From positions 59,844,333-59,908,332 of the forward strand of contig OX419756.1 of NCBI GenBank assembly GCA_948567375.1: a DNA stretch of 64,000 nt, in the 5' to 3' direction. Shown in pieces: positions 1-64,000 of this stretch. The position numbers and the translations under genes were made by a program. This DNA is from Lunularia cruciata (lineage: Eukaryota; Streptophyta; Marchantiopsida; Lunulariales; Lunulariaceae). The first letter of the stretch is position 1. Every line of letters begins with the position of its first letter. The notes under the pieces are model-generated. The model was given only the letters and a program-made list of their open reading frames with translations. It had not been told where the DNA came from and did no database searches.

Positions 1-11
1 GGGGCTATAGG

Positions 12-638
12 TACAATGTCCCAAGGATAAGAGAACCCTCAAGAGAAACACAAGGCTTCAGCCCTCAATACGCCAATGCCCCAAAGGAGGACCTTGTCAT
101 TATTATATAGCAAAGGGGATCTCCTCAAAGGGAGCTTCACCCTTGGATTAAATATATGGATTGGTGGTATGTTAGTGAGATCCACCTTCAAATTAGCTGC
201 ATGGATGGGTGACATGTTGATCCTTGTCCTATATGGTTGGTCAAGCAAATTTGACCTAAGAGACTCTTTGGGGAATCTTCCTATAGGAAGCTCAAAACAA
301 CTTGGGTGAGGTACCATTGGAAAGCTCTCAATGAGAAAAATATAGAGGGAAAAGGAAACACTTGTTCCCTTGGGGGGATGAATTAGGTCTTGAATATAAG
401 GGAGAAAGGCAATGGATCAACTACATTCACTCAATTTTCAAGACCTAATTCATCCCTTTAGGCCTTTAAAATTGGCTCTGAAGTTTTTGGGGTGTTTTTG
501 GACTCTATCCTATTAGTGGAAGTACTCTTTTGGTGGCACCTCTGTCTAACCTACTTAGAGCATCATATATAACATCCTTCTAGATATTACCAAGAAATGT
601 TTGACCTCTAGATAATATGTCTAGCTAATGGTATTACA
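12..638 (-). mobile_element. Solo LTR, family A (copy 1)
   Basis: On the minus strand this block begins TGTAATACCATTAGCTAG (at 638) and ends near TTGTAC (about 12). It aligns along its length with the plus-strand copies at 6161-6752, 7675-8414 and 9198-9933. Shared landmarks are a GGATGAATTAGG block, a TATATAA-like box about 100 bp before the 3' end, and a CTTTGGGGCA segment after it. A terminal TGTAATA/TATTACA pair and a TATA box fit an LTR. No internal region follows, so it reads as a solo LTR. It lacks the 5' internal duplication seen in copies 3 and 4. I see no clean target-site duplication here. The open frame at 39-317 is carried by the LTR and is not a gene. Confidence 0.7.
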
Positions 639-829
639 CTAGAGCTTTCTTGACCAATTTCTTGGTCCATTTGTTCTAGTATATTCAAATTTATTGTCTA
701 GAAAAGAGTAATGAATATTCTAAGAAGATTTCTCACTTCTATCATGGTTTCATAGAATCTTGGAACCCTATCACATAGATTCCAAAAAGTAGAAATTATT
801 TGTAGAAATAACCAATAGGTAGTGTTCTA

Positions 830-1057
830 CCATGTGGGACTCCAAGCAATACTTATGTGTAGTCCACATTAACCCGTAAGTGGTGAAACTATATATAGAT
901 TAGAGATAGTGTATTATCCAGGTCTACTTCCCTCTTGGACAAGCCATTAGCCAACATCTTGAGGGTCAAGTAGAGGGGCTAAGAGGACTTTCAGTCTAGA
1001 GTGTTAATTCCAACCAACCTAAAAATAAAGATCAATTGTTTGCTAAATTGTGTAACG
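830..1057 (+). repeat. 5' LTR of copia element 1 (degenerate)
   Basis: This stretch matches 4300-4531 imperfectly. Shared blocks include GTATTATCCAGGTCTA, a GACAAG/CTTGAGGGTCA block, TTCCAACCAACC and TTGTTTGCT. It is followed at once by TGGTATCA (1058), the copia primer-binding start complementary to initiator tRNA-Met. The 5' edge is uncertain. The two LTRs are well diverged, so the element is old. Confidence 0.6.
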
Positions 1058-1069
1058 TGGTATCACCAT
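1058..1069 (+). other. Primer-binding site of copia element 1
   Basis: TGGTATCACCAT directly follows the 5' LTR. Its first eight bases match the plant copia primer-binding consensus TGGTATCAGAGC. Confidence 0.6.
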
Positions 1070-1361
1070 GTTGTAATGGAGCATTTTGGCTTGATTTTCT
1101 TATCAAGTAAAATGAGTGCTTGGTCTAGAAGGTTTATGGTGTCATTGGGTTAGCGGTTTACTCTTTTTTGTACCTTTAAGGGTCTATGCTTTGCTGGGTG
1201 TTCTAATTTACTCGCTGCTAGGCTTCCCTCTTCTCAAGCAAGGATGTCAAGTGAAGGGCTTCCCTTTGCAAGGGAGAGTTTGCCAAATTCATGAGAGTGC
1301 TATGCATTTTTATTTTGACACAACAATCTAATACTTCTTGTTAAAATCCATATCTTGGAGT

Positions 1362-2110
1362 GATGGCTTCAATCTCAGCTTTGAGCAATCAACACATTGA
1401 TTGTCTAAATGAGAAGAATTATATTACATGGAGTTTTGTGATGAAGTACTTTTGAGTTCTTTTTAATTGTACCAGTATGTAGATGGGTCATCATAATGTC
1501 CAAATAATTGCAAGTCTATTCATGAGAGAGAGATATGAGATGTAGAAGAATTGGAATCACACACACAAATTGTCCTTAATGTTAAAACATTGTAGCATAG
1601 TTACATACTCAAATGTGATACCATGAAGGAAATGTGTGAAAAATTAACAAAGATACATAAATATGCAAAATTCATGATTGATCTTTTCTTGTAAAAAAAA
1701 CTCTACAATATCCAATATATTGAGGGTGAGTTGATCAAAGGTCTCTTGCCAAATCTTTAACTTAAGAGATCAATATTCAAAAGCCACAGGAGAGATGAGA
1801 AAACAGAGTATGGCCATTCTTGTATTCAACATATTACCAAAATCATGAGATCCTTTGGTACAATCATTAGTATCCAAGAATGTGATCAGATTACAAAAGA
1901 TGTGGAGGAGATACCAAGAAAAGAGAGAAATGATACTCCAATTTATGCTTTTACTATGAACAAGGTCAAGGAGCATTTTCAGAAGCATGTGAAGTAGAAA
2001 CCCACTACTTGTAGAGTTTGTGGATGGAAGGGTCATTAGAAGTGCAATCCAAATTGCTCTTTGTTGAATTGCAACAAGGCAAGCATGGGTGTTGCTCTTG
2101 TGCTATCAAT
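1362..2110 (+). pseudogene. Copia element 1 gag remnant
   Basis: An ATG at 1362 opens MASISALSNQHIDCLNEKNY, followed by ITWSFVMKY, the usual start of a plant copia Gag (L.GKNY..W...MK). The frame stops at a TGA soon after. Around 2010-2070 another frame reads CRVCGWKGH followed by KCN, a CCHC zinc knuckle broken by an in-frame stop after the His. Gag coats the element's RNA. This copy has many stops and shifts and cannot work. Confidence 0.6.
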
Positions 2111-2589
2111 TTGAGAAGTCATACATGGACCTTTGATCATGATTGCATTGTTTGACCATTACATTAGAGTATGTTTGCATTGCAGATGTACACATCCAAG
2201 TTGACAAAAGGAATCTTCATAAACAAGAATGTGTTAATCCAACTCTAAGGTTATAGTGGAAATGTAAGTGAATCAAGAAGTTTAAGTGAGATGCATTTTG
2301 AGATTTGAATATCAAGGACGAATCCATTTCTATAGTCATTATGGATGCATATTGAGTTCCTAGAGCATATGATAAGCTTGTATCTACATCAACTTTGTGC
2401 AAAAAGGTTGTACATTCAACTTGGATAGGACCAATTTTGATTGGATCCTTCCATTAGGAGATGCACTCATATGTAGAAAACTCAATAGTAAAGCTTACCT
2501 TATGCTAGAAAGATTGAGGAAATTGAAAATATAGCCAATACAAGTATTTCTAATCACATGCTTATAGAATGGTATTCAACATTAGCACA

Positions 2590-3420
2590 TGCATTGATGC
2601 ATACAATTTCTGAAGCTTAACGTTGATGGATTAACCATCAAAAGAGAGAAAGGTAGGATACCTACTTGTGACTTGTGTATTGTTGGTAAGAAACATAGAC
2701 AAACTTTTCTAGATAGACATAAGCATGCACATGGCATTCTAGATGTAGTAATGTTAGATCTTGGATACTTTGACACAACTAGCTTTGGTGATGCCAAACA
2801 GTTAGATATATGTATATATTGATAAGATTTTGGGTATACTAGTTAAGCCTTTTTTGCAGACCAAGGATCAATTTCAGGTTGCCTACAAGACCTAGGAGGA
2901 AAAAGTTCAAAGAAGAACAAGAAGAAAGGTGAAGGTTTCTCTCAAGATCAAGGTGCAAATTTTTTGAATCAGAATCTTCGTGCATATTTCAAGGCTAAAG
3001 GCATTTTTCATATGGAAACTCCAACTTACATGCATGAGATTGTCAGGATGGCTGAATGCATGATGCGTATGATTGGGTTGCAAATATTGGGCCTTTGTAG
3101 CCAAGCCTATGATATGGATTTGTAATTGGCTATGATTAGCAAGATTAGGCGGTATGACACTGCATGAAGCATTCTATGGTAGAAAATGCTCTCCTATGCT
3201 TACTAATTTGAATATCCAGCTTGGTATTCAATACCAAAAGAGAAGCATCAAAATTTTGATGCAAAGGCATGAAAGGGAATTTTTGTTGGATATTTGAAGC
3301 TACGAAATATGAAGTCCTTAAACTTGAAACCAATAGAGTTATCATGAGGAGAGATGTGGTTTTTCTTGATGTTGATGAAGATATGATTGTTGATACTATC
3401 CCAAGCTTGTAGTGACTTAG
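2590..3420 (+). pseudogene. Copia element 1 integrase remnant
   Basis: Frames here read TCDLCIVGKKHRQTF (the GAG-pre-integrase zinc region, C..C...K..R..F), then LDVVMLDLGYFDTTSFG (integrase core start, LE.VH.DL.GP....G) and AKGIFHMETPTYMHEIVRMAE (matching HGI...TP..PQQNGVAER). Further on come KGIFVGY and TNRVIMRRDVVFLDVDED, the usual region between integrase and reverse transcriptase (GYS...K.Y......... .RDV.F.E). Frameshifts and stops separate the pieces. The element integrates cDNA into the genome in live relatives; this copy is dead. Confidence 0.6.
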
Positions 3421-4009
3421 TTAGTGACTTAGTTCTCACTATACAATTAGAATTAGGGTATAGTGTACATATATACATACATGAGAGGATTATTCTTATA
3501 CTCTTTCCATTCATTCTTGCTTACCTTCCTTGTGTGCTCTTTCTCCCTCTCATGGTCCATTATGAATGGGTTTTGGAGTGCTGGTCCAGTCCTTGTGTTC
3601 TTTGACAGTGATGTTTGTTGATCCTCTATCAAGAGATCAAGAAATGTGGGGTGAATCACAAAATATTGCATATTCTTTATTCCAACATTCAAGGTTGGAG
3701 AACATGATGTAGAGTTTGGAACCATAGGTCCATGAAGAATCAAGAAAAAAAGAACCTATTGCAAATATGCCAACAAGAGATGCACTTGGAGAACCTATCC
3801 AACAAAGGCAAGCAGTTGCACCATGATTAAGATGCCATAATACAGGTGGTATTGATCTTGCAAATATCATGGAAGGAAAAAGACATGTCATACACGATGG
3901 GAAGGAGATAACACGTTTGTGCAAGGAGATGTTGATCTTCATATAGAGGTTGTGGATGATGTTCACACCATTGATGCTAAATCCAATCCAAAGACTATTC
4001 AAACAAGCT

Positions 4010-4260
4010 ACGGGCTTGTCTTTCAGCAAGGAATGAAAACTTGGCATGAAGGAGGAGCTCAATTCTTTGAAGGAACATGGCATGTGGGAATTTACAGATC
4101 TACCAATTGATTGAAGAGTGATCAATTGCAAATGGGTTTTCTTGTAAAAAGCTTGTAGATGATGGAATAGTTGATTTATTCAAGGCACATCTAGTAGCAA
4201 AGGGTTACTCTCATGTGAAAATGATCAATTACCATGAAACCCCTTGCTAAGACTAAATTA
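4010..4260 (+). pseudogene. Copia element 1 reverse transcriptase, N-terminal scrap
   Basis: Short pieces resemble the start of the copia RT: KELNSL-like text, FTDLPI, VINCKWVF and a KGYSH motif near 4200-4215. The rest of RT and all of RNase H are missing. Sequence resembling the 3' LTR begins within about 100 bp, so the element carries a large internal deletion. Confidence 0.5.
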
Positions 4261-4299
4261 GTTGCTTACAGAGATATGTTAGAGCTAGTCTCTGGCATT

Positions 4300-4635
4300 G
4301 TTGTAGTAATCCTCGTGGAGGAAGAGTGTAGAAACAATCTTCTCATTACCCACAAGAGATGCACCTATAGACATATAAGGGATAGTATATTATCCAGGTC
4401 TAGTTCTCCCCGGACAAGAGTTGAGCCAAAAACTTGAGGGTCAGGTAAAGAAGACATGACGATTTCCAGTTCCTAGTGTTAGTTTCAACCAACCAGAAAT
4501 AGAAATCATTTGTTTGCTGAGTTTTGTAATATTATTCCAGGTTGAGAAATGTTAATTCCAACCAATCAAAAAATAAAGATTGTTTGTTTGCCAAATTTTT
4601 TTAACATTATTCCAGGTTGAAAAATCTACTAAAAA
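4300..4635 (+). repeat. 3' LTR of copia element 1 with a partial tandem duplication
   Basis: 4300-4531 matches the 5' LTR at 830-1057. The end is then repeated: the sequence around ATTATTCCAGGTTGA plus the TTCCAACCAA...AAAGAT...TTGTTTGC block occurs again to about 4635, at roughly an 85-bp period. This is a slipped or duplicated LTR end. Confidence 0.5.
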
Positions 4636-4639
4636 AGGA

Positions 4640-5020
4640 ACTATTAGTGGCTTGGAGAATGAAATAAGAATACCTCCAGAATATATGTTTGTAGAAGGTC
4701 CAATTTTCCAAGACTGTCTTCTTTGACTTATTTACTACCAAAATCTTCAAGCAGTGGTTGTGCCAATCCCTCATACACGAGAGATAGTGTGATCACTTGA
4801 TTGTTCCAAACTACTACTACTATGGAGGTTAGCATGCAAACAAAAAAATGAAATGACATTAGAGTTTGTTTATGTATCTCTATGCATAGGCGTTAGTGAA
4901 GATACAAAGTGGATACCTGGCATAGAACCCCAAAAGCCCAACATGGCCTACCCTCTCCCAACACAGCCCCTCTCCAAGCCCTCCAACCAAAGCCAAGGCT
5001 GTCCCTAACCAAAGCTATTT
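4640..5020. other. No gene recognised
   Basis: Unique-looking sequence with no coding signal I can support. Confidence 0.4.
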
Positions 5021-5023
5021 TTA

Positions 5024-5156
5024 TAAAGAGAAAAAGACAACCACATAGAACACATGAAGGGTGGGAAGACCACATCAAGCCATAAAAGGTAAAGATAAGG
5101 AGGTAGAATGGGGCTAGGACCCAATAGTATTGATATGAGAAATCTGCACTACCTTT
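5024..5156 (-). repeat. LINE-like family tail (copy in reverse)
   Basis: Read on the minus strand it has the blocks AGATTTCTCATATCA, TATTGGG..CTAGCCCCAT, GGTCTTCCCACCCTTCATG and TGGTTGTCTTTTTC. These match the 3' tail of the element at 10895-11035 and copies at 12380-12625, 14276-14415 and 55466-55556. It is a 5'-truncated copy. Confidence 0.65.
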
Positions 5157-5159
5157 TTT

Positions 5160-6160
5160 TTAATAAATTTTAGGTACTTTTATAATTACTAATTTATAAA
5201 TTGCATTTTTGTAAATTCCCAAGACCATTATTGTTACCCTAACTATAACTAGCTTCTTGGTTGAGGAGAGGAGAAGGAAGCAAAAAATAGAAGGATATTC
5301 TAAAACTTTAGAGAGCTTACTTGAATAGCTTACATGAGTGAATAGCCAATCCTATTCAGTTTTCAAATTTGGTTCCATTAATACTTAGATTGAAGGCTAT
5401 GGAGAATTGAGTAGAAAGTTATGAGTACTTTTAGGTATTTTAGATTTTAGAGTGATTACTTCAAATTGACAATGATGGGTTAGAAATTTTCATTTCTAAT
5501 CACTTTGTATTCATGCTTGAGTTCCATTGGAATCTAGTTTGAAATTTTTTCAAATATAAATTGAAAGTTATGAGAGTTTATACATTTAGGGTTTGGAAAT
5601 ATTTTATTTACTCATGTGAGTTGAGATGTGAGGGGTTGTGGTTTTGCAGGTATGGGGAAATATGGAGAGGAGCATTGTGTGTTATGATTATTAAAGCATT
5701 GGTGTCACAAACGCTTTACCTCACAAAGGGTAAAGACCTATGTGGAAGGCCGCACAAGGATTATGATTGGACCACTTGGGATGCTCACATGAAGTAAGCA
5801 ACCACATTGATGGCGATGGCACTTGGGATTATGCACGCTCTTTGTATCCCTTTGTTGACCATTTTAGGAATATTGATTGAGTTGTGGGAGTGGTTAGCAT
5901 CTCAAGTGGGTTATATCTTGAGGTTATTTGACACTAGTTTTCCATGTCCACATTTATTCCATAGGCTATCCCATACACTCCATGATGAAGCTAGATAGGC
6001 TTTTGCCTACCACTTGATTTTTTTGCCCATGATCCCTTGGATAAGTTAGCATAGTTCTTATTCCTCTTACTCCCTCAATGGTGCCTTCATTATGCTCAAG
6101 GGGGACCTGCGGAGCATAGAGAGGTGGCTGCTAGATATTATTGATTTTGATCCGAGGATT
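5160..6160. other. No gene firmly recognised
   Basis: The stretch starts AT-rich. From about 5800 it has long open frames (for example 5807-5998) that resemble decayed transposon coding sequence in composition. I cannot assign a domain. Confidence 0.35.
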
Positions 6161-6752
6161 TATACTATTAGCTAGGCATATTATCTAGAGGTGCAATTTG
6201 GCTTGTTAATATTTGGAAGGATATTATATATGATGTTCTTAGTAAATCATATAAATGTGTCACCAAAAGAGGACTTCCACTAATAAGGCAGGAGCCAAAA
6301 ACACCCTAAAAACTTTAGAGACAATTTTGGTGGTCTAAAAGGATGAATTAGGCCCTAAAAATGGAAGAAAGCCTTGCCCTCCAAGAGTAAAGCTAGCCTT
6401 CTCCTCTCGTTGTTTGTCTCATTGAGAGTTCCAATGGTACCTCACCCATGTGATTTTGAGCTTTCTATAAGAAGATCCCTTAAACATTCCCTCAAGTCCA
6501 ACTTGTATGACCAACCAAATAGGACAAGAACTAACATGTCACCCATCCATACAACTAATCTAAGGGTGGAGCTTGTTGACATATCACCAATCCATGTATA
6601 TGAGCCAAGGGTGGAGATTCCTTTGAGTGAATCCTCTTTGTTATATAATAAAGACAAGGTGCTCCTTTGGGACAGCGGAATATTGATTGTGAAGCTTTGT
6701 GTTTTTTCTTTTGTGTTTCTCTTGGAGGTTCTCCTATCCTTGGAATATTATA
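6161..6752 (+). mobile_element. Solo LTR, family A (copy 2)
   Basis: From TATACTATTAGCTAGGCATA at about 6161 to TATTATA at 6752 the sequence follows the other family A LTRs block by block. It includes the GGATGAATTAGGCC block and a TATATAATAAAG box at about 6642. The 5' terminus is mutated. It lacks the 5' duplication seen in copies 3 and 4. The 134-residue frame inside it (6374-6778) is a by-product. Confidence 0.65.
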
Positions 6753-7399
6753 GTTACCCTACAAGAGGAGTAGGTTAGGGCTGCACATTTTAGGAGACAG
6801 ATTCTACCACAAGATACCATAGAGTCCACTCAATTACAATGGTGCATGACATTACTTTAGGCAAGAGAGTTTAGTAGAACAGCAAAAGTGCTACATCCTT
6901 TGTCTATAGCTATCCCACCAATGACACTATGTTTTCCCTATGCTTGCTTCATCATATGGCAAGAGAGAGAAAGAGAGTACCATTAGAGGTCTTAGATATC
7001 AGCTTGAGCAACTTTTATGGTTTCATAGGTCACTTTTTGCACAAGCATTGTGCACTACCCCTTGCCTCTCCTCAAGAGGCTTGTAAAGGATGGTATATGA
7101 GCATCTTAGAGATTTCTTTCAAGCAGGTGATCATTCAAGTGGATTTACCAAGCTGTTTGAACAATAGTGAGGGGAGATATTCATATGTCAATTAGTTGGG
7201 TGTTAGGATCTAGCAAACTTCTTGCAATGGAGAAAGGAACATGAGGTATTAGACCAATTGCTATTGGAGAGATCTTTTTGTGCTTGGTTAGCTACACCAT
7301 TGTCCTTTAGCGTTGATCTCACTTCTAAGAGCACCTCAACCCACATCAGTTTGGAGTAACTACACTTATAGGTTGCGAGGCTATTTACATAGACATTAG

Positions 7400-7674
7400 G
7401 GCACTCTTTGATATCTATCTAGAGTGTCCTATAGGTGGATGTTGAGAATGCTTTTAATAGCATCTCTTGAGCATCTATCTTTAGAGAGTTTAGGAAGGCC
7501 AGTGGATCTTTGGCAAGTCTCATTCCTTTTGTATGGTTGTTCTATGGTTCTCTTGCTTCCCTTTACTACTAGCATGGGTGGTCATAGGTGGAAATCACCA
7601 TCACACAGTTGTTGGTACATGATAGGGAGATCCTTTAGGGGGATTTTTTTCCATGGCTCACTTTAGAGCTCTCT
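7400..7674 (+). pseudogene. Reverse transcriptase remnant, motif A to GDPLGG
   Basis: The frame at 7435 reads VDVENAFNSIS, stop, ASIFRE...LASLIPFVWLFYGSLASL. This matches the palm motif A region of non-LTR RTs (D..NAFN...R...) and the following helix. After a frame change, GDPLGGFFSMAHFRAL (7626-7672) matches the (Q)GDPLG motif. Two bases later a family A LTR begins. The RT resumes at 8415. Confidence 0.6.
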
Positions 7675-8414
7675 TGTAATACCAAGGGTTAGCCATATGA
7701 TCTAGATGTGAAATTTGGTTTGGTAACATCTAGAATGATGTTATACATGATGGTCAAAATAGATCAGATAGAAGTATCACCAAAAGAGTACTTCTACTAA
7801 TAGTGCAAAAATCAAAATAAACTTGAGAACCTTAGAACCAATAGCTAGACATATGATTTAAAGGTGAGAATTGGTTTGGTAACATCTGGAAGGATGTTAC
7901 ACATGATGGACTAAACAGATCAGAAAGAGGTATCACCAAAAGGGGACTTCTACTAATAGAGTAGGAACCAAAATATGCCTGAAATCTTTGAAGGCAATTT
8001 CGGAGGCCTAAACGGATGAATTAGGCCTCAAAAATGTGTAGATCCCCCCCCCCAACGGAGGAAAGTCTGGCATTCCCTCCCCCCTGCTTTGTCTCGTTGA
8101 GAGCTTTCCAACGGTACCTTACTCACGTGATTCTGAGATTCCTATAGGAAGATTCCCTAAAAGATTCCCTCCGGTCAAAGCTTGTTTGACCAACCAGATG
8201 GGACCTAGACCAGACAGGTCACCCATCCAAGTAAGTAATCCAAGGGTGGAGCTTGCTGACATGTCACCTATCTGTGTCCCTAATCCTATGGTGGAGCTTC
8301 CTTGGAGGAGATCCTCTTTGTCTATATAATAAAGAGAAGGTGCTCCCTTGGGGCATCGGATGTTTGAGTGTGCAATCTGTGTTTTCTCTCTTCTCTTGTC
8401 CTCGGAGTATTACA
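7675..8414 (+). mobile_element. Solo LTR, family A (copy 3), TSD TCTCT
   Basis: The block starts TGTAATACC and ends GTATTACA. It is flanked by a perfect 5-bp duplication, TCTCT (7670-7674 and 8415-8419). It sits in the reverse transcriptase of the LINE-like element: GDPLGG lies on one side and the VDD motif on the other. Inside, the first 165 bp or so of the LTR occur twice in tandem (7675-7838, then again from about 7839). A TATA-like TCTATATAATAAAG lies near 8320. Confidence 0.75.
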
Positions 8415-9197
8415 TCTCTAATCTACTACTTTGCCATGCTAGGTTGTATATTTCTCTCCTTAGTAGATGATACATATTATGGGCCCCATATATTAGATTA
8501 GGCAGACCTTTGATCACTTGATTACTGAGCTACATCTTGTAGGCTTGAGAGTTAAGGTGTCAAAGTGTAGAGCATAGCCCCATTCAAGTATCCCTTCTCA
8601 CCTTGAGCTTGCAGAGAGGTGTGTCACATCTATAGATGGACTATGTATTCTTGGAGTGCTAAAAGGATTCAAGGATTTTGTCATATGCTTCTTAGACGTT
8701 GCACTATAAACGATATTCTCTATGTGGATGACTTTTCTGTACTAGGAGATCCACAAATGGCATTTGGTATACTCTCCTCTAGTATTGCCCTTCAATCAAA
8801 TTACCTTCTCCGCATGGTTCTTCCTTCCTTGACTCTCCTATCACATTTGAGAACTTTTGATAGGAGGATTACTTTGGTGATATCATCAGACTAGACATTT
8901 GAGTTTGTGATGAGGGATTTGGCACATAGATAGAACCTCTACTTATCTTGTGCAAAGAATTAGGCCTATTATCTATGGAGAAGATGATACCTATTTTGTG
9001 GTTCTTGATATGCCAGTTTTGGAGAGTTATGTGACCAAGGTGGAAGAGGGATCCTTTTCTCTTTAGGTGTTACTGCAATAGACAAGGGATGGTCTACCTC
9101 TATGGGCATGGAAGGACCTTCCATCATTTGCTTTACTATCATCAAATTGGGCCAGAGGTTTGCAGTCTTCCTTGATAGAGCGATAGTGTTGGCATAT
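8415..9197 (+). pseudogene. Reverse transcriptase remnant, YADD to thumb
   Basis: LVDDTYYGP at 8460 is the catalytic F/YADD block. It is followed by text like LITELHLVGLRVKVSKCRA, the usual L...GL.....KC of RT thumbs, then ILGVLKGFKDF (LG.P.G) and DPQMAFGILSSSIALQSNYLLRM, where DPQ.A..LL......YL.R is typical. Several frame changes and stops break it. A family A LTR cuts it at 9198. Confidence 0.55.
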
Positions 9198-9933
9198 GGT
9201 AATACCAATAGCTAGATATATTATCTAGAGTTGAAAATTGACTTGGTAATATCTGGAAGGATGGTAAGTATGATGAGCTGCATAGATCAGAGAGAAGTGT
9301 CACAAAAAGAGCACTTTTACTAATAGAGTAGGAGCCAAAAATAGCTTGAAAATGTAATACCAATAGCTAGATATATGATCTAGAGGTGAAAAAATAATTT
9401 GTAGCAAATAGGAGGATATATAAATAATGGAATAATTAGGTCAGATAGAGTTATCACCAAGAGAGTACTTCTACTAATAGTGCAGGAGTTGAGAAAATCT
9501 TGGAAACTTCAGAGTCAATTTTAGAGGCCTAAACAAATGAATTAGGCCTTGAAGATGTGCTATTGTTCCCCCTTCTTCTTGGAAAAGGTAAGGCTAGCCT
9601 TTCCTGCCCCTAGGCTTTCCAATGGTACCTCATCCATGCAATTTAGAGATTCCTACAAGAAGATTCCCTAAAGATTCCTTCCCATCAAAGATGGTTTGAC
9701 CAACCAGATATGATCAAACTTGACATGCACCCATGCATGCAACTAATCTAAGTGTAGAGCTCGTTGACATGTCACCAACCCATGTAAGTGATCCAACCGT
9801 TGTTCTTTTGGGGAAGTCCACCTTGCTATATAATACAGTCAAGGTGCTCCTTTGGGGCACCGAAGATTGAATGTGAAGGTTGTGTTTCTTCTTCTATGTT
9901 TCTCTTAAGGTCTCTTATCCTTGGAAGATTACA
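9198..9933 (+). mobile_element. Solo LTR, family A (copy 4), TSD CATAT
   Basis: The start is GGTAATACC (first T mutated to G) and the end is ATTACA, with CATAT on both sides (9193-9197 and 9934-9938). The first part of the LTR is present twice in tandem: 9198-9356, then from about 9357. The related element at 22690-23700 runs straight through this point (GCATACGCTACATT), so it shows the empty site. A TATA-like CTATATAATAC lies near 9819. Confidence 0.75.
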
Positions 9934-10620
9934 CATATGGTACATTCTCCCCTAGTTGACTCGTCCATTCATCGGGCCACTAGAGCATGTCTTCACTCTT
10001 GCTCCAACAAGGGTACAAGCTCTTGGATCCTAACTCACCTATGCATTAGGGCATTCTGACTTGCACCAACCAATTTCTCTACAATGAGGAGGTTCCACCT
10101 AAGTTTTGTCCACCCGTCTGCATCTTTGTTACTCACTTGTGAGTGTGGGTCTACACTAGATGTAGCAATGGTCCATATGACATGGTGTCATTATGGAAGA
10201 CAAAGAATAGCTACCCATGATGCCATCAAGGATATAGTGTTTGCTATGGCACAAGAGAGTGGATACCTTGCTTGGAGGGAGCGTTCATATTCTTTGCATA
10301 CGATACATGTTAGAGCAAAGTTATCCTTGGTCCAAGCTGATCAAGTGACAATAGCGGATGTTGTGGTTACAAACCCTATGCGTGATGCAGTTTTAGAGGG
10401 AGTGATTATTCATCATCTTGGATAGGCAGTGAGCAGCGCAGCAACACGCAAGGTCTCCAAGTATAGAGGTATGCATCAAGGTCACCTCTTTGTTCCTCTA
10501 GCCTTGGAATTATATGGAACTATGGACATAACATTTGACATATTTGTGAAAGAGTGCACAAGAGCTTATCGTATTAGACACCAAGGGGTACCACTCTCAC
10601 TCTCACTCTCATTCTAATAC
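9934..10620 (+). pseudogene. C-terminal restriction-like endonuclease domain remnant
   Basis: From 10084 the frame reads TCECG...MVHMTWC, a C-x-C...H-x3-C knuckle, then THDAIKDIVFAMAQESG, a WRE, an RAKL block, IADVVV, and after one stop RKVSKYRGM and FVPLALELYG. The order C-C-H-C, RHN/RHD, E, RPD, (V)DV.V, K..KY is that of the restriction-like endonuclease at the C-terminus of R2-type non-LTR elements, which nicks target DNA. One in-frame stop lies at 10423. A second, more decayed copy is at 22950-23410. The assignment rests on motif order only. Confidence 0.5.
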
Positions 10621-10790
10621 TTTGTAATATACTTTAGACAGCATATGTCCATTGCTCTATTTATCCTAGTCTTGGAATTTTATATACACAACATTAGGGA
10701 ATGCACAAGAGCTTATCATATTAGATGCCAAGGGGTACCACTCTCACTCTCATACTTTGTAATATACTTTAGAAGTGTGTCCATTGTAGA
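10550..10790 (+). repeat. Internal duplication in the element's 3' region
   Basis: The block AGAGCTTATC(G/A)TATTAGA..CCAAGGGGTACCACTCTC...CTTTGTAATATACTTTAGA occurs at 10560-10640 and again at about 10707-10772. The copy at 23404-23475 has it once, so it was duplicated in this copy. Confidence 0.6.
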
Positions 10791-10894
10791 ACATTGGCCA
10801 ATATAATCTATAGGAGAGTAATCGATCCAGGTGATGTTTCTTAGGATATTTCTGTAATTTGTAGTCTTTACTTTTTGCATAACTCAGGTTATCT

Positions 10895-11035
10895 TAGGTG
10901 CGATGGTGCAGATTTCTCATATCAGTCTCGCCCGATTCAACATCTTTTGTCTCCCCCTTATGTGGCTTATCACGTGAAGCCATAGAAGACGTGGTCTTCC
11001 CATCCTTCATGTGTTCTATGTGATCGCCTTTTTCA
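10895..11035 (+). repeat. LINE-like family 3' tail
   Basis: ATCTTAGGTGCGATGGTGCAGATTTCTC...GTCTCCCCC...GTGGTCTTCCCATCC...GATCGCCTTTTTC. It is joined to the RT-bearing copy and is the reference for the short dispersed copies. The flank after GCCTTT differs in every copy, so this is the element's 3' end. Confidence 0.65.
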
Positions 11036-11039
11036 CCAT

Positions 11040-12375
11040 TGTCCGGAGTGAAAGCAAGTGAGAAACGAGGACCTCCAGGATGTGAAGCAAGAGCCGAAGA
11101 AGCAAAAGCTGATGGCCGAGAATCACGATCGAGTTCTATGCACGTCGGTTCATATTTTTGACTTCCTCTAGGGATGCCACTTCAATGCCGATCAAATCAT
11201 TACAAACTGGTACTGCGTACGAAGTCAATTAACGGCAAAATGTAAGATAACGATGTGATCAGATACTTAATCATTAGACTAATTAAGTCCTCATTTACTC
11301 GCAGCATTCACTTACGTTGCCAATTTAACGGCTTGTTTTCAGTCGTCGTGGAGTTAGTTCGTTGAATTACGCATGCAAAGCTGCTGCCCACTCTGTCCGG
11401 AAATAAAAGTTTCCTTTTACCTTTTCCTTTATTCTACGGACAGAGACCGAAAGGACAGGTCTACTAATCAGAAAATGGGTGCCGATGTTCAAAGCGAGAG
11501 TCGGTGTTTTGGGTTCCCTTTATTTAGATTTTACTTTACATCGACTGAGATTGTTTACTTGGTGTGGAGATTATTTTATTTCATATTTTATATCACAGGA
11601 CTTCAAGGGTATGAGTTGAAATCTGCATCTGGACTTACGAAGACTTTCATGGACTCAACAAACATTGCAGTATAAAACTCAAGCTCACCTCATTGTTCTC
11701 ATCTTAGCTCACTGAGATGAGTCCAAAACATATTCGTCCGTGAAGTTATTTCGACAATTCCAAGTGTTTCGAAATCGTCCAGAAATCTCCATAATCTCAA
11801 CGGTCAAAATTACTTTTTGTCTCATACCTTTAGGTAGACCAAGTGTCAACAAGTCCCACATGAAGATGCCTCTCGAGTTAAGAGAAAGTTGAAACGGGAG
11901 CATAACACGAGCGGCTGGCATATTGTGATAAAGAGCCCCGCAAGGTGCCAAGTTGGCGGTTTCATCGAACCCGTGAACTTAATTATAAATCTATCAAGAG
12001 ACTGAGAGCAAGTATTCTAATGATATGAATGCGTGTAACATTTTTGGATCTCAAATTGTGCACATGGGATGCTATAATCCGATAGATTAAAAACTTAACC
12101 TGGAGGACTGTTGTCGAGGGGGCGCGGATACGATTTAGTACGGTATGGTATTCACTCTCACTCTCACTTCTCAAGAGAGTGAGAGTCAAGGCCACTAAGC
12201 ACAGATTGAGCGGCTTGCTCGACAACTTGGCTATGTTCACGAGATACAACTAAAGGGCACAAACCCGACTCATTTGGCGCCTGATCGTCATCTTCATTCC
12301 CCTTATAGTTAACTACTTTAAGTGGTGCCCATCCGGTTGTTGGATGATATCTATGTTCTATATCTGATTTGATGT
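11040..12375. other. No gene recognised
   Basis: Nothing coding is supported. A small imperfect hairpin (ACTCTCACTTCTC / GAGAGTGAGAGT) lies at about 12158-12185. Confidence 0.4.
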
Positions 12376-12379
12376 TTCG

Positions 12380-12625
12380 GATCACAGCAAATTTCTCATA
12401 TAGATACCATTGGGGTGTAGTTCCATTTTACCTCTCTTTTGTCTCTCCCTCGTGCGGTAGGGTAGATTTCTCATACAGACTCTATTGGGGCTTAGCCCCA
12501 TGTTACCTTTTTTGTCTCTCCTTTGTGCGGCTTGATGGGGTCTTCCCATCCTTCATTTTTCCTTAGCGGTCGCCTTTACTTCCCTCGTACGGTTTGATGA
12601 GATCTTCCTATCACTCTTGTGTTTT
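12380..12625 (+). repeat. LINE-like family tail, tandemly re-duplicated
   Basis: Two successive starts of the tail (ATTTCTCATATAGA at about 12391 and ATTTCTCATACAGAC at about 12467) are followed by one full end (GCGGTCGCCTTTA at about 12566) and a third partial block (CTCGTACGGTTTGATGAGATC). The middle copy holds the palindrome GGGGCTTAGCCCC at about 12487. Confidence 0.6.
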
Positions 12626-12629
12626 ATGA

Positions 12630-14270
12630 GATCGGGCTTTTCTTTTATTGTAGCTGCCACATAAAGCACCACTGGCAAATTCTTGTACCACTTCTCTTTC
12701 AATACATTGACACAAGCAAATGTCGGAAATTTGTGGTCGAATTTTTCAGCATCCCGTGTGGTCAAAAGAAGGCTTACACTTCCCTCTCGCGTAAATCCCC
12801 TAGACTTTGAGACCTTTGCTTTAAAGAATCCACATGCTGGATTAAGTCAACCGGGGTATCATATCATAATTCTACAATATAATACCAGCCCGAGATACTA
12901 TTTCGTATCTCACTTTGAGGGAGGCTCGAACTTCTTTGCTCCCTATTTGTTTTGAGGCATTGACCAAGTGGTACATGACCAAAGTCCTCTATTGTCAAAA
13001 GTAGGTTAAGATAAACCTCAACATGAGCCGTACAAATATCGGTTAACATTCTAACCGTTCTCGACATTCTAACGTAGTTTTATATAATTTATTCCCTTTC
13101 TGACGTATGTGATGGTGATCCAAATGATATATCTTTTTAGATTCTTTCCTTTGAATGGCTAGGTACTTCATATGGAATATCGTAATTTGAGATAATCAGT
13201 TCTCACTAAGAACCCCCAGTCCATTCCCCCTCTTGGAACCCTATTTGATATTTGAACCAACAACCTAATGTGCACATGTCATTCAATTGTTTTCTTCCTA
13301 TTGGTAAATTCCAAGACTCGAAGAGTCATGAGGACAAGGAGAATTCTTGTCCACTTAAGGGAATCCTCGAAGATGGCCGCAATAGAACAAATAGAAATTC
13401 CAAATCGAAGGTCGTTTCACAGTGAAAGGAGCATTGTGCATTGAAGTCAGATTTTGAAACAGTGTAACATAGTAGCTACAAATAAGTCCGTAATGATCGC
13501 CGAACCAATAGCTATGTGAAAATTTAAGGTGGAGACCACAGTGAGGGACACGAATGTGGACTACGAGAATGAGTGAGCGAAGAATTCTCTCATTACCAAG
13601 CTCTTGGTTTATACTTTGTCAGCGGAACCTACATATAGCTTCCTTTCCTGTCTCTTTTCCATGTTTTTCTGTTATTTGTACCAGATATACACATTCTATT
13701 CTATTGTCGCCTTTTTCTTCTATTGGGAGCTGTTGACACCAAACGGAGAAGTAACGTCAGGGTTCAGAATGAAACCTGTTGCCAGGTTTGTTATTTTGCT
13801 TTCGACCCTGTTTTGTTTCATTAATTTAGATAATTTAATAGGTAACGAACATGAGGTTGAGAACACATAAAACGATAACAAGTATGTTAAACTTAAAAAA
13901 GAAATTAGGGGATATGTCTGATAGATAGCTGAATTCGAAAGGAGTTCAAAACTGGTTTGACTTGAGTCATCCGCAAACTTCCTGCAATGTCTAATTCATT
14001 CCAAACATTCTCAAAATTCTCTTATTTCATCCGAATGTTCTGGAACTACATCACTCTGTCCATGGCTGCTGCATGCCCGAATTCATGATACACGACCCAA
14101 AATAAAATAATATTTTTCTCAGAGTTGAAATATACTGGCTTTCACGAATTTTGCTCCGATCTGAAGGCCATACAAGCGCGCAGTTAACGAAATTGATAGA
14201 AAAAGAAAGAGAATGAAGAAGACGTGATCGATGATGTGCTTAACATTGTAATCGTGTACCTAACATATTC
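12630..14270. other. No gene recognised
   Basis: Open frames at 12683-12955 and 13604-13870 show no family resemblance or splice context that I can support. Confidence 0.35.
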
Positions 14271-14275
14271 AGAAT

Positions 14276-14415
14276 CGGATATCTTAGGTGCGACAAGGTA
14301 GATTTCTCGTCTAGACTCTATTGGGACTTAATTCCATGTTACTTTGTTGTCTCTCCTTGTACGACTTGATGAAGTCTTCCATCCTTCGTTTTTCCCACGC
14401 GGTCGCCTTCTTACC
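14276..14415 (+). repeat. LINE-like family tail
   Basis: GGATATCTTAGGTGCGACAAGGTAGATTTCTC... to CACGCGGTCGCCTT. It is a 5'-truncated copy matching 10895-11035. Confidence 0.65.
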
Positions 14416-14419
14416 CCCC

Positions 14420-15100
14420 AACGTATTCAAGAAACAAACTATCTTCTCTGGCGTGAAGGTATGATGCGGACCTGTCTGTCAAAAAATATGCGCGAAAGAC
14501 GCTACTGTATTGTACTGAACTTTGCACATGAAAGAAGATGGTTTGAAATTGTCATGTTGTGAGAACTTTGAGGACTTTTGTGAGACAACTTTGTGGCGCC
14601 GTTTCTTTCAAAGGCCCCTGAGATAAAGACCTTTAAATCAAATCCGTATATATCTGAAATGTAAGATGTAAATAACTAAAATATTTCCTATAGTCTAGCG
14701 CACTCTAGCTTATGAAGAAAGGTGTACAGACCAATTATTGCATCAAGGCAAATAGGGCTGCTCTTTCAGCACAGGCCATATATGAAGGAGGTAAAGTTCT
14801 CTTTATATCGAATCCCCAGGTACACGTTTAGAAAAGGTTATCCTTGTTAACATGTTGACAATAATATCGGTCCTTTTAACTAATACTTGGGTATTCAAGC
14901 TTATCAATCTGGTCTCACTTTAGCCCTTTGACGATCGAATTCAAAGTCCAAGGCCCACAATCCTTTCCGTGGCACTACTGTAGTCTGAAAACCAAACTAA
15001 AGGTCACTTAAACTCCAACAATAAATGAGTGACATGTAAATGGAGGAACATGACTAAAGTCCACATCGAACTCATGAATGTGGATGACAAAATGTTCTCT
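14420..15100. other. No gene recognised
   Basis: Intergenic or decayed sequence up to the copia insertion. Confidence 0.35.
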
Positions 15101-15101
15101 T

Positions 15102-15795
15102 TGTTGTGGATCTGCTACAGATTTACTATTCCTCATCTGATAGTTTTCAAAGACATATATTGAGATTCAACTATACATTGAGATCAACCCTGCGCACAAA
15201 GGAAAACCATCTTGGAAGGAAGAAACATCTTTGGAGAGAAAAAGAGATGAGAGAAAATGTACTCACACACATCAATAGGTGCACAAGAAGTAAAGTGGTT
15301 CAAAGTCACTTGCTCCTATGTCCACGGGCAACACAGATTCAGAAATTTTACTCCCTCTCAAATTATAGATTACAAAGATCATTTGGAAGCTCTACCCCGA
15401 CCAATTGTTTCTCTGTCTGTTTGAACTGTTCATGTGTTTATCTTGATCTGCACTTCTTGTGATTATCTCCTTCTCATCTGATCAAAAAGAAATCAAACCT
15501 CACCTAACCAGCCTCATGTGAATCAAAGTTACAAAGAGTTCCACTCAATCTTTTTCACATGTGCACCTCTTTTCAACTCGCAAAAAACCTCAATCTGCAA
15601 GTCGCAAGGTTTTTCCCCTACTGTTGCACACACACAGCAAAACAAGAAGAAGCACACTTGAAGTATCACCCCGACATCCTGGATTGTCAAACACTTGTCT
15701 TAGCCCTGGACAAGAAATCTTGTAGATGATTTGAGCTGCAGATCTCAGTATCACAAATGGGATAAATCAAACAGATTAGGCTCCACATCCTAACA
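15102..15795 (-). repeat. 3' LTR of copia element 2
   Basis: Matches 19905-20509. It carries extra sequence around 15541-15610 that the other LTR lacks. Confidence 0.8.
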
Positions 15796-16040
15796 ACTCT
15801 CCCACTTGGAGACTGATACTTCTTGACTATACATCTTTAAAAGAAAAGATAGTAAACTTCTAGTGCTTTATCTACATACTTGCCTTACCTACAGCCTTAC
15901 TATCTAGTTATCATTGGAGACCAATTGATGCTATACATAGCCTTAACTTCTCAGGAGTGACAATCTTTGTCAACATATTAGTAGAGTTCTTGGGACCTTG
16001 AATCTTTTCAATTGACAAATTGCAATCCTCAAGTAACTCT

Positions 16041-16422
16041 TCAATGTATGTGTTTTGTTCTAGCATGGAACATTAGATTCTTTGCTAAGTGAATGGCACT
16101 TTGACTGTTTGAGAATAAAACACTATAATTTTGCTCTCTGCCTAACTCCTTTAGAAGATTATGTAACCAAATCATCTCCTTACTAGCTTTTGTAATTGCA
16201 ACATATTTTGCCTCAGTTGTGGACAAAGGACAACCTTTTGCAACTGTGAGAACCAACTCACGGCTGTCCTTCCTATGTTATAAATATACCCTATGGTACT
16301 TCTTTTGGTATCCATATCACCTCCTAGGTCTGTATCCACAAAATATTGTAGAGTATGGCTGCCTCTATTGTAACACAAAACTATATCTTTGGTACCTCTT
16401 AGATATCTCAAAATCCATTTGA
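16041..16422 (-). pseudogene. Copia 2 RNase H remnant
   Basis: The minus strand reads MRYLRGTKDIVLCY, VDTDLGGDMDTKRSTIGYI (Y.DADWAGD.D.R.S.SGY), TAVSWFSQLQKVVL (ISW.SK.Q..VALS), then STTEAKYVAI and WLHNLLKELG, and near the end HARTKHIH. This is the copia RNase H, which removes the RNA strand during reverse transcription. A frameshift at about 16200-16250 splits it. Confidence 0.75.
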
Positions 16423-16441
16423 CAGCCTCCCAATGTTGTCT

Positions 16442-17290
16442 TCATGGATTGGCCATGTACTTGCTCAAAACTTCCATTGTATGTGCAATATTTGATCTAC
16501 TACATGTCATTGCATACATGAGGTTACCTAAAACTGAAGCATACAGTACCTTTGACATATCCTTCAGCTCTTCATCATCCTTGGACGATTGTTCCTTTGA
16601 TAGCTTAAAGTGACATGCCAAAGGTGTCTTCACAAGATTTGCATCTATCATGTTGAACCTTTCCAACACCTTTCCAATGTAGCTACCTTGAGTGAGCTTC
16701 ACCATTCCAACCACCTTGTCCCTTTCAATCTTCAGCCTAAGTATATGCTTTGCTGCACTCATGTCCTTGATTCCAAACTCTCTTGATAATTCTTTCTTCC
16801 ATCTCTCAACCTCTAAATATGCTAGGTCTAAATATCAGCATATCATCAACATACAAAAGTAAGATGATAAAACTATTATCAAGAGACTTGATATAACTTA
16901 AATAATCCTCTTGACATCTTGTGAATCTATTATTGATCATGAACTTGTCAAATTTCTTGTACCATAATCTTGGTGCTTATTTCAGACCATATAGGCTTTT
17001 TTGCAACTTGCATACCAAGCTCTCTATACCGGGGATTTGCAAAGCCAACAAGTTGCTTCATATATATGTCATCATCAATCTCACCATGTAGAAAAGCAAT
17101 AATGACATCCATCTGCTCCAAATACAGGTTTTTTGCTGCTACTATAGTTAGAACCACTCTAATTTGAGTGCTTGACCATCGGTGACAAATCTCAATGTAA
17201 TCAATCCTTTCCTTCTGCTTGAATCCTTTCACAATTAACCTTACCTTGTACCATCTGCTACCACTATGTTCCTCTTTCACCTTGTAGACC
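16442..17290 (-). pseudogene. Copia 2 reverse transcriptase remnant
   Basis: The upstream piece (about 17290-16948) has KVRLIVKGFKQKERIDY and MDVIIAFLHGEIDDDIYMKQ, the RT motif A region (MDV..AFL.G.L...IYM.QP.GF). The catalytic YVDDM is encoded at about 16838-16865. The next piece (16762-16442) has TQGSYIGKVLERFNM, VKTPLACHFKLS and SVLGNLMYAMTCSRSNIA, the usual RT/RNase H connection. Frameshifts lie between the pieces. Confidence 0.8.
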
Positions 17291-17618
17291 CACTTGTTAT
17301 GTAATGCCTTCTTGCCTTTTGGTAGTAAGTTGAGCTTCTAAGTTTGATTCTTATCCAAGGACCTCATCTCATCTTGCATGACAAGCTCTCATTTCATTGA
17401 GTCTTCACTTCACATTGCTTCTTCATAACATTCAAGTTCACCTCCATTTGTCAATAGCAAGTAATTTAGAGAGAGGAAATACCTCATTGGTGATCTTGTG
17501 ATTCTTGCAGATCTCCTCAAATACGGTGCACATGGTTGAGGTATGTCGGAGTAGTTTTTGAGCTCTCAAGGTTTCCTTGAACCCATATGATAACATCATC
17601 TTCTATTATCTCATGCAA

Positions 17619-18560
17619 CTAAACCTGATTGTTTTCTTTGCTTTGCTCATCTACATAATCAGAATCTAGCGTGTTTTTATCCTTGTAAGGGAGACACTCA
17701 TTGGATATCACATCTTTGCTTCTGATGATTTTGTTGCTCTCTACATCCCAAAACTTATACCCAAAGTCATTTCCATCATATCCAATAAAGAAACACTTCC
17801 TAGACTTTGCATCTAACTTGTCTCCTTTCTCTATGTTGACATGCACATAAGAGACACACCCAAAGACTCTCAATTGCAACAAACTCACCGGTTTTCTTAT
17901 CCACTCCTCTTCGGGCAGCTTATGGTCTAAAGGAATTGATGGACCTCTATTGATCAAGTATGCTTCAATGTTGATTGCTTCAACCCAAAACACCTTGGGC
18001 AGACCAAGATGGATCCTCATGCTATTAGCTCTTTCATTCAAAGTTCACTTATGCACTCAACCACTCCATTCTATGGCGGTGTGCTTGGTAAGGTCTTCTC
18101 CATTTTGATTCCATATACTGCATAGAATTCCTTGAACTCATTACTGTCATACTCACCACCATTGTCACATCTTAGTTGCTTTAACTTTGCACCAAACTCA
18201 TTTTTGACCAAGCTTTCCCACTTCTTGAAAGTGGCACATACCTCCGATTTGTGCTTCAAGAAACATTTCCAAACCTTCCTAGTTGAGTCATCTATGAAGG
18301 TGCTGTAATATTGTGAACCCCATAGATGCGTCTAGAGAAGGATCCCACACATCTATGTGTACAAGCTCTAACTTCCTTGTCCTAGGTGCTCTTCCACCTT
18401 TCAAGAAACTAACCTTTTTCTGCTTCCCAAATATGCAATCTTCACAGAACCTACATGAAAGGTTTTCAAATATGGTAGCTTGTCTTCTTCATCATCATCT
18501 TCATGCCTTTTTCACTCATATGTCCAAGCTTGCAATGCCAGAGATTATCATTTAATATTG
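17619..18560 (-). pseudogene. Copia 2 integrase remnant
   Basis: Minus-strand text includes KLKQLRCDNGGEYDSNEF (second catalytic Asp of the DDE triad), NGVVE (for NGVAER), LGLPKVFWVEAINIEAYLIN (LP..FW.EA...A.YLIN), RVFGCVSYVHV and KCFFIGY. The zinc-binding region lies near 18400-18560. Stops at about 18060 and near NGVVE interrupt it. Confidence 0.75.
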
Positions 18561-18684
18561 TGTCTACAAGTGCCACCACATCCTTGGTGTTGTTGGTGAT
18601 GTAGAGAGTCCTCAGCTTGTTGTTCCCTACAACCACCATAATCCCTTTGGTGATTTTCCATGAGCCACCTACAAAGGTTGTGAC

Positions 18685-18745
18685 ATACCCTTCAATGTCA
18701 AGTTGTCCAATTTTGTGATATACCCTTCAATGTCAAGTTGCACAA
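18685..18745 (-). repeat. Short tandem duplication in copia 2
   Basis: ATACCCTTCAATGTCAAGTT occurs at about 18687 and again about 34 bp on, an insertion within the pol region. Confidence 0.6.
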
Positions 18746-18789
18746 TTGAGATTAGATTCCTCTGTAAGCTTGGAATATGCATAACATTC

Positions 18790-19862
18790 TTCACTTTCCA
18801 CATAGACTGATCAGGCATTTTAATATAAACGTCATCTCATGCACAATATCCAAAGGCTCATCATCTACAAGATAAAATTTGCCAAAATCACCAGGAATGT
18901 AGTTCAACATACACTCCTTTCGTGAGGTAGAGTGAAAAGAAGCTCTTGAATCAAGAATCCATGACTCCATAGGATTGTCTGCACTAAGGATCAATACATC
19001 ATTGACTTCTTTTATAGCTGCATTCACTGAGTCCTCATTTTGCCCCTTGCTTGGATTCTTCTTTATGAGCCAATAGTTCTTTCTTGTGTGCCCCTTCTTA
19101 CCACAATGCCAACATCCATCACCTTTTGATCTGGACTTGCTCCTCCTCTTGGACTTGGATCTATTTTGATTGTCACTATGAAGCATAGTTCTTCCTTTTT
19201 TCTCAAGAGTATTCATGGCCAATCCAGAGTTTGTGCTTGACTCTCTCCTTCTAATATCTTCATTGAGTATCAAATTTCAAATCTCCTCAAACCTCAATTT
19301 GTTTGATCTACAAGAACTGCTTACTGCTATCACAATTGCACTCCAACTTTAAGGCAAAGAGGACATGAGAATTAAAGCGCACACTTCATCCTCAAAACTG
19401 ATTTCCATTGAATTTAATTTGCTCGTGATCAGGTTGAACTCATTAATATGATCTATGACAAAGTGACCTTCATTCATCTTAAGGTTGAAAAGGTGACACA
19501 TCAAGTACACCTTGTTGGAAGTTGATGGTTTGTCATACATATTAGACAAAGCTTTCAATAGACTTTATGTAGTCTTCTTCTCTAGAACATTGAATATTAG
19601 ACAAAGCTTTCAATAGACTTTATGTCGTCTTCTTCTCTAGAACATTGAATGCCACATTTCTAGCTACTGTTAGGCGGACAACTCCCAAATCTTATCTATC
19701 CATCAAATCCTAGTCTTCCTATAGCATGAGCTCTGGTTTCACACCTTCAAGAGGTACATTAAGGTTTTTTTGATACAAGCAGTCCTTTATTTGCATATTC
19801 CAGAAACCAAAGTCCTTATCATCAAATCTGTCTATCCTGACCTTTCGTTCCTCTCCTGTCAT
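18790..19862 (-). pseudogene. Copia 2 gag-protease remnant
   Basis: The likely gag start is the ATG at 19862 (MTGEERKVRIDRFDDKDF, then FWNMQIKDCL), a typical copia Gag opening. Further on, LSNMYDKPSTSNKVYLM and LNSMEISFEDEVCALILMSSLP are standard Gag text. The zinc knuckle at about 19130-19070 reads CWHCGKKGHTRKNY, so its last Cys is Tyr. The protease site at about 18960 reads ILDSRASFH, with DSGA changed to DSRA. A 55-bp tandem duplication at 19553-19650 also breaks the frame. Confidence 0.8.
19553..19650 (-). repeat. 55-bp tandem duplication in copia 2 gag
   Basis: CTTTCAATAGACTTTATGT followed by a CTTCTTCTCTAGAACATTGAA block occurs twice in tandem with one difference. Confidence 0.75.
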
Positions 19863-19890
19863 TGCTCTCACTTTTTTCCTTCAACCTATC

Positions 19891-19902
19891 GCTCTGATAC
19901 CA
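19891..19902 (-). other. Primer-binding site of copia element 2
   Basis: Plus-strand GCTCTGATACCA is the exact complement of TGGTATCAGAGC, the plant initiator tRNA-Met primer site, 2 bp from the 5' LTR. Confidence 0.85.
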
Positions 19903-19904
19903 AT

Positions 19905-20509
19905 TGTTGAGGATCTACTGCAAATTTACTATTCCTCGTGTGGTAGTCTTCAGCTATGTCTATTGAGATCAACCTTGCATAGGAAGGAAAACCATCTCGG
20001 AAGGAAGTAACATCTTGGAAGAGAAAAAGAGATGAGAAAAAATGTACTCACATACATCAATAAGTGCACAAGAATTAACATGGTTCAGAGTCACTTGCTC
20101 CTACGTCCACCGGCAACACAGATTCATGATTTTTACTCCCTCTCAAATTACAAATGAAGCTCTGCCCCGACCAACTCTTTCCCTGTCTGTCTGAACTATT
20201 CATGTGTTTATCTTGATCCACCCTTCTCCTAATTATATCCTGCTCATCTGATAAAAAAGAAATCAGACCTCACCTAACCAGCCTCATGTGAATCAAACTT
20301 ACAAAAGGGTGGGGCGTAGGGTTTTCCCTCTGCTGTTGCACACACACAGAAAAACAAGAAGGAGCACACTTCGAAGTATCATCTCGACATCCTGGATTGT
20401 TCGAACACCTGTCTCAGTCCTGGACAAGAAATCTTGTGGATGATCTGAGCTGCAGATCTCAGCATCACAGTTGGGATAACTTGAATGGATCAGGCTCCTC
20501 ATCCTAACA
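19905..20509 (-). repeat. 5' LTR of copia element 2
   Basis: Plus-strand edges are TGTTGAGGATC and ATCCTAACA. It aligns with 15102-15795. Confidence 0.8.
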
Positions 20510-22690
20510 TTCTTCTGCTTGTTGTGCAATGTTTGTTTGTTGGTGCCACAGTTTGTGATTGTTGACTATGAATCTTTGCTGCGAGATCGATCGGCCATAC
20601 AGGCTGCAGTTGAGTTGTTTGGACTCAACATTGGCGAACTCACCAGAAGACTCGTTGCCATTACCTCGATGATCAAGCAATGAAACAGAAGGCACAGACA
20701 AAACGCAATGGAGACCGTTTCGTCTGAAACTCCCATGTGGAGTGCAGATGCGACAAGGCGTCGAGTAAATTAAGAGCAGACGACGACCAGTACCACTACT
20801 GCTACTTCTGCTGGCTCCTGCTGCGTCTGCTCTGAACCTTAGCTGGATTCATATTTTAGGGACGCGTGAAATGTCTTCTACAGCACAACTACCGAAAAAG
20901 CTGCTCTCACTCCACACTCATTCTCTCTCTAGATATCTCTCTCGTTGCAGGGAAAGACGACTTACCAGTATCCCATACTTTACGGTTTGATTTAAGGGTA
21001 CCCAAGTTGCCCAATTCGCCCACAAGACTTGATTTTCAGATTTGACTTGGCACGTCAATCCTGTTTTGGAACCATTGCACGACCACAGAAGATTAGTTTC
21101 CGGAATTGTTTTCACAATAACTGTGAGATTATTTTCCTAAAATATTCACAATAATTCGTGGAGATATGTTTCACAGTAAAGTTTGCCATTTATTTGGTAA
21201 ACGAACACTTTCAAGAGAAAATTCATGTATACTGTCAATTTGAATGTCCACTCTTAAGAATGAGTTTTACGTAAACATATAATATTTTAAGCATTTAAAA
21301 AACACGATATGTTCAAACTACCTGAAGTCTCGACTGTCCCTACCTCCAACCAACTCCTATAACCTTAACCGAAATCTTCGACCCCTGGCCGACTGCACTA
21401 AAAGCTTGAATTCTCGACTCTCCGGTCCCTCAATTCCTTATAGAAGGATTACTATAATTGCCAACGCGAACTCACAATCTCAAACTACTAGTCAAACGGG
21501 GCACGTGGCAGCAGTGGGTACAGTGAAATCTTTCGGCTAACTTGGTGGGGTACCCTTAAGTTGAAGTCCCAAACTTGAAGTTAGTCTTCTCTCTGCTCCC
21601 GTTGTTCCTCTTGCTTTCCCACCGTCGTGCCTTCCTTTGGGACTTGTGTCACTAGTGCCAAGCAGCTCATGGCCCCTCCTCTTCTCTGGCTACAGTGACC
21701 CTTTTCATTTCTGAGTAGAAACACTTTTAGCAGACTACCGCCAGTGTATGGGATAGCGTCTATTCAGCATCAGAGAAAGTAGATCTTATTGTTATAACTC
21801 GGTAGGATCGTATATATCCCATGGAAATCTGTTTGTCGTATTGAGGATACTCGTCTCCGTACGCTTTTTATGGTATATAGATATTATACCGTACTCCCAT
21901 AATGATATGGTTGAAATAATACATTTGTTTGAAACTCATTTTTACTTTCAAATGAAATGCTGAGATCATCATTCCTATCACAGCCTCGGGTCTTTATTCC
22001 AAATTTGAAAACTTTGTAGATAAAAATAATATTTAAAACATTGAGAATATCATAATAGAATCAACTTGGTGATTTTCACCCATCGTTTCTGTCGAGGAAG
22101 CTGTATAATACTACAGTTTTTAAAGTTATAGCATGGTGGATGAACTATGATACTCTACTTTTCTACAGACTGAATTTAAGGTCAACGAGCATCCCACTTA
22201 CCTTTACATCTGACTTGTGTATACGATTTGCTAGAGGCAGATTATTACTAAAGTATAAAGCTGGTACGCCAAAATACTACTCTTCATCGCATATTACGTA
22301 GTGTAGATTGAGTTGAAACAAAGGATACTGATACTATAACTGATACGTTTATAGTTTACTAAACTCGGCGATTGAAGAACGATCAATATCAGCCGATTAC
22401 TACTGAATTCAAATTCAGAGGCTCAAGCAAACTCTTCTTCAAAAAGTACGAATAGTCTTGCAAGATGACGTAATGTTAATTTAAAAAAATAAAAGAGGAA
22501 TGAAGAAAAAAATTGTGTCAAGTTCATCGAAAATACTATGCGTAGTACAATAGAAAACTCTAATACATATCACTTATGATTCTTACCAAATAAAATGACT
22601 AGGAAATAACCCCACTACCTATACATCAATCAACCGGGGTTCTTTTCCTTAAAAATTGATAATGGATTCCATGCGGTGTTACACAGTTAT
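20510..22690. other. No gene recognised
   Basis: Frames at 20504-20701 and 20918-21115 show no recognisable domain. A small palindromic stretch, GGTATATAGATATTATACC, lies at about 21871. Confidence 0.35.
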
Positions 22691-23700
22691 TACTTTTTGT
22701 GCATCCCAATGGACATTGGAAGACCTTCCTCCTTTGCTTCACTACTGTCAGATTGGACAAGAAGTTTGTAGTCTTCCTTGATGGAGCGATTGTGTTAGCA
22801 TACGCTACATTTTCTTTTAGTTGACTCGTCCATTCCTCGGTCCACTAAAGCATGTCTTTGTTCTTGCTCCAGAAAGGGTGCATGCATTTGGATCCTAGCT
22901 CGACCATGCAGTAGGGTATTTTTTACTCGCACTAGCCACCTTCTCTAAGCAATGAGGTTTTACTGAGGTTTGATCCACCTGTTTGCATCTTTGGTACTCA
23001 CTTGTGAGTGTTGTTCTACACTAGATGCAACAACGGTCCATATGACACAATGTCCTTTTGGAAGATAGAGGATAGCTACCTATAATGTCATCATGGATAT
23101 AGTGTTTACTATGGCACGAGAGAGTGGATACCTTGCTTGGAGGGAGCATGCATATGCTTTGTAGATGATATGTGTTAGAGTAGACTTGCACTTGGTCCGA
23201 GATGATCAGGTGATAGTGGTGGATGTTGTGGTTATAGATACTACACGCGATGCAATTATGAAGGGAGTGATTACTCATCCTCCTAGATGGGCGGCAAGCG
23301 GAGTAGCAACACGCAAAGTCTCCAAGTATAGGGATATGCAACAAGGTCACCACTTTATTCCTCTAGCCATGGAGTTATATGGAGCAATGGACATAACATT
23401 TGACACATAGAGCTTATCATATTAGACGTCAAGGGGTACCATTCTCACTCTCATACTTTGTTGCATATTTTAGACAATGTATGTCCATTGCTCTACAGAG
23501 AGCATTGGTTGGTGCAATCTATAGGAGAGCAATCATGCTTCTTCAGTTTCTCCAATAGTTTGTAAACCTTACAACTTGCATAACTTGGATATCTTAGGTA
23601 CGGTAAGGTAGATTTCTCCTATCTATATTATTGGGGTCTAGTCCTATTTTACCTCTTTTGTCTCTCCCATGTACATCTAGATGTGTTCCCGTGGTCAACT
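22690..23700 (+). mobile_element. RLE-type non-LTR retroelement, 5'-truncated copy 2
   Basis: It matches copy 1 from about 9090 to its tail, without the LTR insertion: GGACATTGGAAGACCTTCC and TCTTCCTTGATGGAGCGAT, then GTTGACTCGTCCATTC. The endonuclease-like region survives in part (23165-23410: VIVVDVVVIDTTRDA, ATRKVSKYRDM, FIPLAMELYG). The tail at 23590-23700 starts ATCTTAGGTACGGTAAGGTAGATTTCTC and is internally deleted near its end. Stops show it is inactive. Confidence 0.65.
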
Positions 23701-23709
23701 TTCTGCCCA

Positions 23710-25410
23710 TTGCTGCATTAAATTCCAGATATTGGGACTATCGATGGAAGAAAACATTTCAACTTCATCAAGGGTCACTCATTCATTCTTCTTCAGTTGA
23801 TTTCCCAAACATCAGCCCAACAAAGCCCTCACCCCGATAAAATACTTACAACAAGCTTTGCATCTCATAGTTGAAAATTTCACTTTGAGTACATGCATAG
23901 AAAATTGGCAAATCTTTTAAATGGTGCCCATACCAACTGGACTTATGCTTCTCTATTCATTCTCGTGAGATTTACTTTTAAAGTTAATTGGGAGCTACTA
24001 TGTGACTGGTTCCTTGAAAATTATTCTCTCATCACTTGTTGAAATGATAAAATATGTAGTTAATATATAAAATATTAGATCTTTCGAGAAACTCTTTGTA
24101 AGAATAAAATAGAAAATAAGAACATGTTAATTTTTTAACCATGGAAGAGGTTACGTATATTCCTACAAAATGGATTTCTTAAATACGGGGATAATAACTC
24201 ACCTTCCTATAAATACGGAAAAGATGCTGAAATAATATTGCAATAAGAGTACAGGTATATCGAATGCACATACCGTACATTAGATAATCTGCCAGTTCTG
24301 CCGACTCGGCGATGCAACTAGACACGGACTGACCATAGTTAAGAGGTTCACTGTAGCGACTGAACTGCTTTGTCCATCCCCGGTGGCTACAGCTAGACAC
24401 GTGTATGGAACGAAACGGTAGTCCAAAGAGGCTGGAGTAAAGACATCCATCGCTGATTAATGAAATGCGCAAGTCATCTGGATGAATTTGCAGGTAATTT
24501 GACGTCATTTCACCTCCTCCTCCTCGCCATTTGATTGCATTGATTTCATGGTCGACTTAAAGACTGCGCTGCATGATTGGGGTCCTAATTCGACCACAGA
24601 GGGCTAATGGCACAGAATGAAGCTCTTTGGACCGCGCGGAAGCCCTCGTTCGCTGTCTTGTCCTTCAGACCGCACTGTACATCAGTAAGAATCACATGCG
24701 AGAAACGAACACGCTCAATTCTGCTGCTGCATGCGAGTGAGAAAGAGACAACGAGTTGAGAGTACTGTACTGCTAAGTCCATTCACATGTTGTCCTTTAT
24801 GCGAGTCTGCGGCGGCCATGTCCTTTGCTTTTGATGCTTAAATCGATATCCATTGCTTTTTCTCGTTGCTCGTCGGAACCCATTTCGATACTCATATCAC
24901 AGTTCTGGGACTTCACATGAGCGATGCTCTTTGGCCCGGACTGGAGTTCTCTAGTTAATTTAATTAGAGAACAAGTTGAGGATCCATCTCGAGGGATGAA
25001 ATATAACTGAGTGTTACAAATGGATCAAATTCATGTGGAGAGCATGGCTACGTAGAGAACCGACATACCAAGGTTCTGCTGTAAGGGAATTGTTCCCTAG
25101 ATCTCCTCCAAGGGGTATCATCAAACAATATCGACGGATTCACAACGACATACCAGACTTGAAAAAAATTGTGTAGTTAGGGAGCGGAGACTTGAGTGAT
25201 CGTTGAGTTCTGAAATTTCTGAGAGATGATGTAGACGGAGTTAAATAGTTGTGCTCCGGATTATAATTTCTTCATTGTATTCTATTTGGTGATTTTCTTA
25301 TTTCTCAGGCATTCTCAGTCAGTCAACAGAGGCCCTTCATCCCGAGGCTTCATAAGACAGCACCCATGTACCACATAGGAGGCGGTAGATACTCTTCTAC
25401 AGGTAGCTGT
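23710..25410. other. No gene recognised
   Basis: Includes an open frame at 24179-24508 (minus) with no family resemblance. Confidence 0.35.
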
Positions 25411-25413
25411 ATA

Positions 25414-25440
25414 TCACATGTCCTGCAGCAGGACATGTGA
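25414..25440. repeat. 27-bp near-perfect palindrome
   Basis: TCACATGTCCTGC, one central A, then GCAGGACATGTGA. The arms are 13 bp and exact. CATGTGA is repeated once more directly after it. Confidence 0.85.
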
Positions 25441-25737
25441 CATGTGATGTTCATCTTGGTCTAGTGCTTGGAGTTACACTTCAGACAGAAGAAATTAATG
25501 AAAGTGCAAAACTTGCACGATTGGCTCCAACCATGGCGGATGGCCACTTCCCATCGGAGTCGTATAGGCAGGAAATTTTCGACCTGACCGTGGTGACTGG
25601 ATTAGAGTCGTGTTTAAGAGGATGACACGCATCGAGTATGTAATGAAAGAGATGGACAAGAGAGGAGATCGCAGGGAAAGTAGGTAATGGCGAGTATTGG
25701 ACTTAGGAATCGACAATAACACTGCAGCAATCCTTGT

Positions 25738-25770
25738 ATGGGCTTGATGGGGTCTTCCCGTCACTACTCA
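25738..25770 (+). repeat. Fragment of the LINE-like tail
   Basis: GGGCTTGATGGGGTCTTCCC matches the core of the dispersed tail. Only about 30 bp are recognisable. Confidence 0.4.
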
Positions 25771-25779
25771 CCCACTATA

Positions 25780-28700
25780 GTGCTTTATACGTTTCTGGAC
25801 TTGTAAGATATTCATGTTTTGCAAGTTTTAACAGTTGTGTGCCTGATTTTAGAACAGAAATGAGTGCGTGAGAAAGTCGTCTCACTTTGGATCTCGCATA
25901 TGTTGCTCTATATGAGTTTACGTCGTTAGTTCTCAACTACAGACCGAAAAGGAGTACTGACAAAAAGAGCAAAATATTCTGAAGTGTTTAGTTTCGGATG
26001 ATTTCGTTCTATAAGCTATTATTGATGACGTTTGTGGAAACTAGCTTCATATTAACCGACGTTACTGTCCTGTTGATCTAGATCTATAACTAGATAGCAG
26101 ATTAAAAACTAAGTTCAATCATAAAGGTAATAAAAGCTATTTTCCTAGTTTTCGTATAGACCAAGGGTTATTCTAAAAGCATAGAATCAATGATTTTATA
26201 AGCCAGCATTCCTCGATGATAGGATTTCTCTATACGATAGGAAGAACAACTTTGGCACAGATGTCTCCTTAATGTTACGTCTAGAGAAGTAAAGCAAGAA
26301 ATTTGACAATTTCTCTTATAAATAGATTTTAAAGAATGGAGGAAGGCAGAGTTGGCAAACTATATGCTTTTTTTGTTCATGGGTCCCCGAAGAAAACAAG
26401 CATTTTGGAAAAAGATTTTATTTTTTTGATTTCCATATTAATCCTGCTCGCGCAAAGTGTACACTTTTGCGGAGAATCTATTTTGTACAAGAAATAGTTC
26501 AGCCCCCAAATAATTAACCGAACAAAGCATTTATGACTGATCCAATATTTTCTGAATTTATGTGCATCCATCCAATATATACTAGCATACATTTTTTAAT
26601 AGTAAAGTATTGTAGTAAAGAAGTTCGTAAGTGAATTTTATTAAGGTTCACAAAAATAAAAATTTTAACAAAAATGAAAATTGATTACTTAGTATCTTTA
26701 TATCAGGCTTTATTTATAATTAGAATAAAATTAGAAAATTAGAATATTCTTCATAAAGAATCTAAAAATAAAATAAAAATCTAATTGTGCTCTTATATGA
26801 TTATAAAATGAATTCTTTACTGAACCAATAGGGTGAAACCCTGGCCATTACGAAAACAGATATACTACAGACAGATGATTTCTCCATATTATAGACTATA
26901 GATTATAGACAGATTAAGAAATTGAAATTAAATATTTTATTCTTGAATTTGTGTAGGTTAGTGGACATTTTCATTGATTTAATTACAAGCTTGGAGTATG
27001 TAGCAAAATAAGAGATATCTAAACTCCTCTGAGTTGCATACTTATAATCTGATAAGGTAAGTGATACATCCCTTAATAAGCATTTCAACCAAAAATGATA
27101 TTTTAGTCCCATCAACTTACATGTTTAAATCTAGTTACTGTGGGGTAATTTATTTGTATTATCTCCTACTGTCATTTGTTGTTTAGCTTCAAGTCTAGTA
27201 TGTTTTTTTGGGTTTAATTCTATTTCAACTTTACTGTTTCCTATGAATCGATCCATTTTATACTAGGAAATTAGGATAACATGATTTTAAGTACCTCATA
27301 ATAAGTAAAGAGGTTTAGTAGATGAATGAGAGTGCGGATAATAAAGTCAATGAGTCTCTAGTGAGCCATGTATAAGTAATGATTTAATTTCGACTCATTA
27401 AAATTAAGCTTCTGAGAAGTAATTATACATTTCAAATATTTCATTTGAACTAGTCGGTGTGGCCTGTTGCTTTATAATTATACCAAAGTACACTAATATT
27501 GGAAATTATATAAATTATTTGAGAAAAAGTAAATGTATAGCTTTGATAAAATTTACTATCAATCCTCAGTTATACATTTCTTCCTTTTAAGTTCATAAAG
27601 TGTTGAGGACAAATTTACGAGTGGTATATCTACCACATAAGAGACAAATTATACTATCCCCTAATTGAACGATATAAAAACACGATATATGTTATGCCTA
27701 CTTCAACAATATAAAAAGCAATTGATATAAAGTTTCGTACATGAAGCAAAAATGGACAGTCGGATAAAGCCTTGAAGTAATTTTCATCGTGTCGCTTCAC
27801 CTTTGTGAATACTTATATTTTAGTCTGTTCTTTGCAATTTGTATAGCTGCTTAGTTGGTTAGTCTGATTGTAGTCTTTGACATCCAAATATTTAGGACAG
27901 AAATTATGTCAGATCTTCGAAATTCTTCCTGGCCCCTCCACCGTTACTCCCCTTCCCTTCATCTGGGTTGGGTTATGGTGCAAGAGATGAGTTCCGACGA
28001 TATTGACAGACAACGTCAGTGAAAGAACAGGCGGTCGCACCACAAGCCTTAACCCTTGGGAGAGAATGCAACTATCTGACTCGTTGTCTTAGGTAGATTA
28101 ATTGGACTGGCATAGTTGATCACTCTGTGAATATATACCAGTCACGACTCCCACTTAGAGGAGATTTGTAGTTACTATGAGGTTAGAGCGATGCTCTTGA
28201 CCTCTTCCTATTTCTGACGCAAATATCAGGGATGTATCAAGAGGGAACAATAGTCAAATTGCGCAGAATTGGCAGTCGTTTCATGCCCTTTCTAAAAGTT
28301 GCTGTGGAGTTCTGGAGACGGTCTTGCCCAAGGACTCATGGATCACATTAATTTTGCACTTGAGGTCAGATTCTCATAACCTCCAATTAGTGCAGAGTTG
28401 CAGTAAGTCCAGTCTAGTTATTTGACACTACTTGAAGAACCAGTGAGGAATGGTATCCGAGTATGTAATAATTGGACGGATGGAAAGCACTCCCATACAA
28501 TTGTTGCTCACCATTATTCTCCTAGGGCCTTTTGCAGTAAACATTTATGGCCCAGTGGGGAACTCGATTCCACAAATAAAACCAATCCTCCATTACGGGT
28601 AAAGAAGCACTGGGGAGAGAGGCACAGGGGCAACTACGGAGGAACTGACTGATTGATACTGGTGCAGAGGGCAGACCATTTCAACAACTGCAATTAATCA

Positions 28701-28990
28701 AATCTGATAAAAGAATGTTCTATTGCTTGATAGAACCCTAACTTTTGCATACTGACTTCTGATCCTTGTGCCACCTACTTTCTTGCGTGTTCCAATAGTG
28801 TTATACAATCTCTAATCCTGTTGTCACGCGCACAAACTTCCAAGCAAGCAGCGTCGTAAGCCTTCATGCGAGTAGCACTATAAACCTGACCGTTCCCTGC
28901 TCTGTAGAAAGGCAGGCACAATATCTGAGAAGTACTAATACCTAAGATATGTGATCTGCAGTTGAAAAAGGGTGGTAAAACAAGTATCAG
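25780..28990. other. No gene recognised
   Basis: AT-rich from about 26100 to 27900. No coding or RNA gene is supported. Confidence 0.4.
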
Positions 28991-28996
28991 ACTAAT

Positions 28997-31900
28997 CTAT
29001 AGTTCGTCACTGCCGCTGGCAAGAGTCCTTCCATTGACGCCAACAAGCTCTGTATCGAACACCAGAGTTGCACCACCTACATATTCCAAGAAATAACCCA
29101 TTGTCAGAAGTGCTTTAACCATCTTACCACGTCTTCCGTATAAACCACTACCGAGGAAACGTACTGTACATACCAACCTCAAAGAAACTACATTATAATT
29201 CTAAACGTGTGAATAGTATATCCACATCATCAGGATCGCGTAAATGACCATGAAACAAACGAGGTGAAGTTTCTCCACATTCGATACCACAGTCAACACT
29301 TAAAGTCAAATGAAGTGGCCATTACCCAAGCAGCACCCAAGTTCTGAGATTGCTTGTGAACCATCCACCAACAAGCAGACGCCCCAGCAATTTGGCTTTC
29401 AAAATAAAACAAGTTGAAGGTAACAAGATATTTAACAAAGGGCCAATCACAGAAACTAAGTACCACGGGGTTAGTGAGAGCCATGAATTACCTGGGATCT
29501 TTGGTGGTGATCCACTATCACCATATCCAAGTTTGGACGGAATTTTCAATTTACGCTTCTCCCCCAAACACATTCCCAACAATCCTTGGTCCCAACCTGT
29601 AATAACCAGAAACACAATGAATCCATCTAGTTGACAACCCTAGAGAAGAAATTCGAATTGATATATGGAAAAAGCATAAATGGACGCTTCTAGCACATGG
29701 CTTTTGTGAAATAAACCTCCAAAGCCTTTCAGCGGATGTACTTGTTTAGTGTTCTGCCAACCTCAGACAGAACCACATCATTTACCCAGCTAAAGGAGAG
29801 GGATAACCCCCAAAACGCTAAGGTATCCACATCGAACTCCATATGCATCAATGGAAGCCTACTTACCTTTGATTACTGAACCTTGACCTAGCTTGAAATC
29901 AAAAGGGGCCCTTCCATAACTTGAATCAAACTCTGTGCCATCCACTAGAGTACCCTGCTCAGCCAATATAGATAAAGTCAAAGAAGCAATCACCAACCTT
30001 TGATAACTCGGCCCGCACCTAGGTCAAATTCAATGGGCTCACCCCTCCCATAGCTTTCATCAAAAACAGTACCGTCTGTGAGAGCCCCCTGTACCAGCAG
30101 TAAAGTAGCAAGTCAAGGGGAAGACTACGCATCATTGCCTTTGATCACAAAAGCTAATCTGACAACAACGGAGATGCTTAGGACTACCTAAATCTGTCGT
30201 TGAGCAATTCAACAAGCACGCCAGTTGAAGTAAATTCTTGTCAACCTGCCAATGCTTCTTTCAAGACATTCCGTTTCTGACGGATATTCAAGGGTCCGTT
30301 AGTTTTGTAGTAATGTCATTGTTTCCGTCAGAAACGGAATGTCTTGAAAGAAGCATTGGCAGGTTGACAAGAATTTACTTCAAGGGTAAACTACAGATAT
30401 CAAGGGTCCGTTAGTTTCTTATTAATTGATAAGAAACCCTTGATAAGTAACCCTTGATATATTACTTACTTATCAATTAAACTACGATGTAAACTACAGA
30501 TATCAAGGGTCCGTTAGTTTCTTCGTAGGTAACTCGAGGATGATGTCATGTCGCCCAAAAGTACATGGCGCTAACTCGACCGATCTTATTCCATATCCTG
30601 AATGGATAAGAATGCGAGGCAGAGCCGCATGTAAGATATTGCAAGAGCAAAAGCATCTAGAAACAATGTGTTTACGTGGTTACTAATATGTGGATGGCTA
30701 GATTTAGGGTTAGGCCAGTTCAAAATAAGATCCCAGAAAAATGTGGATGAAAGATGCACATTACAACATGTCCAGAAGACGCCTTCCAGCTGTTCACTGT
30801 TCAACACCCCTTGCGTCTTCCCAATGTCCAAGACGCGCGGTTAGTTATATTTGTGGTGCTGTCCTGGCCGAGCATGAACTGCTAAAGCCAAGGAATGCAC
30901 CGTCGAACACAAGCAGGGCGTAATATACAGTTCTAGTAAATAATCCGCACGGATGCATGTGAGCTCAGGAGAGATAATTTTGAAGGTTGGTGGCCACATC
31001 TAGTGGTATTACTGCGGAGGTTCAATAGAGACCATGGCGACCATGTTGAGAAACGTAGTGTGCAAAACTGCTCTGCTAATACTCTGTATCCTTTGCAACT
31101 TGTCCTAAGCAGTAGAATTGTGCTTGTATTGTTGCGGTCCTCGCTATACATAAAATGCGCCACATCTTCTGATGAGCTTGAAACGTAGGTCATCTAACAA
31201 GAATTAGCACGAACTTCATTACATTCAAAGCAGGCTGAACAATTTTGCTGTCTGTATAGATAAAAGTCTGCTCACTTTTGAAATTTTCCAGCTTACCAGG
31301 TGAAGTGTATCACATCACCCCACTCTGCCTCAAACGGGCCGTGATAGGGCCGTCCGCAATCAGAGGAACAAGCTTGACGTAATCTGGGGACCTGAAGCCC
31401 TCTAGTTGGACAAGGTTACAGGAAGTAGTGTATCCTTTAAGTCTGCTGATCGACCAAGGGCAACACCCCACATATGGGAGCAGAAGGTCACCTCGTATTA
31501 GGCAATTTAGGAGGTATGAAATTAGGCAAAGAAACAAACGGGATCAAAGATCAAGAGTATGTAGCGAACAGATAGATTCAGGTACGACTAAGGATATAAA
31601 AGGTCGGCGTCCCATGATCCGGCCAGCAGGATGGGGAGCAGTCGGTCTAACAACCTGGCCCATTGATATTTGCAATGTGACCGATGGCACGAGTCAAAAG
31701 GTATTTAAAGTGCTCATCTCAGGGTACAATTCTTAAATCCCTGGTTATTTCGATTGGGTTGTATAATAGATCATGTTCATGAAGCCGTCACCAGTATGCA
31801 GTATGGCTAGTGTCCACCGCTGTCATCTTCAATCGAAAAATTTAGTTTAAACTGTATCCTGGCCCAAATTACTACTTGAGAGTGAAGGTGGCATCCACGA

Positions 31901-33116
31901 AGAATTGTATTTGAGAACACTGACATGATAACTTATACATGATACTAACTGAACTAAGCCATCTGGACATAGCCGCATGAGTTGTAGTTCTAAGAGTCTG
32001 AGAAATGAATTAGCTTCCAGCTCAAAAGGAACGCGACATATTTGTTGAACAGTTGGACACAACTCCCAACAGACTACTCATACTCTCGGTATAGGGAAGT
32101 ACACATTTTACCAGAAAGTGAATTGCTGTTCCATACTCCAAATATGACATCCGACTCACATGTAATCATTGAACGCTCGGGACAAAGTCAACAGCTCAGT
32201 CATTTTCTGAAGGAATGGTTGTGTAACAAGCTTGTGTACTTACTCTGTAATGAACGCTAACTTTATCGCCTTTGTGCGCTTTCACCTCACATGTCTTAGG
32301 CTTGAACTGCGAAGAGCAGACAAAGAGTGCCCCAGTCAGGTACTTTATCCCCAACAAATAGCAGAACACTCTCACGATTACATAACTCTGAAGGTCCGGA
32401 TCTGCTCTAGAATAAACATCAACGTACGTTTCCGAAAGTTTACACCTGGTATTATTTAACTCGGGCCCCAGGTGCTCACATTGATAGCTCACTGGACGCT
32501 TGCAAAGCTTGCAACTTGCAAACGATGTACTGTAGCAAGAGAAAAAGACTATGATAGCACTTTCCTAATCAAAAAAAGAAAGACAAACACCTATATCCAA
32601 GGGAATACCTTCACTCCGATCTGTAGTTCCTTCACATCCTTATCGGCTTTGGCATGAACTACACACATCAACACATTATTATCAGATCTCATATCAACTA
32701 CAAAGCTGCATAGGCGACCTGATAAAGTGTGAGCTCCAACTCACCAGAATCAGTCCCTAGTTATCCTTCGAAGATTAAATACAACGATTCCAACTTGTTC
32801 AGGCCAAGGAAAACATTTCTACTGCTGAGACACGATCAAAGCTCAGTGCAAACCTTTCATCGTTCATCATTCTCATTTCTCTGTACGCATACCAGTAAGT
32901 TACACCCCAGCAACCAAACGGAACAACTGATAGAACAATTGCAGGCTCCATTTGGGAGTTCGTAAACCCTCGCTGTGTTGAGCACTACTCCTTTCCAATG
33001 AAAATGAAGGCGGCATGACCAGCATGACCAAATTTCTCACCTGAAAGAACACACGCCAGAAGGATGCAGAATGCAGCGGCCGCGAGCAGACAGCGATGGC
33101 GACTCCCCATTTTCAT
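28997..33116 (-). CDS. FKBP15: ER-type FKBP peptidyl-prolyl isomerase with a mutually exclusive exon pair
   Basis: Peptidyl-prolyl cis-trans isomerase that speeds proline bond rotation during folding, expected in the secretory pathway. Exons on the minus strand: 33116-33041, 32658-32609, 32306-32244, 30088-29998 (A) or 29954-29867 (B), 29596-29492, 29076-28997. The product is 154 residues with A or 153 with B. Residues 1-25 are a signal peptide (MKMGSRHR, then [16 protein letters not shown]). The domain follows: [26 protein letters not shown], the exon A/B loop, [40 protein letters not shown]. The protein ends SDEL, close to the K/HDEL retention signals. The order and text match plant FKBP15 proteins. 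Start: first ATG, with a second ATG two codons on. All junctions are GT-AG and keep frame. The 2.16-kb intron before exon A holds a perfect inverted repeat. Confidence 0.9.
29867..29954 (-). other. FKBP alternative exon B
   Basis: 88 nt, entered in phase 0 after VHYR and left in phase 1 at ATCAAAG|GTAAGT, a strong donor. It encodes [19 protein letters not shown] and SVIK. It is homologous to exon A (about 19 of 29 residues identical) with one residue deleted after the Arg. The FKBP12 position-46 equivalent is Phe, as in FKBP12 (PFKF). The acceptor is GGCTGAGCAG. Confidence 0.8.
29998..30088 (-). other. FKBP alternative exon A
   Basis: 91 nt, with the same phases as exon B. It encodes [19 protein letters not shown] and RVIK, closest to the standard plant FKBP15 loop (RGDPIEF). 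The position-46 equivalent is Ile. Its donor is weak (AAAG|GTTGGT). Only 43 nt separate its end from the start of exon B. Confidence 0.85.
30225..30383. repeat. Perfect 60-bp inverted repeat (39-nt loop) in the FKBP intron
   Basis: Arms 30225-30284 and 30324-30383 are exact reverse complements over 60 bp, with a 39-nt loop. It lies 137 nt upstream (in the transcript) of exon A. The loop carries CAAGGGTCCGTTAGTTTTGT, a motif repeated twice just beyond the hairpin. It could be a foldback transposon scrap, a young inverted duplication or a small-RNA precursor. Confidence 0.95.
30387..30523. repeat. 34-bp direct repeat bracketing a second stem
   Basis: TAAACTACAGATATCAAGGG and the following 14 bases occur exactly at 30387-30420 and 30490-30523. 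Between them, TTAATTGATAAG and CTTATCAATTAA can pair, enclosing two ACCCTTGATA repeats. It may be a small transposon with short internal palindromes. Confidence 0.85.
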
Positions 33117-35021
33117 CCGCGATCGATCTCGCTGCACGTTCCTGATCAACTTCTGCAGCTCCAGAGGAGAACCAGACTTCCCCTCCGCAGGAGAGAATCG
33201 AACTTAAGCGGCAATAGGCTTTGTGTACAAGAACATACGTCCTCGCGCTTGAACGATATCTCCTCATCTGCTGAACCACAAACGTTCCAGTATCGAAATG
33301 CTCTTCAAATAAAGAATGCAGTACTGTACAGCCACGATTATAATCCTTTTCACAACCGATGAATATTATTAGATTGTCTTCTGACTGTCGATCATTTAAA
33401 TTAGTTATTAGAGACAAAAATGCCGCTTTAATCACACGGTAGGTTACTAGGAACACACATGCAGATTACTAAAATTTCTATCTGGACTTAACTATGCGGT
33501 CTAAATAACCATCAATTAATCACTTTACGCCAGCATATGGAAGTTGGTGGGTGTTTAGGCATGTATCCATCCATCTTTGCTCTAATCAATCTCAATTAAA
33601 AATGTGTCACCTAAGAAATAAAATCTGAGATTAATGCAAGGTACTAGTAGACTATCGAGTAATAATACTGAAAACCCACAAATTTAATTTTATTTGGGGC
33701 ACAATGCCCGATGGTCAAGCTTGCTTGAAGTTTTAAATTTTAAAAAGAATTCGATGGACTTACAAAACTTTCTCGGATGAAAGACCAGATTAGACTAGTC
33801 ACCGTCTTGACAATAACTTTTCTCCAATGCACTTGATAGCCAAATTAACGTAATCACTTATTCAGAATAAACAATATCCTATGTTAAAAGGTATAATTGC
33901 CTCATGATTTAAGATACATGAGATTTCTGAAGTGTTATATTTCGGTTCTCTCCTAAACACTATTAATGGCACACTACTCACAAGAATATAAAAACATCAA
34001 TAACCACAGGTTGATACGTGAATATGACCAATAAATTAGACTTTTGTCTGGACTGTTGTGTCATCATTTATTACTAGTCTCTACGAAAACGTGCTCATGT
34101 AGTTCCCCAAATCGCACAGCTTCAGACATTGGATTGAGCGTATAGCAGTAAGCAACTCAAAAGAAGGATGGAAAACCCCCATCAAGAGTGAAGCCCGAAG
34201 TTGTTGTTGACCAAGCAACAGGAGGCAATGATCTCGCCGGTAGAAGTCCGAAGAGGTGGCCTCGTCGTCATTTCTTTCCAATAACCTTGTGCAACTGTCT
34301 GCGGTGTGACCAAATTCGCTATTCAGAACACCACGGCCACGTCATGGTCAACAGAGTTGTCGCCAGATGAGGGCGGAAAACCAATGGGAAAATGACACGA
34401 GGCTCTTGGAGAGTGGGGATTGGCTGCTTAGCCGCATACTGACATGTCACAAAGTACACATCACGAGATGTTCTTAGTACTCGAGGGAATCTTCTTCTCC
34501 TCCATCGGCACCAGAGACCGAAGATGGATCTGAACCAAATTCCATGAGGAGCTGGAAACGAAATCTAAAAGTCACCACGATTCGATCCAAGTAGTATAGA
34601 ATTTCGCGTGCTTGGTGCTTGCCTTATTGGTCTGTGGAAGCTCTGAGTCCCCGGGGGCAGCAATGTCTTCTTATACTGCAAGTGCCTGAGGCTAGGAAGC
34701 ACGAAAGGAAGCGTAGTGTCGACAAATTGCGGTTGCCGACAGAGCTTCCCGTGATTGATCGGTTGACTGGTAGCGGACAGTGGGCAGTGTGCGTTGTCAT
34801 GGTGTGGGAGCTCGACAGCCGGCCGGCTCGTAATTCGGAAAGAATACCGTGTTGAACCCGAACTTCAAGAAGGAAAAGATACCCGCGGATTCTTAGACGG
34901 AATAGAGAGGTTTGGGGCTTGAGGACTATGTTTCGGAGATGACGTAGCTTGCCGTGGGAGGTGAATTTGAAAGTTAGTCTGCGTATCATTTGATTATCCA
35001 TGCGATCCAGCTTTCGGCACC
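33117..35021. promoter_or_regulatory. Shared upstream region of divergent FKBP and AIM24 genes
   Basis: The two genes face away from each other across 1.9 kb, so both promoters must lie here. I see no clear core elements. Frames within it (34081-34281, 34624-35088) show no family match. Confidence 0.4.
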
Positions 35022-38000
35022 ATGGCTGCCCCTGCTCTTTCGACTCCATTTCAGCCCTATGTATACCAGGTCTGTGAGTTTGCCTCAATTTCTCTCCAGG
35101 TTTTCTGTTTGAAGGTGCATTTTGTGGACACTGAGCGGATCAGATGTTCTTACCCTTTGTGTCCTTTAGGGCTTCGTTTGGATGCCATGAATCCCTTTCC
35201 TTCAGTTTTACTGGTCAGGCATGCTGGTGCTGTACAAGATTCATGCAGTTTAATGGAGAAGATGGAATCAGAATCAGATGCTCTCACCTACCTTTCTCAT
35301 CAGCTGCATCGGTTAAACGTTATATTCTAATGTCCATTTCAGAGAGATATTTGAGTCAAATTTCGCATATTAGTACATCAAGGTGCGAAGTCTCGAACTA
35401 CACCTCCTTATACTCTAGTCAACTCTAATCATCATTACACTTCCCCTTAGGCTCTTTCCTTGAAGAAGCTGGAGTGTTCGCCATATATCCATGAATTTGG
35501 CATACACCTCATAGGCAATCGCTGGTTACCATACGAGAATGAGGTAGACGTATATTGCTAGAATGGAAGATGTTAGGGCTTCAAGTTTCAAAATGTGCTT
35601 TTTGAAGGAAGCATATGTATCTAGACGTCAAACAGATTTGTGATTTGTGCTTTGTTATCTTACGGTGGGCGGGTTCCTCGATTCAGCACTTCACCTTCTG
35701 CATTCTCAATCGCGCCCTAAAGTTACACACAATGAGGGTCGTGAAACCTATACAAGCAAATAATGTTCGTTCTTAGGAGAGCTGAAGTAATGCATTCCCT
35801 CTCAGGAGCCCTTAAAAGAATCCAGCTCTGTGGTATTCTTAATGTTACCCTAGCTGGCCTGAGGGTTCAATTGTAGGTTATATCCCTTCTTGCTATTGCT
35901 TTTAAGAACTTTCCGTCTTTGTTAATTACTTGACAGATACGGTACAGATTCATTTGCGAAGAGAAATTAAAATGCGTCCATGTCATTTTGTGGATCTCTA
36001 GCTGCCCCATCAACTCAAGCATCCGCTGGGATATTGTACAAAGAGTAGTGCAGAATCGTATCAAGTTTATATTCGTACTCAGGTTACCAACGCTGTCCAT
36101 ATTGACATTTCGAGCGGCATAATAAAGCATGCTACACCTTGCAGATTGTGTGGCCGCCTGTCAAAATTGTGAGTGATATTTGTCAATAATCTTTAATCGA
36201 TAAAGTTGTGGCCTGTTGATGCTACAGAGTCCACAAGCGGTGGTTACACCTTTTCAGATTCTGGGAGGAGAAGCCCAAGTTCTCCAGGTGAGGACCTCAA
36301 CGCTTGTATATAGAAACTGTTTCATTTTCCGACTCGATGGATACCGCTGTCATAGCGTTGTAGACTGCGGTTGCTGAGAATGAAGTGTACCATTAGGGTT
36401 TCCAAAGCTCAGAGATTTATCGAGAAACAAAATGTCTTTTGATTTTCTTGTTACCTCATAAAATTCTTGGCAAAGTTGGGCTTGTCCATAAAGAGCTTAT
36501 TGCATCTTGCATTGCATGTTCATCTATTGCAAAAATTTTATGCTTATCATTGGAGTTTTGCGAGTAGCCAGAAGACATAGCTGGATTTAGATGCATACTT
36601 CTCTCCACGAGCTCAGTAGACTTTCATAAGGTTGAATAAATTGAAGCAGCGTAGCTTTGTGGTTTTAACTCTTTTATACCCTTGTGTCTACATCAAAGGT
36701 GGTTCCTCTTAAGAATGGTCTATAGAAGCAGATCTTGGAAAGGTTGAAGCATTTTGACCACCAAGGGCTCGCGTTTGTCTTTTTTAACAGATTATGCTCA
36801 AGCCCCAAGAAAAGGTCACAGCAAGGACAGGTCTGATCCAGTTGCTGATGCTCTCTTCGTTTGTAGTGTGACCACTTGAATTATATGCATTGCGGACATG
36901 TAGTCGCATGTCAACTACTCACGATGTTATTTTCTGTTCATGGGTGAATGCTAGGAAAAGCTTGTTAATCTTCTTTTGTCACTAGGGCGTGGGGATGCTA
37001 GCTTTTGTAAGGATCAGTTGAATCCTCTGAGCTATCAGCGATGTTACTCTAGGGTGCATCTTTAGCTGCGGATTGTCTTGCACAGCTTGTGTGATGATAT
37101 GTTCGACCTGCCCAGTCGTACTTGCAACCGACTTATACATCCATATTTGCGTGGTAATGTTGCTCAGGATCAATGTGCTACATGTCTGAATCAGTTCAAA
37201 CGGAGCCAAATGTACCCGCTGAAACTGCTGGTAGTGTTATTTGGCAGTGGCTCTTCGGAAAAGCTGACCCAATTAGCACGTAATACACATTGTCTTGATC
37301 TCATGTAATTAGTAACTCTCATGATTTCATTTCCTCCGTGCTTGATAAAGGGAAACTTTTTGTCTGTAAGGAGTTCATGTAGCTCCTTTTCCTATCAAGT
37401 GCTTGATAAAGGGAAACTCCCTATGTCTTGTCCTTGCAGATTGATATAGCAGTTAACGAGTGATTGGAAGGAAAGATTGCCAAGAACACTAGTCCAGGAA
37501 AGGAACGGTCTAGGGTTCTAAGGCACGTAGAAAATTTAGCGGTTCTAACTGCAAGCCCAAATCCTCGGGGGGTTCACAGGTTTGTGAACACCGGATCGCA
37601 AGACGGGTATATCGGACTTGGAGCGCCTTCCCTTGCCAGAGTGCTTCCGGTGAGACTGTCTTGCATAAGCTTCGACTGGCTCCGGTGTTTCCAGCACATG
37701 AGTCAGTTATGTGGCTTCCTTCATATGTGGCCCGGGCAGATCCCGGCTTCTGCTCTCATTTCCCATATGTGGCTTATTCACTCTTCATATTTCAGTTTTT
37801 AAAGTGCTTTGTGTCTTGATTCCGACTTTGTGGAACTGACTCGCAGATTGATCTAGCAATCTTCAGCAATGAAATCATTTGTCAGGTGGGTCCACTCTTT
37901 ACCAATCTACACTGCAATGTCTTTCTTAATGATGATATTTGAGCTTAGCCACACAAAATTATGTTCTTCTCCTGTTTCTTTAAATAGAAGGTAGGACAGT

Positions 38001-41000
38001 AGTTTAATCTTCTGTCTTCGTGATGCACATAATTGAATTTGGATGCATCTTAAAATAACACTTTCCATGTTCTGAGATGCAGCTCTATCAACTAATTGAG
38101 ACGAATTAGTCCAGTAGTTCTAATGACTCTATCCTTGTACAAGAATGCCTTCCGTGCTCCAGATTTGAGATGCAAAAGCATCTTACTGCTTCTTAACAGT
38201 TAATGAGAATGAGCTTCTATATGCAGCTTGTCTGAATGCGAGGTTTCAGTTCTGGTTCTGATCATTGCTTGTCACTATGCTGCTCGTTGTTGGTACTTTT
38301 ATCAACTCCTACTAAAAATTTACCTTCGATTTTATCCGAATTCAGACGTCCAGTTCTGGTTCTGCTCGTTACGAGTTACATTACCGCACGTTGTCTGTTT
38401 CGACTCTTGTTAAGCATATATCTATTCCGTTTGTATTGATGGACCCATGTTGACATAGACATGCAAGGACAACATGGAGTACTCATACACAGCTTCGTGC
38501 GTTTAGGAAGCTTAGGATGTTTTCTTTCTTCAATTTAGCTGCCCTATGAAATGAATGTTGATAAAATCTAACATATCTAACATATTTACCAATCATCATA
38601 GCTACTTTTGTTTACACTTTCTCGCTTGCCGGTACAAAAGTAACAGGAGAGCTTGCCCTCCACTTGGTGTGAAATGATGGTTATGAGGGTTTCACCGCTT
38701 ATAGTTTGTCAAGGCTGGTGGAGTCTTAAGTGGGTATTGCCCGTGTCCCAAGGAACAGGTTTCATATTCGTACACTTAATACATTCCTTTCTTTTGCATG
38801 TAGATAGAATCGTTTATTTTTAGTAAGAGTCGGTAAAAGTACCAAAAGCGAGTGGTACAGTAATGAGGATCAATGATGATCAGAATCAGAAGTAAACATC
38901 TGTATAGACTGGACAAGACCTGACCATAGGACACATGGATCCATAGAGGCATTATCGAACAAGACGCTTGTTGCTAAATCACCAAGCAGTTTTTGGGTGT
39001 CCCAAATCATACCTCGATTTTGTTAGTATGCGAAGCCTTCCCAGAGCACGATTTGGAATAAAAATGACGTTAGATAGTTTGGATTGCCAGTGAAGTATCC
39101 AGGAAGTCTGATTCAGCTTACGGAAGAGTTTTGAAGTAGCTATCGAAGCACTCTCTGGGAGGAAGAAATATCTGATTAGACTGGTAACGTAGACTCAACA
39201 CACCAGGAGAGAGGCCGGGATTAGTTGTTTATGTTTGTTAAATCGCTTGACCAAGTCTCTATATCAGGGTGCCACATTATTTTTGTTGTATTTCATGTGA
39301 TGAGGCACTCTCATACATTATAAAAGGAAAAGGCTAATCTATCTGGGTCAACCCCATCAGTAATAAGGAAATAATTGGTGGACGTGCAAACTAATGAAGT
39401 ATTATAAGGAATTATGGAGCAATTAGAGACAGAATACTATTGACATGGGTCCTACCAGGATGGATAAGTGGAAGTAAAAGTCCAGATCCGCAGAGAGGTG
39501 TAGAAAATGGGGGCGAATTCCACTGTTTCAATTAAAAGGCAACTTAATCTTAGAAGATGAGAAGTCAATAGTTTTCATTACCAAGATATTCAGCAAATGC
39601 AGCCAGTATAACCGTGATGTCTCTTCCTTCTAAGAAGGTGGTTGGTGGTTGGTGGTTCAGAGTAAATAAAAAATTGATGTATGTTTACAAAGTATTCCTT
39701 CCGTTTCTCAAATATAAACCTTCCTGTTTTGCGCAGAGAGATTCTTTCTTGTGCTCTATCAATGATGTTTCCGTAACTCCTGTTGTTACACGAAGAGCGA
39801 GACCTGGAGTGTTTGGAGGAGAGGTACTGTTTCTGCCTGTAACCCTGTTTGAAATCGCTAAGGTATCCTCCATAGGAACTTCCATCTTCACTCAGGAAAC
39901 CCTGAAAATAGAGATTGCATCGTGTGCCTCACAGGTTCCCATTTCTCTGCAAGATAAGATTTGGTGATCGTGCCTTCTTGCGAGTCAAGAGCCTTCTTGT
40001 TCAAGATTATATAGTTTCTATTGGGCAATTTCTCATAAAGCTGAGAATATAATTGTATCCTATCCTTTCTGATCTCCTCTGGCAGGGTGTATATATTCAG
40101 TTAGTTCTTATAGATGGTTCATACGACAATGGGTGTTTGCAGGGATTCATGATGCAGAAGCTTGTTGGACGAGGTCTTGCCTTCATCACTGCGGGAGGTT
40201 CCAGTAGGTTCTTGACTTTTTGCAACTTTGGTGAAGAGTGTGTTCCTAAGTACTTCAAAGTCTTACTTCATTTAATGTGAGAATCTTGAGCCCAAGTTTT
40301 GGTTTTAGGTGCGGTTCATTTGTATCCAGCATCAAAGTCAAAGAGTAGTTCCGAGATCATTCAGCTCTTAACGTGCAGGATTCATTCCCGACAGTATTGG
40401 CAGTTCCATTTGGAAAGGTTCTCATCTATGTGAGCATTACTGACGAGCATATTTCCACGCGGGCTTGGCTTGGTGTGAGCTTGATCTCTTGCACTATTGG
40501 CCACATACAGCCTGAGGGTTGGAGTGTCACCCTAACATTAATCATTCTTGTTGTTCATTTGTAGTTATCCAAAAGAATCTAGCCCGGGGAGAGGTTTTAG
40601 TGGTAGACGCAGGGTGTTTAGTTGCAATGACCAGTAATGTGGAGTTGGAACTCAAGTACGCTGGTCCTCTCAAACGTGCATTTTTTGGGGTAAGATCTTC
40701 AACCAAGTTGAACCTCTGAGTATAAGTTATTGTGAAGGTGCGAGTCCATATATGATAGGCCTGCAACTTGTTCTGCTCTATCGACTTGACTACCTAAAGC
40801 TTACACAATTTTAGACACTCTTTGAAATCTTTGGTCAGTCGTTAGGCTTTAAGAGTTTTTGCTTTAGTGTGAGTTATTGGTCCATGACGTTTGAGGTTGT
40901 TTGATAAATTTTTGTATCCAGACGGAGAGTCTTCTACGCGCGCACATCACTGGACCTGGTGTGGTTTTTGTCCAAAGTTTACCATTCTTCCGCTTAGCGC

Positions 41001-41340
41001 AGAAAATTGCCAGGCAAGTTCTTTCCCTTCTCACTAAAATGTTTACCATAATGCTTGCATGATTGATTTGATTTATTGCACCTCTGTTATTACCCGACCT
41101 GGGGTTTGTCAGTTGGCTTATGCTTCTTAGTACTCTGTATCTTTCTCTCAACAGGACGGTGACAGCTCCCCGTATGCAAGACAGCATATTATTCATAGTA
41201 CTACTTTTGTCTTTGATTCCAACAGGGCGGTGACAGCTCCTCATGTGCGAGACAATCCGCGCTTCTTCTTGCAAATTGCCATATTTTTTTTTGTGGCATA
41301 CGCGATGGTTGTAGCTTCTTTGCTGCTGACTGATCAATGA
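35022..41340 (+). CDS. AIM24: AIM24 / TIGR00266-family protein with C-terminal membrane anchor
   Basis: Eleven exons: 35022-35069, 36228-36287, 36791-36830, 37168-37279, 37580-37649, 37847-37885, 39737-39823, 40143-40203, 40565-40689, 40922-41013, 41226-41340; 282 residues. Family text in order: TPFQILGGEAQVLQ, IMLKPQEKVTARTG, MCYMSE, VIWQWLFGK, GSQDGYIGLGAPSLARVLP, NEIICQ, DSFLCSINDVSVT, LVGRGLAFITAGGS, RGEVLVVDAGCLVAMTS, LKYAGPLKRAFFG, ITGPGVVFVQSLPF, AVTAPHVRDNPRFF. Residues 258-279 are hydrophobic (a likely tail anchor). The yeast namesake affects mitochondrial cristae organisation. The plant role is not established from sequence, and no targeting peptide is evident. The exon 10 donor is GC (CCAG|GCAAGT); the others are GT-AG. 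The last acceptor is duplicated 71 nt upstream. Confidence 0.85.
41155..41233 (+). other. AIM24 alternative 3' splice site and terminal coding segment
   Basis: CTCAACAG|GACGGTGACAGCTCC at 41155 parallels CCAACAG|GGCGGTGACAGCTCC at 41226. Using the upstream site adds 71 nt and shifts frame: R-TVTAPRMQDS, then ILFIVLLLSLIP, ending TGR with a stop at 41231-41233. The product would be 270 residues with another hydrophobic tail. Confidence 0.6.
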
Positions 41341-41983
41341 GGAAGGCTTTTGCAGCTGCATAAATAGGTGTGCCATGAAGTCTTCAGATACTCGACTGTG
41401 AATACCATACATCTTCATTTAGTCCATTGTCCCTTGCAAATAGTTCGTTACGTCTTTAACTTCTATGGACATCACCTGAGCCCTTGCTTTCTGATGTCGT
41501 AAAGTATTAGGAACCAGTGATACCATTGTTCTGACGGTTCGATTAATTTTGAAAGTGTATACCTGATTCCATTAGTGTCTTGCAAATTGTGACATCTTGT
41601 GTTTTGTCTGGGTGTTATAGTTTATCCTTATACCGTTGCTCTCACATTGCCTTCTTACGTCTAAATTACATCCGAGACTTGAGGTATTTCCCAATTTACA
41701 CACGCCGTTTTACTACTGCCGGACAGATTCACGTTCGTAACAATAATCTGTCGTACGGATAATCAAAGAGATGTCTTCACAAAAAGACTCGTATGTTACT
41801 GGTGTCAGAGTCGCGCCGCAGTTGAACTTTACGTGTATTTGCACGTGTTATACTCTCTAGGCAAATTGAGTGTGCAAGTTTTCACTCCTCGGCTTGGCTC
41901 ACAAAAATTGTTTATAATTTTTATATGTACTACGGCGCTCAAATGAAGAATTTATGGGTTCTTTACGGACGTCCACAAAGTCC

Positions 41984-42097
41984 GTAAATACCTTCACGGG
42001 TAATGTATGGTGTGTTTCAAATACTCTGGAAAACTTTGGCGTAAATATCTTCACGTGTAATTTATGGTGTGTTTCAAATACTCTGGAAAACTTTGGC
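41984..42097 (+). repeat. 57-bp tandem duplication
   Basis: Units 41984-42040 and 42041-42097 both run GTAAATA(C/T)CTTCACG to CTGGAAAACTTTGGC with only a few differences. Confidence 0.9.
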
Positions 42098-42109
42098 GGA
42101 TCCTTCATT

Positions 42110-43330
42110 TAATATAATATGGATTTTTTCTCCAGTTTTCGCCCATGCATTCTATAGGGTTATTAGTTCCATTACAAGAGAGTACTAGACAGGCAACAAG
42201 AGTATACTATCTGATCAAGAATAGGACAGCTAAGTAGAAAGAAGAAGATTATCTGCCTGGTCCACCGAGCCAGGTAGGCAAATGTATTCAAAGTTTCGGC
42301 GGCTTCAAGTGATTACATACGGCTACAAGCAGTGAAGAGCGAAGAGCAGCAACGAGAAAAATTCCACTTAAATTAACACATTACCAAGCAATTACTAGTG
42401 CAACTAGCAACTACCAACGGCAATGCAACGAGCAACTATCAACAACAACAAGCGGTTACAAGCACCATCGAGCGGGTTACAAGCACCATCGAGCGGCTAC
42501 GAGCAGCAAAAAGCAAAGACAAGAAGCAATGAGAAAGATCTCATTTAATCCTAAATTAACACATTACATAAGGCAGCAACCTGCGTAGACCATATTCACC
42601 CTAACCAAGCACTTTTATTAACCCTTATATGTAATTAATGCGTTACAGTGTGACAACGAAAAACTCTATATCCTTTACTTTCTATGAACCATCTCTTATG
42701 GAGTGTGCTAATCATAAGGAACTTGGCTAGAACTCCGTAGTGGGACTCTTTCTTCCTCTCGTCTGCACCCCGTACTGATTTAGTCAATGCTTTGTAATAA
42801 TCTATATGAAAATATACAAAACTTCATAAAACTATTTTTGAAATTGTTCATCTTTATAGAGTTTCCAAAGTTCCATAAAGAAATTTATGGGAACTTATGG
42901 GTACATGCACAACTCTATTTGAATGCACTACTAAACCTAAAAGAAATTTATGGGTACATGTACAACTCTATTTGAATGCACTACTAAACCTAAATCCCCC
43001 TTATGTTTGGGTGTGAGATGCACAATCAAATAGCTAGTGACCTTTGGCACTGTCTTGAGATTGTGTCTTGACGTATGTAGAACTATATTCCGCAACAAAA
43101 TAAAGGGGATAGAAACCTTATACTTCTTGTTGAACCCTTAAACTTATCATTGAATTGTGTGATATAGGAATTCCAATAGTATATGCGGCAAATAGAGAGA
43201 GAGAGAGAGGTGATGGGAGCTCTTATTCACATTGCAAGTCCATGAAAGCCTAGTCTTTGAGAGCCCAATGATTGAGAGCTTTGTACATTGATTGAAACTC
43301 TTATATGGCTTTGCAAGTCACTCAAGGAAT
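42110..43330. repeat. Non-genic stretch with short tandem repeats
   Basis: No gene recognised. Two exact 21-bp units (GGTTACAAGCACCATCGAGC plus G) lie at 42454-42474 and 42475-42495 in a CAA/AGC-rich run. A unit of about 53 bp (TTATGGGTACATG to CTAAACCTAAA) repeats at 42895-42942 and 42948-42995. A GA run lies at about 43195. Confidence 0.7.
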
Positions 43331-43600
43331 TGCATTGTATACAAGATGATCCAAATTTGATGTATAACAACAAGATAAGGGCTGTCAAACTAGTGTATAC
43401 CTAGAATTCCAAAAGAGAACAAAGCACATAGGGATCTTGTATCATTATATCAAAAAGAAACAAGAGAAGCAAGAGATTAATTTTTTATTACATCAACACC
43501 AATAATCATATTTTAGATATTTTTACAAAAGATTTACCAACATAAAGTTTCATAAGTTTAATTGGATTACTACTACTTTTTCAATGAGTAAGAGTGTTGA
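43330..43600 (+). pseudogene. Copia RNase H C-terminal scrap
   Basis: Text reads AVKLVYT, then EFQKRTKHIGILYHYIKKK and YINTNNHILDIFTKDLPT. This matches the copia RNase H end (NP.FH.RTKHI....H.I......YV.T..Q.ADI.TK.LP). Frame changes separate the pieces. TGTTGAAACTACATC at about 43596 and TATATATAG near 43743 could be the start and TATA box of its 3' LTR. Confidence 0.55.
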
Positions 43601-43759
43601 AACTACATCTCAAATAGTAGTACAAGTGGTAATACATAACATAATGGTATATTATAGTTGAAGTTAACATAGCTTGAGTAAATCATAGTATCTTATATTC
43701 ATGAACGTATAATAAAAGTAAGTACACATAGCACTTGTGCTTATATATAGCTCTTGTCT

Positions 43760-45320
43760 TTCTAATATGAATTCATTTCATAGAGATGTTAGCAATGGAG
43801 TCAAGAAGTGTTGAGTAGCAATTAAGAGATGCTAGATAGTCTTTATTCTTGCCTTTTCTCTCCTTGACTTTGATGTTTTGCAATATTCTCTTACACCAAA
43901 AGTTGCATTTAGCCTATAGGTCCTCATATAACTAGACTTGTAATAAATGAAAGACAACGGAAGTGTTTTGAGTATCTTTTAGGACTCCTTGTGTTTTATG
44001 GGTAGATTTACATCAATTACATTACACTTTTCAACAACCTCTAAATTCAAATTCCAAAAGACTTCAAAATCAATAGATCATGGTTTCATAGTTTTTATTT
44101 ATATTGAAAAACAAAATCAAATGAGGTTTTACTCTTTGGTTTAAAAAAGTTAATTTCTGTTCTAGGTGAACTTATTTTAAATACCTATATTATCTCTTAA
44201 CAAATAGGTTATCCTCATAAACTCTCCACTATATAATATCTACTACCTAGATTATACTAAGTCACTTTGGCACTTAAAGCTAGAAGCAAAGGCAAAACTC
44301 AACCTCAACCTCATGGAACAAGTAAAATAATATCAAAAGTAGTGATTTTTCACTTGTACCCAAAAGCTCATACTTTTTCTACACCTTTGGAGTCACATCA
44401 TCAAACTCAAAAGTGTCTTCTTTCCTATTGAATTTTCTTCATCATTATCTTCCTCCTCCACCAATGACAACACTAAGTTATTAAAACACAACTTCTTTAT
44501 TTTCTTTATTTGAGACATTGCCATAAGTAGTGATCTAGAGACATGAGCATCAATCATGCTAAGTTCACAACAATGACACTATTACATATAGAGCATATGT
44601 AACAAAAGTGGGTGATCGGCATCTCTTGCCCAAATAAATTTCATGTAAAGCTAGTGATGGAATCTTGTCCCTTGACTAAGATGCATTCTCATATATGTTA
44701 GGACACAATGATCATGATATCTTGAGATTTTCTTTCACATTTTCAATTATGAGATGTTTGCACCTTAAATTCTCTTCTTCTATTACTAGATATTCATAGA
44801 ACAAGTAAATGATCTACATATCAAACCACATTGTTTATATTCTCATGATTAATGCATCATGGAAATTATCACGGTAATTAATGGTCCACATGGGAACTTT
44901 GAAAGAAGGTATGAGTTCAAAGCCAACATATATGTATTCAATGTGCTAACCTTGAACTCATATTCACAAAGTTTACCATTAGAAGATTGGGGTAATCTTC
45001 TTGGTCTTCACCACTTATCATAGTTAAGAGGATAGCATGTGCTCATACACAAGAGACTAGACATGATGATGTTATGTAAAGGTATAACTTCAATCTCATG
45101 TTTGCTTAAATTGAGCAAATTATTGATTGAAAGGACTAGTTTTGTGACCACATTTTGCATGGAGTTCAATATCTCATATCTAATCATCTTGGATATTGAT
45201 TGAGATAAATGCTTGAAAGTTATGAATATTTTACTTTTCTTGTAAATTTGTTAAATTTAGATTTAAAATATTTATTCAGTAAATAAATAGATAACTAAAT
45301 GACGTTATGAAGTGAAATTA
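43760..45320. other. No gene recognised, AT-rich
   Basis: No coding signal is supported. It is possibly decayed transposon sequence downstream of the copia scrap. Confidence 0.4.
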
Positions 45321-45322
45321 TT

Positions 45323-45663
45323 CTTATCAATATAATCTAGTAGTGGGATGTTTATGTAGAAAAATTATTACTAAAAATTATCACAAGTAAAATAAATAGA
45401 CTAAATAATCTTTAAGAGATTATGATTCTATTTTCATTACCTTTAAGATAGTGAAACCAAATATTATATATATTATAATTATATTATATTATATTATTAA
45501 TATAATATATCTTATCAATATAATCTAGTGATGGAATTTTATATGTAATAAAAATTACTGCTAAAAAGTATCAAAGGTAAAATAAATAGACTAAACAATC
45601 TTAGGAAGATATGATTCAATTTTCACTATCTTTAAGATAGTGAAATCAAAGATCATATATTAT
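45323..45663 (+). repeat. Pair of about 150-bp direct repeats in AT-rich DNA
   Basis: 45323-45474 and 45511-45663 share CTTATCAATATAATCTAGT, AAAATAAATAGACTAAA and CTTTAAGATAGTGAAA blocks in the same order. They are separated by an (AT/ATT)-rich spacer. Confidence 0.75.
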
Positions 45664-46438
45664 AAATAATTATCATTTAATTTAATTCATAAGTAATATA
45701 GTGTAATGTCCACTATTCATATTTTGGTTGATTTTAAAATAATATATCATTACATTATGAAAATTTTAACTTTATTGATTGTAGAGTTCATGTTGCAAAT
45801 AAGTTACCAAAGATCTTTGGTGCTTGTTATGTAATTTCTTATTATGAAATATATAAATTATTCGATACTATTATTAGCATAGGAATGTAAGGTAAGGTCA
45901 AATTTATGCTCTTGTATATTGAGTAGATCTAACATTATTTAACTCCTGAATTGAAAATTATAAAGAGGATTTTTTACTAATATAAAGTTTTAAGTTTTAT
46001 TATGTGATATGGTTTGCATTACTTCAAACTAAATTTCATTCCATGGTATAGTAGATTTAAGAGTGAATACTTTAGTCTTCCAATCTTAAATAATAAATTA
46101 AAATCCCAATTCTGGCCATATTATATATACATTTTTCTAGTATTTTAAGTATAAATTTCTTCCTAAGAATTATTAGATTTTTATATGTAGTTATAGAGAA
46201 TAAATGTTTATACTACTACATGGTTGTCAAACCTTTCAATATAGTTTAGTTTATGGTATGCTTTTTATTACTTTTATCAATATTTTCTATATATAAATTA
46301 TAAAATTTAGACTATAAAATCTCACTCATATTTAGTTTCCGATTTTTTAATATTATTTAGGACCATTTTGCAATTGTGTTATGAGAATGTGTTTAGAAGA
46401 GAGAGACTTAAAATATAGTTTCATATGTGATATCTAAA

Positions 46439-46440
<2 letters not shown>

Positions 46441-46478
<38 letters not shown>
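46441..46478 (+). repeat. (ATT)n microsatellite
   Basis: About 12 uninterrupted TTA/ATT triplets. Confidence 0.95.
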
Positions 46479-46479
46479 T

Positions 46480-49215
46480 ATAATTACATTAATATAAAAT
46501 TTATTTAATAATAATTTAAGCTAGATTTAAGGTTTCAGATTTTATCTAAATTTTATTCTCCTATTATTCTAACAGCTAATTAAGCGATATTATGTAAAAA
46601 ACCCATAGTTTCCAAAATATAGTAGAATTGTATTTAAATTTTAATATTCTCCTGATAACACAAGAATAAAATAAAAGTGTAAGGCTAAAATAAATCTGTA
46701 GTTATGAAAATTGTGGAGCCAGAATTTCTTTTCCTCATGCTTGATTGTAACAACTTTGGTGGGTTCTAATTTGTCTTATGTATACTCTACTGAACTCTCA
46801 TCGACCGACCCAGCTCTCATTTCACCAGGTCTTACTTAGTTTCTTAGTCAGATGTCGATGCTCGCATAGGAAGTTAACTCCCAGTATCTGTATTAACTCC
46901 CAATATCGTCACACATGAAGTTATCGTTGAACAACTATTGGTTATTGTAAGTTCGTTTGTTTCGAGCATAACGGATACCATGTTAATTGCATGCACTTTA
47001 ATTTATTGAACGCTGATATAAAATAAGTCCCAAAATCTATGCTATACTCTGTACTACTCTGTTTATCTATCATATCAATCCACGATTTATTAAATTCCAT
47101 GCATTTTTAGGGCTTATTGATTGTCGACTCTTTTCTTCCTTCTGCTTTTTGTGGACCTGATCTTCCATAAATACTATAGATATGTCGGGAAGGGGTCCGA
47201 TCTTGTGGTTTTACTTTATTTTCACAAGACAAGACTGATCCTGCTTCCAACAATCACATTACATTGCATCCATACCTATAAAAGCTAAAACTCTTTACTC
47301 TAAGTTAGATAGCAATAGTTGCAATTGAATTGGAACTCGTTATGGGAAATTCTGTGGAGTGTAACTTTGCTCTTTGTGCCGGAAGTTGCCAATGGGCACT
47401 TGTCATAGTTAGACGCTGTCACTAGTACATTCCAGGGACGACCGGGCCCGAGCGATGATGTCCCGTTTACGTTCTCCTAGATTGAGTAAATTTCTCTCGT
47501 TGTGAGGACGAGATTCTTTGTTGTGTTATGAGCAGGCCCTTGTTTTGTTGCGTAGCAAGTTTTTCTCACGAGACAAGAGGGATCCTTCCCACAACGATCT
47601 CAGTTATGAATGACAACTAGAGTTTTTTGAAACCAGTGGGGTGTCCTTTGGAAAAGAATTGCTCTGCAAAAGATGAGGTAAGGAGAAGGATTTTGAGTGA
47701 ACCATTTTCCGTTCTTCATGAGGAAACTTGTAGGTTGTCGATTAGGACTGCGGTGACGAGCATAAGCAGTACATTGATTCCAAGTTCGTACGTCGTCGTT
47801 GGGTCCAGGTTGTGAGCTATCAAATTTCTGTCTTTCACGGTCCTGTTTTGTGGCACCCCACTCAGGCTAGCTAAGAAGAAAACAAGGCAGTTTCTTTCAA
47901 CTGCATGTATAAACTCGATCACAATTTTACAATAGGACTCTCTTTCGGCAGAATTAAACCATATGACCTTGTTTCTATAATTTCTGCACGAATTTTCAAT
48001 ATGATCATGTTTCAAAAAATTTCACAATAATACACTGTTTCTTGTTGGAGATTCGCTGCCATGCTACTTACTTCCAGATGCCCTTCTCGCATCTTGGGTA
48101 GCACACAGACGGACTAAACTAAGTCTCGATCATGCTCCATCTGATCTCAGTTTGAAACTCGTCGATGTCCAAAGCTTTCTATGGGCGTTGCGTACAAAAC
48201 TCTTTCCACAAAGTCAAACGGACCGCTCAAGACCTGAAGTCCCAAAGAAAAGGTTATTATGTGAAATTTTCTGGACCAGAGTCATTGCGTGAAATTCCAG
48301 CCAAAGCAAAGTCATATTGTGAAATTTCTCCATTTTTAACCATGGGTTGTGCATGAAGCCCGTTTATACCGGGGATCCATGAGATATGGGAGCAGGAGCG
48401 GTTCGTTTATGCTGGGGATATTTATACGTTATAAACACTGCTCGACAGAAGCTTTTATTCAGTGGGAAATGCGCTTGCCAATGAGAGAATTGTAGAAGAC
48501 TACGCTTACGAAGAGAGCTCAGGAACTACTGCGAAAAGCAAAATTTGATAACCTCCACGATGATATCATATATGACAATCTTACATATATGTATCATCAG
48601 ATACTCTGCGGAGGCTGACAAGCTGGTAAGATTCGTACCTTCAACATCCAGAGCAACTGTTTACATATCTGTAGCAAACGGATTATTTTAGTCAGTGTGG
48701 AAATCCCAAGACTTTTTCCATAGCTGCCAGTTACCACCACAATACAGATTCGGGGACTTCAGGTTTTCTCCCTTCTTCCAATCGTTACACTACTTGCACT
48801 GGTGGTCTTCATGGTAGAAACTCGTCTGGCAAAGAATAGTAGCAGGTGGGGGGGACTCTTACTGGACTGTCTTCCTTCTTCCAGGACGAAAGGTTATAGA
48901 TTGTCCGATTGAAAGTCAGTTATAAACAGTTCGTTCATTCCACAGAAGTTCCAGTCAGTATCTCTTATATTTACGATACACCATTCTGAGGGAGTCCTAA
49001 GCTCACATGAAAACATGTATAAAATTCACCTGCAGAGATCGCATATATCAAGAGTTACCGTTACATTCCGACTGGTGTATCCAGGTATCATTTGAGCGAA
49101 TGTGGAGAGATCTAAAACGAATGCATCGTATATCTACTGCATACATAAAATGCGCAGAATGATAAATTTGTCTTGGCTTTTGCAAATTAAAGCTTCCGGG
49201 GGATCTGTCAGTGAG
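46480..49215. other. No gene recognised
   Basis: Frames at 47627-47815, 47716-48015 and 48165-48356 have no recognised domain. Confidence 0.35.
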
Positions 49216-49677
49216 CATCATAAAACTCTTGTTAACTAGTGAAAGTTAACTAGTCAGCTAGTTTACTGTCAACTTGCTAAATATGTTCTGAACTTTCACT
49301 TGCCAACGACTTTCACCTGCCAACTGGTTAACTAACTCAATCAATAAAACTTTCACCTCCCTAGCTCGTCTCTAGGCGTATCATTCTTAAAGTTTATCTC
49401 TTGACTTCTGGGTTGATTTCGCTATTTCTTTTCAGTTTGTTGCATTGTTATCTACACATGTAGGCGTGCTAACTAGTTGACTAGTTGGTAGTTCCTGACT
49501 TTCACTTGCCAACTAACTTTCACCTGCCAACTAGTTAACTAACTCAATCAATAGAACTTTCACCTCCCTAGTTCGTCTCAAGGCGTATCATTCTTAAAGT
49601 TTATCGCTTGACTTCTGGGTTGATTTCGCTATTTCTTTTCAGTTTGTTGCATTGTTATCTACACATGTAGGCGTGCT
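49216..49677 (+). repeat. 180-bp near-identical tandem repeat with AACTAGTT motifs
   Basis: 49292-49470 and 49498-49677 are near-identical (ACTTTCACTTGCCAAC ... ACACATGTAGGCGTGCT). The 27-nt spacer and the left flank are rich in AACTAG/CTAGTT half-palindromes. Within each unit CTTTCAC(C/T)TGCCAAC is itself repeated. Confidence 0.9.
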
Positions 49678-49679
49678 AT

Positions 49680-51800
49680 CTACCAACAAAATAACTCAAA
49701 GTTTCTGTCTAGTACTCTATTATAGTTTCATTCTATTCATTGTCATTTCTCATTTTGCATACAAATCTACGAGCAGAAAAGCCAAAGAATCCACCACCAT
49801 TCTTAAGACGCACTCCTCTACTTACGGTGCTCTCCCATCGCGATTCACAAACTTGATTGCTTCAGAAACAGAAAAATCGTTGTACTGTGACATAAGTCTT
49901 GAATAGATTTGTAGTCGTCGTGCGAGGTTGTAACTGACTCATCAACTCTATCGATGTTGAGTTAGGCCTTATCCCAGTGCCGAGTTCTGCGATATCATTT
50001 ACGAGATCATTTGATTACTCGTGAGAGACAGAGCATGGTTGAAACTAGATTGCTGGTTGAGACTACAGAGAATGGAACACAGAAGTACAATTTGAAACAG
50101 ATCCAGCAATGGCACGAGCAAAGACCTTGAACAACACAGTGTTGGTTATGATGATGATCGCTGGACTTCTGCGAAGTGTTCAGCTTTAACGTTCACTGTG
50201 AATTGGACATTTCATTCTACTCCAATACAGTACGATGACTGGGCCAGTGAACGAAACTTTTGTATTGGGTGACAAACTTTGTAAGTGACAGTCCCGTCTT
50301 CGAATCTCTGTTATGTCTCGAAGTAGATCGTAACCTTATCAGACACGATTTAAACTGAGATTTAAACTTCTTGTAATCAGGATGGTTTGCTTTCCGATGA
50401 ATTCTTAAAATCAGGTGAAGAACCAGTAAAGCTCATGAGCTCAAGTGGAATTGCACCTTTTACGCATGGTCGCATGCAATGAAATCTCTCTCAGCAGGAA
50501 ATGAGGAGATGATAGCATGATTCTTCCGAGATTGGTAGTTTGCGTTATTGCAACATACCAGCTACTTTTGGGTACCAGAATTAGCAAGTCGCAAATTTGC
50601 ATTACCGTATTTTTTATCATAATCAGAATCTGTCCGCAGTATTTGTCTTCGATTCATCCAACAATGTGTTTGAAGTAAGCCAGGGAAACATGGATAACTG
50701 CGTAACAACCAGCCCGATTCAAAAGTACGAAAGAGTCAACGCGACAGCGACTTTGTCTTGAGCGGATTCACTCGCTTCATTTGTGGAGTACCTGGCCATT
50801 GTGCCGCAAACATGAAGATGAAGGTGGGAGTTTCGGCAACTGCTGGAGTTCCAGAACGTTTACTTGGTGGAATCCCTGACGTACCACGAATGCGCCGGGG
50901 ATTAACTGGATGTAAATTACACGTTGTTCAGATCTAATTTTGGGGGGTAGATTTAAGGTTTAGATCTTGCATTGAAAATGATATCTTATTTTGTGAGTAT
51001 TAGCAGTGAGAATATCTAACAGATGATGCTTTTCTTTGATTTGAAAGCGAAAAGAAGGACAAAATATATGAAGCACTTTGGAGGTAGAATGCACCATTTG
51101 CACTTGGTTTCCTCGAGCTCGATCGAGTTCCATGTATCACACACGATACATTCAAGAGGTTTGCTAGGGCGAGCGCAGACCGTATTCGGACGCAACACTG
51201 ATTGACATTTAGTCCAAACGTAGCAGGTTCGTCGTATCTACTTCGAACTACAGGCAATAGATGGCAGTTCCACGATTGTAACAAGTTGTCATGGTATTTT
51301 ATCTATTATGAGCAATATATGAGGTCTTGTCTGATGAACATCCGCTTCATCCTCCCGCATGTACACATGTGCATGCATTAGCACTAGTGCTGGTCTTGCT
51401 AATATTCCGTGGAGGTCATAACCACTAACATTACACTTTTTCCGCGTACATAGCGACTGGAATTTCTATCAAGCGCTATGGGTACACGACATTACAGTCC
51501 ACTGCAATCTATGGCTCCTTCAGCCTGTCCTGATTATGAAAATTTTATGTGCTTTCTGCTACATCACTAAAGATTTTGTCATCCTCTCGTTCCTCTCTTT
51601 GGAGAAGTCTTTGAAACTCGCAAACTCTCATCGGTACTCATTTATATTCAGGGTACTCGCTCGGCGTTTCCAAGGGGTCGTCACCAGGGGGTACTCGCTC
51701 TGAAAAGTACTGAAGAGCGTCGGCATAGCTCCAACCGAACTCGAACATAACTCGAACGTCAGCACAACTCCAAACCATTAAAGAGTTGCAGAAATTTGAT
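49680..51800. other. No gene recognised
   Basis: The open frames at 49652-49906 and 51000-51284 match nothing I know. Confidence 0.35.
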
Positions 51801-51804
51801 CGGT

Positions 51805-53037
51805 TCATGGCGGTAACAGGCATGAACCATGTAGCATGGCAGTAAGCATCCTAGTGACGGCCCTGATTATGGCTTGACTTCTTGACACATCGTGGGAAGT
51901 TTCCACCTCAGGAACCGCTGGCCAAACTCTCGTGTTTTTTATCTTAGGAACAACAAAGGATTTTTCATGTTTTTCTTCTTCCTTTCTTAGAATCTCGAGG
52001 GCACTATGAGCAGCCAGTTTCTTTGCCATACACTTCCTCCGGTTAGTCGCCGAAGCTATCAACTTCTCGTTCAGGTGAATCTCCATGACGTAAGTGTAAC
52101 TATCGCCGCGATGACAGTGAAACTTCAGAGCTCGAGGTTTGCATCCTTTTAGGCATCGGAATACCAACTCGCTCACTGGATGTTTAAGCATGGTCTGAGG
52201 TGTTACAATCGGTTGGAAAAATGGCTTGAAAACCTGCAAACAAATATTTTCATAACGGATCCTCCTACAAACTGCTAGTAAAGCTTTCGACCAACATACC
52301 AAGCATGCATAACGTAAGGCACAATGTGAAAGCAAGGCAAAACATTCAGCATCTCCGAAGTTACCTCCCAGACCACTACGTCCTGCATGTTGGAGTCGAT
52401 GTAAACTGCACCTGCCACCGATTCCAGAAGATCTCCCAGCACTTTGGGTGCTTTGAGGTTACCGAGGCCAAACGGGTTCAGTCCTGGTTTATTGAGTTCA
52501 TTCTGGATATCTTCAGCGAAATCATCGATCTGCAAACAACCAAATACTCGGGATTATGAACACAATCTTGAAACAACAATTCTCAAAGTACAATATCCAC
52601 TAGTTGTAAGCTATCTACTGAAATATTACAACTGAAACACACAAAGGATACAGTAATCCAGCACACGCTCACACCGGTACCTTAGTTCGTGTTGGTTCTG
52701 GTGCCTCACGCAGATAGAGGTGGAATTTGTGTTTGAGAGCAACTCGTGCAAAGTTCTCATTATTGATAGTTGCCTGCCGCAGCTCTGTTAAAACACATGG
52801 GGTAAGACCAGGATGAGTCACGAACAAATACTTCGTCACTAGATAGTTCAAAACTGCATCACCAACGCATTCAAACCGTTGATAATTTGATGAACCATAT
52901 GTTACTGCGTCTGCTAAGAGAGAACGTGTTCTGAACTTATATCCAATTGTCGTCTCCAAATCTTCCAGATTCTCATCCGGAACGAACTGCGCTATAGCTG
53001 CTGTCCTCATTGAATCTGAGTCAAACGAAACACTCAT
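51805..53037 (-). CDS. RNase III-like protein (RTL type) with one RNase III domain and one dsRBD
   Basis: Expected to cleave double-stranded RNA. Three exons on the minus strand: 53037-52681, 52529-52365, 52233-51805; 316 residues; GT-AG introns of 151 and 131 bp. The RNase III domain spans about 24-170. Its signature at 51-63 reads NYQRFECVGDAVL, keeping the acidic E56 and D60 of (L)E..GD. The second acidic pair is D152/E155 in PKVLGDLLESVAGAVYID. A double-stranded RNA-binding domain lies at about 191-257 (HPVSELVF, YVMEIHLNEKLIASA, AKKLAAHSALEIL). The layout fits plant RTL proteins such as RTL3, which act apart from Dicers. All four acidic residues are present, so activity is plausible. Start: ATG at 53037; an in-frame ATG 31 codons upstream gives a hydrophobic extension and is less likely. 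Confidence 0.85.
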
Positions 53038-53039
53038 AG

Positions 53040-54080
53040 CTAACAAAAGAACTCTCCAAATTGAACTATGAACGAACGTTAGGAACTCGAACCAAATGGA
53101 GTGAAGAAGTATGGTGAAAGCGAAAGACAAAGAAGAAATAGCGAGTTACCAATGTGGTGAATAAAACGATTCGAAGATCTGAAGGAGCGATTTTGAGAGG
53201 GAAACAACCTTACCGTGACAAGCGTTTGTGAAGATGAATCTGAGTTGGAAGATAAGCTTTCGTTGTTGAATTAGACATGTCACCAGCAACTGATCTAGAC
53301 ATGTCAACAACGGCAAGTACACATTCAGACAAGGATATGAGAGACAGAAGAGTGAGATGAAATAACATTATCCAAAATCAAATGAATATGCTTTCATTAC
53401 TATATCACTAATATTAGTGGGATGAAATAATATGTATTTTCAATTTCGGATACCAAATTAAACTGAATGAATCCATTGTAGTTTGTTTATATTATTTGTA
53501 ATTTATGGTGATTATCACTTATTGATATAATGGTTATGGATCACTAGACCTCTCCTTAAAGACCAAGTCCCCATGGCATTTGGTTGGGAATTTTAGTGAA
53601 AAATTTGTAAAAATTGAACATACTAACAAATGAACCAAAATTTATTAAAGATTAAAAGTTTTGCCATTTGGATTAATTTAATACCAAGAGAATAATAAAC
53701 GAATTTTTTTATGGATTCTATTCATAATTGAATATTATGCTCGTTCAACTTGCTTACATATGAAGGTGAATATTGTGTTGGTATACTTTAATTGTTCAAT
53801 TTGATTATCATCCGAACTAAATCCTTCAATTCCTTAGCTTACTTTTGCACTCTAGTATCACTTGGAAAAAATTTTCAGCTTATATGCCTTTCCCCATTGA
53901 GAGGTTGTAGAGTAATTTGAGTTTAATTTCCAAATCGATTTTACATTTTAATTTGATTGCTTGCTTCTCTCCATCTTTCCAATCTAAATCTTCTTTTTCC
54001 CGAAATTAAATTTTGTTCGTTAGATAGCGTTTACATTCTAAGTTTGCTATGCTTACTTTTTCATTTCAATATTGGTCATT
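53040..54080. other. Upstream region of the RTL gene, no other gene recognised
   Basis: It holds a small repeat, TAGACATGTCA, twice at about 53270 and 53302, flanked by GTTGTTGA and TCAACAAC. AT-rich beyond 53380. Confidence 0.4.
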
Positions 54081-54084
54081 CTTA

Positions 54085-54430
54085 TCTTATATCTTCATTC
54101 CAAGTTACCTTGTCTTTGTTATTCACTTACCTTAGAATTTTAAGTTGGTTTTTGGCTTGTCATGAATTCCTTCCCTCCGAACCCTTTCTTTAGAATGTCT
54201 AATTTAATTTGTCTTTGGTATTCATTTATCTCAGCATTTAACGTTTGGTTTTTTGTTATTAATATAGGCTTAACACTTTATGTTTAGTCTTCGGCAGGTC
54301 ATGATTTCCTTTCATGAATTCTTTCTGTTAGATGTTTAATTTTTGGTTGTCTTTGTTTTTCAATTACCTTGATATTTTAACGTTGTTTCTAGCTTTTCAT
54401 TCTTGTTTCATTGAAACCATTTCTTTTCTT
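54085..54430 (+). repeat. Degenerate T-rich tandem repeat, about 3 units
   Basis: A unit of roughly 110-130 bp, TTGTCTTTG.TATTCA.TTACCTTA..ATTTTAA.GTTGGTTTTTG..TGTCATGA, recurs imperfectly about three times. It gives long hydrophobic frames that are not genes. Confidence 0.6.
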
Positions 54431-54434
54431 TTGA

Positions 54435-55460
54435 TTGTTTGTTTGCTTTGGGGTTTTTGGTTGGTTCTTTTTATTTTGACTTCCTTCGGTGTGGGGTTTG
54501 CCTCTGCATTTTCAAGTTTGCTTTAGTTCATCATGGAGTTTAGGTTTTCCTTAACTTGCTGTGTGCTATCTTCACACGTAAGGTATCTTGCTTTGATTGA
54601 TATGATACAACTATGATATGACTATGATATTGATGATGTTATGTCTTACTATAATGCTATGAGGTCTATGGTCTTGGTAGACGAACTAAGCGAGATAATA
54701 GGGTATGCATTTTGGAACTTAAAACCATGGATCCTCCTTAATCCCCACGATGGCAAATTAAATATAAATATAAATTTTAAATTTTCGAGCTACGCTTCCC
54801 ATATGATTATCTTGGCATCATGGGATAATTTACTCAAGCATCCGTAATGATTTAACGTTTTGGGTTCTAGATCTTGGTGTATGTAAGTTATTAGCCAATG
54901 AACAAACTTCATATCTATGAAATTTTTAGCTTAGTCAACACAATACATTAAAATGAAGTCCCATTAATTGATTTCCAAACCTTTTTCAAAAGTTTGTTTT
55001 TCACCTAATTTTCAACCATCAAAATTAATCGTGATATTATACAATAAGTTTATGTTTAAAAAAATAGTAAATTCTACATGGCTGAAATAGACGCCGTGGA
55101 ATCAGCATTTCATGCATTTGTTTTGATACAAAAATAATGAGCGTTTAGAATTTAAACCAGTCCAAAACCACGCAATATTATAAAACTGAAATGAAGGCAC
55201 GAGTGTATCGTGGGGTGAGATAAAATTTCGTGTGTAATACCAAGAATTGTGTACAAGCTGCTTAGCAAACGTAAATGATTTCTATGAATGACTTGAAGAA
55301 ATTAAGATCAGTATGAAGCTCTTGGTCCTCTTATTGTTTGCACACCAAGAAGACACTAATTACATATATATAAGAACTCACCTCAAAGTATAGAGACTTG
55401 ACTAGTTTTAACTGGTGCAGTATTCATCGTCCAACCTTGTTATATCTAATTCTAAAATTC
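54435..55460. other. No gene recognised
   Basis: AT-rich intergenic sequence. Confidence 0.35.
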
Positions 55461-55465
55461 TCATA

Positions 55466-55780
55466 TTGATGCTATCGGGGCTTAGCCCATTTTACCTATT
55501 TTGCCTCTCCCTTGTACGGCGCCCGTCCTTCGTGTGTTCTACGTGGTCGCCGTATTCAATCACGAAATGAAACCACACCTAGTACACTGAACTTGCCACG
55601 TGGCTGTTGAAAAGACAAATCAAATTGAATGTCTCCATAGATAAAAAACCAGGGTACTATTTCCGACAATTATGGGTACGGAAGGTAGATAGATACCTGG
55701 CTAAAGTAGAAGGCGACCGCGTATTAGAGAAGGATGGGAAGATCCCATCAAGCCGTACAAGGGAGAGATGGCTAAATGGG
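55466..55780. repeat. Inverted pair of LINE-like tails (foldback)
   Basis: A forward tail (55466-55556: GGGGCTTAGCCCATTTTACC, CTCTCCCTTGTACGGC, TGGTCGCC) and an inverted one (about 55699-55780: AAGGCGACCGCG, GATGGGAAGATCCCATCAAG, CGTACAAGGGAGAGA) lie 140 bp apart. The transcript could fold on itself. Confidence 0.7.
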
Positions 55781-55789
55781 TTCTCACTT

Positions 55790-56260
55790 CTCTGATATAT
55801 GGAAAGTAAACAAATCAAACCTTTTCAAGGAGATCTGATTGGCACAGCATGTAGAGCTGACTCTGGAGTAAATTAGTCTTTCTCAATCACATCAATCATG
55901 AGGTGTCACTACTACCATAACTTCTTCTCGTTCTGTGTTTCGACTGCAAATACTTCTTCCCCCTAGAGTTCTGCCTGCTCTCACTAGCCAGCATCTCATC
56001 TGTGTAACATCTCTAGTTTCGCCGCAGATGGTGGGTGATCCATGACGACTCAACTAGACAGAACAACTAGGTCTTTTAGAAAGCAATTTGCTCTGAAACA
56101 AAACGTGAGAAACTGGTGACATATTCATGCGAGATTCTAGTTCTTACAACTCCTTGATCGCAAAAAAGCTTCGTCAATGACGTCAAACTCGTTGGGTTAG
56201 AGTAAGAGAAAGCCGTATTACATCAACTTTTCTGTTGGAGTTTTGCTGTTGTACATCACT
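55790..56260. other. No gene recognised
   Basis: Intergenic sequence between two LINE-like tails. Confidence 0.35.
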
Positions 56261-56266
56261 AGCGAA

Positions 56267-56356
56267 GAAGACCATTCTATTCTACTTTATAGTGAAAAAA
56301 GGCGACCGCGTAGGAAAAATGAAGGATGGGAAGACCATTCTATTCTACTTTATAGT
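56267..56356 (-). mobile_element. Minimal LINE-like tail insertion with 27-bp flanking repeats
   Basis: A 36-bp piece (56294-56329, GGCGACCGCGTAGGAAAAAT and neighbours) equals the last bases of the dispersed tail on the minus strand. Its flanks 56267-56293 and 56330-56356 are exact 27-bp direct repeats (GAAGACCATTCTATTCTACT plus TTATAGT). GAAGACC also belongs to the tail, so the target duplication is 20-27 bp. Confidence 0.75.
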
Positions 56357-56359
56357 TAG

Positions 56360-57331
56360 ACATAACCTAGATTTCGACTAGTTTATGATATACATCACTC
56401 TCCCGTACCAAAGATACTCCTCAATGCTTAACTCTTGATTGATATTCACAATGCTCAACTTTGACTGATGTTTTCTAGTTGGAAATAAAAATGGGGAATG
56501 TTAAAGAACCAGTGTTAGATCGCACAACTAAATAAAGTCTTCGATGTTGTACAAAATTTGAAGTTATTTTTTTAGCATGTCTCCTTTTTTAGGCTCAAAC
56601 TAGTAGATACAACCTGATTTTCAGATACGCAATCCAAGGGCCCTTAAGTTTGGGAAACAGGGCATGAAGGGCCAGCGTCGATCTGTCCATGGTGGACAAA
56701 AGGACAAAAGAAAGGATCTTAAAATCCACTTGTTTAATGAGGTAGGCGCCTTTACCGACGTCATGGGGGATGGGCGGATTATTCTTATCTCAAATCATCC
56801 CGCGCGTGTGCTGTGGAGGTGCCTACTCACCAACTCCTACCATCGCTATTTTATTTGGACCGTCTCTTCCCACCAGACTGCCTAAAGATCCCGCTAACCT
56901 TTCGTCGGATCGTGAACTCTTCCTTCCTTCTGCCGTGAGAAATCTTACCGACGCTAAGTTTAGAGGGACTTTCACTCCGTTGAGTTGTGAGGTTGAAACG
57001 CACGGAAAGCTTATTGTTCACAGATAAGTCGAGGTTAGGAATCGTGGAATATTCCCACTGGTGAAGCCAATTTCAACATTTCTTTATTTCAGAGGGGTGG
57101 TCCTCTCTAGGCACCCTCCTCGAGAGCATCTGGGAATATTCTCAGGGATACACTTGTCTTGTTTCGATATTCCTCGTGTAAACATCAATCAATCTGCTCT
57201 TTCACGTTCTTGTGCCTCGGGGAGAGCAGAGGCTTTCATGTTAAGAGGGTGAGAAGTGGGAGGGTGCATTGTAGGTCGATCGAAGGGCGTTCACCCAAAC
57301 CTGTTTGATTGAGCGTCTCGGCACATTTGCA
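56360..57331. promoter_or_regulatory. Upstream region of the PFP gene
   Basis: Frames at 56664-57027 do not resemble PFP. The region should hold promoter and 5' UTR, and no core element is clear. Confidence 0.35.
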
Positions 57332-63025
<5,694 letters not shown>

Positions 63026-64000
63026 ATGAAACTTCGTCAAACTTGTAGGTTCTACGTAGCTTGTCCTTTCTCCACATGCATCGTTCTCTCATGTTGCATG
63101 GGGTTATCTGCTCTCAAAAGTCGACCGTAAACGCTCATTACCCAAATGCATGAACTTTTCTAATTCTGTTATGCTTTCTGCATAAACGATACATTTTTGT
63201 GTCACTGTGTCAGCTCTGAAATTTCAGAAATACAGTCCAATGCTCATTCTCAATAAGAGGACTGCACGAAGCAAGTAGCTTGTGCGTCTACCTGAGCTTG
63301 CACCGTATTTTCTATTTTCCACAGTTCTGTTGCGAGTGTGGACTCAACCATGAAAGTCAGAAGACTTCCATGTCAACATGAAATGAACTCCAGCTTCTCT
63401 AAGGTTCCTGCTCTAGCCCGTGCTCCAAATCCACGGTGTACTCCGTCCACAGCCCTTTTGGTCCCGTGGAATTCAGATGCATAAACGTGTGCCAAAAATA
63501 AAAATGTCAAATATATTAATGTGCATTTCATTCTTGTTGTTGCTCCAATCCATTATAGTCTCTAATCTCATCCTTTTGCTGATGTCCAGGACATCACGTT
63601 TATATTAACCTGTAAGTACTATTTTCAAGTGTGTAATAATATCTGCCCTAGTGCTTCCGCCTAGCTTTTCCAGTCGAGCCTTTACTTCCAGTTCTGTTGA
63701 AATCAACAGTCTCCTCTTCCCTACTTGCATCACGTAGACTGTGTCCTCTATCTGTTGATTTCTCTTTCCAAAGGTCCCCAATTTGATTTCTCCGTTTCCT
63801 AGTGAACGGAAGGAATTACCTCATACTAAACACTTTCAGATACCAGGGCTCACCTTTATTGGCCGAGCTTTGCCAAACTAGACGTACACCTACGGTTAAT
63901 TCCATTACATTAATCTCCATTTACTCAATACACCTACGGGATAATCGATCTTCCTTAATCCGGTCTACTTCAGTCTATCTGAATCTTTCTCGGCCAGCTC
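63026..64000. other. Downstream of PFP, no gene recognised
   Basis: Probably 3' UTR and intergenic sequence. The frame at 63420-63608 has no support. Confidence 0.4.

Follow-up and report, generated by a model that had tools for sequence, protein, structure and literature searches.

A candidate pair of mutually exclusive exons in a liverwort FKBP15-type gene, predicted to exchange part of the isomerase pocket

Our analysis of a 64,000-nucleotide (nt) stretch of the Lunularia cruciata genome (contig OX419756.1, positions 59,844,333 to 59,908,332), here referred to as the window, centered on an FKBP15-type gene of the endoplasmic reticulum (ER) type. The gene extends from position 33110 to position 28997 of the window on the minus strand, and its exons are listed in Table 1 together with the other features recognized in the window. 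A second in-frame ATG, noticed by eye, lies two codons upstream of the start of exon 1, and the start of the protein is uncertain by two residues. The encoded protein contains an FKBP domain (PF00254) with its pocket residues, and reading of the sequence revealed a hydrophobic N terminus and an end in SDEL; in models of the Marchantia proteins, the N terminus contains a helix. The product is predicted to be an FKBP of the ER lumen with a signal-peptide-like start and an ER-retention-like tail.

Table 1. Features of the FKBP15-type gene and of the rest of the window, in window coordinates; fractions give residues identical to the Marchantia proteins
Feature	Position	Strand	Remarks
Exon 1	33041..33110	-	start codon and predicted signal peptide; 12/23
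Exon 2	32609..32658	-	15/17
Exon 3	32244..32306	-	ends in HYR, phase 0; donor GTAAGT; 20/21
Inverted repeat, arms	30225-30284 and 30324-30383		perfect, 60 bp, 39-nt loop; in the long intron
Exon A	29998..30088	-	91 nt; 30 residues + G; 29/31 (record P0002)
A-B gap	29955..29997	-	43 nt; contains the donor of A and the acceptor of B
Exon B	29867..29954	-	88 nt; 29 residues + G; 30/30 (record P0001)
3′ part of exon B	29867..29887	-	last 21 nt, in frame after A via an internal AG
Exon after A/B	29492..29596	-	ends in PKIPG; 34/35
Last exon	28997..29076	-	ends in SGSDEL-stop, ER-retention-like tail; 20/25
rRNA fragment	44037-44414	-	eukaryotic large-subunit rRNA (positions 2425-2804 of the 3401-position model); no other Rfam match in the window
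Two ORFs	51805-53130	-	resemble dsRNA-binding and RNase III domains (by eye); perhaps an RNase-three-like gene
ORF	18791-19273	-	by eye, similar to the gag of copia-type retrotransposons, with a CCHC zinc knuckle

An earlier note on this DNA had proposed that two homologous exons of the gene, A and B, form a mutually exclusive pair, and a read-out of the sequence found both exons and the gap between them to be placed correctly to the base. Both exons are entered in phase 0 and left in phase 1, as the note had claimed: exon 3 runs to position 32244, where it ends in phase 0, and the downstream exon begins at position 29596. Use of A alone gives a protein of 152 amino acids and use of B alone a protein of 151 amino acids, while inclusion of both exons or of neither leads to a frameshift and internal stop codons. 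All donors and acceptors that were checked are GT/AG; compared with a simple consensus, the donor of A (AAG/GTTGGT) matches at 7 of 9 positions and that of B (AAG/GTAAGT) at all 9. The locus displays sequence attributes of a homologous mutually exclusive pair, namely, tandem internal homologous exons with the same phases and the same neighbors, each of which alone keeps the frame. The two exons have 19 of 29 aligned complete residues in common, and because 11 of these 19 are encoded by differing synonymous codons, the duplication is not recent. The codon differences also count against the extremely improbable reading that B (or A) is an unused duplicate exon, either recent or decaying; moreover, B is open, has usable splice sites, and encodes the protein sequence of the Marchantia B exon.

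When the B form was used to search protein records, the first two rows were proteins of Marchantia polymorpha subsp. ruderalis, one for each form (P0001 for B and P0002 for A). The two proteins are identical to each other outside the swapped exon, and both records list the same longest contig (30125287). When flanks and exons were compared among the 213 of 268 proteins that could be parsed, the Marchantia pair was the only one of the 40 pairs listed to combine identical compared flanks with a differing exon. From these protein records, we infer a single Marchantia gene rather than two near-identical neighbors. Both exons are thus represented in a related species, and exon B, for which decay in close relatives had been considered, is intact in Marchantia. 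The identity of B at all 30 residues, compared with agreement at 12 of 23 in exon 1, suggests that B is maintained by selection. Collectively, the frames, the Marchantia records, and the intact B support the earlier reading, and on this sequence-based evidence, we assign a probability of about 0.83 to the reading that A and B are homologous exons of a liverwort FKBP15 gene that function as a mutually exclusive pair.

The further claim that exactly one of the exons must be used stood in part: joining the full A and B exons or omitting both does break the frame, but A joined to an AG inside B keeps it. Splicing of A to the AG that ends at position 29888 would remove a 110-nt intron and add 21 nt in frame, and further internal AGs of B also yield open frames after A. 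A protein record of Calypogeia fissa (P0109), a member of Jungermanniopsida, the other large liverwort class, has an A-type exon to which QGSVIKG, the seven C-terminal residues encoded by B, is appended. The in-frame join in the window matches this record, and a third splice form, with A extended by these seven residues, is possible. Calypogeia seems to keep the 3′ end, if not more, of a B-like exon downstream of A. As far as the sequences tell, the exclusion is not absolute, given that A could be spliced to the tail of B and that the product is recorded in Calypogeia. One could go further and propose a leaky exclusion in which the main choice lies between A and A plus seven residues, a long-loop or decoy form, with the full B form being minor. 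The 110-nt intron before the B tail and the form of the Calypogeia record would fit this proposal. Nevertheless, we consider it unlikely, because the conservation of the rest of B in Marchantia (30/30) would be unexpected if the last 21 nt alone mattered and because Marchantia has a protein record with the full B exon.

Searches of the genome with A-type and B-type queries, in which the best candidates were scored, revealed no second intact FKBP15-like gene, and the matches outside the gene were weaker FKBP matches. At about 41.725 Mb of C7 (bases about 4948-6114 of the segment C7:41720200-41730100), we identified stop-bearing fragments of FKBP15 exons 2 and 3, a putative partial and decayed pseudogene copy. 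The origin of B from a duplicate gene was rejected, as the best candidates scored included no other intact FKBP15 and the C7 copy consists of stop-bearing fragments of exons 2 and 3.

We then considered the pocket of the two forms, using FKBP12 numbering, which we take to apply here and with which an alignment of the Marchantia B form and a solved FKBP2 is compatible. The pocket residues F36, D37, R42, V55, and I56 are present in both A and B, position 46 is Ile in A and Phe in B, and the 40s loop of B is one residue shorter, all as the earlier note had described; charges also differ between the forms. Position 46 was surveyed by pattern matching in 169 parsed proteins of the 230 that two B-form searches had yielded (61 failed the loop pattern), a sample that is not neutral, and was found to be Ile in 74, Phe in 63, and Leu in 24. 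The prediction that one gene makes two isomerases with different pockets is therefore supported at the level of sequence, with the qualification that the Ile46 and Phe46 pockets are each ordinary variants; the unusual point is that both are joined in one gene. The Marchantia isoforms were modeled well, with mean pLDDT values of 87.2 and 86.7 and values of 94 to 97 in blocks of ten residues across the exon. In a structure search with the Marchantia B model, FKBP11 occupied the first row and the FKBP13-FK506 complex (4nnr) the second, the latter with a TM score of 0.92 by target length and 64% identity.

For A to be spliced to B, the gap of 43 nt must house a donor, a branch point, and an acceptor; by eye, a TTGAC resembling a branch point was noticed in it, with the A at base 20. 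Plant introns usually need at least about 60 to 70 nt, a value for which the literature consulted here offered no source in plants, and by this measure the gap would be too short for removal as an intron. The mechanisms of exclusive use given in PMC6071210 include a too-short intron, a mismatch of U2 and U12 sites, degradation of double transcripts that have lost the frame, and RNA structures that compete with each other. By eye, no U12-type site was noticed at the A/B splice sites, and given their GT-AG ends, the short intron and frameshift decay fit best. In the mechanism that we propose, A and B would be rivals for splicing to exon 3 on one side and to the downstream exon on the other, and transcripts with both exons or with neither would run into a stop codon and then be degraded. 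One gene would in this way yield two ER-lumen FKBPs that differ in a strand and the 40s loop of the pocket, the A form having Ile46 and the full loop and the B form having Phe46 and the shorter one.

The long intron upstream of A also contains the inverted repeat listed in Table 1, which lies about 136 nt upstream of A and adjoins three copies of TCAAGGGTCCGTTAGTTT. A folding z-score of −16.9 was obtained across positions 30200-30560. No further copy of the hairpin was found in a genome search that skipped very common words, and since the search found the hairpin itself only, its interpretation as a transposon was rejected. The arms are identical and the element is thus probably recent, for which reason we set aside the idea of an ancient switch. 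We regard it as very unlikely that exclusion is brought about by this hairpin hiding or exposing the acceptor of A: the perfect pairing of the arms and the z-score would be in keeping with such an RNA-structure switch, but the exon pair is common to Marchantia, whereas the hairpin looks recent and is the sole copy found in the genome, and the 43-nt gap accounts for exclusion without it. The hairpin may, however, tune the use of A in the window species.

The age of the pair was approached through the distribution of the two exon types. The short B-type loop was present in 7 of the 169 parsed proteins (of 230), namely, the Marchantia B form and six others, of which the one named is a fungus (Wilcoxina). 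Exon trees were computed from 29 and 25 rows picked by hand (P0134 did not fit the exon pattern) and comprised just 31 columns, and the groups were defined with knowledge of a first tree. In these trees, liverwort A exons grouped with those of seed plants and a lycophyte, with ferns just outside the A group, while B grouped with mosses with support of 82/76 (29 rows) and 95/91 (25 plant rows). In AU tests, of which several were performed and left uncorrected, a single clade of liverwort A and B received a p value of 0.045 with all rows and 0.029 with plants, and a single clade of Sphagnum A and B received 0.0585 and 0.035, respectively. A constraint uniting all liverwort and moss exons was not rejected on these 31 columns (p = 0.18). 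The tree of the rest of the protein (27 hand-picked rows), built without the segment that lies between AHK and the exchanged exon, rejected a joint clade of liverworts and mosses (AU p = 0.012) and gave the liverwort rows a support of 38/0, which indicates that such short proteins track species history poorly. Taken together, the exon trees lean toward a split of A and B that would predate the split of mosses and liverworts.

The record of the moss Sphagnum troendelagicum (P0004) carries a B-type exon. A protein from a metagenome (P0234), which is sister to Sphagnum in the rest-of-protein tree (100/96), carries an A-type exon. A Sphagnum-type gene call (P0206; longest contig, 1261 nt) has an exon B and a next exon identical to those of P0004, and directly upstream of B it encodes GSLTDG and then a stretch that fits the P0234 A exon in shifted frames; judging from the translation, about 21 codons (~63 nt) separate the end of this relic from B. 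Aligned with the P0234 A exon, the relic scored 40.7, a value reached by 0 of 1000 shuffles (best, 27.5); when GSLTDG was omitted, it scored 30.7, again reached by 0 of 1000 (best, 25.2). With other templates, and with 500 shuffles for each, the scores and the numbers of shuffles reaching them were 40.7 and 0 for the Sphagnum-like A exon, 29.4 and 0 for Picea, 26.1 and 0 for Physcomitrium, 25.5 and 2 for Sphagnum B, 23.8 and 4 for the A exon of the window, 21.3 and 12 for Calypogeia A, and 16.8 and 106 for the B exon of the window. Shuffling of the template itself gave 0 of 500 at the score, with a maximum of 31.6. The relic strongly resembles the A exon of the Sphagnum-like protein and modestly that of the window, and from the template scores we conclude that the relic is a broken FKBP exon closest to the Sphagnum-like A type. 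It appears that at least one moss lineage once had A and B in tandem, and the protein records, together with a single predicted gene from a short contig, suggest that Sphagnum split the A and B forms between two genes. As a separate observation, the exon of Physcomitrium P0125 is mosaic-like, reading FDESYGRG as in A and then 14 residues as in B (14/14), a pattern that could result from fusion of tandem A and B exons; the picture in other mosses is less clear.

The tandem relic in P0206 is a stronger argument for age than the weak evidence of the trees. We consider the chances about even that the A/B pair predates the separation of mosses and liverworts and possibly goes back to the land-plant ancestor, in which case liverworts would use exclusive splicing, Sphagnum would have two genes and a dead A beside B, other mosses would have the B type, and seed plants would have the A type. 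Outside liverworts, lineages may thus have retained one type or put the types in separate genes, a step of the scheme that is less certain. A somewhat doubtful alternative is a younger duplication that occurred once within liverworts; the resemblance between B and the moss exons, and that between A and the exons of seed plants and the lycophyte, would then reflect convergence or shared ancestral residues, and the Sphagnum pair would be an independent duplication. Such a history would agree with the small number of alignment columns, with the animal and fern state of several B residues, which may be ancestral, with the AU result for liverwort and moss exons held together, and with the far better fit of the moss relic to the Sphagnum-like A exon than to that of the window. 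It has to contend, however, with a broken A-like exon that occupies the equivalent position ahead of B in P0206 and with AU tests that lean against single A-plus-B clades in both liverworts and Sphagnum.

Conserved homologous mutually exclusive exons are well known in animals, alpha-tropomyosin being one example. The pair described here is common to the window liverwort and Marchantia, has traces in Calypogeia and Sphagnum-type records, and is predicted to swap part of a catalytic pocket. If its deep origin is true, it would be among the oldest known plant mutually exclusive exon pairs, switching the pocket of an ER isomerase. As Marchantia is a standard laboratory plant, the functions of the forms and the cause of exclusion are directly testable. 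PMC2674458 concluded that, where plant genes can produce more than one functional protein through splicing, this capacity is not retained over evolutionary time. The titles and abstract openings in the portion of the literature listings searched held no description of exclusive exons in an FKBP, in Marchantia, or in connection with FKBP15 and splicing or liverworts. In the same listings, plant exclusive pairs are predicted (PMC3923563) but little documented.

That prediction, the Kassiopeia study (PMC3923563), applied to Arabidopsis the same criteria that describe our pair, i.e., similar length, phase, splice sites, and homology. In the portion of the paper available, it reports 99 internal candidate exons and calls them the first evidence of wide use in plants; none of these internal candidates is annotated there as exclusive, whereas here each product has a Marchantia protein record. 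In animals, exclusive exons such as FGFR2 IIIb/IIIc have the tandem homologous arrangement of our pair and the use of one exon that is predicted for it, and PMC6071210 names a too-short intron and frameshift decay, the two mechanisms proposed here, among the means of exclusion. In contrast to FGFR2 and alpha-tropomyosin, the present candidate pair is from a plant, belongs to an FKBP, and would swap part of a catalytic pocket. Plant FKBP15-1 and FKBP15-2 and animal FKBP2 (FKBP13) are single-domain ER FKBPs with a signal peptide and a tail ending in EL, a layout also predicted for the present protein; A resembles angiosperm FKBP15, and B has Phe46 in common with human FKBP2, but unlike in these proteins, one gene here bears both exon types. 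Finally, the portion of PMC3597508 available describes for fungal SKI7/HBS1 the same relation between a spliced pair in one lineage and one form per gene in another that is suggested for Sphagnum, the difference being that the Sphagnum case comes from protein records plus a lone gene prediction located on a short contig.
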